A stretch of DNA of 64,000 nt from the IMG/VR virus record IMGVR_UViG_3300044972_000310, positions 1 through 64,000 of that record; one strand, written 5' to 3'. This DNA is from a virus. A program made the translations under genes and the position numbers. The notes under the pieces were generated by a model, which was not told the DNA's origin, did not search any database, and worked only from the letters and a program-made list of their open reading frames with translations. Positions 1-64,000 of the stretch are shown here, piece after piece. Each line of letters opens with the position of its first letter. Within the stretch, counting starts at the first letter, position 1.

Positions 1-222
1 GGCGGACATGGTGTAGAATGGAATGGTTGGGTATGTGCTGCAGAAATTGTTGGAGACGTAACCGATGTGTGTGGAGCAGGAGACACGTTTTTATCTGCAC
101 TGGTATATAAGTTTTTAGAAACTAACCGCATGCCAGATGCTGTTAAATTTGCCAACAAAGCTGCCAGTATAACAGTACAGCATGTAGGAGTCTATGCTCC
201 TAGACCAGAGGAAATTAAATGA
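1..222 (+). CDS. PfkB-family sugar kinase, ADP-heptose kinase-like (5' end missing)
   Basis: C-terminal 73 residues of an open frame entering from the left edge and ending TGA at 220-222. It shows the PfkB signature DVCGAGDTF, with the catalytic GAGD at fragment residues 25-28, followed by an Ala-rich helix and a terminal G...PEEIK as in heptose-7-phosphate kinases (RfaE1/HldA). The frame stops right after the kinase fold, so no adenylyltransferase domain follows as it does in bifunctional HldE. The stop overlaps the start of the HldD-like epimerase (ATGA), which supports a role in ADP-heptose synthesis for LPS core. A different PfkB substrate cannot be excluded from the fragment. Confidence 0.7.
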   Translation, partial: GGHGVEWNGWVCAAEIVGDVTDVCGAGDTFLSALVYKFLETNRMPDAVKFANKAASITVQHVGVYAPRPEEIK

Positions 223-1034
223 GAGTTTTAGTCACAGGGCACCGTGGATTCATCGGTCAAAATTTAGTACAGTACATTTACAACAACACAGATTGGAGTG
301 TAGATCTGTTTGACTGGAGTGACGGTAATATGCCCAGCGTTATGGAACAGGATTGGGTAATACACATAGGCGCTATTAGCAGTACAACTGAACAAGACTT
401 AGATAAAATAATGCGACAGAACGTAGACTTTACTCGCCAACTATTCAATGCTTGTAAAACATACGGAGTTAACCTACAGTATGCTAGCAGTGCCAGCTTA
501 TACGGTATGGGACCAGACTTTAAGGAAACTGCACCGTTAGATCCTCGTACTCCATATGCATGGAGCAAGTACCTGTGTGAGTACCATCATAGACAACATC
601 AAGGCGGCAACACTGTACAAGGGTTTCGTTACTTTAATGTCTACGGCAATCAGGAAGAACACAAAGGCAGTCAGGGCAGTCCAGTAAGCCAGTTTAGCCG
701 TCAAGCAAAAGCTGGTACTATTAAACTATTTCACAATAGCAACGAATACCTACGTGATTTCATAGCAGTAGAAGATATATGCAGAATGCATGTAGAGTTT
801 ATCAAGCAAGTAAAAGAATCAGGCATATGGAATATAGGCACAGGTAATCCTGTTAGTTTTGAGCATGTTGCGCAACTAATTGCAAAGAAAACTAATGCAC
901 GTATAGAGTACATAGATATGCCCGATATACTTAAAAAGAGCTATCAAGCATACACCTGTGCAGATTTAACTAAACTAACAGCTACTATTGGCCTGCAACA
1001 ATGGATCACTGTAGAAGACTGGCTAAACAGTTAA
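219..1034 (+). CDS. hldD: ADP-L-glycero-D-manno-heptose 6-epimerase-like (HldD)
   Basis: 271-residue short-chain NAD(P)-dependent epimerase. The Rossmann motif TGHRGFIG lies at residues 6-13, the catalytic Tyr-Lys pair is Y113-x3-K117 in PYAWSK, and a Ser cluster lies at 90-93. HldD-specific blocks are visible: GFRYFNVYG, then HKGS, KLF..S..YLRDF, GIWNIGTG, and YQAYTCADLT near the C-terminus. E. coli HldD is about 310 residues, so this copy is compact. Expected reaction: ADP-D-glycero-D-manno-heptose to the L,D epimer, the donor for LPS inner core. It overlaps the upstream kinase by ATGA, giving two consecutive steps of one pathway. Confidence 0.85.
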   Translation: MRVLVTGHRGFIGQNLVQYIYNNTDWSVDLFDWSDGNMPSVMEQDWVIHIGAISSTTEQDLDKIMRQNVDFTRQLFNACKTYGVNLQYASSASLYGMGPDFKETAPLDPRTPYAWSKYLCEYHHRQHQGGNTVQGFRYFNVYGNQEEHKGSQGSPVSQFSRQAKAGTIKLFHNSNEYLRDFIAVEDICRMHVEFIKQVKESGIWNIGTGNPVSFEHVAQLIAKKTNARIEYIDMPDILKKSYQAYTCADLTKLTATIGLQQWITVEDWLNS

Positions 1035-1038
1035 ATAC
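1031..1038 (+). promoter_or_regulatory. Late-promoter-like TTAAATAC box
   Basis: TTAAATAC overlaps the stop codon of the epimerase and ends 3 nt before the ATG at 1042, in the string TAAATACACTATG. The same arrangement recurs at 27880 and 42012. If used like a T4 late -10 box, transcription would start at or just after the ATG. Confidence 0.4.
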
Positions 1039-1041
1039 ACT

Positions 1042-1317
1042 ATGAGACTTAACGAATTTATCACCGACGAGGAACTGGCTGCTCTTGACGAAAAAGCCAG
1101 TAGAAAGCTATGTACCAGCACTAAATCTAACAAAGATCTTGGTGCTAGTAACCTTGCCAGCTGTAAGAGCCAAGGTCTACGATCTCGAGAAGGCAACAAA
1201 TCACACTTATTAGGTAAAGGTCCAGAAAGCCGTGTAGTTATGGGCGGACATAAACTTAAAGGTAAAAAGTATGGCGGCAAAATCCCAGATTGGGGCACAC
1301 GCAAAGGACAACTATGA
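1042..1317 (+). CDS. Conserved phage protein with capsid-targeting-like leader
   Basis: 91 residues, no recognised enzyme fold. It begins MRLNEFITDEE, one of a family of related leaders in this window (M-[KR]-x-x-E-[FIL]) that resembles the T4 capsid-targeting sequence. The body is basic, with the blocks CTSTKSNKDLG and SCKSQGLRSREG and a Gly/Lys-rich end KKYGGKIPDWGTRKGQ. The two Cys are conserved-looking but do not form a clear zinc site. It ends in an ATGA overlap with the next CTS-tagged gene. A packaged internal protein is an inference from the leader only. Confidence 0.6.
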   Translation: MRLNEFITDEELAALDEKASRKLCTSTKSNKDLGASNLASCKSQGLRSREGNKSHLLGKGPESRVVMGGHKLKGKKYGGKIPDWGTRKGQL

Positions 1318-2219
1318 GATTTACAGAATTTAAAATTATAAAAGAAGCAGACAGTATTACACTTGGCCCTACTGGTGCAGCACCTGGTGCCCCACCTACT
1401 AAAGATAAACCTGTTGCAAGAGCGTTTCGTCCAGACGGAACTTTCTATGTTGAAGTTCCTACTAGCAGAAAAGGCACAGCGATTGCAGACGTTCAAAAAG
1501 CATTGATTGCTCTTGGTTATCCATTACCATCATACGGAGTTGACGGCCAACGTGGTCCAGAAACCACTGCCGCAGTCAAGAAATTCCAAACAGACAATGG
1601 ACTAACAGCTGACGGAGACCCTGGACCAAACACAGTAGCCAAGATAAACGATGTGTTAAAGGCCAAACCTGATGTTGCTAAGAAACTTAATAAAACTAAA
1701 CCTGCTGAACTTGATGCACCAAAACCAGTACCAGGATCTGATACTAAAGGCGCTATTAAGAAAGTTATTAAAGCTGGACCCAATTTTACAGACGTAGAAA
1801 CAGTCGACGGCGCACAGTTTCGCAGAAGCGGTGCTAGAAACTGGAGAAACAACAATCCAGGAAATCTTGAGTACGGTGGCTTTGCCAAGGCAAAAGGAGC
1901 AGTTGGTACCGATGGCCGCTTTGCAGTATTTCCAACATTAGAAATTGGCATGAAGGCCAAAGAAGATCTAGTGTTCGGTAAGAACTATATAAATTTAAGT
2001 ATACGTAATGCAATTGCAAAATATGCACCTGAAAGCGAGAATGATGTTAACATGTATGTAGGTAGAATTACTCAAGCAACTAGAGCAGCGCCTGATACTG
2101 TACTTAAAGATCTAACACCCGAACAACGTACAGCCATGTTAGATACTATTAATCAAGTCGAAGGATTTAAAGTCGGAACAGTACTCGCACTAGGTCCTAC
2201 AACAACTACAACAGCATAA
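1314..2219 (+). CDS. Virion peptidoglycan-binding protein with RNNNPGN lytic motif
   Basis: 301 residues from the ATG at 1314. An upstream in-frame start at 1290 would add 8 residues before the CTS-like leader MRFTEFKIIKEAD, so 1314 is preferred; it overlaps the preceding stop as ATGA. Residues about 57-113 form a PG_binding_1 repeat (DVQKALIALGY, then GVDGQRGPETTAAVKKFQ). Residues 178-185 read RNNNPGNL, a motif found in phage virion lytic or structural proteins. Probably a virion-associated cell-wall binding or degrading protein. The leader contains I-K-E, compatible with a T4-type prohead protease site. Confidence 0.65.
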   Translation: MRFTEFKIIKEADSITLGPTGAAPGAPPTKDKPVARAFRPDGTFYVEVPTSRKGTAIADVQKALIALGYPLPSYGVDGQRGPETTAAVKKFQTDNGLTADGDPGPNTVAKINDVLKAKPDVAKKLNKTKPAELDAPKPVPGSDTKGAIKKVIKAGPNFTDVETVDGAQFRRSGARNWRNNNPGNLEYGGFAKAKGAVGTDGRFAVFPTLEIGMKAKEDLVFGKNYINLSIRNAIAKYAPESENDVNMYVGRITQATRAAPDTVLKDLTPEQRTAMLDTINQVEGFKVGTVLALGPTTTTTA

Positions 2220-2768
2220 ATGAATTTAACCGGTAAACTTTTAATAGCCCCTCCTAACGTGCGTGGAAACTTTTGGCAGAAGACTGTGATCTTTGTTACT
2301 GAAGATCATGCCCGTGGTAGTATGGGTGTTGTACTAAACAAACAATCCAAAATGACTATTCGGGAGTTTGCTGAACAGTGTAATGTAGATATTGACATTG
2401 AAGGATTTGTCTATGTAGGTGGTCCAGTTAATGTTAAAGCATTAACCTTATTGCATAGTTCAGAATGGAAGACTAATAACACTATGCAGGTTAATGAGCA
2501 ATTTAGTATTAGTTCAAGCCAAGAGCTATTACTAAGACTAGCAATGGGCGACCATCCAAAACATTGGAGACTGTTAGTTGGTCTATGTGCATGGGCACCT
2601 GATCAATTGACTAACGAGATCAAAGGGATACCCCCATACAATCATGATTTTAGTTGGCTAACTGCAACGCCAAACTATACAAGTGTATTTGGACTAGATA
2701 CGCAGGATCAATGGACACAGTCAATTGAGCAATCTGGTTCCGAATTTGTACAAAATTTACTTGCTTAA
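2220..2768 (+). CDS. YqgE/AlgH family protein (UPF0301)
   Basis: 182 residues, full length for the family (E. coli YqgE about 187). The N-terminal signature LTGKLLIAPPN, then F.KTVIFVTEDHARGSMGVVLNK and YVGGPV, is characteristic. The biochemical role of the family is not settled; in Pseudomonas AlgH was linked to alginate regulation. The gene starts immediately after the preceding TAA. A phage copy is unusual and may affect host transcription or the envelope, but nothing in the sequence decides this. Confidence 0.85.
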   Translation: MNLTGKLLIAPPNVRGNFWQKTVIFVTEDHARGSMGVVLNKQSKMTIREFAEQCNVDIDIEGFVYVGGPVNVKALTLLHSSEWKTNNTMQVNEQFSISSSQELLLRLAMGDHPKHWRLLVGLCAWAPDQLTNEIKGIPPYNHDFSWLTATPNYTSVFGLDTQDQWTQSIEQSGSEFVQNLLA

Positions 2769-2789
2769 ATATCTAAATGGCTGTATAAT
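2761..2789 (+). promoter_or_regulatory. Sigma70 promoter TTGCTT-17-TATAAT
   Basis: -35 TTGCTT at 2761-2766, 17-bp spacer, -10 TATAAT at 2784-2789, about 37 nt before the HNH gene start. The -35 overlaps the end of the yqgE-like gene. Confidence 0.65.
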
Positions 2790-2826
2790 ACAAGCTGTTT
2801 CACACAAAAAGAAATGATTACCCAAA

Positions 2827-3339
2827 ATGTCAGATACGCTCTTACTCAACGCCGACGGCGCACCAGTCAGCTTTCTGCCACTTAGTACACTAACTTGGCA
2901 GGATGCAATCAAATACATGGTCTTAGACAAGGCCCATGTATTGGCTTGGCACGACAATTGGATTGTGCATAGCGCCACTTGGGAAACTGCGGTTCCTAGC
3001 ATCTTAATTCTTAGAGATTATATGAAGCCCAAGACTAGTGTTAGATTCTCTAAGGGTAATGTATTCTTACGAGACAATTATACATGTGCATATTGTAGCG
3101 ACCATCTTGAAAAGAAATCGTGTACACTAGATCATGTGCTGCCAACTAGCTTAGGTGGTAAGACTACCTTTGAAAACTGTGTCACTGCCTGTGGGCCTTG
3201 CAACGCCGGCAAAGGCAATAACAAGAAGATTGTTCCCAAGTACAGACCACATAAGCCAGACTTCTACGAACTAGTAAATAAGCGTAAGAAGATGTCATTC
3301 CAACTTAGGTTTGAAGAATGGCGTGACTATGTACAGTGA
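2827..3339 (+). CDS. HNH endonuclease family protein
   Basis: 170 residues. The C-terminal half carries a zinc-ribbon HNH core: C87-x2-C90, the catalytic D102-H103 in TLDHVLPTSLGG, N117, and C122-x2-C125-N. The N-terminal 80 residues match stand-alone HNH proteins that are widespread in bacteria and phages, not intron-encoded ones. It has its own sigma70 promoter and may act as a free-standing nuclease on host or competing phage DNA. Its stop overlaps the GTG start of the radical SAM gene. Confidence 0.8.
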   Translation: MSDTLLLNADGAPVSFLPLSTLTWQDAIKYMVLDKAHVLAWHDNWIVHSATWETAVPSILILRDYMKPKTSVRFSKGNVFLRDNYTCAYCSDHLEKKSCTLDHVLPTSLGGKTTFENCVTACGPCNAGKGNNKKIVPKYRPHKPDFYELVNKRKKMSFQLRFEEWRDYVQ

Positions 3340-4205
3340 ACACAGAAACTTTAACTATTGACTGGAACTTTGGAAACGAATGTGCCCTAAAATGTAGCTA
3401 CTGCAATGTAGAATTACACGATGGGGCCAACCCATTTCCTATTGCTGATAAGTTTTGCCCGGCATTTGATCATCTTATTGGTCAGACCCGGGCTTTTTCG
3501 CGTGTCAACTTAGAGTTCTCAGGCGGCGAACCTACACAGAGTAAGAGCCTACAATATGTCGTATTATCCAGCACAGATGATAGAGTAAAGTTTAAACTAA
3601 TATCAAACGGTCAAGCACCCATCATGTGGTGGAAACTCATAGCATACAAGTTATACGCACTTACTTTAACATATCATGTACACACTGACCTAGAACATTT
3701 CAAACGTGTAGTTACGATTACCCAGCGCCATGGTCTAAAGATATTTGTAGCTATAACTCCTGAAACTTGGGCAGCGGGTATAGCAGCCTATCGTGAACTT
3801 AAAGTCATACATACCGATGTAGACATGCAACTCTTATACTCAAACTTCACTAGAGGCAATGATCAATATCTTAAATACACAGACGATCACTGGGCTGTAT
3901 ATTATGCAGAGAAAGGCATTGATGTGAAGAACCAACAGCAAGTAGAGCAGACAATAGAGTTTAAACGAGTTAATCATTTAAACAATTACTACGGTCACAT
4001 GTGCTGGGCAGGTGTTACACAGGTTATTATAGATAACTTTGGGTATGTCTATCGTGGCTGGTGTAAGAGCAACGGACATATGGGTAATGTGTTTGATCAA
4101 TCGTTTCAAATAGATAGCAGACCAAGACCTTGCCCCAAGACACAGTGTAAGAATGGATTTGATTTACAAGCTCGTAAGAGTGAAGGAACATGGGGAATGG
4201 CATGA
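3336..4205 (+). CDS. Radical SAM protein of unknown substrate
   Basis: 289 residues starting at a GTG that overlaps the previous stop (GTGA). It has the canonical cluster motif C16-x3-C20-x2-C23 and the SAM-binding GGEP at 63-66. The C-terminal region has further cysteines (MCWAG, GWCKSNG, PCPKTQC) that could hold an auxiliary cluster or SPASM/twitch-like zinc site. QueE-like or peptide-modifying roles are possible, but the substrate is not recognisable. Neighbours (HNH, DUF454) give no pathway hint. Confidence 0.75.
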   Translation: MNTETLTIDWNFGNECALKCSYCNVELHDGANPFPIADKFCPAFDHLIGQTRAFSRVNLEFSGGEPTQSKSLQYVVLSSTDDRVKFKLISNGQAPIMWWKLIAYKLYALTLTYHVHTDLEHFKRVVTITQRHGLKIFVAITPETWAAGIAAYRELKVIHTDVDMQLLYSNFTRGNDQYLKYTDDHWAVYYAEKGIDVKNQQQVEQTIEFKRVNHLNNYYGHMCWAGVTQVIIDNFGYVYRGWCKSNGHMGNVFDQSFQIDSRPRPCPKTQCKNGFDLQARKSEGTWGMA

Positions 4206-4621
4206 AAAAGTTATTTTGGAACATATTAGGATTTTTAAGTTTAGGTATGGCCTATATCGGAGTTATCACTCCGGGCATACCTTATAGTTGTTTTGTTGTG
4301 TTTGCTGCCTATTGCTTTGCTAAAGGCAACAAGCGTATGCACGATTGGTTATACAATCATAAGTTGTTCGGACCATTCCTAACCAACTGGGGCACCAAGC
4401 GTGTGTTCCCGCACAAGATGAAATACTTCATGTTGGTCACTATGAGTGTTAGTCTAGTCATCATGTGGTTCACAGGTGTTAAACCCGTTGGCATATTGTC
4501 TACAGGCATCTTCATGGCCTTGGTAGCAGTATGGGCATGGCGATTCCCAGGCAGCACTGACGAGTATGATAGTCGAATTGCTGAAGGCCGTAAGATAGGT
4601 TGGTTCAACAATAGTTTTTAA
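4202..4621 (+). CDS. DUF454 (YbaN-like) inner-membrane protein
   Basis: 139 residues from the ATG at 4202, which overlaps the radical SAM stop as ATGA; an in-frame ATG at 4190 is less likely. There are three hydrophobic segments: residues about 3-40 (two, with a PGIPYSCFVVFAAYCFAK block), and 82-115. It has the YbaN/DUF454 signature ILGFLSLGMAYIGVITPGIP. Function of the family is unknown. A phage copy close to envelope genes fits a role in remodelling the host envelope, by inference only. Confidence 0.75.
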   Translation: MKKLFWNILGFLSLGMAYIGVITPGIPYSCFVVFAAYCFAKGNKRMHDWLYNHKLFGPFLTNWGTKRVFPHKMKYFMLVTMSVSLVIMWFTGVKPVGILSTGIFMALVAVWAWRFPGSTDEYDSRIAEGRKIGWFNNSF

Positions 4622-4664
4622 CAGTGTAATCATTATGTAATCGATTGGGCGGTAAATATGATAT

Positions 4665-5546
4665 ATGAAGACATACCGCTCAATCTTTGTTAGTGATGTG
4701 CATCTCGGAACCAAAGACTGCCAAGCGGATAAGTTAAACAATTTTCTCAAACATAACTCATGTGATACATTATATCTAGTAGGCGATATAATAGATGCGT
4801 GGCGCATACAACAAAACAAGTGGCGTTGGAAACAGAGCCATACTAACGTAGTACGCAGAGTATTAGGACACGCCAAGCGTGGTACTCGTGTAGTTTATGT
4901 AGCGGGCAATCACGACGAATTCCTAAGACCAATGATACCCTACGGTTTCTCATTCGGCCTTGTAGAAATACACAATCAAATAGAACACATAGGTGCTGAC
5001 GGCAAGCACTATCTAGTCACACATGGTGACTTGTTTGACGGCATTACACGTCTAGCTCCTTGGCTAGCATTCTTAGGAGATAAAGCATATGATATCATCC
5101 TTAGTATCAATAGCAAGTATAATTGGCTACGTCATCGCATGGGTTTTGGGTACTTTAGCATTAGCAAGTTTCTTAAGCACAGAGTTAAGAAAGCCGTAGA
5201 CTTTATATTCAAGTTTGAAGAAAATCTAGCAGGCTATTGTAAAAAGCGTGGCTTTGATGGTGTAATATGTGGACACATACACCATGCAGAAATCAAAGAC
5301 ATAGACGGAGTGACGTATATGAATGACGGTGACTGGGTAGAAAGTTGCACAGCCTTGGTAGAACATCACGATGGTCGTTGGGAGATTGTAACATGGACAC
5401 AGGAGAAAGATAATGTGGATACTAATGCTAATAGCAGTTCACGTGAACAATCCTCAGGACGTTCCAGGAAGAATAGAACTGGCATTCAAAGACCAGATGA
5501 GTTGCGAAGTAGCTCTAGCGTCAATGAAGTGGCAGCTAAAGTTTAA
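4665..5546 (+). CDS. LpxH-like calcineurin-type phosphoesterase
   Basis: 293 residues. Dimetal phosphoesterase motifs are all present: D11-x-H13, G40-D41-x2-D44, G81-N-H-D84, H120 in VTHGDLFDG, and G203-H-x-H206, with NDGDWVES after it as in UDP-2,3-diacylglucosamine diphosphatase-like proteins. Such enzymes cleave UDP-diacylglucosamine to lipid X in lipid A synthesis. The last 45 residues are a Ser/Asn/Arg-rich low-complexity tail not expected in LpxH. Together with HldD and the next glycosyltransferase it suggests LPS modification; the exact substrate is uncertain. Confidence 0.7.
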   Translation: MKTYRSIFVSDVHLGTKDCQADKLNNFLKHNSCDTLYLVGDIIDAWRIQQNKWRWKQSHTNVVRRVLGHAKRGTRVVYVAGNHDEFLRPMIPYGFSFGLVEIHNQIEHIGADGKHYLVTHGDLFDGITRLAPWLAFLGDKAYDIILSINSKYNWLRHRMGFGYFSISKFLKHRVKKAVDFIFKFEENLAGYCKKRGFDGVICGHIHHAEIKDIDGVTYMNDGDWVESCTALVEHHDGRWEIVTWTQEKDNVDTNANSSSREQSSGRSRKNRTGIQRPDELRSSSSVNEVAAKV

Positions 5547-5567
5547 CAATTTTAAGGTAGAAGGACA

Positions 5568-6284
5568 ATGCAAAAAACAATAAGCGATAAAATTACTATT
5601 GTGGTCCCTTGCAAGAACGAGGAGAACTACATAGCACATCTGCTAATGCACTTGCGCCAGCAATCTATAGGTGACACTAGAATTATCATTGCTGATTGTA
5701 GTACGGACAATACACGCGAAGTTATTCAAATAATGAAAGGTGAACTGAATGTTGAAGTTATCAATGGCGGCCCAGTTAGTCTTGCTAAGAACAATGGAGC
5801 TCAACTGGTCACTACTCCTTACATCTTATTCATCGATGCCGATGTACGCTTCTTTAAAGATACTGTGATACACGATGCTGTTAACCTAATAGAGTCTAAG
5901 AACTTAGATCTCATTGGACTAAACATTAAATGCTATGACAAGGACCTACGTGCTAAGATTGGGTTCGCCGCATTCAACCTAATCAATCATGTATTGAAAC
6001 ACGTTAGTCCATTTGCTGTGGGAGCTTTCATGCTGACTCGTAGAGATCGTTTTGAAGAGTATGGGGGCTTCCCTGAACAGTTTTCAACCAGCGAAGACTT
6101 CTTCTTGTCTCGTAAGTACAGTCCTAAAAAGTTTAGGATCATCAAGCATCATTTCGGACAAGATAGCCGTAGATTTAAGAAGATGGGCTATATGGGCATG
6201 GCCAAGTACCTAGTCAAGAACTTTGTTAATCGCAACAATAAAGCCTACTGGGACAAGTTAGATTCATCTAAGTATTGGGGTTAA
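5568..6284 (+). CDS. Family 2 glycosyltransferase
   Basis: 238 residues of GT-A fold: N-terminal ITIVVPCKNEENYI, then D47-NT region, and the nucleotide-sugar/metal motif D90-A-D92 in LFIDADVRF. The later segment GAFMLTRRDRFEEYGGF and the D/E-rich TSEDFFLSRK are typical acceptor-side motifs of GT2 enzymes. The C-terminus ends without a clear membrane helix. It sits just after the LpxH-like gene and is followed by a terminator, so the 4665-6284 pair probably forms the end of an envelope-glycan operon. Confidence 0.8.
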   Translation: MQKTISDKITIVVPCKNEENYIAHLLMHLRQQSIGDTRIIIADCSTDNTREVIQIMKGELNVEVINGGPVSLAKNNGAQLVTTPYILFIDADVRFFKDTVIHDAVNLIESKNLDLIGLNIKCYDKDLRAKIGFAAFNLINHVLKHVSPFAVGAFMLTRRDRFEEYGGFPEQFSTSEDFFLSRKYSPKKFRIIKHHFGQDSRRFKKMGYMGMAKYLVKNFVNRNNKAYWDKLDSSKYWG

Positions 6285-6330
6285 GTAATACTCGCTCGCT
6301 GACGGCGTACAATGTGATAAGTAGTCAGCA

Positions 6331-6355
6331 ATAGGATCGCAAGATCCTATTTTTA
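6331..6355 (+). terminator. Rho-independent terminator
   Basis: ATAGGATC (6331-6338), GCAA tetraloop, GATCCTAT (6343-6350), then TTTTA. It follows the glycosyltransferase gene. Confidence 0.8.
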
Positions 6356-6357
6356 TG

Positions 6358-6365
6358 ACTAAATA
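6358..6365 (+). promoter_or_regulatory. Late-promoter-like ACTAAATA box
   Basis: ACTAAATA 21 nt upstream of the nuclease ATG at 6387, directly after the terminator; a good position for a T4-type late -10 element. Confidence 0.45.
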
Positions 6366-6386
6366 TTAGCACTTATCGGAGTACTT

Positions 6387-6839
6387 ATGAAGAAGTTATT
6401 AGTATTATTATTGCTGGTCCCTGTACTGGCATTTGCACAAGCAAAAGTGCCAAAAAATTCAGCAACCTACGACGCACAGATCCTGCGTGTCACAGACGGC
6501 GACACAGTGGTTATTGCCGCGCCATTCCTACCAGCACCATTGAAACCAGAGTTGGCTATTCGTGTGTATGGAGTTGACACTCCTGAGAAAGGACACAGAG
6601 CCATGTGCCCAAGTGAAGCACAGCGTGGTGAAGCTGCCTCAGCATTTACTAAGAAGGCTATAGAATCAGCAGCCGCAGCCAAGGGCAAGTTCCAAGTTAC
6701 TATGTACGGTTGGGATAAGTTTGGCGGTCGTGTACTAGGTGATATCCTAATCAATGGTCAGAGCCTACGTGCTGCCTTGATTGCCAACGGCTTTGCTCGT
6801 GAGTACTACGGCGAAGCTAAACAAAGCTGGTGTAACTAA
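6387..6839 (+). CDS. Secreted thermonuclease-like nuclease (SNase fold)
   Basis: 150 residues. A Sec signal peptide occupies residues 1-19 (MKKLLVLLLL... AFAQA). Staphylococcal-nuclease motifs follow: D37-G-D39-T, R59, and V-D64-T65-P-E67, then GWDKFGGRVLGDI with the second catalytic Arg. The predicted product is exported to periplasm or medium, where it could degrade DNA/RNA for nucleotide recovery, or during lysis or superinfection control. It is followed at once by a lipoprotein and a lipase gene. Confidence 0.85.
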   Translation: MKKLLVLLLLVPVLAFAQAKVPKNSATYDAQILRVTDGDTVVIAAPFLPAPLKPELAIRVYGVDTPEKGHRAMCPSEAQRGEAASAFTKKAIESAAAAKGKFQVTMYGWDKFGGRVLGDILINGQSLRAALIANGFAREYYGEAKQSWCN

Positions 6840-6840
6840 A

Positions 6841-7218
6841 ATGAAGCGCCTACTAGCCATCACTGCACTGGTCACACTAACAGGGTGTGCTAGTATCATT
6901 GACATGATTCCCAGCAAGTGGGATGTCAATCAAGCCAAGGTTACTACTGACCTAAGACAGGCTACACATAACTTTGACTGCAAGGCAGATCAAAGAGCAC
7001 AACTTAAAACCATTGCAGAACATGCACAATGGTTTGAACTCTACAGTGAAAGCAAAGGCACTAAGGATGTTGCCCAACTAGGCAAGACTCTGCAGGCCAC
7101 AGTGAAAGAGTTTCGAGATAGAGCACAGCCAGTAAGTCCTATCTATTGCGATATCAAACGTAAGCTGATGATTCAACAGGCTGACATCATTGCTAAAACA
7201 ACTCAAGGAAGATTCTAA
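6841..7218 (+). CDS. Lipoprotein of unknown function
   Basis: 125 residues from the ATG at 6841; an earlier in-frame start lies inside the nuclease gene and lacks the signal peptide context. Residues 1-18 are a type II signal peptide with lipobox LTGC. The mature part is helical and contains two Cys (FDCKAD and IYCDIK) that may pair. It overlaps the lipase gene as TAATG. No family recognised. Confidence 0.7.
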   Translation: MKRLLAITALVTLTGCASIIDMIPSKWDVNQAKVTTDLRQATHNFDCKADQRAQLKTIAEHAQWFELYSESKGTKDVAQLGKTLQATVKEFRDRAQPVSPIYCDIKRKLMIQQADIIAKTTQGRF

Positions 7219-7943
7219 TGAAAACTGAACTACTATTAGAGTTTGCCAACATAGCGCAAACTACCTATGACAATCCTAAAACCGCTACTGCCAAGTTTAA
7301 AGCGTTAGGATATAAAATTATTCAATTCTTCGACATCAACGGAGCACAGGCATATCTATTGACCAATGGCACTATTACTGTGCTGAGTTTTAGAGGTACT
7401 GAAGTAACTGAAAAGTCAGATATATTGGCAGACTTAAAGGCTGGCAAGAATCTTGAAGCCTGTGGTGGCAAGGTACATGTTGGCTTCAAAGAAGAAATCA
7501 ACAAACTATGGCCCACTATCTCTAAAGTGTTAGCAGACAATCCAGGCAACCTATACGTAACTGGACACAGTCTTGGCGCTGCCATGGCTACCATTGCTGC
7601 CAGCCGTATGCAGGATCGTGTAACAGCATTGATAACATTTGGTTCGCCGAGAGTTGGCAACGCAGAGTTTGTTAAGAGCCTAACTGTTGACCATTACAGA
7701 GTACAGAACAATTGCGATGATGTAACCAAAGTTCCATTTATGTTGATGGGATTCGCACATCACGGCACACACAGATACATGAACTTCTATGGAGAGTTTA
7801 GAGACCTAACTCCGTGGCAACAGGTAAAGGACATGGTCCGTAGCAGATTGCGAGCCAGAGCAAAAGGTCAAAAGTATATTGGTGTGTTTGATCACATGAT
7901 GGCCAACTACATTGCCAAATTAGAAAAGTTAAGAGGAGAATAA
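7218..7943 (+). CDS. Class 3 lipase-like alpha/beta hydrolase
   Basis: 241 residues. The nucleophile elbow is G116-H-S118-L-G in YVTGHSLGAAMA; FGSPRVGN (141-148) is the typical lipase_3 block after it. A downstream DD pair and HHGTHRY supply plausible Asp and His. No signal peptide is visible, so it may act in the cytoplasm or at lysis. It is translationally coupled (TAATG) to the lipoprotein, which could be a partner at the membrane. Confidence 0.8.
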   Translation: MKTELLLEFANIAQTTYDNPKTATAKFKALGYKIIQFFDINGAQAYLLTNGTITVLSFRGTEVTEKSDILADLKAGKNLEACGGKVHVGFKEEINKLWPTISKVLADNPGNLYVTGHSLGAAMATIAASRMQDRVTALITFGSPRVGNAEFVKSLTVDHYRVQNNCDDVTKVPFMLMGFAHHGTHRYMNFYGEFRDLTPWQQVKDMVRSRLRARAKGQKYIGVFDHMMANYIAKLEKLRGE

Positions 7944-7944
7944 A

Positions 7945-8322
7945 ATGGAATTAGATCAAATCAAAGAAAAGATGAGTGCTGGCGAAGCCAAGGGCGCACT
8001 GATCGAAAAGGTAACATTTGCTGTGCTACCCATCATGTTTGCCTGTGTGGTGTACTTGATGAATGCTCTGAGTGTGGCCAATCATCAACTGACCATTCTT
8101 GAAAGCAAGATGCAGTTGGTGGTGACATCAGACAACAAACAAGCACCAAACATGGGTGCTGAACTGGCTCGTGAAAAACTGCGCCAAGACTTGATGCAGG
8201 CCAACACAGAAGCTGTGACCCGTGCGGCTGCAAACCGTGCCATCATTGAAACCTTGCTGTTTCGTGTGGCAGAGTTAGAAAAATTCAAAGACAGACAATT
8301 ATACAACGGTGGGAAGAAGTAA
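7945..8322 (+). CDS. Small membrane protein with coiled coil
   Basis: 125 residues. One transmembrane segment at about 24-44 (VTFAVLPIMFACVVYLMNAL) is followed by a long Ala/Glu-rich coiled-coil region to the C-terminus. It starts 2 nt after the lipase stop. The topology would suit a holin accessory or spanin-like component, but no lysis family is recognised. Confidence 0.55.
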   Translation: MELDQIKEKMSAGEAKGALIEKVTFAVLPIMFACVVYLMNALSVANHQLTILESKMQLVVTSDNKQAPNMGAELAREKLRQDLMQANTEAVTRAAANRAIIETLLFRVAELEKFKDRQLYNGGKK

Positions 8323-8556
8323 ATGAGCAACGTACTACACGAAGTTATCAACAGTGGGCAACCTTGGGCAGCTGAACGTGCTCAATATGCTCTACAAATA
8401 GCAGAAGCCCTACAGAACGGACAGGTCTCGCAAGATGAAGCTCGTGCCCTACTTGAAGACTTGATCAACACTGAAAAGTTAGAATCTGAGGGCGCGGACC
8501 TGCAGTTACGAGCAGCACTGGTATTTGGTGTTACACAGGTTCTCAGTATGTGTTAA
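8323..8556 (+). CDS. Small hypothetical protein
   Basis: 77 residues, acidic and helical, with [19 protein letters not shown] in the middle; ends in MC. It starts directly after the preceding stop, and its 3' end overlaps the convergent hemA by 14 nt. No family recognised. Confidence 0.55.
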
Positions 8557-9742
8557 ACACTTTGACGAGGGCTTGAACTAAGTCTTCGATCATACCATCA
8601 TCGTGAAACGGAGTGGGAGCAAATCGCAACCTCTCCGTTCCCACATCTACTGTGGGGAAGTTGATAGCCTGCACATAGATATTGTGATCGTTCATTAGTG
8701 CATCACTCATAGCTTTGGCACGTTTAGCATCTCCTACCAGCACAGGCACAATGTGTGTAGTACTACACGCCATAACGGGTATGCCAGCCTTGATCAATCT
8801 ATACTTTAACTTACGGGCACGGTCTTGATGTTGCTCACGTAGCTCTCCGTGACTCTTTAAGTATTTCACAGCAGCCAGTGCGCCAGCACAGGTCACGGGA
8901 CTCATAGATGTTGTAAAGATAAAGCCAGCAGCAATGCTACGGATAGCATCAGCTACGACACTGTCACAGGCAATGTATCCGCCCTGTACTCCAAATGCTT
9001 TACCAAGTGTACCGTTGATTATATCAACACGATCCTGTAGCCCGTACTTCTCAACTTTGCCTGCACCTGTTTCGCCATATAGACCTACAGCATGTACTTC
9101 ATCGATGTAGGTCATAGCACCGTACTGGTCAGCTAGATCGCATATCTCTTTGATCATGCCCACATCGCCATCCATTGAGTAAACACTTTCAAATACAATA
9201 CAAGGAGTCTTACCACAGAGCTGAGCAGCCTGTAGACATTCTTCTAAGTTCTGCATGTCATTGTGACGGAACACCTGCTTGTTAGCACGACTGTGTTGTA
9301 TACCCACGATGATTGAGTTGTGATTGTTACTGTCGCTGATATATTCAATGTTGGGAATGATCTTAGCCAAGGCTATCAAGGTCCATTCGTTGGCCACATA
9401 AGCTGAACTAAACAACAATGCCCGTTCTTTCTTATGCAGAGTAGCAAGCTCATGCTCCAATGCCACATGATAGTGACTTGTACCTGCAATGTTTCGAGTA
9501 CCACCTGATCCTGCACCTGTCATATCTAAAGCTGTTCGCATAGCATCTATAACAACCTTGTGCTGACCCATGCCTAAGTAGTCGTTTGAGCACCAGTTTA
9601 CAATGTTTTTAATAGCATAAGGTCCATACCAGATAGCCTGTGGGAACTTGCCGTTTTCACGTAGAATATCGTTAAACACACGATATTTGCCATTAGCTTT
9701 AAGATCTGCTATCAGTGTTTCAAAGGGTGTTTTATCTATCAT
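8543..9742 (-). CDS. hemA: 5-aminolevulinate synthase
   Basis: 399 residues, full length for bacterial ALAS. It is a PLP enzyme of the alpha-oxoamine synthase family: N-terminal [15 protein letters not shown], the GSGGTRN block at 78-84, D214 in [10 protein letters not shown] (PLP pyridine N contact), and the Schiff-base lysine K248 in GTLGKAFG. The ALAS-type N-terminus favours ALAS over KBL or BioF. Reaction: glycine plus succinyl-CoA to 5-aminolevulinate, the C4 entry to tetrapyrroles typical of alphaproteobacteria. A phage copy should boost heme supply for the heme oxygenase and bilin reductase at 40789-42013. Confidence 0.9.
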
Positions 9743-9749
9743 AGTAGAC

Positions 9750-9765
9750 TATTTAACGATAAATA
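9750..9765. promoter_or_regulatory. Divergent back-to-back late-promoter-like boxes
   Basis: TATTTA-ACGA-TAAATA forms an inverted repeat. The minus-strand box GTTAAATA (9750-9757) faces hemA (start 9742) and the plus-strand box GATAAATA (9758-9765) faces the PA14 protein (start 9785). Confidence 0.45.
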
Positions 9766-9784
9766 TCGTAAGAGGATTAAAATA

Positions 9785-10576
9785 ATGGCTGCAAACGGAA
9801 TATCAACACTGGCAACTAAACTGGCAAGACAAACTGCTAAACTTACCATTGCTGAAGCTAAACGTCAAGGTAAAGTAGTTGCCGCCGACGGTACTATTAC
9901 CGGTAGTTTAGATGCTACTAAACCTTACTATCGTGCTAAAAATACTTACAACATTGCGCTATTACCAGACACCTATTCCACTAGTGGTGATGATAATGCC
10001 AACACCAGTGGCCTAGTACAAGGTCGTCCTTGGTATGATTCAAACACCGAAGCAACATACGATGGCGAAGTTATTGAAGTTAGCCCAGGTATATGGCGCA
10101 CTAACTATCAAGGATATCACAACGAAGTTCCAAACTTCTTTGATACTGCTGTGTTAAAGGCCGCTCCTGACAACTTTGATGCAGCTGACAATGACATCAA
10201 CGAGCCAGCACTACCTAACTCAACCAGCATGATGCTAAAAGGCTACCTGCGAGTAACCTACACTGGCAACTACACAATATATTTGAGCTGTGACGACGGG
10301 GCTTACTTATGGTTTGGAGACAATGCCATCACTAACTGGCGTAGTGGTAACACCTTAACTAACGTGACTATATCAAACGGTGGACTACACCCTCAAACTG
10401 AAGTTTCAACCACCGTGGCTTTAACAGCAGGCACATACATTCCAATGCGTGTAATGTTCGGCAATGGCCCAGACGGACCTGGAGTGCTAGTTGTTAGTTA
10501 TTCATATCCGGGACAAGCTAAGACATCGGACTTTACCGGTAAGATCTTCTACAGAACATCAACTAACGGATTCTAA
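9785..10576 (+). CDS. Virion protein with PA14-like carbohydrate-binding domain
   Basis: 263 residues. Residues about 95-255 match a PA14/GLEYA-type beta sandwich: GYLRVTYTGNYTIYLSCDDG, AYLWFGDNA, then the Thr-rich strand TVALTAGTYIPMRVMFGNG and a final strand VLVVSYSYPG. Such domains bind glycans in adhesins. The N-terminal helical part (LATKLARQTAKLTIAEAKRQ) looks like an attachment region. A late promoter and a strong terminator flank the gene, fitting a highly expressed structural adhesin. Confidence 0.65.
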   Translation: MAANGISTLATKLARQTAKLTIAEAKRQGKVVAADGTITGSLDATKPYYRAKNTYNIALLPDTYSTSGDDNANTSGLVQGRPWYDSNTEATYDGEVIEVSPGIWRTNYQGYHNEVPNFFDTAVLKAAPDNFDAADNDINEPALPNSTSMMLKGYLRVTYTGNYTIYLSCDDGAYLWFGDNAITNWRSGNTLTNVTISNGGLHPQTEVSTTVALTAGTYIPMRVMFGNGPDGPGVLVVSYSYPGQAKTSDFTGKIFYRTSTNGF

Positions 10577-10600
10577 TCCATGACCATAGACGTATGAATA

Positions 10601-10625
10601 AAAAAGGACCCGAAGGTCCTTTTTG
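10601..10625. terminator. Bidirectional terminator
   Basis: A5-GGACC, loop CGAA, GGTCC-T5, between the convergent PA14 gene and the minus-strand gene at 10643. Confidence 0.85.
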
Positions 10626-10642
10626 TTTGATGTAATATACTA

Positions 10643-10918
10643 TTACTTCTTAGCAGTTGCGCCAGCATTGACAAATGCGTACATCTTTTCAGCTGTTTCT
10701 AGAACTTTCTCAAGTCCTGGGAATGTTGGCATATCTACTTTGGTAACGATTTGACCAGTCTTCTCATCGCGAGTAGCAGTCATTTCCCAACCTTGGAATT
10801 TAGAGTGGAAGTCTTCTGTTACCATGCTCTTAGCCATGCCAAGGATGTCTGTACGGATTTCATATCCGTTTTTGTTGAATTTAACTTCTGGTAGCTTTGG
10901 TGTTTCGAATTGTGACAT
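10643..10918 (-). CDS. Conserved small phage protein
   Basis: 91 residues, with the block VKFNKNGYEIRTDILGMAK that I associate with T4-like marine phage hypotheticals. It is preceded by a good ribosome site (AGGAG, 7 nt before ATG) and a 55-nt leader below an AATAAATA box. Isolated single gene with its own terminator. Function unknown. Confidence 0.6.
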   Translation of the reverse strand: MSQFETPKLPEVKFNKNGYEIRTDILGMAKSMVTEDFHSKFQGWEMTATRDEKTGQIVTKVDMPTFPGLEKVLETAEKMYAFVNAGATAKK

Positions 10919-10973
10919 AATAATCTCCTGTGTGTTTAATGTCTATGTGTAAACAGCAACTTTGCTGTCTATG

Positions 10974-10981
10974 TATTTATT
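10974..10981 (-). promoter_or_regulatory. Late-promoter-like AATAAATA box
   Basis: Minus-strand AATAAATA about 56 nt upstream of the gene starting at 10918. Confidence 0.45.
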
Positions 10982-11017
10982 ATACAGTGTACAAGACTGT
11001 TTGTAAAGCTGAATGAA

Positions 11018-11593
11018 CTATTTTTTAAACTTGTTTACTCTTTCTTTAACAAGTTTAACAACAGTGTCACTGAGCACAACTTCGTAGTGGTTGCAATCTA
11101 CTTCCACTAATTCCATATCCTCGTGATGCCGTTGACTGGCAATGGTTACTACACCATCATTGGGCTCGTGCATAAAAGGGCTTTGACCCTTTACTGTTAC
11201 TATGTTGGTCCAAGGATGCTGTATTTTAATACGTTTAGCCTGCTTCATTACCCAACTACTGGGCCCAATGTCACGCATCAGTCTGCTGAATGGCAAGAAG
11301 TATTGAGCATAGTCCGCTACTTCAGCACCACCATAGGGTGTGCTTAGGGTCACAGCACCTTTAACGGCTACTGGCATACTATTAGCTAAATGTAGGCTGT
11401 AAATGCCGCCTAGACTATGTGCAACAAACACCAGGTCCTTATAGTCCTGTAATGCTGTCTGCATGTCCTTTAGGTTATTTTCAAACCCATTTCGGCTATC
11501 ATAGTTGAGGTCTAGACCTTCACCTAATTTACTCTTGATATAGTTGAAGCTCTCGCTGGTGGCATTGGCACCGTGTATGTACACTAATTTCAT
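11018..11593 (-). CDS. Alpha/beta hydrolase (lipase/esterase-like)
   Basis: 191 residues. It begins MKLVYIHGANATSESF (HG oxyanion strand) and has the nucleophile elbow GHSLGG-type sequence FVAHSLGG, a later D in NDGVVTIASQ and a C-terminal H in CNHYEVV, giving a plausible Ser-Asp-His triad. No signal peptide. It resembles cytoplasmic PGAP1/LipA-type hydrolases of phages. A CTAAATA box lies 5 nt upstream. Confidence 0.75.
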   Translation of the reverse strand: MKLVYIHGANATSESFNYIKSKLGEGLDLNYDSRNGFENNLKDMQTALQDYKDLVFVAHSLGGIYSLHLANSMPVAVKGAVTLSTPYGGAEVADYAQYFLPFSRLMRDIGPSSWVMKQAKRIKIQHPWTNIVTVKGQSPFMHEPNDGVVTIASQRHHEDMELVEVDCNHYEVVLSDTVVKLVKERVNKFKK

Positions 11594-11610
11594 GCCAATA
11601 TTTAGTAATT

Positions 11611-11709
11611 TTAATAGTAGTGATGAGATGCTTTGCTCTTACGGTATTCCGCAATGGCTTCGCCCCATGCAACTAGGCTTTCGAATATAGTGTTTAAAAT
11701 TGTTTTCAT
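11611..11709 (-). CDS. 32-residue small protein
   Basis: Short frame: ATG at 11709 overlaps the upstream TGA (ATGA), ending TAA at 11611. An amphipathic N-terminal part MKTILNTIFESLVAWGEA is followed by a basic, aromatic tail ending HHYY. The stop-start coupling supports translation. Function unknown. Confidence 0.45.
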   Translation of the reverse strand: MKTILNTIFESLVAWGEAIAEYRKSKASHHYY

Positions 11710-11885
11710 AGATATGTTTCCTTTTGAGAATATTGGTATTGTCGGATGTATGCTTCCAACTGTGCAGTATCGGTAATACTTTTGGTACTTAGATAAGCGT
11801 CTAAGCGGCTTTGGTAATTAGATCCTGGGAACATTTCGGCTAATCGTTCCATTACTCTAATCATTTGCTCTGATAAGAATTTCAT
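11706..11885 (-). CDS. Small protein resembling DUF3563-type proteins
   Basis: 59 residues from the ATG at 11885, which has AAGGA 7 nt upstream; the in-frame ATG at 11921 lacks such a site. It contains MFPGSNYQSRLDAYLSTKSI, similar in style to small bacterial DUF3563 proteins (DAYL followed by a D-x-x-xLE helix). ATGA-coupled to the following 32-residue frame. Function unknown. Confidence 0.5.
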   Translation of the reverse strand: MKFLSEQMIRVMERLAEMFPGSNYQSRLDAYLSTKSITDTAQLEAYIRQYQYSQKETYL

Positions 11886-11990
11886 GTTATAATCCTTGTG
11901 TAAGTGTGTGTAGAGACTCATGGTTTCTACTAATATATTTAGTCTAGTTTATCTGGCACTGCAACATTTTTATTTTACTTTGCAAAAAGG

Positions 11991-11998
11991 TTAAATAT
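11991..11998 (+). promoter_or_regulatory. Late-promoter-like TTAAATAT box
   Basis: TTAAATAT 21 nt before the ATG at 12020. A minus-strand CTAAATAT near 11936 faces the opposite gene pair. Confidence 0.4.
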
Positions 11999-12019
11999 AC
12001 AAAAGAATTAGAGGATTAT

Positions 12020-12277
12020 ATGCGTAAAAGCACCAGATCAATACTGCAAGAATTAAGCGACTTAGGTATTAGCCGTGACAAGGATCAAGTGATTGAAAGC
12101 CGTGGAGCAAACCTAATCGAAAGCGCAATTAACCTGTTAACTCTGATTCGTGAGCAATACGATGTAGAAACGGCTGCTGAATTAGAGCGCCGTTTTGTTA
12201 ATGCTATCCGTACTAGCGAACCAGCTAAGTTTAAGCGTGGCATGAAGAAAATACAGGAAAGCAAAGGCAATGAGTAA
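12020..12277 (+). CDS. Conserved T4-like phage hypothetical protein
   Basis: 85 residues, helical and charged: SILQELSDLGI, ELERRFVNAIRT and KFKRGMKKIQES. The pattern is like small proteins beside head genes in marine T4-like phages. It has a good ribosome site (AGAGGA) and overlaps the next gene by 8 nt. No function assigned. Confidence 0.55.
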   Translation: MRKSTRSILQELSDLGISRDKDQVIESRGANLIESAINLLTLIREQYDVETAAELERRFVNAIRTSEPAKFKRGMKKIQESKGNE

Positions 12278-13412
12278 AAATGTAATATTTCCGGACACTA
12301 AAGAGTTCGATCAAAAACTAGCCCCGGAAATGAAGGCTAAGATGGATGCTATCCTAAATCCCCTAGGATTAAACAGCGTGGCCATTGGCAGCGCACACAC
12401 TCCTACGCCCGGGGAAATGAGCGGCGATATGGACTTACAAGTTGATCTTGACGAAGTTAAAGCCAAGTTTAAAACAGATGATGATAAATCAGCTCGCAAA
12501 GCATTAGCCATGTTTGTACAAGATCGTGGCTTCCAAGTGCGTCAAGCAGGTGTTAATGTATTTGTACGTTTACCAGTAGGTGATGAGTTCTATCAAGTTG
12601 ATCTTGAGACTATTCCTAATGTGGCTAAAGTCAGCCGTTATCATCAACACAAGATTCCTAAAGGATCAACATACAAGGGCGTGGGCAAACAGCTGATGTT
12701 AGCACAGTTGGCCAAGAGCAAGGGCTATATGTACTCTGCATGGCAAGGACTGTTTGCACGTACCCCAGAGAATAAGAAAGGTGAACTAGTTGCAGACGAG
12801 TGGGATGACATTGCTCGTGTGCTAATAGGACCAGATGCTACTGGAGATAACATTGATTCAGTAGAAGCTATCATGGCCAGCTTGCCAGAAGAGCAGGCAC
12901 AGGCATTACTAGCACATGTTAAACAAGATAAGAACTGGGCTGAACGAACTCCAAAGATATCTGAAGATATTAGACGAATGAGACAGTTAGCTGGTATGAA
13001 AGAAGCCGATGTAGTAAGCCCACGTTTTGCAGGTGTGCAACAAACTAAACACGCCGATGGTAGTCAAACTACAGACTATAATCAAGGTCCTTTGCAATCT
13101 ACACAGAAAGTAGATGCCCAAGGCCGCCCGATCAAGACCACCACGGCTTACGACTTAGGTGCTGCCAAACTTAGCCATAGTAATGATCATGTAAGTGGCA
13201 TTCGATCAACCGAAGTTGCTCCAAGAGTTGGAGACGGAACCGACACCGCCGCAACCCTTGCAGCAGCACATCAAATGATGCCAACAGCAGATATTGCAGC
13301 AGCCCGCGGAGTTGATCCTAAAAAGTTTGCACGATTTCAGAAACAAAATCCCTCAGCAGTTAAAGAAAGCCCTGAGCTAACAGCAATGTTAACTATTGCG
13401 AGATTAAGATGA
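12270..13412 (+). CDS. Nucleotidyltransferase-like protein with internal-virion motifs
   Basis: 380 residues. Residues 40-55 read GSAHTPTPGEMSGDMD and end in D53-x-D55, the G-S...D-x-D signature of the polymerase-beta nucleotidyltransferase superfamily, with a further acidic strand FYQVDLETIP. A mid-protein RRMRQLAGMKE segment and the C-terminus ESPELTAMLTIARLR are shared with the protein at 17157-18554, suggesting a common assembly or targeting module. It overlaps the next gene by ATGA. Substrate unknown; it could modify tRNA, protein or nucleotide. Confidence 0.6.
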   Translation: MSKNVIFPDTKEFDQKLAPEMKAKMDAILNPLGLNSVAIGSAHTPTPGEMSGDMDLQVDLDEVKAKFKTDDDKSARKALAMFVQDRGFQVRQAGVNVFVRLPVGDEFYQVDLETIPNVAKVSRYHQHKIPKGSTYKGVGKQLMLAQLAKSKGYMYSAWQGLFARTPENKKGELVADEWDDIARVLIGPDATGDNIDSVEAIMASLPEEQAQALLAHVKQDKNWAERTPKISEDIRRMRQLAGMKEADVVSPRFAGVQQTKHADGSQTTDYNQGPLQSTQKVDAQGRPIKTTTAYDLGAAKLSHSNDHVSGIRSTEVAPRVGDGTDTAATLAAAHQMMPTADIAAARGVDPKKFARFQKQNPSAVKESPELTAMLTIARLR

Positions 13413-14557
13413 GAGCAAACGAGTTCCTAAGAGAAGCAGAAGAAGCTGCTGTTAAAAAACTAGGTCGTGCCTTTAACCACTTGGAAGACCTAGTGTTCTT
13501 TCACGGTAGCCGCGGCACTATTGAAGCATTGGACCATTTGAAAGAAATCGCTACTAGTGCTGGTAGTAAGACTATACGTATGAAGTGGGATGGTAATCCA
13601 CAGATCTACTGGGGTCGTGCTGAAAAAGGTGGTCCACTAATCCTAGCGGGACATAATGGCTGGAGCCGTGGTGCTGCTACTGATAGTCCAGATGCAGTAG
13701 CAGACTTCATTGCCAACAAGAGCGGTAAACCTAAAACTCCCGAAGAAGTAAAACAACGACAGGCATTTGCACAACAGTTTGCAAATCTATATCCCCTGTT
13801 TGATCGTGCTACTCCAAAGAACTTTGTGGGCTACGTCTATGCTGACGGCCTGTACTTACAACGACCCGCAGTTGACAAACAAGGTGTGTATAACTTTGCA
13901 CCTAATCCAAAAAGTCAAACTGCCTATCATGTTAAGGCAGATAGTCCATTGGGACAACAGATTAGTCAATCACAGGTAATGGTAGTGGGCCATGCCTACT
14001 TTCCGGAGTTTGGTATGGATGACAGTGATCAAAAGCCCATGGATGACTTTAGCATGTTCAACACAGTTCCTGAACTGATTGTACAAGGACCTGTGTATAA
14101 CAGCAATCCAGTTAGTATAGATACTAGTGCAATTGATCGTGTGGAACAGTATTTGAATCAACACTCTGCTGCTATTGACAACTTCTTGCAAGGTACCACT
14201 GGTCTTGGTGATCTAAAGAATATATTGTATACCTATGTTAATCAAACAGCTAAAGCTAAACAGTTGGATAATCTGGGCGCACAGAACTTCTTATCTTGGC
14301 TAAAAAGCAGCAAGGTTAGTGAGCCCAAGCAGACTAAGATTGAACAGCTTGCACAACAACATGCTCGTGCATTAGAAGCTATATTCGGACTTGTTGGCCG
14401 TATTATGGATCTTAAAGATCAAGTTATTGATCAAGTAGAGCAAGGACAGGGCGAAATATGGGATACACATGGCGAAGGCCGTGTACGCTACGCACCTGCA
14501 GGTAAAAAGTTTGGAAATGTCAAGCTAGTGCCTCGCAGACGTTGGACTCCGAAGTAA
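13409..14557 (+). CDS. Ligase-like KxDG protein with capsid-targeting-like leader
   Basis: 382 residues. The leader MRANEFLREAEEA fits the T4 capsid-targeting pattern and includes L-R-E, the T4 prohead protease type of site. Residues 57-64 read RMKWDGNP, with K59-x-D61-G62 as in motif I of covalent nucleotidyltransferases (DNA/RNA ligases). Later strands GYVYADGLYLQ and MVVGHAYFPEFG could be further fold elements, but motifs III-V are not obvious. T4-like phages carry related uncharacterised proteins. Possibly an enzyme packaged in the head and injected with DNA. Confidence 0.55.
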   Translation: MRANEFLREAEEAAVKKLGRAFNHLEDLVFFHGSRGTIEALDHLKEIATSAGSKTIRMKWDGNPQIYWGRAEKGGPLILAGHNGWSRGAATDSPDAVADFIANKSGKPKTPEEVKQRQAFAQQFANLYPLFDRATPKNFVGYVYADGLYLQRPAVDKQGVYNFAPNPKSQTAYHVKADSPLGQQISQSQVMVVGHAYFPEFGMDDSDQKPMDDFSMFNTVPELIVQGPVYNSNPVSIDTSAIDRVEQYLNQHSAAIDNFLQGTTGLGDLKNILYTYVNQTAKAKQLDNLGAQNFLSWLKSSKVSEPKQTKIEQLAQQHARALEAIFGLVGRIMDLKDQVIDQVEQGQGEIWDTHGEGRVRYAPAGKKFGNVKLVPRRRWTPK

Positions 14558-14572
14558 TATTATCTAGCCAAA

Positions 14573-14597
14573 AAACTCCATATTCCGGGGTTTTTTT
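14573..14597 (+). terminator. Rho-independent terminator
   Basis: A6-CTCC, short loop, GGGG-T7 after the ligase-like gene; stem includes one G-U pair. Confidence 0.65.
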
Positions 14598-14605
14598 GTA
14601 TCTCG

Positions 14606-14613
14606 TATAAATA
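14606..14613 (+). promoter_or_regulatory. T4-type late promoter box TATAAATA (exact)
   Basis: Exact TATAAATA 52 nt upstream of the ATG at 14665. The leader between contains a hairpin CCTAC-AGGAC-GTAGG (14626-14640) and a GAGGAG ribosome site. Confidence 0.65.
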
Positions 14614-14640
14614 ATAGTACAAAGGCCTACAGGACGTAGG

Positions 14641-14688
14641 TCGACATATACGAGGAGATATATTATGTCAGCAACAACAAGAGTAAAT
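14641..14688 (+). repeat. 48-bp direct repeat, copy 1 (leader plus first codons)
   Basis: Identical to 15114-15161. It covers the ribosome site GAGGAG, ATG and the first eight codons (MSATTRVN). Both copies are preceded by a small hairpin and a late box. Confidence 0.9.
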
Positions 14689-15024
14689 CCTACCGCAGTA
14701 GCGTTAGGTACAGTACAACGTACATTTCAACAAACAGTATTCAAGTATGTATTAAGCGGTTCAGACGGCGCTATTGCATTAACTACAACTACTGCAACTA
14801 GAGTTACAGAAGAACTTGGTACAACTAGTTCAGTATTCCAAGTAGCCAGCGACGGTTTAGAGATCCTTACAATGGGCGATCGTCATATGCTTGACTTAGA
14901 TGCATTAGCTAGCAGAGTTGGATATGTTCTAGGCGCAGGAAGTGTAACAGCTACTGGCGTATGGACATTTACAGCTGGTGGTACACTAACTGTAACAGAA
15001 CCAACAACATTGTATTCAATGTAA
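14665..15024 (+). CDS. Small beta-rich structural protein, paralog A
   Basis: 119 residues beginning MSATTRVNPTA. Thr/Val-rich strands with little charge (SDGAIALTTTTATRVTEELG, TVTEPTTLYS) suggest a small beta-sandwich virion decoration or tail protein. It has its own exact late box, a hairpin in the leader, a strong ribosome site and a terminator, as expected for an abundant late product. The first eight residues are shared with the next gene, but the bodies have diverged. Confidence 0.6.
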   Translation: MSATTRVNPTAVALGTVQRTFQQTVFKYVLSGSDGAIALTTTTATRVTEELGTTSSVFQVASDGLEILTMGDRHMLDLDALASRVGYVLGAGSVTATGVWTFTAGGTLTVTEPTTLYSM

Positions 15025-15047
15025 TAATTCTCCGGGATGGGAAGACT

Positions 15048-15072
15048 AAGCCCCTTAATTGGGGCTTTTTTA
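15048..15072 (+). terminator. Rho-independent terminator
   Basis: AAGCCCC, loop TTAATT, GGGGCTTTTTT. Confidence 0.85.
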
Positions 15073-15079
15073 CGGCCAT

Positions 15080-15087
15080 GATAAATA
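15080..15087 (+). promoter_or_regulatory. Late-promoter-like GATAAATA box
   Basis: GATAAATA 51 nt upstream of the ATG at 15138. It is followed by the hairpin GAACTAC-AAAGA-GTAGTTC (15097-15115), which differs in sequence from the hairpin of the first copy while keeping the pairing. Confidence 0.5.
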
Positions 15088-15113
15088 CATTACAATGAAC
15101 TACAAAGAGTAGT

Positions 15114-15161
15114 TCGACATATACGAGGAGATATATTATGTCAGCAACAACAAGAGTAAAT
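15114..15161 (+). repeat. 48-bp direct repeat, copy 2
   Basis: Identical to 14641-14688; leader and first eight codons of the second MSATTRVN gene. Confidence 0.9.
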
Positions 15162-15473
15162 GGTTCAGGCCAATATTTAACTGGTTCTATAGTTTCAGTT
15201 GTACAACTAAAAGCATTCATAATTGACGTGGGCGCAGACTTGCAAGCCCAAGATGACGGCATTGACGAAGCTGTAGAGCAAGTTATACGTGAACTACAGC
15301 CGTTAATGTATTTTACACCATCAGCTGGTGACGGTATTATTCACGTGATCGTAGACGGTCACGGTGTAGATGCAGATACATTACAGCTACGTGTCCGTGC
15401 GTTAGATACAGGTGCAGGTTATCGTTATAATGCTGCAACAGTTGTACTAGGTACAAGTTTTGTAGTAGCTTAA
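15138..15473 (+). CDS. Small structural protein, paralog B
   Basis: 111 residues beginning MSATTRVNGSG, with acidic strands (VGADLQAQDDGIDEAVEQ) and a repeated VDGHGVDADTLQLRVRALD part. It shares leader and N-terminus with the gene at 14665, is followed by its own terminator, and is probably another abundant virion component. The function cannot be named. Confidence 0.55.
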   Translation: MSATTRVNGSGQYLTGSIVSVVQLKAFIIDVGADLQAQDDGIDEAVEQVIRELQPLMYFTPSAGDGIIHVIVDGHGVDADTLQLRVRALDTGAGYRYNAATVVLGTSFVVA

Positions 15474-15493
15474 TTCTCTGGGATGGGAATAAT

Positions 15494-15520
15494 AAGCCCA
15501 CTTTTATAGTGGGCTTTTTT
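15494..15520 (+). terminator. Rho-independent terminator
   Basis: AAGCCCAC, loop TTTTATA, GTGGGCTTTTTT. Confidence 0.85.
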
Positions 15521-15539
15521 ACGGCTGTTAAATACAGCA

Positions 15540-15914
15540 ATGATTTATTGTTTATACACGCTAGCTGACATTTCTGCTTCGGGCCAGTACAAATCTAGGA
15601 ATGATCTAGAAAGACTACAGCAACAAAACTTTGATACTGTTATGCAGACCATTGGACTTGCTGGTAATGTTTATTTTAGCCACCCTCCTCAGCCTATCCC
15701 TGCAGATATATTTGGCAACGCAGATCAAACCTGTTGGTACTTTGAGTGGACTATGGAAATAGAACACCTATTCGAAGTAGATGGGGATGAGCTATCTAGG
15801 CTGAAAGACCTGTTTGAATACGTGCCATTCATAACAGGATTAACAGAAACTGCCCAGTTTGAACGGCCTATGTTTAAGCTCGGGCACAATATTATTTTTG
15901 ATTATAAACAATAA
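15540..15914 (+). CDS. Conserved T4-like phage protein
   Basis: 124 residues. The N-terminus MIYCLYTLADISASGQ and LERLQQQNFDTVMQTIGL resemble a protein common near head genes of cyanophage-like myoviruses. C-terminal aromatic strands (CWYFEWTMEIEHLF) suggest a compact alpha/beta fold. A TTAAATAC box lies 5 nt upstream of the start, another case of a near-leaderless arrangement. Function unknown. Confidence 0.55.
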   Translation: MIYCLYTLADISASGQYKSRNDLERLQQQNFDTVMQTIGLAGNVYFSHPPQPIPADIFGNADQTCWYFEWTMEIEHLFEVDGDELSRLKDLFEYVPFITGLTETAQFERPMFKLGHNIIFDYKQ

Positions 15915-15917
15915 ATA
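15910..15917 (+). promoter_or_regulatory. Late-promoter-like AATAAATA box
   Basis: AATAAATA overlapping the upstream stop, 82 nt before the ATG at 16000. Confidence 0.45.
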
Positions 15918-15999
15918 TAATACTATAGGCACAAAGGCATCTTAAGGCTCACACAGTAATACCATACTGAGCAACACCAACCCACAGGAGAGATGCCAC

Positions 16000-16434
16000 A
16001 TGGCGACCGCTACCGCGAAGAAACCACGAACAAATTTAGAAGCAGTTCCACAACTAGCACAGTTACCGGAACGTGTCAGTGTATTAGAAACTAAAGTTGA
16101 AAACATCAACGAAAAGCTAGTCGATCTCAAAGCTGATGTTAAAGAAATGCATGACTGTTTAGATCAAACTCGTGACATGCTATCAGACAAGCTAGAAAAG
16201 ATGCAGGAAGAGTATCGCAGGAATGCTACTAGGTATTTTGAACATGCTGATCGCCTACACTTAGAAGATGTGGCATCACACGAAAAAATGAGTAGTCGTA
16301 TTGGCTCCTTAGAAAGAGTTAAAAACAAATGGCAACAGTATGTGATGATATTATTAGCATTTGGCGCAGGCACAGGCTGGCTTAGTGGCCATACAGTAAA
16401 CGTGTCTCAGCTGTTAAAGTTTGTTGGTATATAA
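16000..16434 (+). CDS. Coiled-coil protein with C-terminal membrane anchor
   Basis: 144 residues. Residues about 28-108 are a continuous coiled coil (PERVSVLETKVENINEKL, KADVKEMHDCLDQ). A transmembrane helix follows at about 114-132 (YVMILLAFGAGTGWLSG). The layout resembles XhlA-type hemolysin/holin accessory proteins. It overlaps no lysis gene here, so the role is open. Confidence 0.55.
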   Translation: MATATAKKPRTNLEAVPQLAQLPERVSVLETKVENINEKLVDLKADVKEMHDCLDQTRDMLSDKLEKMQEEYRRNATRYFEHADRLHLEDVASHEKMSSRIGSLERVKNKWQQYVMILLAFGAGTGWLSGHTVNVSQLLKFVGI

Positions 16435-16441
16435 AAGTATT

Positions 16442-17170
16442 ATGTTATTAAGAGAGTTTACATTAGAGAGCGTGGTTGATCAAGCTATTTTGTTTCACAA
16501 AGAGCTTAATCCAAAGCTATGGAAGGAACGTAGACTCAATCCAGAAGTACGTTTTAAACTGTTAAAGATTGCCAAACACTTTATAGACTTTATTGATATT
16601 CCACAGATAAGTCTTAAAAATATTACCTTGTCAGGCTCCAACGCAGCCTACACCTATACAGAACACAGCGACTTGGATCTACACCTTGTTGTTGATATTC
16701 CTGCTGCTGCACAGTATCACTTAAAACCCCTGTTCGATGCTAAGAAGAATCAGTATAACTTTCAACACGATATTAAAATACACGGTATTGAAGTAGAAGT
16801 ATATGTACAGCCCATTGTTGATGCGCATCATTCAGCAGGCATCTACTCAGTACTTGATGACCAATGGATTGAACAACCTAAACCCATTAAGGTTACCATT
16901 GATGACCATGATGTTAATCTAAAGTTTAAGAATTACGTAAATAAAATTAAACAAGCATTGAAGTCAGATGATATCAGTGTGGCCAACACTGTTAAAGATC
17001 GTCTTAATCGCTTACGCAAAACTGGATTAGAAAGACAGGGTGAGTTCTCAGTAGAGAACATTGCTTTCAAAGTCCTGCGTAACAAAGGTTATATTGATCA
17101 ATTGAGACAGCATATATACAAATTAGAGGATCAGGCACTAAGCCTAGGAGAACACAATGAAACGAAATGA
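16442..17170 (+). CDS. Nucleotidyltransferase with capsid-targeting-like leader
   Basis: 242 residues from the ATG at 16442; an earlier in-frame start at 16421 would hide the leader MLLREFTLESVVD (with L-R-E). Residues 64-79 contain S-G65-S66 and then H-S-D77-L-D79-L-H, the classic GSx...DxD nucleotidyltransferase signature, with a third acidic strand GIEVEVYVQP. This is a better family match than the protein at 12270. The leader predicts packaging in the head and delivery with DNA. It overlaps the next gene by 14 nt. Confidence 0.7.
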   Translation: MLLREFTLESVVDQAILFHKELNPKLWKERRLNPEVRFKLLKIAKHFIDFIDIPQISLKNITLSGSNAAYTYTEHSDLDLHLVVDIPAAAQYHLKPLFDAKKNQYNFQHDIKIHGIEVEVYVQPIVDAHHSAGIYSVLDDQWIEQPKPIKVTIDDHDVNLKFKNYVNKIKQALKSDDISVANTVKDRLNRLRKTGLERQGEFSVENIAFKVLRNKGYIDQLRQHIYKLEDQALSLGEHNETK

Positions 17171-18554
17171 AATACTAGGCGAACACAAGAAAGGTACTAA
17201 GGCTGTTAAGTACAATAAAAAGCCTAAAGATCACACTGCTGAGTTTGGCAAAGCTAAAGAAAAACTGGCACCAGTCAAGCCAATGGAAGGGTATAATCCT
17301 AATTCAGCAGGTGCAGAACATCGCCGCAAGTTAGATCAATCACATGCTGCTGACCTAAAGGCAAGAGCAGAAGGACCTGATGCTACAGAACGTGATCAAC
17401 AAAGATATCAAAATTATCTAGACAAGAAAGAACAAATGGCCAACGATTATAATGATCGTATGGAACGCGAAAGTGTAGCACAAGAAGGCCACCGTGATTA
17501 CGATGACAACCGTACAGGATTTGGTGACCAAGGCAAGCGTGAATTTAAACGTCGTGAAATGGAACATGAGTTAGGACATGAGACTAACAACTATGCAGTA
17601 GCCATTGATGGCCGTACTTGGAAAGTATTTGCCAGTAGAAATCATGCAGAAGCAGTAGCTCGTTCATTACAGAATAAAGGTAAGAAAGCCACAGTACATG
17701 AAACCGGTGCTGAGCCTACTGCCGAAGCAATGGGTGCAGACATGGGAAAGATTACTAAAGTTGACCCTGCTACAAAGAAAGCAACATTAACCAAACCTGA
17801 CGGCACTTCGATGGAGGTTGATAGTACTGCATTAAAGCCAACACCAGACGGCAAGATGTCAATGGACACTCCAGATGCTAACGAACTTAAAACAGGAACG
17901 GCAGTAGTTAGTACAGAAGGATCTGTTATTACAGAACTTGATCCACCACCACATGATAGTACTAGCCCAATACACGGTGGACAAGATAATACAGATCTAC
18001 GCAGACTACGCGAACTTGCTGGGCAACCGGCAGCACCGGAAGATGATGGCGAGTATGATGCTATAGATAGTGTAGATTCGTTTAATGCTTATGCACAGAA
18101 ACAGTCTGCTGCTGCTGGACTTAGCCCAGAACAGACTGCTGAACTACAAAAGATGGTTGTTGCAGAACCAGATGGTTCGATTGACATGGAAGCCACTATG
18201 GTTAATGCTGTGAAAGGTATGGCTGAAATGATACCGCAACTGCTTGAGTTGTTTACAACCTGGCTCGGCATGTTAGAAAAAGCCAAAGCTGATCCTGCAC
18301 AATGGTCTGCACTTACTCCTGAAGAACAAAAAAGCATCGACGAGGCTATCAATGATGCCAAGGCGCAGTTACCTAGGCTCCAAGCTGAAGCTAAAAAAAT
18401 TCCAGGTATGCAAGCTGAATTAGATCAAGTTGTTGCCGCTAACAAAGCCGCTGGAAAAACTATGAGAATTCCAGCTAAGGCTCCTGCACCAGTAGCACCG
18501 ACTGTAGAAGAATCAGATCTTACTGCTATGTTACGTATCGCAGGCCTAAGATGA
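17157..18554 (+). CDS. Large charged virion-type protein with N- and C-terminal tags
   Basis: 465 residues. The leader MKRNEILGEHKK fits the shared pattern and contains L-G-E. The N-terminal third is very basic/acidic (KAVKYNKKPKDH), the middle has a small AVAIDGRTWKVFASRNHAEAV fold, residues about 280-292 read TDLRRLRELAGQP, and the C-terminus is EESDLTAMLRIAGLR, nearly the same as in the protein ending at 13412. Ala/Pro/Glu-rich linkers suggest a scaffold or internal-core protein. Overlaps both neighbours. Confidence 0.5.
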   Translation: MKRNEILGEHKKGTKAVKYNKKPKDHTAEFGKAKEKLAPVKPMEGYNPNSAGAEHRRKLDQSHAADLKARAEGPDATERDQQRYQNYLDKKEQMANDYNDRMERESVAQEGHRDYDDNRTGFGDQGKREFKRREMEHELGHETNNYAVAIDGRTWKVFASRNHAEAVARSLQNKGKKATVHETGAEPTAEAMGADMGKITKVDPATKKATLTKPDGTSMEVDSTALKPTPDGKMSMDTPDANELKTGTAVVSTEGSVITELDPPPHDSTSPIHGGQDNTDLRRLRELAGQPAAPEDDGEYDAIDSVDSFNAYAQKQSAAAGLSPEQTAELQKMVVAEPDGSIDMEATMVNAVKGMAEMIPQLLELFTTWLGMLEKAKADPAQWSALTPEEQKSIDEAINDAKAQLPRLQAEAKKIPGMQAELDQVVAANKAAGKTMRIPAKAPAPVAPTVEESDLTAMLRIAGLR

Positions 18555-18751
18555 AAATAAACGAGTTGATCAAAGAGTTTGAAGTATACACTTCAAATGA
18601 AGAAAAGCGTATGTTAGAACAACTAACTCATGTACGCCAATTGAGTAGTTTTAGCGAGCGTGATCAATTCACAATTGAGAGCCTTATCCGTAAAAGTTTG
18701 GTAATTAAAGTAGGAGACATAAATCCTAGAGTGATTGCCAATGAATTATAA
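18551..18751 (+). CDS. Small CTS-tagged protein
   Basis: 66 residues starting MKINELIKEFEV (leader pattern with I-K-E), then charged helices. ATGA-coupled to the preceding gene and overlapped by the next. Function unknown; probably an internal head protein by leader similarity. Confidence 0.5.
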   Translation: MKINELIKEFEVYTSNEEKRMLEQLTHVRQLSSFSERDQFTIESLIRKSLVIKVGDINPRVIANEL

Positions 18752-19172
18752 ACGACAAGCTAAACAACTTGAATCTTTCTTAGAAGATGAATTTAAGAAA
18801 AAGATTCCTATACTGGTCATGCCGGACAAAAGTCTTGTGTACAAACGCTACAAGATCAAACAGAATAACACCGGCAACTGGGATTTGAGCTATATTGGCG
18901 GTGATAAAATTGCAGAGTTTAGAATTAAGACTACAGCTACCCTGGCAGCTAAATTCTACGATCAACCTAATTTTAAGCGTTACAATGAAGTACTACAATT
19001 AGATACTCATTACTGGAACAACAATAATGATGCAGTATTTTTTAAATATAGATACGAACATGCAAAAGATATCGAAAAACGTGACATTTTTATGTGGCGT
19101 TGGGAACAAGCAGATCACAGGGCCAAACGTTACAAGGAAGAAATTTCCTCAATGTTTAAGTCAAACTTTTGA
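18741..19172 (+). CDS. Hypothetical protein
   Basis: 143 residues from the ATG at 18741; a TTG at 18735 is in frame but less likely. Basic protein with aromatic clusters (DTHYWNNNNDAVFFKYRYEHA, split by an Asn run) and a C-terminal helical part rich in R/K. Overlaps the upstream gene by 11 nt. No family recognised. Confidence 0.55.
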   Translation: MNYKRQAKQLESFLEDEFKKKIPILVMPDKSLVYKRYKIKQNNTGNWDLSYIGGDKIAEFRIKTTATLAAKFYDQPNFKRYNEVLQLDTHYWNNNNDAVFFKYRYEHAKDIEKRDIFMWRWEQADHRAKRYKEEISSMFKSNF

Positions 19173-19178
19173 TAAATA
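19171..19178 (+). promoter_or_regulatory. Late-promoter-like GATAAATA box
   Basis: GATAAATA overlaps the upstream stop and lies 30 nt before the ATG at 19209. Confidence 0.45.
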
Positions 19179-19208
19179 AAAATAACAGTCTTTTAGGGAT
19201 TACAGAAT

Positions 19209-20105
19209 ATGCAGATTACAGAACTTTCACATCCAAAGAGTAGCAAGGGCCTTAACGAAAGCCTAGCTAAGAAATTTGGCTACAAATTAAACGTAGATAG
19301 CTTTACAATGGAGCAACTACGTGCAGCTCGCGATAAAATTACTATGGAACTTGCTGAGTTTGAAACAAGTAAGAATTACGATGCTGTTTACGAAAGTAAC
19401 ACGTATCAACGTGACCGTGCATTACTTGATGTAATCACCCAGGCAATTTCAGAGCGCACACTAAGCCCAGGCGAAGAAGGCAAGAAAGAAAAATATGTTA
19501 AAGGCATGAAGTCTAAGTCAGGCGAATTTAAAAAACGTTATGGCGATAAAGGCGAAGAAGTAATGCATGCCACAGCCAGCAAAATGGCCAAGAAAGAAAG
19601 TATCGATGAAGCAATGGAAGTACTACGTGGTGTTCTATCAGAAAGAACACTAACAGAAGGCGAAGAAGAAAAAGCAGCATTGATCATGAGCGCACGTGAT
19701 ATGGTTGACAAGGTCACAGGATGGCTAGAAGATACTGCATCATTGAAATCAGAAACCATGTTAGAATTAGTTGACTCTATCAGAGACGAACTAGGCAGCG
19801 ATATTAGCAGTCAGTATTCAGGCACAGTTAAACCAGCATTGGAAGAATTATACACAGTATTAGAAACAACTCGTACTACCCTAGCACAGGCAGTGGCTAT
19901 CCTAACAGGCGAAGAAGGCCCAGCTGGCCCGGCAGCAGCTCCAACAATGGGCATGCCAGGTGAAGAAGAATTCCCAAGCGGTGATGAATTTGCAGCAGCA
20001 GATGCAAGCACAGGTGGCGAAGAAGCTGCCGGTCGCGAAATGCGCGAGAACATTGCCTACAGCCGTAGACTAGGCACAATGTTAAGCCAGCCAAAAAAAA
20101 AGTAA
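19209..20105 (+). CDS. Acidic helical virion/scaffold-type protein, zero-frame product
   Basis: 298 residues starting MQITELSHPKSS (leader-like, I-T-E). Helical and strongly acidic, with ELAEFETSKNYDAV, a KYVKGMKSKSGEFKKRYGDKG segment and a Gly/Ala/Glu-rich region before residue 280. The reading frame ends ...QPKKK-stop directly after a run of nine A. The run forms an A-AAA-AAG slippery heptamer with a downstream hairpin, so a longer -1 product of 407 residues is predicted. Composition suits a prohead core or scaffold protein. Confidence 0.6.
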   Translation: MQITELSHPKSSKGLNESLAKKFGYKLNVDSFTMEQLRAARDKITMELAEFETSKNYDAVYESNTYQRDRALLDVITQAISERTLSPGEEGKKEKYVKGMKSKSGEFKKRYGDKGEEVMHATASKMAKKESIDEAMEVLRGVLSERTLTEGEEEKAALIMSARDMVDKVTGWLEDTASLKSETMLELVDSIRDELGSDISSQYSGTVKPALEELYTVLETTRTTLAQAVAILTGEEGPAGPAAAPTMGMPGEEEFPSGDEFAAADASTGGEEAAGREMRENIAYSRRLGTMLSQPKKK

Positions 20106-20133
20106 ATGAAGATGCGGATACACTTATCCGCAT
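20096..20133 (+). promoter_or_regulatory. Predicted -1 ribosomal frameshift signal
   Basis: The slippery heptamer A-AAA-AAG at 20096-20102 lies in the zero frame (codons AAA AAG), followed by stop TAA 20103-20105. A spacer of 9 nt leads to a perfect 9-bp stem ATGCGGATA (20112-20120), loop CACT, TATCCGCAT (20125-20133). The heptamer is the one used in E. coli dnaX. A homopolymer sequencing error is the main alternative. Confidence 0.7.
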
Positions 20134-20431
20134 ACTCAACACACTAAAATCTAGAGCAGACTCAAAAGGCACCCCAGCTCAATACAGCTGGGATGCTGTG
20201 TCAAATATGTTAAGCAATGTATCTGGTACACAAATGGACTATGATACATTTAAGAAAGAGTTTGACACAATCCCTCAATTAAAAAACATAGTTGCCCAAT
20301 TTGACGGGCAAGGCCTTACACTCAAAACTAAAGAAAAACCAGAAGCTACAAATAGTCAGCCACACAGTGCTGGCGGATTGGATGCATCTGCTAAAAGGGC
20401 TGCGGCGAAATCGCTCAAACAACCTGGTTGA
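20099..20431 (+). CDS. -1 frame extension of the 19209 gene
   Basis: Open frame of 109 residues after the slip site: VNEDADTLIRILNTLKSR, then YSWDAVSNMLSNVSGTQMDY, a hydrophobic QLKNIVAQFDGQGLTLK and a basic end ASAKRAAAKSLKQPG. The only internal starts are a GTG at 20198 and later ATGs without a ribosome site, so independent translation is unlikely. The region from residue 1 onward has coding character, which argues that it is read by frameshifting from the upstream gene or that the two frames are one gene in the true sequence. Confidence 0.6.
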   Translation, partial: KVNEDADTLIRILNTLKSRADSKGTPAQYSWDAVSNMLSNVSGTQMDYDTFKKEFDTIPQLKNIVAQFDGQGLTLKTKEKPEATNSQPHSAGGLDASAKRAAAKSLKQPG

Positions 20432-20456
20432 CTTCTAGGTCAGACTGCTATATAAT
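20428..20456 (+). promoter_or_regulatory. Sigma70 promoter TTGACT-17-TATAAT
   Basis: -35 TTGACT 20428-20433, spacer 17, -10 TATAAT 20451-20456. The ATG of the next gene is at 20462, where transcription would be expected to start. Confidence 0.75.
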
Positions 20457-20461
20457 AGCAT

Positions 20462-21151
20462 ATGACCCTACTAATAAACAAATTCAAATACGAAAAACTC
20501 TCTAGGGACGACAGCTCCGGTAAGCGTTTATACGCTACACCACAAGGGCATAAAGTCCCTAGTGTCACGACTGTACTGGACAAAACTAAGCCAGAAGAAA
20601 GTCGCATAGCACTGGCCAACTGGCGTAAAGCAGTAGGTGAAAAGAAAGCACAAGAGATCACTACAGAAGCTGCCAACCGCGGCACACGTATGCACAAGTT
20701 CCTAGAGGACTATGTCAAGGGTGAACCTATGAACGAGGGTGTTACTAACCCTTTTGCACAACAAAGTCAGAAGATGGCTAAGATTGTGATTGAAAAAGGC
20801 ATGTCAAATGTAAGTGAAGTATGGGGTAGTGAAGTACCCTTGTACTTTCCAGAACTATATGCGGGTACTACTGACTGCGTAGGTGTACATAGTGGTGACG
20901 AGAGTATCCTAGACTTCAAGCAGACTAACAAACCTAAGAAACTAGAGTACATTAGCGACTACTTTCTACAGCTAACAGCCTATGCCCTAGCGCATAATGA
21001 AGTACACGGCACTAATATACGCAAAGGCGTTATTCTAATGTGTAGCAAGGACTTTGAATACCAGGAGTTTATCTTAGAACCCAAAGACTTTGACTACTGG
21101 ACAGAAGAGTGGTGTAAACGAGTGGAGCAGTACTACCGTTTGAACAGCTAA
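20462..21151 (+). CDS. PD-(D/E)XK exonuclease
   Basis: 229 residues, RecB/MGME1-like phage exonuclease. Conserved elements: VPSVTTVLDKTKPEE, NRGTRMHKFLEDYV (helix before the core), then the catalytic strand G-T-T-D-C-VG followed by SILDFKQTNK, in which D and the D-x-K arrangement form the nuclease site, and YFLQLTAYALAH (QxxxY motif IV). Probably processes DNA ends in replication or recombination. The strong promoter directly at the ATG suggests early expression and a leaderless mRNA. Confidence 0.8.
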   Translation: MTLLINKFKYEKLSRDDSSGKRLYATPQGHKVPSVTTVLDKTKPEESRIALANWRKAVGEKKAQEITTEAANRGTRMHKFLEDYVKGEPMNEGVTNPFAQQSQKMAKIVIEKGMSNVSEVWGSEVPLYFPELYAGTTDCVGVHSGDESILDFKQTNKPKKLEYISDYFLQLTAYALAHNEVHGTNIRKGVILMCSKDFEYQEFILEPKDFDYWTEEWCKRVEQYYRLNS

Positions 21152-21154
21152 ATA
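21147..21154 (+). promoter_or_regulatory. Late-promoter-like GCTAAATA box
   Basis: GCTAAATA overlaps the exonuclease stop, 21 nt before the tailspike ATG at 21176. Confidence 0.45.
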
Positions 21155-21175
21155 TCGTATAACGAGGATATTTTC

Positions 21176-22756
21176 ATGGCTGTTTTGCAAATTTCAAGAA
21201 TACAACTACGTAGAGGTAAGAAGAACGAAGCTTCTGGACTACCTCAGTTAGCCAGCGGCGAAATGGCCTGGGCTATTGATTCACAAGAATTATACATTGG
21301 CAATGGAGCAGTTAGTGAAGGCGCCCCGGCCGTGGGAAATACTAGACTGCTAACTGAAAACGATAACATTTTAGATCTAGCAGAACAGTATCAATATAAA
21401 GTTAGCGATCCAGATATCCAGACAAACGCCGATGTTAATTTTCCTATAATTCGCACACTGCAAGATCGCCTTGATGATATTGTAACATCTAATAATTATG
21501 GTATATTAGCCGACGGTATCGATCAAACAGCTAATATCCAGAATGCAATTACTAATTTGTTTGTTACTTCTGAAAGTCGAGTAGTGCTACAATTCCAGCC
21601 CGGAGTATTTAAAATAACATCTACTATCAACATTCCTAGTTATGTTACTATCGAAGGTGCTGGTCCTGAAAAAACTATTTTTAATTTTATAGGCACAGGC
21701 ACTGTGTTTAATTTTATTAAAGATGCCGGCGCCCCCACTCTTGAACTAGGTAATCAGCCTAGATTTATTTCTATGAAAGGATTTAGTGTTACAACTAATT
21801 CTATTGCTACTCAAGTATTTGAAATGAATTCTGTTAGAGATTCAGTGTTTGAAGATATTAGTATTGGTGGCGTATGGACGACAACTAGTGCAACTTCAAC
21901 TGCAAGCATTGGTATTGGAATGTATGCCCTTAGCTCAATAGTAACTTGCCAACGAAATAAATTTACTCGCGTAACTGTTAATGGATTTTGCACAGGCCTA
22001 TACGCTAAACAAGATATTTTTAATAATCTATTTGATGACTGCGAATTTAAAACTTTAGAAACTGGTATTCAGTTTGGTGTTGGTACTGGATTTGGTGCAA
22101 CTGGATTCCAATACGGCCCAAGAAAAAACATAATTAAAAATTCAAGATTTGAATCTATTAATCAATACGGTATTATCGTAGACAATGGAACTGGAAATCG
22201 ATCACGTAGTAACACGTTTATAGATGTTGGTAATGACAGTACTGGTAACTCATACACTCCTGGCCAGGATAAGTATTCAATAATCAAATTCACTAATCCG
22301 GGAAATAGTTCAATACAAGATATCTTTGACAGGGCAGTTGCATTGGCATCTGGCGGATTTGTTACTTCTGCATATCTTGCTGAGGTAGAAGGAGCTGTGT
22401 TTTTCAGTAGTCCTGAAACTCGAGTAGTTAATATTGGACAAGCATATACCCCAATTAACGCATTTAGGATCCCATTAAATTCCTCAACCGGATTAACAAT
22501 TAACTATGTGTACCAAAGTACTGCATATGAGCAAATGAGAAAGGGAACATTGTCTATGGCAATAGATCGTATCAACGGCAATATACAACTAGTTGATGAT
22601 TTTGATTATGCTGGTACATTTATGGCCGATGAGAATGTTGTATTCTTTGCTAACTTTGAAGACATTGGTAGTTATACAACTATTGTTGTATCTTATACTA
22701 ATTCCAATATATCCGACGTTGCCACACTAACCTATTCATACTCTGCACTTAGCTAA
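21176..22756 (+). CDS. Tailspike/fibre with beta-helix (pectate-lyase-like) domain
   Basis: 526 residues. The N-terminus ISRIQLRRGKKNEASGLPQL with GEMAWAIDSQELYIGNG is a phage fibre attachment module also seen in the protein at 28125. Residues about 110-400 form a right-handed beta-helix: GILADGIDQTANIQNAI, then YVTIEGAGPEKTIFNF and repeated short strand turns with N-stacks. Such proteins are capsule or LPS depolymerases or receptor-binding spikes. It has a late box and sits with a small partner gene downstream. Confidence 0.75.
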   Translation: MAVLQISRIQLRRGKKNEASGLPQLASGEMAWAIDSQELYIGNGAVSEGAPAVGNTRLLTENDNILDLAEQYQYKVSDPDIQTNADVNFPIIRTLQDRLDDIVTSNNYGILADGIDQTANIQNAITNLFVTSESRVVLQFQPGVFKITSTINIPSYVTIEGAGPEKTIFNFIGTGTVFNFIKDAGAPTLELGNQPRFISMKGFSVTTNSIATQVFEMNSVRDSVFEDISIGGVWTTTSATSTASIGIGMYALSSIVTCQRNKFTRVTVNGFCTGLYAKQDIFNNLFDDCEFKTLETGIQFGVGTGFGATGFQYGPRKNIIKNSRFESINQYGIIVDNGTGNRSRSNTFIDVGNDSTGNSYTPGQDKYSIIKFTNPGNSSIQDIFDRAVALASGGFVTSAYLAEVEGAVFFSSPETRVVNIGQAYTPINAFRIPLNSSTGLTINYVYQSTAYEQMRKGTLSMAIDRINGNIQLVDDFDYAGTFMADENVVFFANFEDIGSYTTIVVSYTNSNISDVATLTYSYSALS

Positions 22757-23184
22757 TGCTTGTAGCAAATCGTCTTCAACAGACTAGGCAAGCTGCTTGG
22801 TATCAACTTAGGCAAACTTTAGAAACATCGGAGGATCCGTTTTCCGATGTTGCCAAATTTTTTCTCCGGCTTCCTCGTGTTAAATTTTACACCGACCCAT
22901 ATGATTCTACCACTTGGCCTACTCCATGGGAACTTATTGATGAAAATGAGTATTGTGAATTCAATTTAATTCTGGGAATGTGTTATACTATACAATTAAC
23001 TGAGCGTTTTAAAGATACACGCCCAACGATAAATTTAGCTATTGACATTGACAGTAGAACAGTGTATTATTTGCTTTGTATTGAAGAAAGAGTTTACGGG
23101 TATGATGACAGTTGGATTAGAGTGTCAGAGTTGCCTAAGTCTTTGAAAATGCAAAAGATTTATCCAATGAAGCCACTCCACTAA
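22756..23184 (+). CDS. Hypothetical protein coupled to tailspike
   Basis: 142 residues; ATG overlaps the tailspike stop (TAATG). Aromatic-rich (FYTDPYDSTTWPTPWELIDENEY). May be an assembly chaperone or a small tail protein linked to the spike, inferred only from position. No family recognised. Confidence 0.5.
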   Translation: MLVANRLQQTRQAAWYQLRQTLETSEDPFSDVAKFFLRLPRVKFYTDPYDSTTWPTPWELIDENEYCEFNLILGMCYTIQLTERFKDTRPTINLAIDIDSRTVYYLLCIEERVYGYDDSWIRVSELPKSLKMQKIYPMKPLH

Positions 23185-23211
23185 ATACGTCCTAGACACT
23201 AAATTAACAAC

Positions 23212-25533
23212 ATGACAACAATAACTGTAATCAAAAGAGACGGAAAAAAAGAGCCATTAATGATTGAAAAATGGCAGACACAGATTGCAAAGGTGTGTAG
23301 TGGGATTGCTGATGTTAGTCAATCAATGATTGAGATCAAAGCCCAACCACATTTTTATGATGGAATTACTACTAGAGAAGTAGATGAAATTACACTCAGA
23401 GCAATTGTGGATTTGATTGACGTAGAATCAAATCCAGATGTTGGTCATGTTAACTATCAATACGTAGCAGGCAAGCAACGTCTATCAATGTTGCGTAAGG
23501 ATGTTTATGGCGCCTACGAGCCTCCCCACCTTTACGAGATCGTAAAGACTAATGTGGCTACTGGATTATACACAGCAGAGCTTCTTGAGTGGTATGGTGA
23601 AGAAGACTGGAACAAGATGAATGACATGCTGGATCATGAAAAAGATGAACAGTATGGCTATGCGGCAATTGAACAATTAATTGAGAAGTACTTGGTTAAG
23701 AACCGTAGTACAAAACAAACATATGAGACTCCACAAATTAGATACATGGTTGCAGCCGCAACTGTGTTCCATAAAGAAGAACCTAACTCGGCTAGGATGC
23801 GCTATATCAAAGAATACTACAACGCCGCAAGCGATGGACTTTTTACTCTTGCTACTCCTGTATTGGCTGGCCTTGGTACTCCTACTAAACAGTTTAGCTC
23901 TTGCGTACTCATTCGTTCGGATGATGATCTAGATTCTATTTTCGCTTCTGGTGAGATGATGGCCAAGTATGCCAGTAAACGTGCTGGCATTGGTTTAGAG
24001 ATTGGTCGACTACGTCCATTAGGTAGTCCAATTCGCGGTGGTGAGATTATGCACACAGGTATGATACCTTTCCTGAAAAAATGGTTCGGTGATTTACGAT
24101 CATGTTCACAAGGAGGTATTCGTAATGCAAGTGCCACTGTTTTCTATCCTATTTGGCATCATCAGTTTGATGATCTTATTGTTCTTAAAAACAACCAAGG
24201 AACAGAAGAAACCCGAGTCCGTCATATGGATTATGGGGTTGTGCTTAGTGCCTTCTTCTGGAGACGATTTAAAAACAAAGAAGACATAACATTCTTTGAT
24301 CCCAACGAAGTACCAGACTTGTATGAAGCGTTCTATCAAAACACAGAACGCTTTGAAGAGCTTTACGTAAAGTACGAACGTACTCCTGGTTTACGTAAGA
24401 AGACCATGTCCGCTGAAGAAGTATTCAAGTCGGGCATACTAAAAGAGCGCACTGATACAGGGCGTATCTATCTAGTGTTCATTGACAATGTAATGAACCA
24501 GGGTCCGTTTGACCCAGAGTACCATACCATTTATCAGAGTAATCTTTGCTGTGAAATCCTCTTACCTACTCGCTCTTTCAAGCGTCTTGATGACGCTGAT
24601 GGTCGCATTGCTTTATGTACGCTCGGTAGTATCAACTGGGGAGCTTTCCGCAATCCAGAAGATATGCGTAGGGCTTGCCGTATACTTCACCGCAGTCTTA
24701 ACAATATCCTTGATTACCAAGACTTTTTAAGTATTCAAAGTAAATTGAGCAACGATGAAATTCGTCCATTGGGCATTGGTATTACTAATCTCGCCTACTG
24801 GCATGCCAAGCGTAGTTTAAAGTATGGAGAGAAAGATTCTCTCCATGAAGTTAAAAGTTGGATGGAACATCAAGCCTACTACTTAACTGAAGCTTCAGTT
24901 GAGCTAGCTAAGGAACGTGGTCGTTGTGAAGGCAGCGATCGTACACGTTATGGCCAAGGTGTATTCCCCTGGGAACTACGTGCTAAGGGTGTAAATGAAT
25001 TAGCAGACTTTACTCCGGAACTAGACTGGGAGACATTACGAGTACAGATGAAAACACATGGTGTGCGCAATGCTACGCAAATGGCAGTTGCTCCAGTAGA
25101 GTCTAGTTCTGTTGTTATTAACAGTACCAATGGTATTGAAATGCCAATGAGCCTAATCTCAGTTAAAGAATCCAAAGCAGGATCGTTTGTACAAGTTGTA
25201 CCTGAGTACCACAAGTTGAAGAACAAGTATCAACTCATGTGGGAACAAAAAGACTGCGATGGTTATATTAAGACAGCAGCCGTTATTGCTGCTTACACTG
25301 ATCAGTCAATCAGTACTAACACATTCTACAATCCTGCACACTTTGCAGATCGTAAAGTGCCAACCACACTGATTGCCAAGAACTTGATGCAAGCCCACAT
25401 GTGGGGATTGAAGACATTCTACTACAGCTTGATTAACAAGCAAGGTAGTAAGGCTGTTGCAGAAGACGCACCAACTATGCTAGAACCTATTAACTTTGAT
25501 GACGAGGAAGACTGCGAGTCTTGTAAACTGTAA
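23212..25533 (+). CDS. nrdA: Ribonucleoside-diphosphate reductase alpha subunit (class Ia)
   Basis: 773 residues, full length. It has an N-terminal ATP-cone (VIKRDGKKEPLMIEKW), the active-site Cys in KQFSSCVL, the thiyl-radical region SNLCCEILLPT and LCTLGSINWG, and the C-terminal redox pair in DCESCKL that is re-reduced by glutaredoxin. Makes dNDPs for phage DNA synthesis with NrdB (26185) and the glutaredoxin (27304) of the same operon. The class II aldolase gene is inserted between nrdA and nrdB. Its stop overlaps the aldolase start (TAATG). Confidence 0.95.
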   Translation: MTTITVIKRDGKKEPLMIEKWQTQIAKVCSGIADVSQSMIEIKAQPHFYDGITTREVDEITLRAIVDLIDVESNPDVGHVNYQYVAGKQRLSMLRKDVYGAYEPPHLYEIVKTNVATGLYTAELLEWYGEEDWNKMNDMLDHEKDEQYGYAAIEQLIEKYLVKNRSTKQTYETPQIRYMVAAATVFHKEEPNSARMRYIKEYYNAASDGLFTLATPVLAGLGTPTKQFSSCVLIRSDDDLDSIFASGEMMAKYASKRAGIGLEIGRLRPLGSPIRGGEIMHTGMIPFLKKWFGDLRSCSQGGIRNASATVFYPIWHHQFDDLIVLKNNQGTEETRVRHMDYGVVLSAFFWRRFKNKEDITFFDPNEVPDLYEAFYQNTERFEELYVKYERTPGLRKKTMSAEEVFKSGILKERTDTGRIYLVFIDNVMNQGPFDPEYHTIYQSNLCCEILLPTRSFKRLDDADGRIALCTLGSINWGAFRNPEDMRRACRILHRSLNNILDYQDFLSIQSKLSNDEIRPLGIGITNLAYWHAKRSLKYGEKDSLHEVKSWMEHQAYYLTEASVELAKERGRCEGSDRTRYGQGVFPWELRAKGVNELADFTPELDWETLRVQMKTHGVRNATQMAVAPVESSSVVINSTNGIEMPMSLISVKESKAGSFVQVVPEYHKLKNKYQLMWEQKDCDGYIKTAAVIAAYTDQSISTNTFYNPAHFADRKVPTTLIAKNLMQAHMWGLKTFYYSLINKQGSKAVAEDAPTMLEPINFDDEEDCESCKL

Positions 25534-26183
25534 TGTTAGAAACTATATGTGACATAATGGTAGACGCTTACAAGCGTAATTGGATTACCAGTCGTGATGG
25601 TAATGTCAGCATACGACACCACGACCGTGACCACTTTTATATCACACCGAGTGGTGTGCGTAAGCAAACACTACAACCTGATCAATTCAAGAAGATTGGT
25701 ATTGAGAAAGGCTACTGGGGCCAACCACCGACTATATACCATGCAACTAAAGAGTTAGAATACACTGAAATCAGTGCCAATCTAAAGCCCAGCGGAGAAC
25801 TTCCCTTGCACTTTGGCTTACAGAAAGAAATGGGACAGCATACTGGCGAAGTTCGTGTAGTAGTACACGTTCATCCTACTTATTGTATTGCTGCCATGCA
25901 TGCCGGCATTAACCTTAGCACTATCAGTGATGCGTTTCCAGAACTCAACCGCTACACCAAGGTAGCACCCAATGTAGGCGATGTGCCTCCTATTAGCCAA
26001 GAGCTTGCGGATCAGTGCCATAAGATGTTACAGTTAGATAAAGACGGCAATATTGCTTATGATATCGTAGGTATCAAAGGGCATGGGGTAGTTGCTATTG
26101 ATACAACACCGTGGCGTGCATACGAGCATATAGAAAGATTAGAACATATTTGCAAGATAGTACTTGCAAGTGGAAAATATTAA
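25533..26183 (+). CDS. Class II aldolase/adducin-family protein
   Basis: 216 residues: ITSRDGNVSIRHHDRDHFYITPSG at the N-terminus, the Zn-site block VVVHVHPTYCIAAMHAG with HxH, and GIKGHGVVAIDTTPWRAYEHIERLEH with the third His. Relatives include fuculose-phosphate aldolase and methylthioribulose-phosphate dehydratase; the substrate is not evident. The position between nrdA and nrdB, coupled to nrdA, is unusual and suggests a link to nucleotide or pentose metabolism. Confidence 0.8.
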   Translation: MLETICDIMVDAYKRNWITSRDGNVSIRHHDRDHFYITPSGVRKQTLQPDQFKKIGIEKGYWGQPPTIYHATKELEYTEISANLKPSGELPLHFGLQKEMGQHTGEVRVVVHVHPTYCIAAMHAGINLSTISDAFPELNRYTKVAPNVGDVPPISQELADQCHKMLQLDKDGNIAYDIVGIKGHGVVAIDTTPWRAYEHIERLEHICKIVLASGKY

Positions 26184-26184
26184 A

Positions 26185-27285
26185 ATGTCAAAACAACAAT
26201 ATAATTTAAACACAAAGACAGACTATCTAAGCCGTAAGATGTTTCTGGATCCAGCAGGACCTGTAACTATTCAACGCTTTGAAGAAGTTAAATACAAGAA
26301 GATTGCAGACTTCGATGCCACAGCCCGTGGTTTCTTCTGGCAACCCGAAGAGATTAGTCTTACCAAAGACGCTAACGATTTTAAGGATGCAAGCGATGCA
26401 GTTAAACATATATTCACTAGCAACCTACTACGTCAAACAGCACTTGATAGTTTGCAAGGTAGAGGACCAACACAGGTATTCACTCCTGTTTGTAGTCTCC
26501 CCGAAGTCGAAGCTCTCATGTACAACTGGGGATTCTTTGAAACAAATATCCATAGTAAAAGCTACAGCCATATAATCCGCAACATTTATAATGTGCCTAA
26601 GGATGTGTTTAACACAATCCATGACACTAAAGAAATTGTGGACATGGCGTCTAGTGTGGGCAACTACTATGACAAGCTACACGTTATCAATTGCCGTAAA
26701 GAACTTGGGCAAGAAGTCACTGAGAAAGAACACGTTAAAGCCGTTTGGATGGCACTACATGCCAGCTATGCACTAGAAGCATTCCGCTTTATGGTTAGCT
26801 TTGCTACAAGTTTGGCCATGGTTGAAAACAAGATCTTTATCGGCAACGGTAACATCATCAGCTTGATCCTACAAGACGAATTATTGCACAAAGGCTGGAC
26901 AGCCTATATGATTAACCAAGTTATCAAAGAAGATCCTCGCTTTGCTGAAGCTAAACAAGAATGTGAAGCAGAAGTATATGCATTGTATATGGATGTGATT
27001 CGGGAAGAAAAAGATTGGGCCAGCTACCTGTTTAAGATGGGACCAGTTATTGGACTCAATGCAAACATTCTGCGTGACTTTGTGGACTACACCGCAGTAG
27101 ATGCATTAAAGCAAATTGGTATTAAGTACCAAGCGGCTGCTCCTAAGTCAACTCCAATTCCTTGGTTTAACAAGCATACTGATACTAGTAAGAAACAAAC
27201 AGCACTACAAGAAAACGAATCGACTAATTACGTCATCGGAGTTATGGGTGAAGGTATTGACTATGATGCCTTGCCTGTGCTATAA
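26185..27285 (+). CDS. nrdB: Ribonucleoside-diphosphate reductase beta subunit
   Basis: 366 residues from the ATG at 26185 (an upstream TTG overlaps the aldolase gene). Diiron ligands are visible: D88 in ALDSLQGR, E119, H123, E in SYALEAFRF, and E-L-L-H in LQDELLH; the radical Tyr is Y127. Between E119 and H123 the sequence is E-T-N-I-H, one residue longer than the E-x-x-H of E. coli NrdB (see findings). It is followed by a promoter and the glutaredoxin gene. Confidence 0.92.
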   Translation: MSKQQYNLNTKTDYLSRKMFLDPAGPVTIQRFEEVKYKKIADFDATARGFFWQPEEISLTKDANDFKDASDAVKHIFTSNLLRQTALDSLQGRGPTQVFTPVCSLPEVEALMYNWGFFETNIHSKSYSHIIRNIYNVPKDVFNTIHDTKEIVDMASSVGNYYDKLHVINCRKELGQEVTEKEHVKAVWMALHASYALEAFRFMVSFATSLAMVENKIFIGNGNIISLILQDELLHKGWTAYMINQVIKEDPRFAEAKQECEAEVYALYMDVIREEKDWASYLFKMGPVIGLNANILRDFVDYTAVDALKQIGIKYQAAAPKSTPIPWFNKHTDTSKKQTALQENESTNYVIGVMGEGIDYDALPVL

Positions 27286-27286
27286 T
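27257..27286 (+). promoter_or_regulatory. Sigma70 promoter TTGACT-18-TATAAT
   Basis: -35 TTGACT 27257-27262, 18-bp spacer, -10 TATAAT 27281-27286, inside the end of nrdB; the glutaredoxin ATG is at 27304 with GGAG upstream. Confidence 0.65.
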
Positions 27287-27303
27287 AGGACATCGGAGAA
27301 ATT

Positions 27304-27558
27304 ATGACAACACCAGTTATTGTATGGTCAAAGTACCATTGCCCCTATTGCGATCAAGCAAAGGCATTATTAAAACAACAGGGTGTTCCATTTGAAGAAC
27401 GTAAAATCGGAGATGGATACACCAAGGAAGAATTGTTAGAAGCAGTACCAAATGCTCGAACAGTTCCTCAAATTATTATCAATGGTGCATCTATTGGTGG
27501 TTTTACAGAATTAAGAAAATATATCGACGAAACCGGATTCAACGGTACCGGATACTAA
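27304..27558 (+). CDS. Glutaredoxin
   Basis: 84 residues, GrxC-like: active-site C-P-Y-C at residues 14-17 (YHCPYCDQAKALL), the TVPQI cis-proline motif and the glutathione-binding GGFTELRKY end. It supplies electrons to the ribonucleotide reductase next to it. It may also interact with the IscU-IscA pair downstream, since it is a dithiol enzyme of the class that contacts Fe-S proteins. Confidence 0.92.
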   Translation: MTTPVIVWSKYHCPYCDQAKALLKQQGVPFEERKIGDGYTKEELLEAVPNARTVPQIIINGASIGGFTELRKYIDETGFNGTGY

Positions 27559-27571
27559 AAAGGAAACTAAA

Positions 27572-27862
27572 ATGTTAATCAATAAAGGCGTAGCAGAAGG
27601 CGAAGTCATTACCCTCAAACTAACCAGCGGCGAAGAAATTGTTGCTAAACTAGTAGAAGATGGTGCGTTGTATTACAAACTATCAAAGCCAATGGTTATT
27701 GGTATGGGACAAAAAGGTCCAGGTCTAATGCCTTACTTGTTCACTGTTAGTCCAAATGCAGATATTCGTTTGCAAAAGTCTACAGTCACAGTAGCAGAAG
27801 CAACTGACGAAGCATTTGCCAAACAGTTTCTCGAGTCAACAACTGGCATTGCGTTAGTATAA
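27572..27862 (+). CDS. Sm-like (Lsm) phage protein
   Basis: 96 residues. The N-terminal core GEVITLKLTSGEEIVAKLVE followed by YYKLSKPMVIG matches the Sm1/Sm2 beta fold of a small Sm-like protein family of cyanophage origin. Such proteins form rings and may bind RNA. A strong ribosome site AGGA lies before the ATG. An RNA-binding role in the phage is inferred. Confidence 0.6.
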   Translation: MLINKGVAEGEVITLKLTSGEEIVAKLVEDGALYYKLSKPMVIGMGQKGPGLMPYLFTVSPNADIRLQKSTVTVAEATDEAFAKQFLESTTGIALV

Positions 27863-27879
27863 CGTCAATAATCATAGTG

Positions 27880-27887
27880 TATAAATA
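27880..27887 (+). promoter_or_regulatory. T4-type late promoter box TATAAATA (exact)
   Basis: Exact TATAAATA ending 4 nt before the ATG at 27892, in the string TATAAATACACTATG. Initiation at normal late-promoter distance would fall on the start codon. Confidence 0.55.
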
Positions 27888-27891
27888 CACT

Positions 27892-28128
27892 ATGACTTAT
27901 AAAATTAGGGCAGGTGCCCCATTTGATTTAGACAATTTATTCAATAGACCGGCCGTAGATGCCGGTCCTATCGTTAATCCATATCCGGATATTATATTAA
28001 GTAATATTGACGGTGGAGATTTTATACAGCCTGTTACATTTACAGTAGACGGCGGATTTATTCCGGCTGCTGGCACTGCAACGTATGACCCTTCTAGAAC
28101 ATACGGACCGGACGATATTGTACCATGA
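27892..28128 (+). CDS. Small structural-type protein upstream of fibre
   Basis: 78 residues from the ATG at 27892; a GTG at 27877 is in frame, but its first codons coincide with the promoter box. Pro/Asp-rich (FDLDNLFNRPAVDAGPIVNPY), ending YGPDDIVP. It overlaps the fibre gene by ATGA. Probably a tail or fibre accessory protein. Confidence 0.5.
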   Translation: MTYKIRAGAPFDLDNLFNRPAVDAGPIVNPYPDIILSNIDGGDFIQPVTFTVDGGFIPAAGTATYDPSRTYGPDDIVP

Positions 28129-29360
28129 CTACTCCAACTGGTAGCATATTATTACGTCGAGGACCTACTACTGATCGAGTAGCGTTTGTTCCACTTGACG
28201 GTGAAATAATCTACGACGAAAATTTAAAATCAATCTTTATTGGTGATGGTGCTACTTATGGCGGTAATGCTGTTGGTACAGTCCCAGGCTCAATGTCAAA
28301 CAGTTTTGCTAACATTCTAGTAGCAGGACAAAGTAATGTAACAGCAGATTCCTACTCTGATAATTTAACCTTAGTGGCGGGTACTGGAATAACATTAACC
28401 ACTGATGCAATCAACGATAGCATTACTATTGCTAGTAGTGCTGCTGGAGCAACCTACGGGATTAGTGCAGAAACGGCCACGGGTGGTACTAGCTTACGAC
28501 TAACTGGTAGCAATGTTACTACAGATAATGTTAAGTTTGCAGAAGGTACTGGTATTACAGTTACTCGAACAGATGCAGATACTATTACTATTGCTACAAC
28601 AGTAACTGATACAAACACAACATATGGGATCAGTGCAGAGACAGTAGCCGGCGGTGCCTATTTACGATTAACAGGCAGCAATGCGTCAACAGACAATATT
28701 AAATTTGCCAGTGCTGGCAATGTAACAGTTACTCGAACAGATGCAAATATTATTACAATTAGTGGCAGTCCACTAGGCGGCGCAGTATTAGATGATATAG
28801 ATGATGTATCATTAAGTGTTCCAACTAACGGACAATTTTTACGCTACAACGGAACCAACTGGTACAATGCTACAGCAACCTTAGGCGGTGGATCACTATC
28901 TAGCAGTTTTGAAACTATTAAAGTAGCAGGCCAAGCTGATATAGTAGCCGACTCCTCTACTGATATACTAACCCTAGTTGCTGGGCCTGGGATTACTATT
29001 ACATCTAATGCAGTAACGGATACTATTACTATTAATAATTCAGATTCTTTAGTTTCAGTATCACCTTCTGAAATAGCAGCCGGAACTGATCAATCAACTG
29101 CTTTAGAACTAACCTCAATTATAAACAATATAACCACAACTGATCTCGGAACAGGGGTTAGACTTCCTACAGCAGTAGCAGGTACAAGATTATTAGTGTT
29201 TAATAACGGATTGAACACGGCAGCAGTGTATCCGGCCATCGGTGCAGATATTAATGGATTAGGTATAGATGTAGCATTTTCATTAGAGGTTGGTGCTCGA
29301 TTAGAATTTGTTGCAATTACAACTACGCAATGGTATACAATGAATGCAACATATGCATAA
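28125..29360 (+). CDS. Tail-fibre protein with repeated modules
   Basis: 411 residues. N-terminal GSILLRRGPTTDRVAFVPLDG with GEIIYDENLKSIFIGDG is the fibre attachment module shared with 21176. Two similar repeats begin TYGISAETATGGTSLRLTG (about residue 105) and TYGISAETVAGGAYLRLTG (about 165), each followed by a TVTRTDA strand. Ser/Thr/Asp-rich throughout, C-terminal part compact. Receptor-binding or fibre role is likely. Confidence 0.7.
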   Translation: MTTPTGSILLRRGPTTDRVAFVPLDGEIIYDENLKSIFIGDGATYGGNAVGTVPGSMSNSFANILVAGQSNVTADSYSDNLTLVAGTGITLTTDAINDSITIASSAAGATYGISAETATGGTSLRLTGSNVTTDNVKFAEGTGITVTRTDADTITIATTVTDTNTTYGISAETVAGGAYLRLTGSNASTDNIKFASAGNVTVTRTDANIITISGSPLGGAVLDDIDDVSLSVPTNGQFLRYNGTNWYNATATLGGGSLSSSFETIKVAGQADIVADSSTDILTLVAGPGITITSNAVTDTITINNSDSLVSVSPSEIAAGTDQSTALELTSIINNITTTDLGTGVRLPTAVAGTRLLVFNNGLNTAAVYPAIGADINGLGIDVAFSLEVGARLEFVAITTTQWYTMNATYA

Positions 29361-29369
29361 AGGAATAAC

Positions 29370-29660
29370 ATGACAGGAATTGTTCGAGTCAATGCTGACT
29401 CTCATAATGGACATGCAGGACACAGAGTACCCTTCCATAAAACATCTTATGCAAGTGGTAGTGGAAATGTTTTTGTAAACAGTGAGCCAGCCGTAAGAAA
29501 GGGAGATGCATTAGCATGTGGCGACACCGCAGTTGGAGCATCGTCTAACGTATTTGTTAACGGCATCCCAGTTCACCGTCAAGGTGACTCAACAAGCGGA
29601 CACGGTAAATGGGTCCCAAACGCCGCCGCCAGTGGTAGCTCTAACGTATTTGCCAATTAG
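29370..29660 (+). CDS. PAAR-domain tail-spike tip protein
   Basis: 96 residues. PAAR-type repeats with zinc-ligand His residues: DSHNGHAGHRVPFH, GSGNVFVN, GASSNVFVNGIPVHRQGDS and GSSNVFAN. Similar to T4 gp5.4, which caps the tail needle. It follows the fibre genes, as expected for baseplate or tail modules. Confidence 0.85.
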   Translation: MTGIVRVNADSHNGHAGHRVPFHKTSYASGSGNVFVNSEPAVRKGDALACGDTAVGASSNVFVNGIPVHRQGDSTSGHGKWVPNAAASGSSNVFAN

Positions 29661-29661
29661 G

Positions 29662-29690
29662 TTGATCTTAAATTAACTACGCTGTATAAT
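29662..29690 (+). promoter_or_regulatory. Sigma70 promoter TTGATC-17-TATAAT
   Basis: -35 TTGATC 29662-29667, 17-bp spacer, -10 TATAAT 29685-29690; ATG of the next gene at 29697, at the expected start point. Confidence 0.7.
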
Positions 29691-29696
29691 ATCAAC

Positions 29697-30197
29697 ATGA
29701 ACATTTATTTAGATATGGACGACGTAGTCGCCGATTGGATGGGATATGCTCGAAATTATCTTAAAGAACCTGCATGGCAAGAAGGCGAGATACTTCCCTT
29801 ACCGGTGTGGAATCGTCTTAAAGATAACCAACGTATGTACAGCAAACTTCCATTAAAGGAAGGGGCAGTGGAGTTGGTCAATTGGGTTACTGAATATACA
29901 GATAAACATCCCGATGTGGGATTGTTCTTCTTAACCGCAGTACCTCATAACAATGATATGCCGTGGGCGTTTGTTGATAAAGTTTGGTGGGCAAGATCAC
30001 ATTTCCCACATATTCCTGTATTCTTCGGACCATACAGTGATAACAAATGGATGCGATGTGAAAGCGCCGAGGACATTCTTATCGATGATCGTCGCAGCAA
30101 TAACGAAGAGTGGGTTAAGGCAGGTGGCCGCGCCCATATGTACCGTAACTGGACAGACTGTAAAGCATGGTTGGAGGCTGAGTTAGGTCCACTATGA
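29697..30197 (+). CDS. 5'(3')-deoxyribonucleotidase-like HAD phosphatase
   Basis: 166 residues. HAD motif I is D-M-D-D in IYLDMDDVVADW, motif II is FFLTAVP, and the last motif is ILIDDRRSNNEEW. The cap is small, as in NT5C-type enzymes that dephosphorylate dNMPs. It may balance nucleotide pools along with ribonucleotide reductase and MazG. Overlaps the next gene by ATGA. Confidence 0.8.
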   Translation: MNIYLDMDDVVADWMGYARNYLKEPAWQEGEILPLPVWNRLKDNQRMYSKLPLKEGAVELVNWVTEYTDKHPDVGLFFLTAVPHNNDMPWAFVDKVWWARSHFPHIPVFFGPYSDNKWMRCESAEDILIDDRRSNNEEWVKAGGRAHMYRNWTDCKAWLEAELGPL

Positions 30198-30385
30198 ACA
30201 GTTTAGAGAAAGTTTGGGCAAGAGCAACTGGCCATTTAATGGGCCAAACAGACCAAGATCGTCCGGATATACCTATACTTACTTTAAGAGAAGCACGTAT
30301 AGCGTTGTTTTTAAAGACCTTCTGGGTCATCATACATGTAATAACGTGTTGTTTCATTATTGCGAACACAATACATCACTGGTAA
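30194..30385 (+). CDS. Small membrane protein
   Basis: 63 residues; ATG overlaps the upstream stop (ATGA). One transmembrane helix at about 40-60 (KTFWVIIHVITCCFIIANTI) ends in HHW. An overlapping frame at 30214 has no coupling and is judged a shadow. Function unknown. Confidence 0.6.
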   Translation: MNSLEKVWARATGHLMGQTDQDRPDIPILTLREARIALFLKTFWVIIHVITCCFIIANTIHHW

Positions 30386-30410
30386 TAACTATATAACAAA
30401 GGAGACAATT

Positions 30411-30605
30411 ATGTCAGCAAACAAATATCAAGAGTTCACAAAAATCGTAGAAGCCATGGAGGCAGACTTCGAAAAGTTCTATGACAAGGAAGTTGGCGCA
30501 GCCGGCACCCGTGTTCGTAAGGCTTGCCAAGATTTGGCTAAGTTGTGCAAAGAAACTCGTAACGATGTGACTGCGGTTAAGAACGCTCGAAAAGAAGCGG
30601 CCTAA
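30411..30605 (+). CDS. Histone H1-like (HC1-type) DNA-binding protein
   Basis: 64 residues from the ATG at 30411, preceded by AAAGGAG; an upstream in-frame ATG at 30360 lies in the previous gene. The sequence EADFEKFYDKEVGAAGTRVR followed by RKACQDLAKL matches the conserved core of bacterial histone H1-like HC1 proteins. Lacks the long Lys/Ala tail of chlamydial HC1. Likely binds DNA and may compact host or phage nucleoid. Overlaps nothing downstream. Confidence 0.75.
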   Translation: MSANKYQEFTKIVEAMEADFEKFYDKEVGAAGTRVRKACQDLAKLCKETRNDVTAVKNARKEAA

Positions 30606-30655
30606 TGTCAACGAAACCCCTGGTAAATACGTTATATACTTACAAGGGGTATAAT

Positions 30656-30955
30656 ATGAAAAAACTTTTAACTGTTCTGTTACTAACGGTCAGTGCCACA
30701 GCATTTGCTCAGCATAATCATCACTGGCGTCATCATGGCTATCGTCATGTAGGTCCCAACATCGGTTATTGGGTAGCACCGTTAGTCATTGGCGGGATTG
30801 TAGGGGCTGCAATTGCCAAAGAGAATCAGCAACCTCCTGTAATCGTACAACAACCGCAGTCAGTAATCATTCAACGTCAAACAGTTTGTACTGAGTGGAA
30901 AGAAATACAAAATTCCGATGGACAAGTCTATCGTGAAAGAACTTGTACACAATAA
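30656..30955 (+). CDS. Secreted His-rich small protein with glycine-zipper segment
   Basis: 99 residues from the ATG at 30656 (AAGGGG just upstream). Signal peptide 1-19 (MKKLLTVLLL... AFAQ), a His/Arg-rich stretch HNHHWRHHGYRHVG, a glycine-zipper hydrophobic segment (VIGGIVGAAIAKE), and a Cys-flanked C-terminal end (CTEWKEI...ERTCTQ). Likely periplasmic or outer-membrane; possible metal binding via His. No family recognised. Confidence 0.6.
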   Translation: MKKLLTVLLLTVSATAFAQHNHHWRHHGYRHVGPNIGYWVAPLVIGGIVGAAIAKENQQPPVIVQQPQSVIIQRQTVCTEWKEIQNSDGQVYRERTCTQ

Positions 30956-30964
30956 GGAAATACT

Positions 30965-31039
30965 ATGGCAAAATTTAAAGCACATCACCCTCGTTCAGTA
31001 AAAGCTACTGCTCGAAGAGTTCTCAAGAAGAAGAAATAA
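30965..31039 (+). CDS. 24-residue basic peptide
   Basis: Short frame MAKFKAHHPRSVKATARRVL plus KKKK, overlapping iscU by TAATG. AAGGAAATACTATG gives a ribosome site, and it is very basic (ribosomal-protein-like). Coupling and site support translation; role unknown. Confidence 0.5.
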   Translation: MAKFKAHHPRSVKATARRVLKKKK

Positions 31040-31425
31040 TGGCCTACTCAGATAAAGTTGTCGACCACTATGAAAATCCCAGGAATGTCGGATCTTTTGA
31101 CAAGAGTGATCCTAGTGTTGGTACTGGTATGGTTGGCGCACCTGCTTGCGGCGACGTAATGAAATTACAAATAAAGGTTGATCATGATACAGGTATTATT
31201 ACAGATGCGAAATTTAAAACGTATGGCTGTGGATCGGCTATCGCGAGTTCGAGCCTCATTACGGAGTGGGTCAAAGGAATGCACATCGACCGAGCAGGAG
31301 AAATTAAAAACTCCGAAATCGCCGAAGAACTAGCTCTACCGCCAGTTAAAATACATTGTAGCATATTGGCTGAAGATGCCATCAAAGCAGCCGTAAATGA
31401 TTACCGTAACCGACACAGCGGCTAA
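31039..31425 (+). CDS. iscU: Fe-S cluster scaffold protein IscU
   Basis: 128 residues, same length as E. coli IscU. The three cluster ligands are present: C37 (GAPACGD, with D39), C64 (YGCGS) and C107 (IHCSIL). LPPVK at 100-104 is the known HscA/HSP70 recognition motif. Assembles 2Fe-2S clusters for transfer to apo-proteins. The phage also encodes DnaK and IscA, so an alternative Fe-S assembly route is plausible. Overlaps iscA by 29 nt. Confidence 0.92.
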   Translation: MAYSDKVVDHYENPRNVGSFDKSDPSVGTGMVGAPACGDVMKLQIKVDHDTGIITDAKFKTYGCGSAIASSSLITEWVKGMHIDRAGEIKNSEIAEELALPPVKIHCSILAEDAIKAAVNDYRNRHSG

Positions 31426-31723
31426 GAAGATCAAACAGCAGTTGACTAAGCGTGGGAGAGGTGTGGGTATTCGAATAGGTGTTAAAACTACAGGATGCAG
31501 TGGCCTAGCTTATGTGTTAGAATTTGTGGACAGTTACGAAGCCGAAGTAGGTGTGACTAATTATGCCCAGCCAGATTTTGCCTTGTTAGTTGATGCCAAA
31601 TCAGAAGTTTATCTAAAAGGCCTAACTGTTGATTGGGTGCGCAATGGACTCAATGAAGGATTTGAATTTCGCAACCCAAATGAACGTGATAAATGCGGTT
31701 GCGGAGAAAGTTTTAGGGTATGA
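31397..31723 (+). CDS. iscA: A-type Fe-S carrier IscA
   Basis: 108 residues. The cluster cysteines are C34 (TTGCSG) and the CGC pair C100-G-C102 in DKCGCGESF, matching the E. coli pattern. It receives clusters from IscU and delivers them to targets. The 29-nt overlap with iscU and ATGA junction with the next gene indicate a single transcript. No iscS desulfurase is present in the window, so host sulfur donation is expected. Confidence 0.92.
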   Translation: MITVTDTAAKKIKQQLTKRGRGVGIRIGVKTTGCSGLAYVLEFVDSYEAEVGVTNYAQPDFALLVDAKSEVYLKGLTVDWVRNGLNEGFEFRNPNERDKCGCGESFRV

Positions 31724-32049
31724 AAAAAGTGTGGGATAGAAAAGCAACTCGAGATTGGATTGCTCAGTTAGAGCACAGAATCGAAGACATTCGATACTAC
31801 ATGGAACGTACTATTCAGTGGTGTGAAGCTAATGATGTGTACAGTGACAGAACAGTTTTCGCCTGTATCATTATGACATCAGTATGGGTTAGCCATCTGC
31901 GTAATGAACCCATAACCAAAAAAGAGTTATTTGAAATGCTGGGCGTTAAAGGTTGGGAAGGCATTGATGATGCCATATACCAGTTTAACGAGGAATACGA
32001 ATCGTTTGAACACGAAGAACTACTGGAAATGGTTGCAAGCTCATTTTAA
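31720..32049 (+). CDS. Hypothetical protein in the isc cluster
   Basis: 109 residues, helical and acidic, with WDRKATRDWIAQLEHRIEDI and WVSHLRNEPITKKELFEML. Coupled to iscA by ATGA. It does not show the J-domain HPD of HscB and does not look like ferredoxin or IscX. Position alone suggests a link to Fe-S assembly or regulation. Confidence 0.55.
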   Translation: MKKVWDRKATRDWIAQLEHRIEDIRYYMERTIQWCEANDVYSDRTVFACIIMTSVWVSHLRNEPITKKELFEMLGVKGWEGIDDAIYQFNEEYESFEHEELLEMVASSF

Positions 32050-32078
32050 TTGACTGTTGATAACATAGATGTTATAAT
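32050..32078 (+). promoter_or_regulatory. Sigma70 promoter TTGACT-17-TATAAT
   Basis: -35 TTGACT 32050-32055, 17-bp spacer, -10 TATAAT 32073-32078; next ATG 32108. Confidence 0.75.
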
Positions 32079-32107
32079 AAGTCTATGTTAACTACAAGAA
32101 AGTCAAT

Positions 32108-32497
32108 ATGAGTATGCATCTTGAAGGCCCTTGGTTGTCTACTACTGGCAAACGAAAAGGCAAACAAAAGTTTGCTTCATCAGAAGCCAAACGTCGAGCA
32201 GAGCAGTTGGACCAAGATTGGAAAGACATCCAAAAAAAGTGGGGTGTTGAGGCGGAAGAAAAGAAACGTAAGCGAGCAATGTCCGCTGAGCCGTTGCAGT
32301 ACTCTTTAAACAGCCCCAATCAACGTACTACTGCACATATTCCCAGTCGTGGCGATAGTACAGGAAATGCCATACTTAAACCTAATCCAGTTTATACTGG
32401 CACTAAAGTTAAAGGTATTGGTACCATGCATAAAAGCAATGCTGTGCCAATTTTTAGCGACGAAGAGGCTATTGCAATATCTACAATGCGTAGATAA
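32108..32497 (+). CDS. Conserved phage protein
   Basis: 129 residues. Lys/Arg-rich first half (GPWLSTTGKRKGKQKF, KKWGVEAEEKKRKRAMSAE) and an ordered second half VYTGTKVKGIGTMHKSNAVP followed by IFSDEEAIAISTMRR. This architecture is common in phages, where it is a hypothetical protein. Its own sigma70 promoter suggests early expression. No function known. Confidence 0.6.
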   Translation: MSMHLEGPWLSTTGKRKGKQKFASSEAKRRAEQLDQDWKDIQKKWGVEAEEKKRKRAMSAEPLQYSLNSPNQRTTAHIPSRGDSTGNAILKPNPVYTGTKVKGIGTMHKSNAVPIFSDEEAIAISTMRR

Positions 32498-32526
32498 GTA
32501 ATTAACTATCATAAAAAGGAGAAGAA

Positions 32527-33057
32527 ATGATTAAGCTCATTAAAATCTTACTTGTATTGATCGGTCTAGCACTTGTTGGATTTATTGGATACAAAGCGGT
32601 CATGTATAAACTTGACCCAACTAAGCAATTGGTTATGAAAAACACTTCAGTAACAGCTGAAGTTAGAAATAAGCAATTAGAATGCTTGGCTCGTAATATC
32701 TATTACGAAGCAGGTAATCAACCTTTTGAAGGTAAAGTTGCTGTAGCACAGGTTACTATTAATCGTGCAGAAAGCGGACAATTTCCCTCCGATATCTGCA
32801 AAGTAGTTTACCAAAAGAATGTAGTGTACGAACGTGTACTTTGTCAGTTTAGTTGGTATTGTGAAACAGCCACTATGATGAGGCCAAAAAACACAGCCGT
32901 ATTTAAAGAAAGCGAAATGGTTGCACGACAGGTTCTATTGGAAGGGTTCCGTTTGCCTAGTTTGAAAAATGCATTATATTTTCACGCTACGCACATCAAT
33001 CCAAAATGGAACAGAGAACAAGTAGCCGTTATCGCAGGTCACGTATTTTACAAATAA
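32527..33057 (+). CDS. SleB-type cell-wall hydrolase (endolysin with signal anchor)
   Basis: 176 residues. Residues 1-28 form a transmembrane segment (LIKILLVLIGLALVGFIGYK), suitable as a signal-anchor. The catalytic SleB core (Hydrolase_2) includes CLARNIYYEAGNQPFEGK, where the Glu is the catalytic acid, VAQVTINRAESGQFP, and NALYFHATHINPKW near the end. Predicted endolysin that cuts peptidoglycan after export and release from the membrane. The next gene, a membrane protein, could act as holin. Confidence 0.8.
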   Translation: MIKLIKILLVLIGLALVGFIGYKAVMYKLDPTKQLVMKNTSVTAEVRNKQLECLARNIYYEAGNQPFEGKVAVAQVTINRAESGQFPSDICKVVYQKNVVYERVLCQFSWYCETATMMRPKNTAVFKESEMVARQVLLEGFRLPSLKNALYFHATHINPKWNREQVAVIAGHVFYK

Positions 33058-33066
33058 AGGAAAGTT

Positions 33067-33387
33067 ATGCAAATTAGTTTAAGAGAATTGGTTAATCTTA
33101 AAAAGATGAGAGACAGCCTCACCGAGAACATTGGACATCTTAGTGCAGAGACACTCGGATGGATTGGTGTTATTCTAGTACATTTGGCTACTATTCCAAC
33201 ACTAGTTGCAGTACTTACTGGCCTAACCGAAAAGTTACCCCCAGTTGATATGGTTGCCCTAATGTGGTTAGGCCTGTTTACATTCTTTGTCAGAAGTGTT
33301 ATTGCCAAAGATTTGTTAAACATTATCACAATTGGTTTTGGATTCTTTGTCCAAGCTATGTTGATGGCATTGATTATTTTTAAATAA
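33067..33387 (+). CDS. Three-helix membrane protein, holin candidate
   Basis: 106 residues with hydrophobic helices at about 29-50 (LGWIGVILVHLATIPTLVAVL), 62-80 and 84-105. Starts 9 nt after the endolysin. Size and helix number suit a class I holin, but the short charged N-terminus and lack of motif make this an inference from context. Confidence 0.5.
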   Translation: MQISLRELVNLKKMRDSLTENIGHLSAETLGWIGVILVHLATIPTLVAVLTGLTEKLPPVDMVALMWLGLFTFFVRSVIAKDLLNIITIGFGFFVQAMLMALIIFK

Positions 33388-33397
33388 CCAAAAAACA

Positions 33398-33426
33398 TTG
33401 ACACATCAACCCTCTGATAGTATAAT
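33398..33426 (+). promoter_or_regulatory. Consensus sigma70 promoter TTGACA-17-TATAAT
   Basis: -35 TTGACA 33398-33403, 17-bp spacer, -10 TATAAT 33421-33426. Both boxes match the consensus. The -10 lies inside a hairpin (see the terminator at 33411). Confidence 0.85.
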
Positions 33427-33450
33427 AGATACTACAGAGGGTTTTTATTT
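33411..33450 (+). terminator. Terminator hairpin overlapping a promoter
   Basis: CCCTCTG (33411-33417), one unpaired A, TAGTAT, loop AATAG, ATACTA, CAGAGGG, followed by TTTTTATTTT. It contains the -10 of the promoter for the next gene. Confidence 0.7.
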
Positions 33451-33472
33451 TAACACACACAGAAAGGTAGAT

Positions 33473-33601
33473 ATGAGAAACTTTGTAATCGGTACAATCT
33501 TTGGATTGGTTTTAGCTACTGTTGGATTCAGCGGCATTGCTAAAATGTTGGATAGAGGCGTAGACACAGTTAAAACACACTCACAGGAAATGGCAAAATG
33601 A
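33473..33601 (+). CDS. Small single-pass membrane protein
   Basis: 42 residues from the ATG at 33473 with AAAGG upstream; a frame extension to 33398 would run through the promoter and terminator. N-terminal hydrophobic helix FVIGTIFGLVLATVGFSGIA, then a charged tail. Its stop overlaps the lipoprotein start (ATGA). Confidence 0.6.
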   Translation: MRNFVIGTIFGLVLATVGFSGIAKMLDRGVDTVKTHSQEMAK

Positions 33602-34071
33602 AAAAGTTTATTTTAATCCCCATTGTTGCGGCACTGGCTGCTTGTTCAGGCATGAAGACCGTTGAGAATCGCAAAGAATACGCACAACCTGATTGGTACC
33701 AAGAATGCCAGCAAGCAGGTGTTAAAGGTTACTTCTGGTGGAAGAAGGAGTTCGCCTACGCATGTGGCGGCGGTGAGTCGCTCCACGCTCAAGCAGCCGA
33801 AGAGCAGATGTATGCTATTGCAATGAACAACTTTGCAAAACGTATCAACTCAGAAGTCAACAGTGAAACAAAGATTGATTTCATCAACGATAAGAAGAGT
33901 ACAAAAACTTCTATCTCCTATGTGGTTAAGAACACAACTATTCGCGAACACATGAAAACAGAAACTGCACAGTTTACTATGCAGGGTCGTCACTATACCT
34001 TTGTGCGTCTTGAGATGCCTAAGGAAGTGTTCAACCAATTGATTGCCGAAGCCAAAGCGCAAAAGCAATGA
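33598..34071 (+). CDS. LPP20-like outer-membrane lipoprotein
   Basis: 157 residues. Lipobox LAAC at residues 13-16 (C16), then a PDWYQECQQAG segment and an alpha/beta domain with KIDFINDKKSTKTSISYVVK, similar to LPP20/flagellar-assembly lipoproteins. Coupled on both sides by ATGA, so it forms an operon with the preceding membrane peptide and the following lipoprotein. Function in the phage unknown; outer-membrane placement after lipidation is predicted. Confidence 0.65.
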   Translation: MKKFILIPIVAALAACSGMKTVENRKEYAQPDWYQECQQAGVKGYFWWKKEFAYACGGGESLHAQAAEEQMYAIAMNNFAKRINSEVNSETKIDFINDKKSTKTSISYVVKNTTIREHMKTETAQFTMQGRHYTFVRLEMPKEVFNQLIAEAKAQKQ

Positions 34072-34400
34072 AACTACTACTAGTACTGGCATTAGCAGTT
34101 CCGGTTGTTTTAACAGGTTGCTCTAGTGCGCCTGTTAAAACAACCCAGCGGCAATACTGCTACACTAGCCAAGAGATTAAAACTAAAGATAAAGAAACTG
34201 TCTCTAGTGAAACCACAGTTAAATGTAATGACGATCCTATTGAACAAATGGTTGTTAAAAAGATTGGCATTGCACGAGACTGCGGCGAATACAAATATGT
34301 TATGACCCTTAATGGTCGACCTGTTGAAAGGATTGGATATGCATGTCAAAAATATAATGGCACTTGGGAAGTTGTTCCTCATCCTAGCATGTTCCAATAG
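34068..34400 (+). CDS. Second lipoprotein
   Basis: 110 residues with lipobox LTGC (MKLLLVLALAVPVVLTGCSS). The mature part has four Cys (QYCYTSQ, VKCNDD, RDCGEY, YACQK), possibly two disulfides. Ends KYNGTWEVVPHPSMFQ. ATGA-coupled to the previous lipoprotein; its 3' part overlaps the next gene in another frame. Confidence 0.65.
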   Translation: MKLLLVLALAVPVVLTGCSSAPVKTTQRQYCYTSQEIKTKDKETVSSETTVKCNDDPIEQMVVKKIGIARDCGEYKYVMTLNGRPVERIGYACQKYNGTWEVVPHPSMFQ

Positions 34401-34764
34401 TTACGCTCAATCATGGTCTGGTCCGATGAATCGTGATCGTATTAAAAACGATGGATTATTGGCCTTTACCTACAACATGTCGATTTATTACGGATCAAGA
34501 TTACCTAAAGCAGATAATGCTTTGCATTCTCAGGCAGTTTATCACGCACTGAATAATCTTGACAACGGAGAACTTATTGAATGGTACAATGACCGAACTA
34601 ACAGTCACGGAAAGGCACGTATAGTTTATACTATACCAGGAAGTGGGACTATTTGTCGACGTATTCATAGTTTGGTGCAGACAGCTGACCGTTCAAACAA
34701 CTATGAAGACACTGCCTGTTATAATAACAACACTAATACCTGGACTTTTGTCGATAAATATTAG
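34357..34764 (+). CDS. Surface-antigen-like lipoprotein or secreted protein
   Basis: 135 residues from the ATG at 34357 (earlier in-frame ATGs at 34312 and 34339 lie deeper in the overlapped gene). Signal segment MALGKLFLILACSNSYAQ has both an LAC lipobox and an AxA-type site. The mature part (QAVYHALNNLDNGELIEWYN, then GKARIVYTIPGSGTICRRIH, CYNNNTNTWTFV) resembles the C-terminal domain of Rickettsia 17-kDa/RT0821 surface lipoproteins. Overlaps the upstream gene by about 44 nt. Confidence 0.6.
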   Translation: MALGKLFLILACSNSYAQSWSGPMNRDRIKNDGLLAFTYNMSIYYGSRLPKADNALHSQAVYHALNNLDNGELIEWYNDRTNSHGKARIVYTIPGSGTICRRIHSLVQTADRSNNYEDTACYNNNTNTWTFVDKY

Positions 34765-34767
34765 TCT

Positions 34768-36150
34768 ATGAAGATTACATTAGCAGATAAATTTATCGCA
34801 TACCTTGCGCTATTCAGTGGATTGACTATATCTGCTGTGGCCATTTGGTACTCAGTAGCAGGACTGGTTAGCATTTTTGCGGCCGCAGTAATACCTATTA
34901 TTGTTATGGGTGTGGTATTAGAGGTTAGCAAACTTATTGCCACAGTATGGCTCAAGCTGAATTGGTCTCGTGCTCCTGTGTTTATCCGATCATATCTGAT
35001 AGCGGCCATTGCTATCCTAATGATTATAACATCAATGGGTATCTTTGGATTCCTAAGTAAAGCACACAGCGATGCTGGTCTAGTGTCAGGCGATGTGCAA
35101 GCCAAAATTGCAGTCTACGATGAAAAAATTAAAACAGCCAAAGAAAATATTGAAGCCAACCGCAAACAACTTAAACAGATGGATGAGGCGGTTGACCAAG
35201 TCATGGGTCGCAGTTCAGATGAGAAAGGTGCCGACAAAGCGGTTTCAATACGCAAAGCTCAGTCTCGTGATCGCAGTGCGTTGGCCAAAGACATTGAAGC
35301 CAACCAGAAGCTTATTGCTACTCTTAATGACCAAGCCGCACCTATTCGAGCAGAAGTACGAAAAGTAGAAGCGGAGGTAGGCCCAATCAAATACATTGCG
35401 GCATTTGTCTATGGAGATAATCCAGATGCTAACGTACTAGAAAAAGCTGTCACTTGGGTAATCATTATTATCGTATCAGTCTTTGATCCGTTAGCAGTTA
35501 TCCTATTGCTTGCCAGTCAATATAGTTTCCAATGGTTCCGTAAGTCCCGTGAAGATGAAGAACTATTACATAGCACAGTCCCATTGCATGTTGCAGATGA
35601 AACTCCTAAAGAGCCTATGAAGTTTGTTGATCCGGGAGAGCATCCTGATGATCACTTAGAAACGGAACTGGCCGAACCTGAGCCGGTTGTAGAGAAAACT
35701 CTAGCAGAACAACATCCTTACTTAAATCAGCCGTTCAGTCATTTTAAAAATTTAACACCCGTAGTTCATAAACCTGAACCTGTTGTTGAAGAAAAAACTG
35801 ATCCACTAGACCAATGGAACAAAATGATTGAAGCGGCTGAAGAAGAAGTAGCTAAAGAAAAAACTCCTGACGAAATTCTCAACGAAGGTTTAAACGAACC
35901 AACATACCAATTACTTCCAGAATTACAAGAAACATTGAACAAGACAGAGTGGCCAGATAATCCTGCAAAAGGCGACCGATGCGTAATGTTCGTTGACGGT
36001 GCTAATCGAAGTTTTATCTTTAATGGTAACGTTTGGATAGATGCTGATCATTCAGATCCAGGAGCTGTTAATGCCTTGGACGAATCAAAAAAAAAGAGCA
36101 CATACATAATCAAAGATCAGAATCAACAGATCAAGAAGACCAAAGAGTAA
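34768..36150 (+). CDS. Large multi-pass membrane protein with coiled coil
   Basis: 460 residues. Membrane helices at about 8-30, 32-54, 73-95 and 226-251 (VTWVIIIIVSVFDPLAVILLL). Residues about 110-215 are a coiled coil. The C-terminal half is soluble, acidic, Pro-rich, and ends in a small domain with RCVMFVDGANRSFIFNGNVW. Seen in T4-like marine phages; similar in style to DUF4407 proteins. Role unknown. Confidence 0.65.
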   Translation: MKITLADKFIAYLALFSGLTISAVAIWYSVAGLVSIFAAAVIPIIVMGVVLEVSKLIATVWLKLNWSRAPVFIRSYLIAAIAILMIITSMGIFGFLSKAHSDAGLVSGDVQAKIAVYDEKIKTAKENIEANRKQLKQMDEAVDQVMGRSSDEKGADKAVSIRKAQSRDRSALAKDIEANQKLIATLNDQAAPIRAEVRKVEAEVGPIKYIAAFVYGDNPDANVLEKAVTWVIIIIVSVFDPLAVILLLASQYSFQWFRKSREDEELLHSTVPLHVADETPKEPMKFVDPGEHPDDHLETELAEPEPVVEKTLAEQHPYLNQPFSHFKNLTPVVHKPEPVVEEKTDPLDQWNKMIEAAEEEVAKEKTPDEILNEGLNEPTYQLLPELQETLNKTEWPDNPAKGDRCVMFVDGANRSFIFNGNVWIDADHSDPGAVNALDESKKKSTYIIKDQNQQIKKTKE

Positions 36151-36153
36151 GTT

Positions 36154-36240
36154 ATGTGCAGAACTCAGAACAAAATCCAAATTCATTATGGACAAGAATT
36201 AAACACCGAGACAGCTAATTATAATATACATAAGCGATAA
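36154..36240 (+). CDS. Possible 28-residue peptide
   Basis: Short frame MCRTQNKIQIHYGQELNTET and eight more residues, filling the gap between two genes. No ribosome site other than weak AGAGT upstream. Kept only because it fits the spacing. Confidence 0.25.
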   Translation: MCRTQNKIQIHYGQELNTETANYNIHKR

Positions 36241-36241
36241 T

Positions 36242-36667
36242 ATGAATATTGGAAAAATTAATTTAATTACACCTCCGGATAAGTTGTTTAATCTTAATCC
36301 CGGATACTTACTAATCAAACCAAGTACTAAGGTAAAGATGCAGTTCCAACAACTGCTTAGTCAAAGTATAGATGACTTGAATGTGTATATGTACGATACT
36401 GACGAAGTTGACATCGAATGGATGCTAAGTGTTAGTCAGCAAGCAGATTTTATCATTATTGATATTGACAACTGCGATTCTGTTACTAAACAGTTTGTTA
36501 GCTTTTTACTAGCACAACCAAATACTCACTATTTGACTAGTGACGAAATCACTCCTTGGCACCTAATTAGCCGCAATAGGATATATAACTTAGACTGGAT
36601 TTTAGATGCTCTAAAAGACCAGGACGAAGAAAATGATGAACCAGAAGAGGAAAATGATGAGGAATAA
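36242..36667 (+). CDS. Conserved phage protein with acidic tail
   Basis: 141 residues: NIGKINLITPPDKLFNLNPG, then alpha/beta strands (DFIIIDIDNCDSVT, WHLISRNRIYNLDWIL) and an Asp/Glu run at the C-terminus. Precedes and overlaps the ribosomal protein gene. T4-like phages have related hypotheticals. No function. Confidence 0.55.
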   Translation: MNIGKINLITPPDKLFNLNPGYLLIKPSTKVKMQFQQLLSQSIDDLNVYMYDTDEVDIEWMLSVSQQADFIIIDIDNCDSVTKQFVSFLLAQPNTHYLTSDEITPWHLISRNRIYNLDWILDALKDQDEENDEPEEENDEE

Positions 36668-36890
36668 TCATATTAAGGGAACAGTAATTGTTCTAAAAGA
36701 AGGTGAGGATGTTAACCGTGCTCTACGCCGATTTAAAAATAAAATTGAAGATTTAGGTATTCTCAAAGTACTTCAATCAAAAGAGTTTTATGAAAAGCCA
36801 ACTACTGAGCGTAAGCGTAAGAAATCGGCTGCTAAGGCTCGTTGGCGAAAACAGTTGGAAAAAGATGCATTACCTAAAAAAATGTATTGA
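36654..36890 (+). CDS. rpsU: Ribosomal protein bS21
   Basis: 78 residues from tandem ATGs at 36654/36657; GAGG lies 8 nt before the second one. The conserved bS21 core is clear: VNRALRRFKNKIEDLGIL, then EFYEKPTTERKRKK and the basic C-terminus KARWRKQLEKDAL. bS21 sits at the 30S platform near the Shine-Dalgarno duplex, and phage copies are thought to replace the host protein and alter translation. It overlaps the previous gene by 14 nt and precedes a promoter. Confidence 0.92.
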   Translation: MMRNNHIKGTVIVLKEGEDVNRALRRFKNKIEDLGILKVLQSKEFYEKPTTERKRKKSAAKARWRKQLEKDALPKKMY

Positions 36891-36915
36891 CCTTTTAGAT
36901 TAGATCTGCTATAAT
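36887..36915 (+). promoter_or_regulatory. Sigma70 promoter TTGACC-17-TATAAT
   Basis: -35 TTGACC 36887-36892, overlapping the bS21 stop; 17-bp spacer; -10 TATAAT 36910-36915; drives the exonuclease gene at 36944. Confidence 0.75.
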
Positions 36916-36943
36916 GTAAGTTACTTATTTAGAAAGAACTTAC

Positions 36944-37528
36944 ATGGCAAATACAGATTTAATGATTGACTTAGAGACATTGGCGACATCTCCGGATGCC
37001 GCCATTCTTACGATAGGCGCAGTAAAGTTTGATCCGTTTGGGGATGATGTTAAAGACCCTAAATGTGAGAAGTTTTATGTTCGAGTAGATCTTGACTCGT
37101 GCGATGCACTAGGATTAGTTACTAGTGATGCTACTGTAGAATGGTGGGCTAATCAAAGTAAAGAAGCACAGGACGAAGCGTTCAGTGAAGTTGATCGTAT
37201 CCCGATTACTGAAGCATTTAATCGTCTGTACAAATTTGCCTGGGGTGCCAAACGTGTGTGGTCACATGGTGCAAGTTTTGACATTGTAATCTGTGAGCAT
37301 GTGTTTAAAAAGATTGGTAAGGCAGTGCCCTGGCAGTTCTGGGAAGCACGTTGCACACGTACACTATTTGATATTGGCATTAACCCGCATCGTCCTCCTG
37401 TACTCAAACATCACGCATTAGAAGATGCATGGAATCAAGCAGTAGGCGTACAAAATGTGTTTAACACATTAAAAACAAGTACTACCAGTGCCGGACAATA
37501 CATACAACCATTTGCAAGAGAAAGATAA
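36944..37528 (+). CDS. DexA-like 3'-5' exonuclease (DEDD fold)
   Basis: 194 residues. DEDD motifs: D9-L-E11-T in LMIDLETLATSP, D115-I in SHGASFDIVICEHV, and H-H-A-L-E-D in KHHALEDAWNQ near residue 160. Similar to T4 exonuclease A (DexA) and RNase AS-type (Rv2179c) exonucleases. Degrades single-stranded DNA or RNA. Strong own promoter; next gene overlaps none. Confidence 0.8.
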   Translation: MANTDLMIDLETLATSPDAAILTIGAVKFDPFGDDVKDPKCEKFYVRVDLDSCDALGLVTSDATVEWWANQSKEAQDEAFSEVDRIPITEAFNRLYKFAWGAKRVWSHGASFDIVICEHVFKKIGKAVPWQFWEARCTRTLFDIGINPHRPPVLKHHALEDAWNQAVGVQNVFNTLKTSTTSAGQYIQPFARER

Positions 37529-37529
37529 T

Positions 37530-37673
37530 ATGAATGATTTTGAAATTGCACTACTAATGGTGCTAATGTTTATTCAAGGTATTACAGTTGGATACATTCT
37601 ATGGGCACCACTAACATCTTTCAAACAAGGACTTATTGATGGTCTATCGTTAAAATTCCTTTGGAGAAAATAA
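37530..37673 (+). CDS. Small membrane protein
   Basis: 47 residues from the ATG at 37530; an in-frame start at 37488 lies in the exonuclease gene. One transmembrane helix (IALLMVLMFIQGITVGYILW) with a short charged tail. TAATG-coupled to the MazG gene. Confidence 0.5.
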   Translation: MNDFEIALLMVLMFIQGITVGYILWAPLTSFKQGLIDGLSLKFLWRK

Positions 37674-37957
37674 TGGACGAACAAACATATGAAGTTATGG
37701 CTATCCTACAAGAGGAAGCCGCAGAAGTTATACAGGCTGTTAGCAAATGCTACAGATTCGGCCTGGACCACTACAAGCCAGGAAAACCTCAAACTAACCG
37801 TCAACATTTAGAAGAAGAGATCGGCGATATGCTAGCTATGATCGACATTCTACAAAAAATGGACGAAGTTAGTTATAATAACATTGAGGCTGCTAGAGTA
37901 GCTAAAATTGAAAAACTAAAGCAGTGGTCCACAATTGAAATAGTTCAGGAAATGTGA
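37673..37957 (+). CDS. MazG-like NTP pyrophosphohydrolase
   Basis: 94 residues from the ATG at 37673 (TAATG overlap; upstream ATG at 37661 less likely). All-alpha NTP-PPase motifs are EEAAEVIQ (E-x2-E) and EEIGDMLAMID (E-x2-D). MazG-like enzymes hydrolyse (d)NTPs or ppGpp-type nucleotides and are common in phages. Small single-domain form. A late box follows within the stop region. Confidence 0.8.
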   Translation: MDEQTYEVMAILQEEAAEVIQAVSKCYRFGLDHYKPGKPQTNRQHLEEEIGDMLAMIDILQKMDEVSYNNIEAARVAKIEKLKQWSTIEIVQEM

Positions 37958-37965
37958 GATAAATA
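37958..37965 (+). promoter_or_regulatory. Late-promoter-like GATAAATA box before dnaK
   Basis: GATAAATA 78 nt upstream of dnaK. The leader then folds ACTAAA...TTTAGT (37973-37996) and GGACA-TGG-TGTCC (38000-38012). Confidence 0.45.
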
Positions 37966-38019
37966 AATTTGTACTAAAACGCCGTAAGGGTTTAGTATAG
38001 GACATGGTGTCCACAAAAT

Positions 38020-38037
38020 CTTGCTTAAATTAAGGAG
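38020..38037 (+). promoter_or_regulatory. ROSE-like RNA thermometer hairpin at dnaK
   Basis: CTTGCTTAAATTAAGGAG folds into a hairpin pairing CUU-G-CUUA with UAAGGAG, with one bulged G in UUGCU opposite AGG. The pairing hides the ribosome site AAGGAG 7 nt before the ATG at 38044. The same 18 nt lie before hsp20 at 39971. Confidence 0.6.
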
Positions 38038-38043
38038 AAAATT

Positions 38044-39915
38044 ATGAGCAAAGTCATCGGTATCGATTTAGGTACAACAAATTCATGTGTAGCTATTATT
38101 GAAAATGGCGTCGCAAAAGTTATTGAGAATTCAGAAGGCGCACGTACTACACCTAGTATTGTTGCATACGCTAATGATGAAATTCTAGTAGGCGCAAGTG
38201 CAAAGCGTCAAGCAGTAACAAACCCCAAGAACACAATCTATGCTAGCAAGCGACTAATTGGACGTAAGTTTGATGAAGCGGCTGTGCAAAAAGACATTGA
38301 TCTAATGCCTTACACCATCATCAAGGCAGATAACGGTGATGCTTGGGTACAGGTAAATGAGGACAAACTAGCACCTCCACAAATTTCAGCTGAAGTACTT
38401 CGCAAGATGAAAAAGACTGCTGAGGACTATTTAGGTGCAGAGGTTACACAGGCAGTTATTACAGTACCAGCTTACTTTAATGACAGCCAACGTCAAGCCA
38501 CTAAGGATGCAGGTAAGATTGCAGGTCTTGAAGTGCTACGTATTATTAACGAGCCTACTGCGGCTGCACTGGCCTACGGTGTTGATAAGGCTGACAAGAA
38601 AGACAGCAAAGTTGCAGTATACGACTTGGGTGGTGGAACTTTTGATATCTCTATTATTGAGATTGCTAATGTCGATGGCGACAAACAGATTGAAGTGTTA
38701 AGTACGAACGGTGATACATTCTTAGGTGGTGAAGACTTTGACCAACGCATCATGGACTTCTTGGTTGATGAGTTTAAGAAAGAAAATGCAATTGATCTTA
38801 AGAAAGACATGCTGGCTCTACAACGCCTAAAAGAGGCTGCTGAAAAAGCCAAGATTGAATTGTCCAGCAGTGCCAGTACCAGCGTTAACTTGCCCTATAT
38901 TACAGCAGACGCTAATGGCCCTAAGCATATGAACGTTACTATTAGCCGTAGTAAGCTAGAAAGCCTTGTTGAAGAATTGATTCAACGTAGTATTGAGCCA
39001 TGCCGTATTGCTATTAAAGATGCAGGTGTGGATGTTAGCGAAATTGACGAGGTTATCCTTGTTGGTGGTATGACACGCATGCCTAAGGTACAAGAAGCAG
39101 TTGAGAAGCTGTTCGGTAAGGCTCCACGTAAGGATGTTAACCCAGACGAAGCAGTTGCAGCGGGTGCGGCTGTACAAGGTGCTGTGCTAGCAGGTGACCG
39201 TAATGACGTATTGTTACTTGACGTTACTCCATTGAGCTTGGGTATCGAGACCATGGGCGGCATTATGGCCAAGTTGATCAACAAGAATACAACTATCCCA
39301 ACTAAGGCTAGTCAAACATTCTCAACAGCAGAAGACAACCAACCAGCAGTTACTATCAAAGCGTTCCAGGGTGAGCGTGACCTAGTACAACATAACAAGC
39401 TATTAGGCGAGTTTAACTTAGAAGGTATCCAGCCACAACGTCGTGGTCAGCCACAGATCGAAGTTACATTGGATATCGATGCCAACGGTATCATGCACGT
39501 AAGTGCTAAAGATAAAACCACTGGTAAAGAAAACAAGATTACTATCAAGTCAGACTCGGGTCTAACTAAAGAAGAAATCGAACGTATGGTACAAGAAGCA
39601 GAAGTTAACGCAGAGAGTGATAAGAAGACTCGTGAGTTGATCGAAGCACGTAACCAAGCAGAAGCACAGATCCATAGCATTAAGAAAGATATGGAAGAAG
39701 TAGATGCAGAGTTATCGGCCGAAGTTAAAGACAAAGTTAACGAAGCTATCACTTCAGTAGATGCAGCAATTATCACAGAAGATAAAGATGCCATTACACA
39801 AAAACTTAGCGACTTGTTTACTGCGGCTCAACCAGTGATGGAAGCTAAACAAAAGAAAGAAGAAGCTAAGAAGAATGAAACTCCGGTAGACGCAGAGTTT
39901 ACTGAAGTTAACTAA
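38044..39915 (+). CDS. dnaK: Chaperone DnaK (HSP70)
   Basis: 623 residues, nearly full length (E. coli 638). ATPase signatures: [14 protein letters not shown] at the N-terminus, the second signature [13 protein letters not shown] and [14 protein letters not shown]. Substrate-binding domain with [17 protein letters not shown], ending DAEFTEVN, a short lid tail. Refolds proteins and can assist IscU via LPPVK. The gene has a late box, structured leader and ROSE-like hairpin. No dnaJ or grpE seen, so host co-chaperones are needed. Confidence 0.97.
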
Positions 39916-39928
39916 CACAGACACACAT

Positions 39929-39936
39929 AATAAATA
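39929..39936 (+). promoter_or_regulatory. Late-promoter-like AATAAATA box before hsp20
   Basis: AATAAATA 58 nt upstream of hsp20; a leader hairpin GTAGGGC-11 nt-GCCCTAC (39940-39964) follows. Confidence 0.45.
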
Positions 39937-39970
39937 CGTGTAGGGCGCTCGGGTGAGGCCCTACTATAAT

Positions 39971-39988
39971 CTTGCTTAAATTAAGGAG
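39971..39988 (+). promoter_or_regulatory. ROSE-like RNA thermometer hairpin at hsp20
   Basis: Same 18-nt sequence as at 38020 with the same distance to the start codon (ATG 39995); U-U-G-C-U pairs with the AAGGAG ribosome site leaving one G bulged. Confidence 0.65.
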
Positions 39989-39994
39989 AACATT

Positions 39995-40441
39995 ATGAAC
40001 GCAACATTAAGAACTATTGATACTGCCGCTTTAGCTCAACTGAGTAGAGCACTTGTAGGATTTGATCGAATGTTTGACACCTACGAAACTCGATTCGCTA
40101 GTCAAACATCTAACTATCCTCCACACAACATTGTTAAGTATGACGAATATCACTACGCTATTGAAATGGCAGTAGCTGGATTCAAGAAGAGCGAAATCGC
40201 TGTAGAAGTTGAGAATGATCAACTGACTATCCGTGGTGAGAGCTTGACTGCTAACGATCCGACAAGGCAGTACATACACAGAGGCCTAAGTAGTCGAGAC
40301 TTTGAAAGAAGGATAGGGCTTACTGAACATATGATTGTTAAAGGTGCTGAAATCCAAGACGGCATTTTGACCATCAACATCGAACTTGAGCTTCCTGAAG
40401 AAAAGAAGCCAAGAGTTGTTGACATTGTAGAAATTAAGTAA
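39995..40441 (+). CDS. Small heat-shock protein (HSP20/IbpA family)
   Basis: 148 residues. Alpha-crystallin domain: YPPHNIVKYDEYHYAIEMAV, AGFKKSEIAVEVENDQLTIRGE, and the later LTEHMIVKGAEIQDGILTINIELELPE. N-terminal LVGFDRMFDTY matches IbpA proteins. Short C-terminal KPRVVDIVEI tail lacking a clear I-x-I. ATP-independent holdase. It shares the ROSE-like leader with dnaK. Confidence 0.92.
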   Translation: MNATLRTIDTAALAQLSRALVGFDRMFDTYETRFASQTSNYPPHNIVKYDEYHYAIEMAVAGFKKSEIAVEVENDQLTIRGESLTANDPTRQYIHRGLSSRDFERRIGLTEHMIVKGAEIQDGILTINIELELPEEKKPRVVDIVEIK

Positions 40442-40447
40442 TATAAT
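40419..40447 (+). promoter_or_regulatory. Consensus sigma70 promoter TTGACA-17-TATAAT
   Basis: -35 TTGACA 40419-40424 (inside hsp20), 17-bp spacer, -10 TATAAT 40442-40447, upstream of clpS at 40490. Confidence 0.75.
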
Positions 40448-40471
40448 AAGGGGAAGGCAACTTCCCCTTTA
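40448..40471 (+). terminator. Hairpin after hsp20, possible terminator
   Basis: AAGGGGAAG, loop GCAA, CTTCCCCTT then T and A-rich. T-run is short; could instead be a 5'-UTR hairpin of clpS, as it lies after the promoter at 40419. Confidence 0.45.
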
Positions 40472-40489
40472 AACTATACGGAGAATGAC

Positions 40490-40792
40490 ATGAGCGCAAC
40501 AGACGTAAAACTTGACGAAAAGATCAAACAAAAGGTTGAAGAACCGCATCGTTGGAAAGTTATCCTATTAAACGATGACCATACTCCTGTGGACTTTGTT
40601 ATTGGAATCCTAACAGAGATTTTTAAACACAGCCAAGAAACAGCCAAGGGTATCACAATGCAGATACATACTGAAGGAAGTGGTATTGCTGGAGTTTACA
40701 GTTTTGAGATTGCTGAAGTAAAGGCAGTTGAAGCAACTAATCTAGCTAGAGGCAACGGTTTCCCACTCCAAATTAAAATGGAAGAAGAATGA
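40490..40792 (+). CDS. clpS: ATP-dependent Clp protease adaptor ClpS
   Basis: 100 residues (E. coli 106). Conserved elements: KVILLNDDHTPVDFVIGIL, with the N-D-D substrate-pocket motif, then MQIHTEGSGIAGVYSFEIAE and a terminal PLQIKMEEE. ClpS delivers N-degron substrates to ClpAP. The phage copy may redirect proteolysis and complements the tmRNA tagging system. ATGA-coupled to the heme oxygenase. Confidence 0.93.
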   Translation: MSATDVKLDEKIKQKVEEPHRWKVILLNDDHTPVDFVIGILTEIFKHSQETAKGITMQIHTEGSGIAGVYSFEIAEVKAVEATNLARGNGFPLQIKMEEE

Positions 40793-41340
40793 GTTTAAAA
40801 GAACTAACACACGAAGCACACCGTAACGCAGAAACACAATCATTTGTCAAGATTTTATTCTCTGGCAAAATTAATCCAGAGTTGTATGCTGCCTATCTAA
40901 AAAATCAACACCCGTGTTATGAAATTTTAGAAGTGTGCGCTATGCCGCATGGATTACTACATGGCTTACCTGATATGCGTAGAGCACCCGCTATTTTAGA
41001 AGATTACTTAGAGTTGCATGATCCTACGCAGGAAGAGCCTAAAATTTTACCTGCAACTGAACGTTATATCAAGTACATTTTAAGTATTAAAGACGAGCCA
41101 CAGAAATTAATGGCACACTTGTATGTACGTCATATGGGCGATTTGGCAGGTGGACAAATGATTGCAAAACGTGTTCCTGGTAGTGGAAAATATTATCAGT
41201 TTGAAAATCCCGATGCACTTAAGACTGCAATCCGCGAACGACTAAATGATGACATGGCCGACGAAGCTAAAGTATGCTTTAAGTACGCCGAAGAGATGTT
41301 TAAAGAAATGATGACATTAGTTGAGTTTGTAGATGAGTAA
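40789..41340 (+). CDS. ho1: Heme oxygenase (biliverdin-forming)
   Basis: 183 residues. Proximal heme ligand is H11 in LTHEAHRNAE (H-x2-A-E), and the distal helix signature LYVRHMGDLAGGQMI (GDLxGGQ) is clear. Converts heme to biliverdin IX-alpha, iron and CO. ATGA overlap with clpS and 8-nt overlap with the bilin reductase gene show one operon. The pairing with a bilin reductase is typical of oceanic phage pigment cassettes. Short relative to host enzymes (about 210-240). Confidence 0.9.
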   Translation: MSLKELTHEAHRNAETQSFVKILFSGKINPELYAAYLKNQHPCYEILEVCAMPHGLLHGLPDMRRAPAILEDYLELHDPTQEEPKILPATERYIKYILSIKDEPQKLMAHLYVRHMGDLAGGQMIAKRVPGSGKYYQFENPDALKTAIRERLNDDMADEAKVCFKYAEEMFKEMMTLVEFVDE

Positions 41341-42013
41341 TGTTTGGGATACATTGATTGGGATAGAGCAACTACTTGAATCTAAGTTCTATGCGACAGG
41401 TAGTATTATTAACGAACCTGGTATGGATCGATTCAATCAACCCGGGTGGGTAAACAAAGTATGGGCAAGTAGTCGTTATCGTCGTGCTCATATTGATGTA
41501 GTAGATGCTCGCACAACAAAAGGCCTGTGGATGATGCATTGTTGTGTGTTCCCACATACACACAATCCTGCTCCTATTTTTGGATTTGATGTGATCGCAG
41601 GCAAGAATAAGATTACCGGCTGTTTTATTGATTACAGTCCTGCTGGAGATACTAATCATCCTATGATTGAGTATTTTGGTGAAGAAGTAGCTAGGTACGA
41701 GTGGAATAAGCCACGTAAATTGCCTGACTGGGCAGAGCGTATCTTTAGTAAGCATATGGTTGCAGCGGGTAATGTAAGTGACGAAGAAGAACTTCGTCAA
41801 ATCTCAAGTCTTGCCAATATTCTAGTAAATCATTACTTAGAGTGCGTTGACGAAACTAATAATACTGCGGAAAACACTACAGAAGCGCAAAACTACTACG
41901 CACAGAATCAGAAGCAAAACCCGCATACTCCCAAAGTTATGGTTAGTCTAGGGCTAAGTGAAGACGATGTTCAGCACTTTATTCAGGAATGTTTGTTCCC
42001 GGAAATCAGCTAA
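41333..42013 (+). CDS. Ferredoxin-dependent bilin reductase (PcyA/PebS/PcyX family)
   Basis: 226 residues. The family core is MMHCCVFPHTHNPAPIFGFD, with H69 and D86 spaced 17 apart as in the His-Asp catalytic pair of PcyA, followed by VIAGKNKITGCFIDYSP. The C-terminus FIQECLFPEIS is typical. Reduces biliverdin to an open-chain bilin such as phycoerythrobilin or phycocyanobilin with ferredoxin. Which bilin is made cannot be read from the sequence, although gene order with HO resembles pcyX clusters of oceanic viruses. Its end overlaps no gene, and a late box follows. Confidence 0.85.
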   Translation: MSNVWDTLIGIEQLLESKFYATGSIINEPGMDRFNQPGWVNKVWASSRYRRAHIDVVDARTTKGLWMMHCCVFPHTHNPAPIFGFDVIAGKNKITGCFIDYSPAGDTNHPMIEYFGEEVARYEWNKPRKLPDWAERIFSKHMVAAGNVSDEEELRQISSLANILVNHYLECVDETNNTAENTTEAQNYYAQNQKQNPHTPKVMVSLGLSEDDVQHFIQECLFPEIS

Positions 42014-42019
42014 ATATTA
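42012..42019 (+). promoter_or_regulatory. Late-promoter-like TAAATATT box
   Basis: In CTAAATATTACACTATG, overlapping the bilin reductase stop, 4 nt before the ATG at 42024. Confidence 0.4.
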
Positions 42020-42023
42020 CACT

Positions 42024-43796
42024 ATGAGATTTACAGAGTTTAAATTAACAGAAGCAGTCCTAAGGGGCTCGTCATCCACTAGTTGGCCAGGTTACTTGAG
42101 AAATATGATTTCTGCTGGTAGTTTGTCGCTAGGTACATCTGGTGAAAAAGCTAAAGGGTTAGTTTTAACTCCGGAATCAAAAGAAATTATCAACACCCTT
42201 GAAGTAGAAATTAAAGATGCAATAGCAACAAAGGGTAATCTTGAACTAGTTAAATCAAAGATTGAGTCTACAGAAATATCGTTTACTAATGGAACAACTG
42301 CATTAATTAAATCTGTATTTAAGAGTCCTGAACTTAGATCAGGTGCTGCAGATGTAAAAACTGGCGCACGTACTACTAAGTATTGGAACGATGGCGAAGT
42401 TGCAGAAACCTTCCTAGGTGTTGCACTATTTGCTCGTTTCAAAAGTAAAAAAGAAATTACCGCAGATCAAGTATACACAGAATTTAAAAAGTTAAAGGCT
42501 ATACCTGGCGGTTTTATGATGAAGGGCAAGCGCGGCAATAATCCAGTAGAAATGCTTGCAATTAATAAGCCAGCTAATAACCAAGCTATTGAAGAAATTT
42601 CATCAGATTTATCAAAATTTAAACGTGAATACCCAGATGCATCTACAGAGTTATTAAAGTTAATTGATGCATCAGTTTCGTATGTTAATCAATCTAGTAA
42701 TGTTTTTGAAGCTATTGCAAAAGCAGACAACGAACCTAATGCAGATAAGATTATTATTAAAACAGACGGAGTAAGCGATCAAACTGGAACTAAGGCTGAC
42801 TTACAATTAAATGTAGGCGACTACGAAAGACTGCTAAGTTTAAAGGCAAATTATGTTAAACAATTTGGTCAAGACACTGGTGCTAGATATGAAGTTATTC
42901 AGACATTCTTTAGTAGATTTATCCCCGATGTAGATATTTCAGCACTTGAATCTCAATGGCCGCAGATGGATGCTGCTAATTTAAAGAATTACAGAGCACA
43001 AGGCATTGCTAGAGATAAGTTTAACGAAGTTTATAGTTTAGTATCACAAGCATATACTACTGCATCTGATGTACTGAATTCTAAATTATCTAAGCCGGCA
43101 ACTGCAAGTGGGGTAGTAACTGATCTATATAATGGTATCATACACCATGCTCAAGGTAATGAAACAAAACAAGTAGTGGTAGTATTAAATCCTAGTGCAA
43201 ATAAAGCATGGGCTGAATTAGAATTTGGTGAATCCCTAGCAACTTCTCTTGCTTCTTTTAGATTAGAAACTAAATTGACCCTAGCAGGGCAAGGTGGTAA
43301 GGATAATCATATCTTGCAAATTTTTGGCCGTCCTGCAAACAGTATTGCCGCAGTTGCAATGGATAATAATATCTCTTCTGATAAGCAAGCTCAACAGGCA
43401 CTAGCAGTTGCTAAGAAACGAGCACCTAAGGTTGATCCAGAATTATTATTCCAACTAAGATCTTATGTTCAGGAAGCTGGTCCTACACTACGTAACATTG
43501 TCGAAATGGGGCCTCTGTTAAAAGATATTACAGAAGTACAACAAATACAAAATGTTGCTAACACGCCTGAACCTGCTGAAGATGAACCACAAGTAGTACA
43601 ACCGAGCAAATCAACACAGGCAACAAACGTGGCGGCGCCTACTCAAACGACTGCTACAACAAAAGGTGTACCAAGCGGTGCAACTAGTATTGCTCCTATG
43701 AGTGCAACTATAAACAAAGATCCTGCCGAAGAAGATCCAATGGCTGATAAAGAGTTAGATCGAGTTAAGAAAAATGCCGGTATTAGCGTCGAATAA
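42024..43796 (+). CDS. Large CTS-tagged virion-type protein
   Basis: 590 residues from the ATG at 42024; a frame extension to 41958 lies inside the bilin reductase. Leader MRFTEFKLTEAV with L-T-E. No enzyme motif seen; helical and Asn/Ala/Thr-rich. Contains KYWNDGEVAETFLGVALFAR and FKREYPDASTELLK. C-terminal Pro/Thr/Gln-rich linker ends DPMADKELDRVKKNAG. Predicted internal virion protein. Confidence 0.55.
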   Translation: MRFTEFKLTEAVLRGSSSTSWPGYLRNMISAGSLSLGTSGEKAKGLVLTPESKEIINTLEVEIKDAIATKGNLELVKSKIESTEISFTNGTTALIKSVFKSPELRSGAADVKTGARTTKYWNDGEVAETFLGVALFARFKSKKEITADQVYTEFKKLKAIPGGFMMKGKRGNNPVEMLAINKPANNQAIEEISSDLSKFKREYPDASTELLKLIDASVSYVNQSSNVFEAIAKADNEPNADKIIIKTDGVSDQTGTKADLQLNVGDYERLLSLKANYVKQFGQDTGARYEVIQTFFSRFIPDVDISALESQWPQMDAANLKNYRAQGIARDKFNEVYSLVSQAYTTASDVLNSKLSKPATASGVVTDLYNGIIHHAQGNETKQVVVVLNPSANKAWAELEFGESLATSLASFRLETKLTLAGQGGKDNHILQIFGRPANSIAAVAMDNNISSDKQAQQALAVAKKRAPKVDPELLFQLRSYVQEAGPTLRNIVEMGPLLKDITEVQQIQNVANTPEPAEDEPQVVQPSKSTQATNVAAPTQTTATTKGVPSGATSIAPMSATINKDPAEEDPMADKELDRVKKNAGISVE

Positions 43797-43817
43797 TAGC
43801 TGATTTCACCATTTAGA

Positions 43818-43846
43818 TTGCAAGGGCCATTAAAAGGCTATATAAT
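43818..43846 (+). promoter_or_regulatory. Sigma70 promoter TTGCAA-17-TATAAT
   Basis: -35 TTGCAA 43818-43823, 17-bp spacer, -10 TATAAT 43841-43846; overlaps an AATAAATA box (43844-43851). The next ATG is at 43859, so the leader is only a few nt. Confidence 0.65.
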
Positions 43847-43858
43847 AAATAGCATAAG

Positions 43859-44227
43859 ATGGAACTTTTAATATTACTCCTACTACTACAGATCAAGCAT
43901 TGCTATGCTGACTTTGTACTCCAGACCTACATGCAAACGGTTAAAAAAGGCGTGTGGATGGATCCTGTTGGAATTAGTCATACATTAGATCACATATACT
44001 GTTCTTTAATAGCATTATTGTTATTTTCTATATTTGTTCCATTAAGTGCCGTTAGCATATTACTTGTATCTTTAGTTGAAGGTGTTGTACATTACCTTGT
44101 TGATTACACAAAAGTAAAATACGGTAGCAAGGACAATACAAAACCCCTCTTCTGGACACAGTTTGGCCTAGATCAACTAGCGCATCAAGCAACCTACCTA
44201 GCCATGGTAGCGTATCTTATTAGTTAA
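43859..44227 (+). CDS. DUF3307 membrane protein
   Basis: 122 residues. Four helical hydrophobic segments with the DUF3307 signature QIKHCYADFVLQT and HTLDHIYCSLIALLLF, then EGVVHYLVDYTKVK with His and Asp residues in membranes. Family function unknown. Own promoter; precedes the curli cluster. Confidence 0.75.
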   Translation: MELLILLLLLQIKHCYADFVLQTYMQTVKKGVWMDPVGISHTLDHIYCSLIALLLFSIFVPLSAVSILLVSLVEGVVHYLVDYTKVKYGSKDNTKPLFWTQFGLDQLAHQATYLAMVAYLIS

Positions 44228-44289
44228 AACTACACTTTTCTAAAATTTAGCACCTACTAAATACTAGGTAGATCTCAAGGAGCGAACCA

Positions 44290-44769
44290 ATGAGAAAAAT
44301 CCTAGTATCAATAGGTCTGATTTTATCAGCAACACTAGCGCAAGCAGAACTAGTACATCAATTTAAAAATCCAGCGTTTAGCGGCGTTGGTTTCAGTAGC
44401 CACGTACTCACTATCGACAGCATTGAAAAGAGCCGTCGTGACGCTATTGAAGCAGATAAAAAATCTGCAATTGCAAAAGCAGAAGCTGAATTGCTGAACA
44501 CGCCTTTGAATAGATTTATGAGTCTATTCCAAAGTCAAGTATATGCTCAACTTGCAACACAGTTAAGCAGCAATCTATTTCAAAACAAATGCTCAGCCGC
44601 AGACGGATCATCAATCCCGGGCTGCGTAAATCCAACAACCGGTAATTTTGTTCTAGATGGCAATACAGTCACTTGGGTTAAATCTGTTGACAAAGTTACA
44701 CTAACAGTAGTAGATGCTAAAGGTACTAGAACTACTGTAGTAGTACCAATTGCCAGCTTTAGTTTTTAA
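44290..44769 (+). CDS. csgF: Curli assembly protein CsgF
   Basis: 159 residues; signal peptide 1-19 (MRKILVSIGLILSATLAQA). The mature N-terminus VHQFKNPAFSGVGF matches the CsgF segment that plugs into the CsgG pore (F.NP.FGG), the middle helix RFMSLFQSQVYAQLATQL matches the FTQAIQSQIL region, and the C-terminal strands VTLTVVDAKGTRTTVVVP close the fold. Good ribosome site (AAGGAG). It sits directly before csgG, as in curli operons. Confidence 0.85.
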   Translation: MRKILVSIGLILSATLAQAELVHQFKNPAFSGVGFSSHVLTIDSIEKSRRDAIEADKKSAIAKAEAELLNTPLNRFMSLFQSQVYAQLATQLSSNLFQNKCSAADGSSIPGCVNPTTGNFVLDGNTVTWVKSVDKVTLTVVDAKGTRTTVVVPIASFSF

Positions 44770-44778
44770 GGAGAAAAT

Positions 44779-45717
44779 ATGAAAGCAATTAAATTATCCT
44801 TAATTACATTAGCAATAGTAGCCTTAGCAGGTTGTTCAACTGTCCGCCCATGGGGCAGTACTAAAATTAAAGAAGAAGCCAAAGTAAGTGAAACAATCAA
44901 CAAGAGTTTCTCTGTTATTCCAGCGCCAGCAGGCCCAGCAGTAACCGTAGCAGTATATGGTTTCAAAGACCTAACAGGACAGCGTAAGCCAAGTAGTACA
45001 TTGAGCTTGTTCAGCACAGCAGTTACACAAGGTGCTGAAGCATACTTGATGAAGAGTCTACAGGAAGTCGGCAACCGTCAATGGTTCACAGTGGTTGAGC
45101 GTGTTGGCCTAGACAACTTGTTAAAAGAGCGTCAAATGATCAAACAGACCCGTGAGATCTATGATGGTGCAAATGCCAAACCTTTACCTCCACTACAAAT
45201 GGCAGGTGTTATTCTAGAAGGCGGCATTATTGATTATAACAGCAATACACTAACAGGCGGCACTGGTGCTCGTTGGTTAGGCATTGGCACATCTACAGCC
45301 TACACACAAGATGTAGTTGTTATCAGCTTACGTTTAGTAAGCGTACAAACTGGAGAAGTCCTAACTACTGTTACAGTGGAAAAGAACTTGCTCAGCACCG
45401 CAGATGGTGCCACAGCGTTGAAGTTTTTCAACCAAGCGACTCAGGCATTTGAATTTGATTCAAGCCAAACATTTAACGAGCCAGGTAACTATGCCCTACG
45501 TTCAGCGATCGAAACAGCAGTTATTGAGTTAATTAAGAAAGGCGAACGTAATGGTTTATGGCAATTCAAGGAGAAGTCCAATGAGTTGGTTCAAACACAA
45601 ACCAAGACTAAAGACGCAGCCAAAGCTGCACCCACACCACAGCAGCCCAATATCGGAGCAGGTGTTGAAGGAAGCAAAGAAAAGAGTATCTGGGGAAGAC
45701 TCCAGTTCTGGAAATAA
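44779..45717 (+). CDS. csgG: Curli secretion channel CsgG
   Basis: 312 residues; lipobox LAGC (residues 16-19). CsgG core: AVTVAVYGFKDLTGQRKP, FTVVERVGLDNLLKERQ, and GGIIDYNSNTLTGGTGARWLGI followed by VVVISLRLVSVQTGEV. E. coli CsgG is 277 residues; a Lys/Gln/Pro-rich tail of about 40 residues is extra. Forms a nonameric outer-membrane pore exporting curlin subunits. With CsgF and curlin-repeat proteins downstream this is a complete-looking export set. Confidence 0.93.
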   Translation: MKAIKLSLITLAIVALAGCSTVRPWGSTKIKEEAKVSETINKSFSVIPAPAGPAVTVAVYGFKDLTGQRKPSSTLSLFSTAVTQGAEAYLMKSLQEVGNRQWFTVVERVGLDNLLKERQMIKQTREIYDGANAKPLPPLQMAGVILEGGIIDYNSNTLTGGTGARWLGIGTSTAYTQDVVVISLRLVSVQTGEVLTTVTVEKNLLSTADGATALKFFNQATQAFEFDSSQTFNEPGNYALRSAIETAVIELIKKGERNGLWQFKEKSNELVQTQTKTKDAAKAAPTPQQPNIGAGVEGSKEKSIWGRLQFWK

Positions 45718-45866
45718 AAAGAATAAAGAAAAATAACCAGACTGGGGTGTAAAAAAATTTACAGTAAAAATTTTTACATGTCAGAAAAATAACAGCGGTA
45801 GTTTATATATGAGAAGTTCCTTTTAAATAAAATACACAACGGACATTCAAGTCCAAAGGAAATATT
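45718..45866 (+). promoter_or_regulatory. Non-coding region with AT-rich inverted repeat
   Basis: 149 nt between csgG and the first curlin-type gene. It contains TGTAAAAA...TTTTTACA around 45751-45781, nearly palindromic, and a ribosome site before 45867. No consensus promoter is visible; the repeat could be an operator or processing site. Confidence 0.4.
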
Positions 45867-46727
45867 ATGAAACAATTATTATTAGTATTAGCATTATTAA
45901 CAGCGTTCCCAGTAATGGCTCAACAGGCTGTGCTGGCCCCAACTACGCCAACAATCCCGTCAGTGGCTACTGTTAGTCCAAACGCAGCCAGTGCATTAGC
46001 AGTTAGCACTACCAACAGAGTGTTTATTGATCAAAGCGGTGAGAACCCTAACGTTAATATCACACAAACAGGTACAGGCAACACAGTAGGTGCGGACACT
46101 ACTTACCAAAAAGCACTAACAGGTATCCCTAACAGACTAGGAACACCAACAACTAGAGCCTGGACATTAAGCAGTCCTGTATATCTAAGAGGTGCTGACC
46201 AAACTATTGTTACAGTACAAACAGGCAATAATAACACTATCGGTCTAAGAGCAGAAAATCCTACAACAACAGGCGACGGAGTTAATGTTACTATTCAACA
46301 AATTGGTAACAGCAACGTAGTTGATGCTGCCTGCGGTGGCGGAACGGCTAGCAATGGAACCACTGCCTTAACAGGATGTAAGGATGCTGTGTTAAACTGG
46401 AAATTTGCTGGCAATACTAACGTGATGCAATTCCGTGGTACAGGTGACAATCTTAACAGCAATGTAGATACAGCTGGTAACAGCAATGAATTTTACATTG
46501 ACGCTATTGGCAATAGTCATTCACAGACACTAAAAGTTGTTGGTGACTTTAACGTATTCAATGTTAGCCAAACAAGTACAGGCGCAAGTGGTAGCAGTGC
46601 TTGGATAGATGTTACAGGTAGCACCAATAGGTTTACCGTTAACCAAGCTGGAACTGTTGACAGCGTAGTTAACATCAAGAGTGTAGCCAGTACTGGAACC
46701 TGGAACATTAACCAAAAGACCAACTAA
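45867..46727 (+). CDS. Curlin-repeat (CsgA/CsgB-like) amyloid subunit
   Basis: 286 residues; signal peptide 1-18 (MKQLLLVLALLTAFPVMA). Several repeats of the curlin type with N and Q at fixed spacing: VNITQTGTGNTVG, IVTVQTGNNNTIG, VNVTIQQIGNSNVVD and FNVFNVSQTSTG. Three Cys in a DAACGGGTASNG...CKDAV insert are unusual for curlins. Probable substrate of the CsgG channel, forming extracellular fibres on the infected cell. Confidence 0.8.
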   Translation: MKQLLLVLALLTAFPVMAQQAVLAPTTPTIPSVATVSPNAASALAVSTTNRVFIDQSGENPNVNITQTGTGNTVGADTTYQKALTGIPNRLGTPTTRAWTLSSPVYLRGADQTIVTVQTGNNNTIGLRAENPTTTGDGVNVTIQQIGNSNVVDAACGGGTASNGTTALTGCKDAVLNWKFAGNTNVMQFRGTGDNLNSNVDTAGNSNEFYIDAIGNSHSQTLKVVGDFNVFNVSQTSTGASGSSAWIDVTGSTNRFTVNQAGTVDSVVNIKSVASTGTWNINQKTN

Positions 46728-46736
46728 GGGCTAACA

Positions 46737-47906
46737 ATGAAAGTTGTTGCTCTTATCGTGGGCTTGATAATAGCCAGTTCGGCTTGGGCAGAGATTGGCT
46801 CTGTTACAGAAGCCAGTGGCACTGCTATCATCAAGCGTGGTAAGGACACAATTCAAATTGCCAAAGGCACGCAGATAAAGGTCAACGACAAAGTTGAAAC
46901 CAAGAACGGAAAAGTCAAGATCGTTTTTAAAGACGATACAAATGTTACTGTTACTGAGTCAAGTAGCCTTGTTATTGATGACTTCGTTTATGATCCTAAA
47001 AGCGGAGCTGGCAAGTTGGGACTCAAAGCCGCCGCCGGCACAGTGCGTTATGTATCAGGAAGCATTGCTAAAGATCCAAAGAATGTAAAAATCAACACAC
47101 CCACAGCGGCCATTGCTGTTCGTGGCACTGACTTTGTCATGGCTGTGAGCGAAACAGGTGCTAGTATGATCATGTTGATGCCCACTTGCGAAATAGAACA
47201 GAACGTAAATTTAAAAGGTCTTAGTTGCGGCAGCGGTGCTATTGATGTAGAAACACCATCTGGCATAGTTAAATTAAACCGCCCTTATCAAGCCACCCTA
47301 GTTGAAACCTTAAACGGTATACCTAGCCCTGCTGTGATAGTTGCTCTTAATGGTATGGCTATTGGCAATAACCTAATGGTTAATCCTCCAAGAACAACTA
47401 CTGGATTAAATGTTATTGCTGCCGCTCGTGCTGCCGCAGTAGCTACTGGCGATGCTAAGAAAGACGATAAGAAAGATAAGCGTGACGAAAAAGACGAAAA
47501 AGACGATGCTAAAGAAGAACGTCAACACGCTGCTAATAAAGATGGGCCTGGCGGCAATAGATCACAGCGACAAGGTCGTAGTGCTAATGAAGGCGATGAG
47601 GATCCTGGTAATAGAACTAAAGTGGGTTTAGATACTAAAGAAGATACATTAGTCAGTCAAACGGCCACAGTTAGTGAAACAGAAAACCCTTACCTGTTTA
47701 AACTATGGAAAGACAAAAGTGAAACACAGCAGGTTGGTTGGATGTACGAAAGTCTAAGTCCCAACAGCAGAAACTATGCCAATGTGGTTATGCCTATGAA
47801 CACTCAGGTACAGGTAATAGTAACACAAGATATGCAGACTAACAGCTGGAACTTTTCAGCAGGTAAAGCCATAGGACAGATTGTTATCAATCAGAACTAC
47901 AGATGA
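46737..47906 (+). CDS. FecR-domain secreted protein
   Basis: 389 residues; signal peptide 1-18 (ending SSAWA). FecR-type repeats from about residue 25: IIKRGKDTIQIAKGTQIKVN, VKIVFKDDTNVTVTESSSLV, and VKINTPTAAIAVRGTDFVM. A Lys/Asp/Glu-rich flexible linker lies at about 235-290, and the C-terminal part ends in VTQDMQTNSWNFSAG. FecR-domain proteins often adjoin CHASE2 cyclases in bacteria. The stop overlaps the next gene by ATGA. Confidence 0.8.
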   Translation: MKVVALIVGLIIASSAWAEIGSVTEASGTAIIKRGKDTIQIAKGTQIKVNDKVETKNGKVKIVFKDDTNVTVTESSSLVIDDFVYDPKSGAGKLGLKAAAGTVRYVSGSIAKDPKNVKINTPTAAIAVRGTDFVMAVSETGASMIMLMPTCEIEQNVNLKGLSCGSGAIDVETPSGIVKLNRPYQATLVETLNGIPSPAVIVALNGMAIGNNLMVNPPRTTTGLNVIAAARAAAVATGDAKKDDKKDKRDEKDEKDDAKEERQHAANKDGPGGNRSQRQGRSANEGDEDPGNRTKVGLDTKEDTLVSQTATVSETENPYLFKLWKDKSETQQVGWMYESLSPNSRNYANVVMPMNTQVQVIVTQDMQTNSWNFSAGKAIGQIVINQNYR

Positions 47907-49732
47907 AAAAAATATTATTTGCCTTAATGTTATTATGCTCTAATGCGTTTGCTGCTATTACTGACGGCAAGTTCGGTATCAATCAAATATTCGATGTTCA
48001 ATACAACTGGAGTGGAACTACATTAAATGCCAGCAACTTTATTGCACCGTATAATAAAAACTTTCAAACAGTAACAGCAACCAGCGGACAGTACTTTCAG
48101 TTCTTTGCCAGCACTACCAATCCGGGAACCTATGGATTGAAGTTGATGAACAGCAATGGCACACAACATAGCATTGTTCATGACACCGGCGAGATCACAG
48201 CTCTAGGTAATGGTGCTATCTTTTACCTTGGGTCTGGCTGGCTCGGCAATGTTATCACAACATCTACTGGATATAACTACGGTGCTAGTGCCCAATTCAC
48301 TAATATGGATACTAGCGTTACTAGCAGTGATTTAAACAATTATACATTTGCTAGTACAACACCCTTGGCTGCAGGTCAGACAGCACAGCCAGCAGCACCC
48401 ACTTCCAACTGGCAACCTATTCGAACAACTACAAGTCCAGTACTGATCAGTGACATCTATCCTACCAGCTATAACAGCCCTAGTAACGAAACAGCAGTTA
48501 ATGCATTTGACGGTAATGTGGGTACAAAATATCTAAACTTCGACAAGCAGAACGCAGGAGTTACTGTTAAATTAACTCAAGGCCGAGTAGTTCAAAAGTT
48601 TACGTTAACTACTGCTAACGATTCTCCAGAACGTGATCCTGCTAGCTACAAACTATATGGATCAAATGACGGCGTTAATTGGACTCTGATTAAAGAAGGT
48701 CCGCTATCGTTAAGTGATGGTAGATATGCTGTCAGCGGAGAAATAGCAGTTGCTAACACCAATGCGTATGTCTATTACTTTATGTTATTTCCCAGTGTTA
48801 AAAACAATAGCGGAAATAGTGTTCAGATTTCAGAAGTTACTTATTACTATGATTTAAATGATGGTGTAACCAGTACTGATACTGGATCAGGCGGAACACC
48901 TAGTAACCCCGGACAAGCTGGTAGCGTCTGTGCTGACTGTGCTCCTAGTTGGCCAGCAACTAGTGATATTACTGTAAACCAAACTACACAACGTAATTCA
49001 GCTAAGAATCGTGTAAGTAATGTTTCGTTGGGTAACAGTTTATATGTTGAAGAAAAGATTGGTAGTAGCGGCAACTCAGTAACTGTAGAACAGACTGGAT
49101 TTTACAATAAAATTTCGGGTCTAGGTGGAACTACGTATGCAACACTCGAAGGTTCTAGTAACACAGTTAATATCAAGCAAGGTGACACACTAGGAAAAAA
49201 TCTTATTGAGTTTGCCATTAAGGGTAACACCAACAATGTTACTATATGGCAATCACGTAGTCCTGTAACAGGATTAAAAGATGGTAGCGAAAGTGGTGGC
49301 CACTATATAGGCTTAAACATTAACGGAAGTACTAATACATTATCATTGAAACAGAGTAACGATGGTGGTGCAACAAGTGGACACTTTGCCTATGTCGATG
49401 TTACGGGCACGGGCAACAACGGCGCACTAAAACAAATGGGTAACGGTGAGAAAACATTCTTTGGTATTATTAGTGGTAGCACTAATATTTTTGATGTTAC
49501 ACAACAAGGATCAGGCAGTTTCTTTGATCTAAGCCTAACTGGTAACGGACATAATGTTACAGCTAACCAAAAAGACGCAGGTAGCCATAAAGCCACTATC
49601 AACTTAACCAACAATGGTGGTGCTAGTAATGTCACTTTAATACAGCAAGGTGCTACAGCGCAGAATATCAACATCACACAACAATGTGCTACACTATCAG
49701 GGTGTAGTGTTTCAGTGACACAGGGGCAATAG
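47903..49732 (+). CDS. Discoidin (F5/8C) plus curlin-repeat secreted protein
   Basis: 609 residues; signal peptide 1-17. Residues about 190-325 form an F5/8 type C module (DIYPTSYNSPSNETAVNAFD, KLTQGRVVQKFTLTTAND, SYKLYGSNDGVNW, VYYFMLFPSV). From about 355 to the end there are curlin-like repeats (SVTVEQTGFYNKIS, NTVNIKQGDTLG, NNVTIWQSRSP, HNVTANQKDAG, NINITQQ). Looks like a fibre-tip adhesin or nucleator: glycan binding plus amyloid stalk. Exported presumably by CsgG. Confidence 0.78.
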   Translation: MKKILFALMLLCSNAFAAITDGKFGINQIFDVQYNWSGTTLNASNFIAPYNKNFQTVTATSGQYFQFFASTTNPGTYGLKLMNSNGTQHSIVHDTGEITALGNGAIFYLGSGWLGNVITTSTGYNYGASAQFTNMDTSVTSSDLNNYTFASTTPLAAGQTAQPAAPTSNWQPIRTTTSPVLISDIYPTSYNSPSNETAVNAFDGNVGTKYLNFDKQNAGVTVKLTQGRVVQKFTLTTANDSPERDPASYKLYGSNDGVNWTLIKEGPLSLSDGRYAVSGEIAVANTNAYVYYFMLFPSVKNNSGNSVQISEVTYYYDLNDGVTSTDTGSGGTPSNPGQAGSVCADCAPSWPATSDITVNQTTQRNSAKNRVSNVSLGNSLYVEEKIGSSGNSVTVEQTGFYNKISGLGGTTYATLEGSSNTVNIKQGDTLGKNLIEFAIKGNTNNVTIWQSRSPVTGLKDGSESGGHYIGLNINGSTNTLSLKQSNDGGATSGHFAYVDVTGTGNNGALKQMGNGEKTFFGIISGSTNIFDVTQQGSGSFFDLSLTGNGHNVTANQKDAGSHKATINLTNNGGASNVTLIQQGATAQNINITQQCATLSGCSVSVTQGQ

Positions 49733-49733
49733 G

Positions 49734-49892
49734 ATGTTTAACGCTATAGGCTCAATAATGTTAGCAGGCATGCTAGCCCAAGAGCCAAGGTGTGTAAAAT
49801 GGACCTGGACGGGCGATGTCTACAATCGCAAGGTTGTATGCTTAGAATGGACTAAACCTCCGCCTAAGGATAAGGATCCTAAGAAAACATGA
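49734..49892 (+). CDS. Small secreted or membrane protein with paired Cys-Trp motif
   Basis: 52 residues, too short for most gene finders. N-terminal hydrophobic signal-like segment MFNAIGSIMLAGMLA, then CVKWTWTGDVYNRKVVCLEW with two Cys, and a basic, Pro-rich end. Starts 1 nt after the curlin gene and its stop overlaps the next ATG (ATGA). Likely part of the curli transcript. Confidence 0.6.
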   Translation: MFNAIGSIMLAGMLAQEPRCVKWTWTGDVYNRKVVCLEWTKPPPKDKDPKKT

Positions 49893-50371
49893 TTGATCCT
49901 ATCACACTTGGTATTGCTTTCACAGCCGCACAGCAGTCAGTAGGCTATATTAAAAAGGCCATTGCCCTGGGCAAAGATGTCAACAGTCTTTACGGACAGT
50001 TTGCCAAGTTCTTTGAAAACAGCGATAAAATTCACTCTGCCAGCGTAGAGGCACAAAACAGTAAAAAAATTCTCACCGACGGTCAGATTAGAGCCATGTC
50101 TATACAGATTGCCATGCAGAGCAAGGCTCTACGTGATGCTGAAAAAGAACTAAAAGAGATGTTGATATGGTCAGGTAATAAAGACGTCTGGGACGAGATG
50201 ATGGCCGAGCGTGTGCGTATGTATAAAGAACGTGCTAAATTAGAAGCAGACATAAAAAATGCTAGGATTCAAGCACAGTCTGACATGATAGACAGAGTAC
50301 TTATAGGTACAAGTTTTATGGCAATAGCGGTCCCTACGGTGATGTTTACTTTTGCTATGATAGTTAGATAG
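49889..50371 (+). CDS. Coiled-coil protein with C-terminal membrane helix
   Basis: 160 residues. N-terminal LGIAFTAAQQSVGYIKKAIALG, then a long charged coiled coil, and a transmembrane helix at about 137-158. Widespread type in marine T4-like phages. ATGA-coupled to the preceding small protein and 7 nt before the cyclase gene. Role unknown. Confidence 0.55.
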   Translation: MIDPITLGIAFTAAQQSVGYIKKAIALGKDVNSLYGQFAKFFENSDKIHSASVEAQNSKKILTDGQIRAMSIQIAMQSKALRDAEKELKEMLIWSGNKDVWDEMMAERVRMYKERAKLEADIKNARIQAQSDMIDRVLIGTSFMAIAVPTVMFTFAMIVR

Positions 50372-50378
50372 TAAATAT

Positions 50379-52442
50379 ATGATGAAGAAAATACTATTAT
50401 CCCCTTGGACAGCACTGGCTACACTAGCCCTGGTGTTATTAGTCCGTCTTGTAGATCCTGCGTTTGTAGAACGAGTAAGACTTACTTATTTTGATCAACT
50501 AATCACAAGCCAGCAGGCCAAAGATGTTCCTGTTTACACGGTCAACATTGACGAAGCAACATTAGACAAGTTAGGACAGTTTCCGTTCCCTAGAGACATG
50601 TATGCTGATATCATCAAAGACTTATACAAGCGTGACGCTGGACTGGTTGTATTCAATGTGCTTATGCCAGAGAAGGATCGTTTTGGTAAAGATGCGGTGT
50701 TAGGTGAAACTCTTAAAAAGTATCCTGTAGTGTTGCCTGCAATAGGCAGTGAGAAACAAAAGAATACTAATCATGGAACTCCTGCACAGGTAGTAGGTGC
50801 TGATCCTGCTGGAATGGTAGTTGAGTATCCGGGATTGATCAATAACGTTGAGCCACAAGAAAGCCTTGCCGCTGGTGTTGGCATTGTCAATACATTTCCA
50901 GAGATAGATGGTGTTGTTCGTCGTATGCCAATGGTCATACTAAGTCAAGAACAACTACATCCTGCACTAGCTCTAGAGACTTTACGTGTCGCGGCCAAGG
51001 ATCCCAAGTTCCAAGTTAAAATAGGAGACATGGGCGTGGAGGCGGTGCGTGTTCCTAAGTTTGGTAAAGTACCAACGGACAACGAAGGTCGTGTTTGGAT
51101 CGATTGGTCGGCCACTCCGAGAGAATACAGCTACATGAAGTTGCCAGAATCATTCGACGGTGGCATTGTTATTGTTGGACTAAGTGCTGCGGGACTGGCT
51201 AATCCAGTTAGTACTGCTAAAGGTGAAGTATGGCCACAATATCTACAAGGTGCGGTTATTGGCACTATGATAACACAGAGTAATATACAGCGTCCAGGTT
51301 GGGCTGATCAAGCTGAAATCATTGCCTTGCTGGCCGCAGGCTTGTTGATGCTATTTTTATCAAGGTGGACCTATGCTTTTATTCCTGTTGTTGTCTTTCT
51401 CGGTGGCAGTCACTTTGCTATATCTTATCTATATGAAAACTCCAGAATCCTATTGGACGCCACTTGGTTTGTTGTTGGCTGTAGCTTGGTATACATTCAC
51501 GCTTATAGTGTCAAATTTCTAAGCGAATACTTACAGAAGTCACAGATTAAGAAACAGTTCGGATCATATGTAAACCCTATTATTGTAGAACGACTACAAA
51601 AGGATCCTAGCTTTATTAAACTGGGCGGTGAGAAGAAAGAACTTACTGTCATGATGAGTGACATGCGTAACTTTACTGGTTTGGGAGAAACATATGGAGA
51701 TGATGTTGTGGCATTTACGCATACAATGAATCGTTACATGACTGCCATTGCAGAACCTATACTACGCAACAATGGATGTTTGATCAAGTTCATTGGTGAT
51801 GCGTCATTACACGTTCACGGTGCTCCTATTCAAGAGGCGCAAGATCCTGATCACATACTAGCAGGTGTACGTACAGGATTAGAAATGTTACACGCTGTTG
51901 AACTGTTTAACATTGAACTAGAGAAAGAGGGCAAGCCAAAAGTAGGATGCGGAATAGGTATCAACACAGGTCCTACCTTGATTGGTAACATCGGAAGTAA
52001 GGATCGATTTGCCTATGACGTATTAGGTGATTCAGTTAGTCTAACAGCTCGTCTAGAAGGACAGACAAAGAACTATGGTGTGCTGATTATCATTAGTGAA
52101 GCTACACAGAGTAGAGTAGGAAATGCTTACTTTACATTGCCTTTAGATTGTATTGCGGTCAAGGGTAAGAACATAGGTGTCAATATCTTTACTGTGTTCT
52201 ACAATCCAGATGAGAATGTAGCAGCAGAATGGCATAGTGCTAGAGAGCATCATGAACTAATGCTCGAATACTATCGTGAACAAAATTGGGACAAGGCTAT
52301 TGAACTTTGTCAAGAACTCGTTGGTGAGTTCTATGGTAATATGGATCACTACTATGAGATATGGATTGAACGTATTGCCGAAATGCGTAGTAGAAATTTA
52401 GCCGCAGACTGGGATGGTACTTACAGAGCTACAAGCAAGTAA
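50379..52442 (+). CDS. CHASE2-domain class III adenylate/guanylate cyclase
   Basis: 687 residues. Signal-anchor helix about 12-28, extracytoplasmic CHASE2 sensor about 35-300 (FDQLITSQQAKDVPVYTVNI, QFPFPRDMYADIIKDL), three helices at 312-378, and a catalytic domain about 415-590. Metal Asp are D428 and D474 (KFIGDASL), the substrate-specifying Lys/Asp are K470 and D547, and the transition-state Arg is R558. The usual Asn is Ser554 (DSVSLTAR). Predicted ATP cyclase responding to an envelope signal. No promoter of its own; it closes the curli-type cluster, and a terminator follows. Confidence 0.85.
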   Translation: MMKKILLSPWTALATLALVLLVRLVDPAFVERVRLTYFDQLITSQQAKDVPVYTVNIDEATLDKLGQFPFPRDMYADIIKDLYKRDAGLVVFNVLMPEKDRFGKDAVLGETLKKYPVVLPAIGSEKQKNTNHGTPAQVVGADPAGMVVEYPGLINNVEPQESLAAGVGIVNTFPEIDGVVRRMPMVILSQEQLHPALALETLRVAAKDPKFQVKIGDMGVEAVRVPKFGKVPTDNEGRVWIDWSATPREYSYMKLPESFDGGIVIVGLSAAGLANPVSTAKGEVWPQYLQGAVIGTMITQSNIQRPGWADQAEIIALLAAGLLMLFLSRWTYAFIPVVVFLGGSHFAISYLYENSRILLDATWFVVGCSLVYIHAYSVKFLSEYLQKSQIKKQFGSYVNPIIVERLQKDPSFIKLGGEKKELTVMMSDMRNFTGLGETYGDDVVAFTHTMNRYMTAIAEPILRNNGCLIKFIGDASLHVHGAPIQEAQDPDHILAGVRTGLEMLHAVELFNIELEKEGKPKVGCGIGINTGPTLIGNIGSKDRFAYDVLGDSVSLTARLEGQTKNYGVLIIISEATQSRVGNAYFTLPLDCIAVKGKNIGVNIFTVFYNPDENVAAEWHSAREHHELMLEYYREQNWDKAIELCQELVGEFYGNMDHYYEIWIERIAEMRSRNLAADWDGTYRATSK

Positions 52443-52445
52443 ACA

Positions 52446-52469
52446 AAAAGGACCCTAGGGTCCTTTTTT
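52446..52469. terminator. Bidirectional terminator
   Basis: AAAAAGGACCC-TA-GGGTCCTTTTT between the cyclase (+) and the minus-strand gene at 52468. Confidence 0.85.
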
Positions 52470-52815
52470 AATCATCTCCGGCAGCGCCTTTAATTTCTTC
52501 TTTAGTAGCTCGACGTTTACCAATAGGCGGTTCATCTGCTGTTTTATTAATCTCAGCTTCAGCTTTTACACGCTCACGTTCAATGGTCTTGCCACGCAGT
52601 TCCATGACAGTTTCAACTTTTTGATTCAACCTGATAAGATCGTTATCAAGCATACGAATACGATCAATAAGAGCGATAAGAGTTCCATTAGCTGCTCCAA
52701 TAACAGGTTTAATTTCTGTGGTAACCCATGTCCACACGTAATATATGAAGTATCCCATGCCACCGGCTGCTATAACCGGGAAACCATAGCGATTGACCAT
52801 TTCTGCCAAATCCAT
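52468..52815 (-). CDS. Membrane protein with coiled coil, paralog 1
   Basis: 115 residues. N-terminal MVNRYGFPVIAAGGMGYFIYYV (membrane helix) followed by charged coiled coil IDRIRMLDNDLIRLNQKV and a Lys/Glu-rich tail. It shares the (Y/L)GFP-[VI]-AA membrane segment with the gene at 52994-53269. Start overlaps the upstream stop (TAATG), so the three genes form one operon. Role unknown. Confidence 0.55.
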   Translation of the reverse strand: MDLAEMVNRYGFPVIAAGGMGYFIYYVWTWVTTEIKPVIGAANGTLIALIDRIRMLDNDLIRLNQKVETVMELRGKTIERERVKAEAEINKTADEPPIGKRRATKEEIKGAAGDD

Positions 52816-52994
52816 TATTTGTATCCTCTAAAAAATTTAACTACAGGATCAACTTTAACTAATTCTACTCGTCCGTTGATATTCTTAACTTCAAACAGAT
52901 CCCCTGCTCGCCACTCTAATTTATCAATATTAAGTTCTCGATCTAGAACTATTCTATCTTTGTGCAAGTCCCAATCATAATCAGCGTATTTCAT
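52815..52994 (-). CDS. Small acidic/basic protein between the paralogs
   Basis: 59 residues from the ATG at 52994, below most gene-finder limits. MKYADYDWDLHKDRIVLDRE, then WRAGDLFEVKNINGRVELVK. TAATG overlaps on both sides show translational coupling with the two paralogs. No family recognised; the strand pattern could be a small OB-like or SH3-like barrel. Confidence 0.6.
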   Translation of the reverse strand: MKYADYDWDLHKDRIVLDRELNIDKLEWRAGDLFEVKNINGRVELVKVDPVVKFFRGYK

Positions 52995-53269
52995 TAGTCT
53001 TTCCTTTGATCTGCTTGTTCAGCGCGACTAATACGATCGTAGTCGGGCTGTAGGCCTAACGCATGACTAACTTTAACATCAATACGCTGTAGTTGATTAG
53101 TCATAGTATCAACACGGGCATCTAAGCCTTTAATAATACCACCCATACCATTTACTGAGCTAGTAACACCTGCAAGAATAAATTTCAGTGTTAGAAACAC
53201 AAAGTAGCCTGCGGCAAATGCTGCGGCAATTGGAAATCCAAGTTCTGCTACTAATTTAAAAAAATCCAT
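52994..53269 (-). CDS. Membrane protein with coiled coil, paralog 2
   Basis: 91 residues. N-terminal LVAELGFPIAAAFAAGYFVF helix, then KGLDARVDTMTNQLQRIDVK. Related to the gene at 52468. AGGAG ribosome site 7 nt before the ATG and a minus-strand GTAAATAT-type box just upstream. Confidence 0.55.
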   Translation of the reverse strand: MDFFKLVAELGFPIAAAFAAGYFVFLTLKFILAGVTSSVNGMGGIIKGLDARVDTMTNQLQRIDVKVSHALGLQPDYDRISRAEQADQRKD

Positions 53270-53303
53270 GTAATCGCTCCTACAAATATATTTACCAAAA
53301 TGC

Positions 53304-53332
53304 TTGCGTATAAATACTAGTGACTGTATAAT
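53304..53332 (+). promoter_or_regulatory. Sigma70 promoter TTGCGT-17-TATAAT for tmRNA, with TATAAATA
   Basis: -35 TTGCGT 53304-53309, 17-bp spacer, -10 TATAAT 53327-53332. An exact late box TATAAATA lies at 53309-53316. Transcript start is expected near 53339, just before the acceptor piece. Confidence 0.7.
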
Positions 53333-53342
53333 AACAGTTATT

Positions 53343-53404
53343 GTTGTAATCCCTTCAAAGTGAAGGCATTCTGGACGCGGGTTCGACTCCCGCCAGGTCC
53401 ACCA
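53343..53404 (+). ncRNA. ssrA: Permuted tmRNA, acceptor piece (3' half of tRNA-like domain)
   Basis: Contains a small hairpin CCTTCA-AAG-TGAAGG (53352-53366), the T arm GCGGG-TTCGACT-CCCGC, the acceptor strand CAGGTCC (53394-53400), discriminator A and CCA (53402-53404). CCA is encoded. The acceptor strand pairs with GGGCCTG at 53506-53512, including a G3-U70 pair, the alanyl-tRNA synthetase identity element. Because the 3' half comes first, the gene is circularly permuted. Confidence 0.85.
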
Positions 53405-53505
53405 AAAGGATATTTATGAAGTACACCGCATTGTGCCCAAGTTGTTTTATTAGATTTAGTTGGGTAATGAGGAAAGGCTTAACAAAACATAAGTGTTTTT
53501 CTGAT
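53405..53505 (+). other. Intervening segment of permuted tmRNA
   Basis: About 101 nt between the two tmRNA pieces, expected to be removed from the precursor. It also holds most of a possible small ORF (53416-53532). Confidence 0.65.
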
Positions 53506-53532
53506 GGGCCTGCCATGGTTTCGACAGGGTGA
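53416..53532 (+). CDS. Possible 38-residue zinc-finger-like ORF inside tmRNA precursor
   Basis: ATG at 53416 with AAAGGA 6 nt upstream. Product carries C7-x2-C10 (LCPSC) and later H-x-C (TKHKC), a pattern that could bind zinc, and runs into the 5' end of the tmRNA coding piece, stopping at 53532. Could be coincidence. If translated it would compete with tmRNA maturation. Confidence 0.25.
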   Translation: MKYTALCPSCFIRFSWVMRKGLTKHKCFSDGPAMVSTG

Positions 53533-53707
53533 GATAATAGAGACGGCAACACGGTAGGCGATGACCGTAAATCAAGCAAATAAAGTAAATGCAACAGCAA
53601 ATACATTCGAGTATTTCCAAGTTGACTTCGACGTTACAGCAATGAACGACGAGCAATTTGCAATCGCAGCCTAAGAAACTGCAACTCCGGGGTAGGACTT
53701 ACCTTGT
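53506..53707 (+). ncRNA. ssrA: Permuted tmRNA, coding piece with tag ORF
   Basis: Starts GGGCCTG at 53506 (acceptor strand), then CCATGGTTTCGACAGG (D-loop-like region). The tag frame ends TAA at 53672-53674 with ...MNDEQFAIAA. The H5 stem GCAG/CTGC encloses the stop, as in E. coli. The resume codon may be GCA 53591, which gives a 27-residue tag, or a later GCA nearer the conserved NDE-type end. Right boundary is approximate; a hairpin GGTA-GGACT-TACC lies near the end. Confidence 0.8.
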
Positions 53708-53718
53708 AAAATAAACAA

Positions 53719-53745
53719 CCATAGGACCTTCGGGTCCTATCTTTT
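53719..53745 (+). terminator. Terminator after tmRNA
   Basis: ATAGGACC-TTCG-GGTCCTAT followed by CTTTTT. Confidence 0.85.
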
Positions 53746-53773
53746 TGGCTATATTTCCAATATTTCGCATCGA

Positions 53774-53795
53774 ACATGTGCGTACACGCACATGT
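53774..53795. promoter_or_regulatory. 22-bp palindrome, operator-like
   Basis: ACATGTGCGT, AC, ACGCACATGT: two perfect 10-bp arms with a 2-nt centre, 19 bp upstream of TATAAT (53814-53819) before the gene at 53868. No -35 is visible at 17 bp, so activation or repression through the palindrome is plausible. Confidence 0.5.
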
Positions 53796-53867
53796 TTTGC
53801 CGGCAAATTCGTGTATAATTGATAGATAGACGAACTAATTAGTTTATATGTTATTAAAAGGAAAAAT

Positions 53868-54767
53868 ATGACAACTACAATTACAATTAAAGACAAAGCA
53901 GTAAACACAACTTACCAAAATGTCACAGGCTTAACAGGCGGAACTGGAACAGGCGCTACTTTTGATGTTACTAAAACAGACGGAGTATACTCTGTAGTTC
54001 TTGACAGCGTAGCCGCTAGTGCTGGCTCTGGCTATGTTGCAGGTGATACAATCACTCTTGCTGGTACAGCATTAGGTGGCACTGTAGCCAACAACCTAAT
54101 TGTTACTGTAGCCACAGTTGGTACATCTGGCAAAGTTGCTACCTTTGGTGTAGTAGGTACTGGTCGTGCAGGAGATGGCACTGTTGACATTACCGTTGAC
54201 GTTACAGGTACTACTGGCGTTGACACTTACGCCATGGGAGGTAAGAGCACAGAGTTCACAGTTACTAAAACTGCTGACAATGTAAAGTTAGCCAGCACAC
54301 TAGTTAGTAACATGGAATTTAATCTTGCCAATCACGAGCGTGTTGTGTTCACAGACAAGGCCGTTGCCTATGATGCCACAGGTCGTGCAGGGGACGTATA
54401 TGCATTGTTAGCGGCTGCACTTGGTACAGCAGATGTTACTAAGGCTTATACAGGTGTTGGAATTCGACTTGCTGATTCAGGTTGGACTAACAAGGAATTA
54501 GCCACAGCATTGTTAGCCACTGATGTTTACAAAACAGATGCAGGTGGTGTTAGCAATGAAACATTCATCAAGCACGTTTACAAAAATGTGTTTGGTACTG
54601 ATGCAACATTAACACAGGTTACCGATTACACAGCATGGATGACTAACAGCAAGTTGTCACAGGCTGATGTATTGGTTGCCGCTAGCGAATTAGCCGCGTT
54701 TGAAACAACTATTGGTTTAGTGGGTTTAGCAACAACTGGTATTGAATATACTCCAGTCGTTGGATAA
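53868..54767 (+). CDS. DUF4214-domain structural/adhesin protein
   Basis: 299 residues. N-terminal beta repeats (GGTGTGATFDVTKTDGVY, then GSGYVAGDTITLAGTALGGT) are shared in style with the 2254-residue protein. The C-terminal 100 residues are a DUF4214-type helical domain (GWTNKELATALLATDVY, FIKHVYKNVFGTDATLTQ). DUF4214 domains occur in S-layer and adhesin proteins. Own weak promoter with palindrome; terminator after. Confidence 0.7.
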   Translation: MTTTITIKDKAVNTTYQNVTGLTGGTGTGATFDVTKTDGVYSVVLDSVAASAGSGYVAGDTITLAGTALGGTVANNLIVTVATVGTSGKVATFGVVGTGRAGDGTVDITVDVTGTTGVDTYAMGGKSTEFTVTKTADNVKLASTLVSNMEFNLANHERVVFTDKAVAYDATGRAGDVYALLAAALGTADVTKAYTGVGIRLADSGWTNKELATALLATDVYKTDAGGVSNETFIKHVYKNVFGTDATLTQVTDYTAWMTNSKLSQADVLVAASELAAFETTIGLVGLATTGIEYTPVVG

Positions 54768-54781
54768 TTAATTTACGTCAC

Positions 54782-54811
54782 AAAAAAGGGCTCCGAGAGC
54801 CCTTTTCTTTT
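54782..54811. terminator. Bidirectional terminator
   Basis: AAAAAAGGGCTC-CGA-GAGCCCTTTTCTTTT between the convergent 53868 and 54810 genes. Confidence 0.85.
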
Positions 54812-57800
54812 ATGCCTGCGCTTCGCCCCAACGTAGAATAACGTTAGCAGGAGTTGCTGCCCCAGCAACCTTATACACATTAATAGCTAGTACATCGGGA
54901 CCATTTGGAAATGTGCCTCGACCACCGATAGCTGTACTTGTTAGTTCTTTTAGTGTTTCTAATGATAGTGAATCAGTGCCGCCAGGATTAGATACAAAGG
55001 AGAACACTTGCTCTCCGGGCAATGCATACTGCGCACCAAACTGGAACGTTAGTGTAGCAGATGCTGATATTGCTGAATTTGAAGCCTGTGTAAATGATAC
55101 ACGATATACTGTAGTAGCGCCAAATGTTCGAGTAGTAATAGCATTAACACTAGTACCAGCTGGAAACTGTGTTTGACTACTAGCTACTCGAGTTCCAATA
55201 ATAGCTCCTGATGCTAGCCAAGTAGAACCTGTAAAGAACAAATAGCTCAATGATGTGTACGTTGATCCACTACCTGCAGCAGTAGTAAGTACTGATTGAT
55301 CATTACTGACACCGCTTGTACTAGTAGAATTTGCAGCGGCAGACATTACAATTCTAGTATATGGAACGCTAGATAGTGTTAAGTATGATGGAGTAATACT
55401 GAGAATAGTTTGACCACTAGTTAAGAATGTTGCTAAACTCAGTACGTCACCTACTGCAATATTAGTTCTATCAGTGGCATCATTTCTAATTAAGAAGTCT
55501 GTCCTAGCAGTACTTAATGCTGATCCATATCTAGCAGTGGCTGCTGATGTTACTGTAACTGTCACGTTATTTCCAGTTCCTGCTACACTAGTAGCAGTAC
55601 CAAAATTACTCATAATTACTCTTGCGTAAACAACCCCAGCAATAGTAGTAAAGTTACTGGTAAAGCTAGATATTGTTTGACCGCTAATTAAGAACGTTGT
55701 AGCAGACAGCACGTCCGACGTTGCCGCAGAAGTTGCCCCGTATTGAGTTTGTGTAATTAAGAAGTCTGTTCTAGCAGTGCTTACAGCAGTATTGTACGTA
55801 GCAGCTACTGAGCTAGCAAATGATATGTTGTTAACAGCAGTATTAGAATTACTAGTAAAATTTGCTGTTCCTGTCATAACTATTCTAGCATACGTAGTTG
55901 CGCCTATTGTGATAAAATTTTGTGTAATACTAGATACTCGTTGACCGCTGGTAACAAAAGTAGTAACACTAATTACATCGTTTACTGCAAGAGGTGTTGT
56001 AAATGCTGCAAGAGTTGCCTGCGGAATTAAAAAGTCAGTTCTCGCAGTGCTGAATGCAAATTGATAAGTAGCATTTTGTGCGCTCGACAGCGCTGGAGCA
56101 TTGGCAAGTCGACTAACTGCGCTAAATGACACGGCAGTAAGTGTTGTTGTTGCCGGCGCAAAACTTTTTGCAAGCAATGTAGTAGTAAATGAACCTTGCA
56201 CAGTGGCAGTTGACGTGCTGACATTGCCTCCCCAAGTTACAGAACCACCAGATGCAACCTGTGCAAAGCTAGGCTGTCCGCCTGCTGCTGATGAATTTAA
56301 ACTGTTCCACGAGATTTTAGTCGGATCAGTTGGATAATTAATTGGGTTTAACACACCTTCAACAACGATCGCACCGTTATTATTTGGTGTTGCACCGGCC
56401 CATGTTAGATTAACACCAAACGTTCCGCTAGCACCTGTGCCACTTGTAAACGTTGGTGCTGTTGAGCTGAATGTTCCTGTACTAGTTGCTTGGTACCAAT
56501 TTTTAATTCCGTTTGATACATTGCTATAATATAGCCCTGAAGTGGCTGTACCGCCGCTCGACCAAGTATTACCAACAAATGGATCTGCAGAATCAACTGG
56601 GTCACTAGTCACCGCAATTGAGCTCAATAATAATTGCGCACGATTTAATAGTTCGCGCTCGCCAAGATCTCCTGTTTGGGCATTACTTACGCTAGGAGCC
56701 AAACGAATCAAGAACGCAGTATTTTTATCCACACTGGCCGAAATACCAGTGGCTGCATAGTTAAAGATGTATCCACGATCTGAATCAAACTGTCCGTCAA
56801 TCATAAATGCACTACCCCAATGGCTGATAATCGGAGTAATTGTATTTGATATTAAAACAACACCTGATCCAGCTGAATGGCTGGCTGCAACCCCTCCGGA
56901 GAATGTCCTTTGAGCACCTGCCACAAATTGTGTTAAATTAGCTCCACGAGTACAACCCGTCAGCGCAGACCCAGTATTACCAGTGTATCGAATCATTTCA
57001 GCGTCAACTATAACTGTGCCAGCTGTTGGAAAATAATATGAATCCTGTAATGGTATTGTGGTCTGTGAGCTAGTCATTGAAGACACTAAAACGTCTTTTG
57101 CACCCTCGTTGACTACTTCGTAACGAACAGGTTGATTACCAGTACGCATATACGCTTCTGTGTTTACATTACTGTTACGGAAACGGTGTGCAAACACATA
57201 GTTACCATCTGCGCCACGTAGCATAAAATCAATAAAGCCAGCACCGTACCAAGTATGCTGGATACCAATCATCTGCATTTTACCAATGTCAATATTATAT
57301 CCACTAGGACCAGATCCGTTGCACGGATCTAAATTCCAATCTGCTTGCGGAACAATTAGGTCAACAGTCTTACAAATTTTAACGTTAGATACATCTGCTA
57401 CACCACGGAAATCAGGAGCAACAGTTAAGCTAGTGTCACTGATAATCTGTGTAATAATATGGCTCATTCCTCTAATAACAACTCTATCTCCAGCTGTTAA
57501 TTGTTGGCTAAATCGAGTATTAGTTCCAGTAACTAGATTAGAGTTTGCGGCAACGGATATAACTCCTGCAACCTGAAATGTACTTGACCTACGTACAACA
57601 GCTAATGTACGTCCATCATATTGATAGAACATACCGTTTTGATCATCAAAAATACCTGCACGTACAGTAGAGCCGTGCCATTGTCTCACTGTCATTATAC
57701 ACGGGCTATTTAATGTAGGGGTTGTACTCCCTAGTGTTTGGTAAGCAATAACTGAAAATTGACGTTCCGTAATAACATCACTAACAGTATATACTCCATT

Positions 57801-60800
57801 GTATCCAAATGTAGTAACACCGCTAATAGTAACCTGTGCTCCAACTTGACATCCATGATCAGTATCATCTGTATTAATTGTAATCACACTGCCGATTGTT
57901 GTTCCGGTGGAAGTAATAGTTTGAATATCATAACTAGGTGCAAATAATGCTCCAGTATTATATGTTACTCCTTTACCTGATTGATAACGAATATATTTCT
58001 TACTCATACGGATTGCAGTAGCACCGTGTGCTGATCCGCCAGTACCTAATTGTACGCCACCGTCAAACGGTCTGTGTACAAAGTAGCTGTCTGGACGAGC
58101 ATACACGTTACCAATTAATGTATTCTGTATAGCACCAGTTGCTCGAGCAGTATAGCGCAGAGATGTAGTAGTAGGAACTTGCTCAACAAAGTATGCGCCA
58201 GCTGCAAATTGTGCATTTGTGCCGCTACTAGTAATCTGAACAGTAATAGTACTTCCCGGAACAAATCCGTGTGCAGAAGTGAAGTTAACTTCAACAGTTG
58301 AGATAGCACCGTATGTAATGTCAGTATTGCCGCTGGCAATTTCAGAAGTGGTGATTGCATTAAGTGTAACAGCACTAATAAAGTTTTTAGTAGGAGCACT
58401 GATAGGAGTACCTACTGTAGATACAGTTTGTATAGCACCGCCAGCTGATACTGATAAAATGTTTATACTTGCTTGTTCACTTACTGAGCTAACTGTAAAT
58501 CGACCGTTGGTTCCGGACCCACCAATAGTAATAATATCACTGAGAGAATAAGCAGATCCCTGTGAGCTAATGTCAAATGACAACACACGCCCGTCAGTGA
58601 CTGTAAGGACTGTAAGAACTGCATTGTTTCCGCCGCCGGTAACACTAACTGTATTGCCAGCACTATACCCGCCGCCTGCTGTAGCTATTCCAGCAGCTAT
58701 AATTGTGCCGGGAACTATATTAGCAGTTCCAGTACCGCTGCCAACTCCAGTAACGGTAAATTTAAGTCCGGCGGGTGGTTGAGCAGTAATAGTAGTTGAT
58801 GTACGTAATTGAGAATTGTTAACCGTATACGTTCCCAGGCCGCCGGCCCCCGAAACAAACCCGGTAATATATGTTCCCGGAGTAATACTACCCCCAGTAA
58901 TATATGTACCATTTGCTAGGCTACCCGAAGAAACTGCTGTTATATCAAGAATAGTTCCGGCGCTGCCTGAACCGTTACTGATAGTACCGGTAAACTGGCC
59001 TAGAGCAAGGCCGCCAATTGCTACCCAATCTGTTGTGCCGTTAGTTACGATTTGATAAGAACGCCCTATTATAAAATTACCTGCTGTAGTAGTGTTAGCA
59101 GTAGCGGTTCCGGTACCACTGCCGACTCCGGTAGCAGTAAATGTTGTTCCAACAGTATTGTTTGGCGACCCGATTAGGGTAAAGTCAGTAGTACCTATTG
59201 AGACAATATTATAAGATTGATTAATAATAAAATTTCCAGCAACTGTAGGAGTTTCCGGCAACGCAACACTTATACCAACCGTTAGGCCAATGCCTGAACC
59301 AGTTAATGCAGTAGTATTAGCTAGACCGTTAGTGTATCCAGATCCACCGTTGGTAACTGCTAATGCGCCATTTGGCACTCCGATAGTATCGGCAACAATG
59401 TCAACAGTTAATCCGGTGCCGGTGCCGCCTGTTGTTGCTATATTATATCCAGTTGTATATCCAGTCCCACTTGATGTTAATATACTTGTACCTATTACTT
59501 TACCTACAACAATTGGTATGGTAATAGTATTACCTACAACATAACCAGATCCTGCACTGTTAATTGCAACAGCAGTTACAACCCCGCCTGACACCGTAGT
59601 ATCAACTGTAAGGCCAGTACCGGCAGGTGCAGTGGTCGCAACATCAGTAGATGCATTATATCCTTTCCCTCCAACTAGTGTAGTATTATCTAAACTTGCT
59701 ACTGTATTTTTTACACTAGCTGCTGTAACTGTAATAGTTGCAGTATTTGCAGGTGCTGTTCCCCCAAGATTTGTACCTGCAATTGTTATAGTATCAGTAG
59801 CAGTATATCCAGTTCCTGGTGTTGTGACTGTGGTTAGATAGGTGCTTCCAGAACGTGACACTATAAATTCACCGTTAATTCCCGTTCCTGACGTTGACGT
59901 TTGTGACAACCCTGAATATGATTGATTAGTGCCCAGAATGGCGCTAGTTAATGCTCCTCCCAAACTTACAGTATTGCCAGTTACATCAGTAACATTAACG
60001 GCATATCCGTTGCCGCGATCAAACACTAATCCTGAACTAATACCGGTAGTATCGTTAACTATGATGACAGTATCTCCAATGGCAGCATTTGTAGTTAAGG
60101 TTGTTGATGCTGCTGTCCCGCCTGACCCGGTAACCGCAGTAACTTGGGTACCGGTAGTAACACCAGTACCAGCTAGCGGAGATCCAATTGGCGGTGCTGT
60201 ACCGGTGAAGCCAATAATATCAACGCCAGCAGGAGTTATCAAACTAGTAGTAATATTGCCGCTAGATCCGGCAGAGAAAATGTTAAATGCTGGAGTTCCT
60301 ACTGAAGAGCCTGTATAAAATGCACCTTTTCGTAGTTGAGTATAAGTAGAACTTAACTGCTGGCCGTTTGTTGTTCCGACTTTTGATTTAGCATAATATT
60401 TAAATGTTACAAGATCCGTAACTTCGGCAATTAAAAAACTACCTTCTGCACGGCTAAATCCAGTAACTGAGTTTGCCAGTGCTTTAATTGTAATAGGATC
60501 ACTTACTACTAACCCATGAGAGTTTAATGTGGTAACAGTTATTAAACTTGAGCCAGACGCTCCGCTGCCACTACTTGCATCTGTTACCACATTAACTACT
60601 GCAATGTCAGATCCTGGGATTTCGTACACTGACGGATAATTTCTCATCAATCCAATTGCTTGCCATTTAGTTGGCTGTAGTCCGTACTCAAAGTCAGCAT
60701 CAAGCATACTTTGTGGAATACCAACTTTTTGACGCTCCATAGCATCAGTAGCAATACTGTTAAATCTAACGATTTGTTCTTTACCTTCTACAAATAACTG

Positions 60801-61574
60801 AATAGCATCAGTTACCATCATAGCACTAGTATCAATATCAAATATCAATGTGGTAATTTTTTCATTGCCGTAGAGTGCGCCTGCAAAATCACTATCAAAA
60901 TTTTCACTATAGGTTAAATCTGCACCCAATGTTGCGTCTGCAAAGTTATAAAGAATAACGTTACGAGTTGCATTAGTTATTAACAGAATATCTTTAAGTT
61001 TAAAGAATCCGGGGAATTTAATGTATCCCCTATTAGAAACTATAGCTGGTAAACTAACTAAGCCGTTAGTTATAACATTAATAATTGTATTGGTCAAATC
61101 TGACAATTTTGTAGCACCGGCTGGCTCAGCAGTATATGCATTGTTAATAACTTGAGTTACTATGCTTTGTCTAAATCCAAATGCAACATTTGTTAGAATA
61201 AAATTCTGTATTAGATCTCCAATAAATGTATGTACATATACTTCAGGCTGACGTGATCCATCAATTTGAGGAATACCATTTTCAAAATATTTGCTAGCAT
61301 TATTAACAGTTTGTCTGTTGCCACCTTTACGAAGATCGCTAATATATCCTTCTAAAATATAACTGACATCTCGTCGACATTTTTCAGCGTTATAAGAGTA
61401 GTAAATAAAAGGATAGATGTTGTTGTCAATATTGTATTGAATATATGCAATTGCTTCTTCTTGAATAAACTTTTTGTTTAATTCTAAAAGTGCATGAGTG
61501 TTGGGATATAAATTTACGTCCGGAACTACTACACCCGGTACAAACTTATAAGTTGAAATCTGCTTCTTTGCCAT
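54810..61574 (-). CDS. Giant repetitive virion structural protein (2254 residues)
   Basis: 2254 residues. The N-terminal 200 residues (VPDVNLYPNTHALLELNKKF, FIYYSYNAEKCRRDVSYIL) resemble the large structural proteins of T4-like marine myoviruses. A middle zone (about 430-1050) carries many Gly/Thr repeats of the form GTGYTATDTITIAGTNLGGT, and later sections repeat STARTDFLI blocks spaced by VLSATTFLISGQTI. Probably a fibre or whisker-like adhesin; the C-terminal FVSNPGGTDSLSLETLKEL domain may bind receptor. Confidence 0.7.
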   Translation of the reverse strand: MAKKQISTYKFVPGVVVPDVNLYPNTHALLELNKKFIQEEAIAYIQYNIDNNIYPFIYYSYNAEKCRRDVSYILEGYISDLRKGGNRQTVNNASKYFENGIPQIDGSRQPEVYVHTFIGDLIQNFILTNVAFGFRQSIVTQVINNAYTAEPAGATKLSDLTNTIINVITNGLVSLPAIVSNRGYIKFPGFFKLKDILLITNATRNVILYNFADATLGADLTYSENFDSDFAGALYGNEKITTLIFDIDTSAMMVTDAIQLFVEGKEQIVRFNSIATDAMERQKVGIPQSMLDADFEYGLQPTKWQAIGLMRNYPSVYEIPGSDIAVVNVVTDASSGSGASGSSLITVTTLNSHGLVVSDPITIKALANSVTGFSRAEGSFLIAEVTDLVTFKYYAKSKVGTTNGQQLSSTYTQLRKGAFYTGSSVGTPAFNIFSAGSSGNITTSLITPAGVDIIGFTGTAPPIGSPLAGTGVTTGTQVTAVTGSGGTAASTTLTTNAAIGDTVIIVNDTTGISSGLVFDRGNGYAVNVTDVTGNTVSLGGALTSAILGTNQSYSGLSQTSTSGTGINGEFIVSRSGSTYLTTVTTPGTGYTATDTITIAGTNLGGTAPANTATITVTAASVKNTVASLDNTTLVGGKGYNASTDVATTAPAGTGLTVDTTVSGGVVTAVAINSAGSGYVVGNTITIPIVVGKVIGTSILTSSGTGYTTGYNIATTGGTGTGLTVDIVADTIGVPNGALAVTNGGSGYTNGLANTTALTGSGIGLTVGISVALPETPTVAGNFIINQSYNIVSIGTTDFTLIGSPNNTVGTTFTATGVGSGTGTATANTTTAGNFIIGRSYQIVTNGTTDWVAIGGLALGQFTGTISNGSGSAGTILDITAVSSGSLANGTYITGGSITPGTYITGFVSGAGGLGTYTVNNSQLRTSTTITAQPPAGLKFTVTGVGSGTGTANIVPGTIIAAGIATAGGGYSAGNTVSVTGGGNNAVLTVLTVTDGRVLSFDISSQGSAYSLSDIITIGGSGTNGRFTVSSVSEQASINILSVSAGGAIQTVSTVGTPISAPTKNFISAVTLNAITTSEIASGNTDITYGAISTVEVNFTSAHGFVPGSTITVQITSSGTNAQFAAGAYFVEQVPTTTSLRYTARATGAIQNTLIGNVYARPDSYFVHRPFDGGVQLGTGGSAHGATAIRMSKKYIRYQSGKGVTYNTGALFAPSYDIQTITSTGTTIGSVITINTDDTDHGCQVGAQVTISGVTTFGYNGVYTVSDVITERQFSVIAYQTLGSTTPTLNSPCIMTVRQWHGSTVRAGIFDDQNGMFYQYDGRTLAVVRRSSTFQVAGVISVAANSNLVTGTNTRFSQQLTAGDRVVIRGMSHIITQIISDTSLTVAPDFRGVADVSNVKICKTVDLIVPQADWNLDPCNGSGPSGYNIDIGKMQMIGIQHTWYGAGFIDFMLRGADGNYVFAHRFRNSNVNTEAYMRTGNQPVRYEVVNEGAKDVLVSSMTSSQTTIPLQDSYYFPTAGTVIVDAEMIRYTGNTGSALTGCTRGANLTQFVAGAQRTFSGGVAASHSAGSGVVLISNTITPIISHWGSAFMIDGQFDSDRGYIFNYAATGISASVDKNTAFLIRLAPSVSNAQTGDLGERELLNRAQLLLSSIAVTSDPVDSADPFVGNTWSSGGTATSGLYYSNVSNGIKNWYQATSTGTFSSTAPTFTSGTGASGTFGVNLTWAGATPNNNGAIVVEGVLNPINYPTDPTKISWNSLNSSAAGGQPSFAQVASGGSVTWGGNVSTSTATVQGSFTTTLLAKSFAPATTTLTAVSFSAVSRLANAPALSSAQNATYQFAFSTARTDFLIPQATLAAFTTPLAVNDVISVTTFVTSGQRVSSITQNFITIGATTYARIVMTGTANFTSNSNTAVNNISFASSVAATYNTAVSTARTDFLITQTQYGATSAATSDVLSATTFLISGQTISSFTSNFTTIAGVVYARVIMSNFGTATSVAGTGNNVTVTVTSAATARYGSALSTARTDFLIRNDATDRTNIAVGDVLSLATFLTSGQTILSITPSYLTLSSVPYTRIVMSAAANSTSTSGVSNDQSVLTTAAGSGSTYTSLSYLFFTGSTWLASGAIIGTRVASSQTQFPAGTSVNAITTRTFGATTVYRVSFTQASNSAISASATLTFQFGAQYALPGEQVFSFVSNPGGTDSLSLETLKELTSTAIGGRGTFPNGPDVLAINVYKVAGAATPANVILRWGEAQA

Positions 61575-61589
61575 TTATTATTTCCTTGG

Positions 61590-62792
61590 TTAGCTTAATG
61601 CTATAGACATTGCAATTGCTCTTGTGTCGACGTATCTTTTATTTGATGCATGAGCTGGTTGACTTGGGGTTGTTGGAACTGAAATGTTTCCAGCAACTGA
61701 TAAATTTGTTAAGGTTCCAACTGTAGTTATGCTACTAGAGCCTGTCCAGGTACTTAATGCGGTGTTTTCAACATTACCTAATCCAACCATAGATTTACTA
61801 ACACCTCCAACAGTGCCTGTAAAAGTAGGGTCATTGATATCTGCTTTAACACTTAATCCGTCATCAACATACGTTTTAACTGCTGATTCCGTAGGAACGT
61901 TTAAATTGCTATTAGCTGATAATGCAGAATCGTTTGTAAATGCTGTTACTTGTACACCTGTACTGAATTCAAGTGACGCAAGATTAGTAATTATACCAGT
62001 ATCATCAGCATCAAGCTGACCAGTCATAACTAATATGTCTGTTAACGGGTCGTAGTTTAAAGGGGTAACTCCGCCAAAGATCCCATTATTATTAAATTGA
62101 ATATTGCCAACGCCGCCACCAGGTGGGTTAGTAGTTCCGCCGCCACCTCCTCCGGACTGTGCTACCCAAGATAATGCGCCGCCGCCGTTTGTTGATAAAA
62201 CAAATCCTGCTGTTCCGTCTGCAGCTGGCAATTGATATACAGTGTTTACTGTTAAGTTTGCAGGAGATTTAAATGAAATATGATTAGTATTATCTGTATC
62301 ATTGAACCTAAGCTCGCTAGCTGATCTTACTGTAAGAGTGGAGCTTGATGAAAATGTGCCTGTAACTGAACTGTTTCCGGTAATAGTTGCTCCGCCTGCT
62401 GAAACAGTTAGAGCATTTTCAGCAGTTAGTGTACTGGTAAAATTACCTGTGCTGCCTACATGCAAAGCACCACCAATACCAGCACCGCCTAACACAATTA
62501 ATGCACCATTTCCGCTAGTTGAGCTACTAGTTGAGTTTTGTATGTTCAACGCACCAGTAATTATGCCGCCATTGAATGTACTAGATAACGATAACGGACG
62601 CCATATATTGCTAGATCCGTCATAGTATAAAACCTGACCATTTGTTGCATTAAAAACATCTACATCAGATAATGTGTCAAGAGTACTTCCTGGGGGTTGT
62701 AAATTCCATGCAACGCCGTCCCATACCCAGGTATTTGAACCTACAGTATGAGTACTGTTAGTAACAGGGGAATTTGGAAAATTAATAGCCAT
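61590..62792 (-). CDS. Tail-fibre protein
   Basis: 400 residues: NFPNSPVTNSTHTVGSNTWV, then VLYYDGSSNIWRPLSLSS, a Gly-rich block (SGGGGGGTTNPPGGGVGN) and a fibre-like C-terminal part VAGNISVPTTPSQPAHASNK, ending IAMSIALS. Similar to phage tail fibres with repeated beta modules. Sits between the giant protein and the protease gene on the same strand. Confidence 0.7.
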   Translation of the reverse strand: MAINFPNSPVTNSTHTVGSNTWVWDGVAWNLQPPGSTLDTLSDVDVFNATNGQVLYYDGSSNIWRPLSLSSTFNGGIITGALNIQNSTSSSTSGNGALIVLGGAGIGGALHVGSTGNFTSTLTAENALTVSAGGATITGNSSVTGTFSSSSTLTVRSASELRFNDTDNTNHISFKSPANLTVNTVYQLPAADGTAGFVLSTNGGGALSWVAQSGGGGGGTTNPPGGGVGNIQFNNNGIFGGVTPLNYDPLTDILVMTGQLDADDTGIITNLASLEFSTGVQVTAFTNDSALSANSNLNVPTESAVKTYVDDGLSVKADINDPTFTGTVGGVSKSMVGLGNVENTALSTWTGSSSITTVGTLTNLSVAGNISVPTTPSQPAHASNKRYVDTRAIAMSIALS

Positions 62793-62821
62793 TTTTAATC
62801 TCTTTTTGTATTTATTACATT

Positions 62822-64000
62822 TTAACTAGCTGTAATAGTAAGGGGTTGACTGCTAGTAAACGGCCATCTTAAATATCTATTAGGGCTTCCCTGTAGGCTA
62901 GTTAAATCACTATACCCACCGCCACTATCAACGATTCTATTAGGAGTAGATCCGGTAGTAGATAACCAACGTATACAATCATCTGCGGTATAATGTCTCC
63001 TACTTCCAACAAGACATGCTAGCACTCCCGTAACTTGGGGAGCAGCCATGCTAGTTCCTTGTATTTTTTTTATATAAAAATTAACATTGTCAGGATGAGC
63101 AACTGCTCCGCTGCCTAAAGTAGCTGTTAACGGCATGGCACTTTGTACAGCTTCACCAGGTGCATACACAGTGATTCCGGGACCGCATGTACTAAATGCA
63201 GACTTGTTTTCTGTAAGAGCAGCTCGAATAGCACCTACTGAAATTACACTAGTAGGGCCATTAGGAGTTGAGCCTCTATGGTAATATCTAATATCTGCCC
63301 CAGATGTTGTATAATAATTGTTGTAATCTAACCCACCTAGTACATCTTGTTTGTGTGTATCATTGCCGGCAGCTGCAACTAGGATCATACCTGCATCTAT
63401 ACACGCAGTAATATCTGCATCAACACTGCTAACTCGAATGGGATGAGTATACACGCCTGCATTAAGATTATAAACACTTTCAATCATACCGTAAGCACTT
63501 TGTGCAGTAACAGCAGTCCACGGAGTTCCTCTATAATTACCACCTACTATATTTTGATAAGTTTGATAATAACCCCAACTCATGTTTACTACAGTAGGAT
63601 TAGTATTAGTTTTTAAATTGTGCCAAAGTCTCATCATGTTAAAACTTGCACTGATTCCAAATGCGTCAATGTCAAAAATTTTAATAGCATATAAGTTTGC
63701 AGCTCTTGCCCAGCCAAATCTACGCCCTGCGGCTGTCCCTGCACAATGAGTACCGTGCCCGTAGGTATCAGTATAGTGAGCTGGTCCTTGTGAATATGTC
63801 CCGGATAGTCCTGATGCTGCGGGCCAATTAATTTGCTGTAGTCTTAACGTAGTGCCGTCTTGAGCTAGCCATTCAGGATGTCCGACCTCAATACCCGAAT
63901 CTTGAATAACAACGTCAACATTCTCTCCTATAGCAGTATAGGCATGTTGATAGTTGAGATTTAACGTTGAAAACGGATTAACAGTATTTGTACATGAAGG
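62822..64000 (-). CDS. Subtilisin-like S8 serine protease (5' end missing)
   Basis: Open from the right edge to the stop at 62822; a start at 63637 is internal and would drop catalytic residues. The full triad is visible in frame: Asp in VVIQDSGIEVG (near 63900), His in YGHGTHCAGTAAG (near 63755) and Ser in GTSMAAPQVTG. Phage-borne S8 proteases are rare outside virion or toxin modules; here it could cleave fibre precursors or surface proteins. The last part ends SSQPLTITAS. Confidence 0.85.
   Translation of the reverse strand, partial: PSCTNTVNPFSTLNLNYQHAYTAIGENVDVVIQDSGIEVGHPEWLAQDGTTLRLQQINWPAASGLSGTYSQGPAHYTDTYGHGTHCAGTAAGRRFGWARAANLYAIKIFDIDAFGISASFNMMRLWHNLKTNTNPTVVNMSWGYYQTYQNIVGGNYRGTPWTAVTAQSAYGMIESVYNLNAGVYTHPIRVSSVDADITACIDAGMILVAAAGNDTHKQDVLGGLDYNNYYTTSGADIRYYHRGSTPNGPTSVISVGAIRAALTENKSAFSTCGPGITVYAPGEAVQSAMPLTATLGSGAVAHPDNVNFYIKKIQGTSMAAPQVTGVLACLVGSRRHYTADDCIRWLSTTGSTPNRIVDSGGGYSDLTSLQGSPNRYLRWPFTSSQPLTITAS

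Follow-up and report, generated by a model that had tools for sequence, protein, structure and literature searches.

An open reading frame that stops directly after a run of nine A's, with the -1 frame running on beyond it, may be one of two neighbouring genes, a decayed or misassembled gene, or the first part of a longer protein reached by slippage of either the ribosome or the RNA polymerase. Which of these applies is the question raised by a locus in the window analysed here, a stretch of 64 kb out of a 66-kb IMG/VR virus record.

Anatomy of the junction

The elements at the end of the upstream gene are the following.

19209-20105, plus strand: upstream (zero-frame) ORF of 298 aa, mostly helical, with an acidic linker; homologue of RaK2 ORF135
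20093-20101, plus strand: run of nine A's (A9) containing two in-frame heptamers that overlap, A_AAA_AAA (20093-20099) and A_AAA_AAG (20096-20102)
20096-20102, plus strand: slippery heptamer A_AAA_AAG
20103-20105, plus strand: zero-frame stop codon TAA, abutting the heptamer
20112-20133, plus strand: perfect 9-bp hairpin with a 4-nt loop, 9 nt past the heptamer
20102-20431, plus strand: -1 frame extension of 109 residues, a predicted winged-helix-like domain and a disordered tail with a Lys/Arg-rich end, closed by TGA (20429-20431)

Read directly, the zero frame closes with CCA (20091-20093), AAA, AAA, AAG (20100-20102) and TAA; the spacer between heptamer and hairpin is TAAATGAAG (20103-20111, 9 nt), and the hairpin pairs ATGCGGATA (20112-20120) with TATCCGCAT (20125-20133) around the loop CACT. 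An earlier note on this DNA had described the heptamer, the immediate stop, the 9-nt spacer and the stem-loop, and its description is exact to the base. Translation also reproduces the open -1 frame of 109 residues that it reported, together with a predicted fusion of 407 residues against 298 for the short product; the first codon after the shift is GTA (20102-20104). The note further claimed a lone GTG without a ribosome site as the only separate start. GTG 20198 is indeed the first start in the -1 frame, although a weak Shine-Dalgarno-like sequence (-4.0 kcal/mol) does lie upstream of it; this codon falls within the conserved domain, and initiation there would drop the domain's first helix. 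The ATG that abuts the stop (20106) reads in frame 0 and opens a frame of only 13 codons.

Single parts of this arrangement are unremarkable by themselves. Two A9 runs are observed in the window against 2.9 expected from its composition, and a frame open for 109 codons is found from about 15% of starting points in this sequence. A search of Rfam returned no frameshift element at the junction. The heptamer A_AAA_AAG is among the most shift-prone in E. coli (PMC5009743; PMC4066793).

The hairpin of the window is stronger than those of shuffled sequences (z -4.9). Within the window's clade (24 sequences, gapless alignment), changes on both sides are seen in six of ten pairs, none of 500 shuffles attains the observed covariation, and the score drops sharply when the register is slid. 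Across the family, structure below z -2 is found downstream of 43 of 87 junctions, versus upstream of 3 of 87, and an upstream hairpin sought before the run was not found. A downstream stimulatory structure at about 5-9 nt is thus present, with covariation, in the window and its clade, and is unseen near the site in many distant relatives, including many marine ones and several clades that have no clear hairpin there. On these alignments the hairpin is a feature of the clade and the A-run a feature of the family. The earlier note's word for the signal, textbook, is only partly apt: the hairpin is confined to the window's clade, a run of A9-A10 is kept in place of a bare heptamer, inspection by eye found no dnaX-like internal Shine-Dalgarno sequence, and slippage by RNA polymerase retains some probability. 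A further clade (clade II, L036-L060) has a strong hairpin of its own, CCCTTAG...CTAAGGG, which was not counted as a stimulator because it lies at least 17 nt past the heptamer and overlaps a conserved coding stretch, PLVLTLR.

Relatives with and without the run

Relatives were drawn from IMG/VR viral contigs by searches with both parts and their alignments, down to about 40% identity, and comprise 110 distinct full-run junctions (86, with L119 left out, and 24 from a later search). The run is A9 in 92 of them, A10 in 16, A11 in one and A8 in one; in the sole A8 junction (L062), a substitution preserves both the heptamer and the phase. The downstream domain lies in the -1 phase in all 110, with the zero-frame stop 0-1 codon past the heptamer. 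No start codon is conserved among the full-run relatives, and a Shine-Dalgarno-led -1-frame start ahead of the domain is seen at one of 87 loci. Two hallmarks of a bacterial -1 frameshift signal (X_XXY_YYZ) are therefore found at the junction, namely a conserved in-frame slippery heptamer and a second coding frame, in -1 phase, without its own start; also found is the hallmark of programmed transcriptional slippage, an A/T run of about nine or more whose length is conserved (109/110).

Codon choice around the run is equally distinctive. Elsewhere in these genes a single in-frame A9 is seen among 27,919 codons, and at the junction it stands at the gene end in all full-run relatives. The final codon of the run is AAG in 83 junctions, AAA in 18 and AAC in 9; since AAG makes up 83 of the 101 lysine codons at this position, against 28% elsewhere in these genes (72% AAA), it is favoured at the run end. 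The codon before the run is almost always TCA, which accounts for one third of serine codons, so that an A is chosen there far beyond codon usage. With dN/dS of 0.03-0.3 in both parts for most pairs, both the upstream and the -1 parts are, by this measure, under purifying selection.

A natural control is provided by a minority of relatives without the run (13 distinct proteins and 9 further junctions, about 20 junctions in all), in which the downstream domain can occupy any of the three phases (0, 1 or 2) and has its own ATG shortly past the stop, usually behind a Shine-Dalgarno-like GGA or by stop-start coupling. One of them, L138, retains the peptide SKKK spelled AAG AAG AAG. The absence of the run where the domain has its own ATG, together with lysines kept as AAG in L138, shows that selection acts on the nucleotide sequence of the run beyond the lysines alone. 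L119 (2438-2854) appears to be an intermediate, with the heptamer in a shortened run (A6-G-AAA-TAG) and a Shine-Dalgarno-led ATG in the -1 frame.

As findings that would speak against frameshifting, the earlier note had named relatives with one uninterrupted frame and relatives lacking the slippery site. Neither comparison refuted it. No relative of this gene has a single uninterrupted frame or an A-run of a length that would fuse the two; relatives without the site do exist, and they give the downstream domain an independent start. Homopolymer runs are error-prone, and an error of sequencing or assembly, or decay of the gene, could in principle lie behind the junction, but this reading is exceedingly improbable given one register in 110 distinct junctions from many metagenomes and across this range of identity, the lack of any contig of the gene with a frame-fusing run, and the selection on both parts. 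Two independent genes, the second started by reinitiation or from a non-standard start, would match the mode of expression in some relatives and in RaK2-like phages; we consider this very unlikely for the full-run relatives, since their -1 frame has no conserved start codon and almost no Shine-Dalgarno sequence, since the -1 phase is fixed in the 110 junctions and variable where a start exists, and since the hairpin and the A-run would be left unexplained. Taken together, the invariant -1 phase, the run-less relatives with their own ATG, the selection on both parts and the covarying hairpin make -1 recoding to a fusion at the A9 site very likely.

The two proteins and their neighbourhood

The link to named phages was obtained through BFVD fold matches and profile search; tblastn searches of INPHARED phages with the parts returned no useful match, and Pfam offered no convincing domain in either part. 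The model of the upstream protein is largely helical and includes a disordered linker of acidic residues; the match to PHROG 14154 ('virion structural protein') holds for 50 of 60 members. A search with the protein's profile picks out a single gene per phage in Atu_ph07, SCTP-2, RaK2, GAP32 and Vibrio phage 2.275.O, and by profile-profile comparison the protein is homologous to RaK2 ORF135 (E 3e-10). RaK2 ORF135 and ORF136 and their CBB counterparts are all annotated as virion structural proteins, and according to the RaK2 paper mass spectrometry identified 54 proteins of the virion (PMC3622015). For the -1 domain the model is confident over about residues 10-80, in the order helix-strand-helix-helix-strand-strand. 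Its nearest PDB folds are mostly winged helices with weak E-values (best 0.017), and winged-helix-like is accordingly a predicted fold class for this domain, not a statement of homology.

The ORF135-ORF136 pair of the RaK2-like phages (RaK2, GAP32, CBB, PBECO4 and SE_PL, as well as Vibrio phage 2.275.O, Salicola phage SCTP-2 and Agrobacterium phage Atu_ph07) resembles the junction in its homologous upstream protein, in the small ORF that comes next and, in most, in the exonuclease that follows; nrdA and nrdB are also present in RaK2. It differs in that the second gene has its own ATG and a variable phase, and shows no significant sequence similarity to the -1 domain: hhalign of the domain against ORF136 was not significant, and the domain's profile found nothing in RaK2, SCTP-2 or Atu_ph07. 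The -1 domain is thus a counterpart of ORF136 by position and size, not by sequence. The markers of this synteny in the window are the following.

20462-21151, plus strand: exonuclease (PD-(D/E)XK), which also follows the pair in RaK2-like phages
23212-27285, plus strand: nrd region, NrdA (23212-25533) and NrdB (26164-27285), recognised from sequence and ordered as in RaK2

The neighbourhood consists of small structural-type ORFs, the exonuclease, a fibre-like protein and the nrd genes, in the order of the RaK2 ORF135/136 cassette followed by exonuclease and nrd genes. The earlier note had called the two frames head-type, a label that finds no support here: the annotation of ORF135 says virion structural protein and gives no place in the particle, and in a relative of 365 kb some 200 kb separate the upstream gene from that of the major capsid protein. 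Nor does the junction gene occupy the lambda-type position between major tail and tape-measure genes, and no tape-measure gene was recognised beside it.

Elsewhere in the window, a full-length DnaK/Hsp70-like gene lies at 38044-39912 on the plus strand (about 66% identity to records annotated as DnaK), and a phage tmRNA of the permuted betaproteobacterial type at 53291-53744 on the same strand (Rfam RF01850, 134 bits; RF04321, 135 bits). The tmRNA is matched in 8 of 11 related phage records searched, in four of them above the family cut-off, a hint that the host may be a betaproteobacterium and that the phage tmRNA is conserved. One contig of the phage family, L210 (PALK01000009.1), sits in a MAG labelled Rickettsiales; it is exactly as long as the viral contig of L147 (29,883), and the label may reflect binning only.

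Ribosomal or transcriptional slippage

The window contains a second site of the same kind; its run and the one at 20093 are the only in-frame A9 runs in the window's long ORFs.

34768-36150, plus strand: second gene with a conserved A9, TCA AAA AAA AAG, the run at 36087-36095, 17 codons before the stop
36090-36218, plus strand: continuation of the second gene in the -1 frame, 42 codons and a stop, conserved in relatives

The 36087 run proved to be conserved, not incidental: in 9 further distinct relatives both the run and a -1 extension of 40-44 residues are kept (YVQNSEQ..NSLWTRIKHRD in the window). Substitutions are concentrated on the third position of the zero frame within the overlap and on that of the -1 frame past the stop, so that both frames look coding. 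No hairpin was seen at this site. One relative, L331, carries ten A's at the site and apparently has both frames joined in one; its contig ends soon after.

In our preferred account, which we think probable, programmed ribosomal -1 slippage would let a single virion gene yield both a protein of 298 aa and one of 407 aa that carries an additional C-terminal domain. The backward slip of the tRNAs, by one base, would occur on A_AAA_AAG or, a codon sooner, on the overlapping A_AAA_AAA, aided in the window's clade by the hairpin 8-9 nt downstream; a share of ribosomes would thereby bypass the stop, and the fusion would set the proportion of subunits that carry this domain to those that lack it. A comparable signal is that of E. 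coli dnaX, in which A_AAA_AAG is likewise followed by a simple stem-loop (as described in PMC3711429); the window differs in that no upstream Shine-Dalgarno sequence is seen and in that the stop lies at the heptamer, the shift giving the longer product. The ribosome is favoured by the covariation of the structure that lies 8-9 nt further on and by the AAG bias of the last codon; against it are the keeping of A9 in place of a 7-nt heptamer, the many marine relatives without a clear hairpin near the site, and a spacer in the window that, at 9 nt, is long against the usual 5-8.

The alternative is programmed transcriptional slippage, in which RNA polymerase would add one A (or lose two) on the A9, so that some mRNA encodes the fusion in frame, with no slip, or an additional one, by ribosomes. 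Nine A's are enough for efficient slippage by bacterial RNA polymerase (PMC5009743), and the run of nine or more in all but one junction, preceded by an A through TCA, speaks for this reading, as do the clades lacking a clear hairpin and the hairpin-free second site. In its conserved length the run recalls the A/T runs of about nine in Thermus dnaX and Shigella type III genes (PMC5009743). The window's clade differs from those systems in its downstream hairpin and its AAG preference; the former is hard to explain by polymerase slippage because it is untranscribed at the moment of the slip, whereas the latter may merely hold the run at nine. Nor is there any structure upstream of the run, and L062, with only eight A's, still retains the heptamer. 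A reporter test of one gene cluster gave 10%, 40% and 63% frameshifting for 7, 9 and 11 A's (PMC3711429), figures that, as given there, do not tell ribosomal from transcriptional slippage. On balance we favour slippage by the ribosome, which is likely, over slippage by the polymerase, which we rate as rather unlikely. Slightly more doubtful still is a combined scheme, in which two or more unrelated genes of the lineage would share a standard recoding element, TC-A9-G, with RNA-polymerase slippage primary and the hairpin tuning the ribosome in some clades. Under that scheme the phages of this lineage would adjust the proportions of their virion proteins through programmed transcriptional slippage.

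The system is a new case of a known kind. As in the tail assembly chaperones G/GT of lambda, a -1 frameshift near the end of a morphogenesis gene would append a C-terminal domain to part of the product (PMC5009743), although G and GT are absent from virions and the relatives here are annotated as virion proteins. As in 10A/10B of T7 and T3, a virion protein would exist in two forms by -1 frameshift (PMC5009743), although the proteins are unrelated, the signal is another and the window's protein is not the major capsid protein. Its particular contribution is an evolutionary control of unusual clarity. In a tree built quickly from the joined proteins, with several forks left open, the separate-gene state requires two changes and is nested among run-bearing relatives. 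Separate neighbouring genes, as in RaK2-like jumbo phages, are probably the older state; the uncultured lineage would have fused them through a slippery site, and some sublineages would have reverted to a separate start. Repeated switching between frameshift fusion and separate genes would then constitute a natural experiment on the purpose of the frameshift, with the A-run dissolving even where the lysines persist.

A search of part of the literature found no earlier account of a frameshift at this junction, which makes novelty a lead, not a proof. Gene callers will split the fusion product in two. Together, the junction and the 36087 site form a testable system for separating ribosomal from transcriptional slippage, and the junction gene would enlarge, by a family from a large uncultured jumbo-phage lineage, the set of phage structural genes for which programmed frameshifting is assumed.
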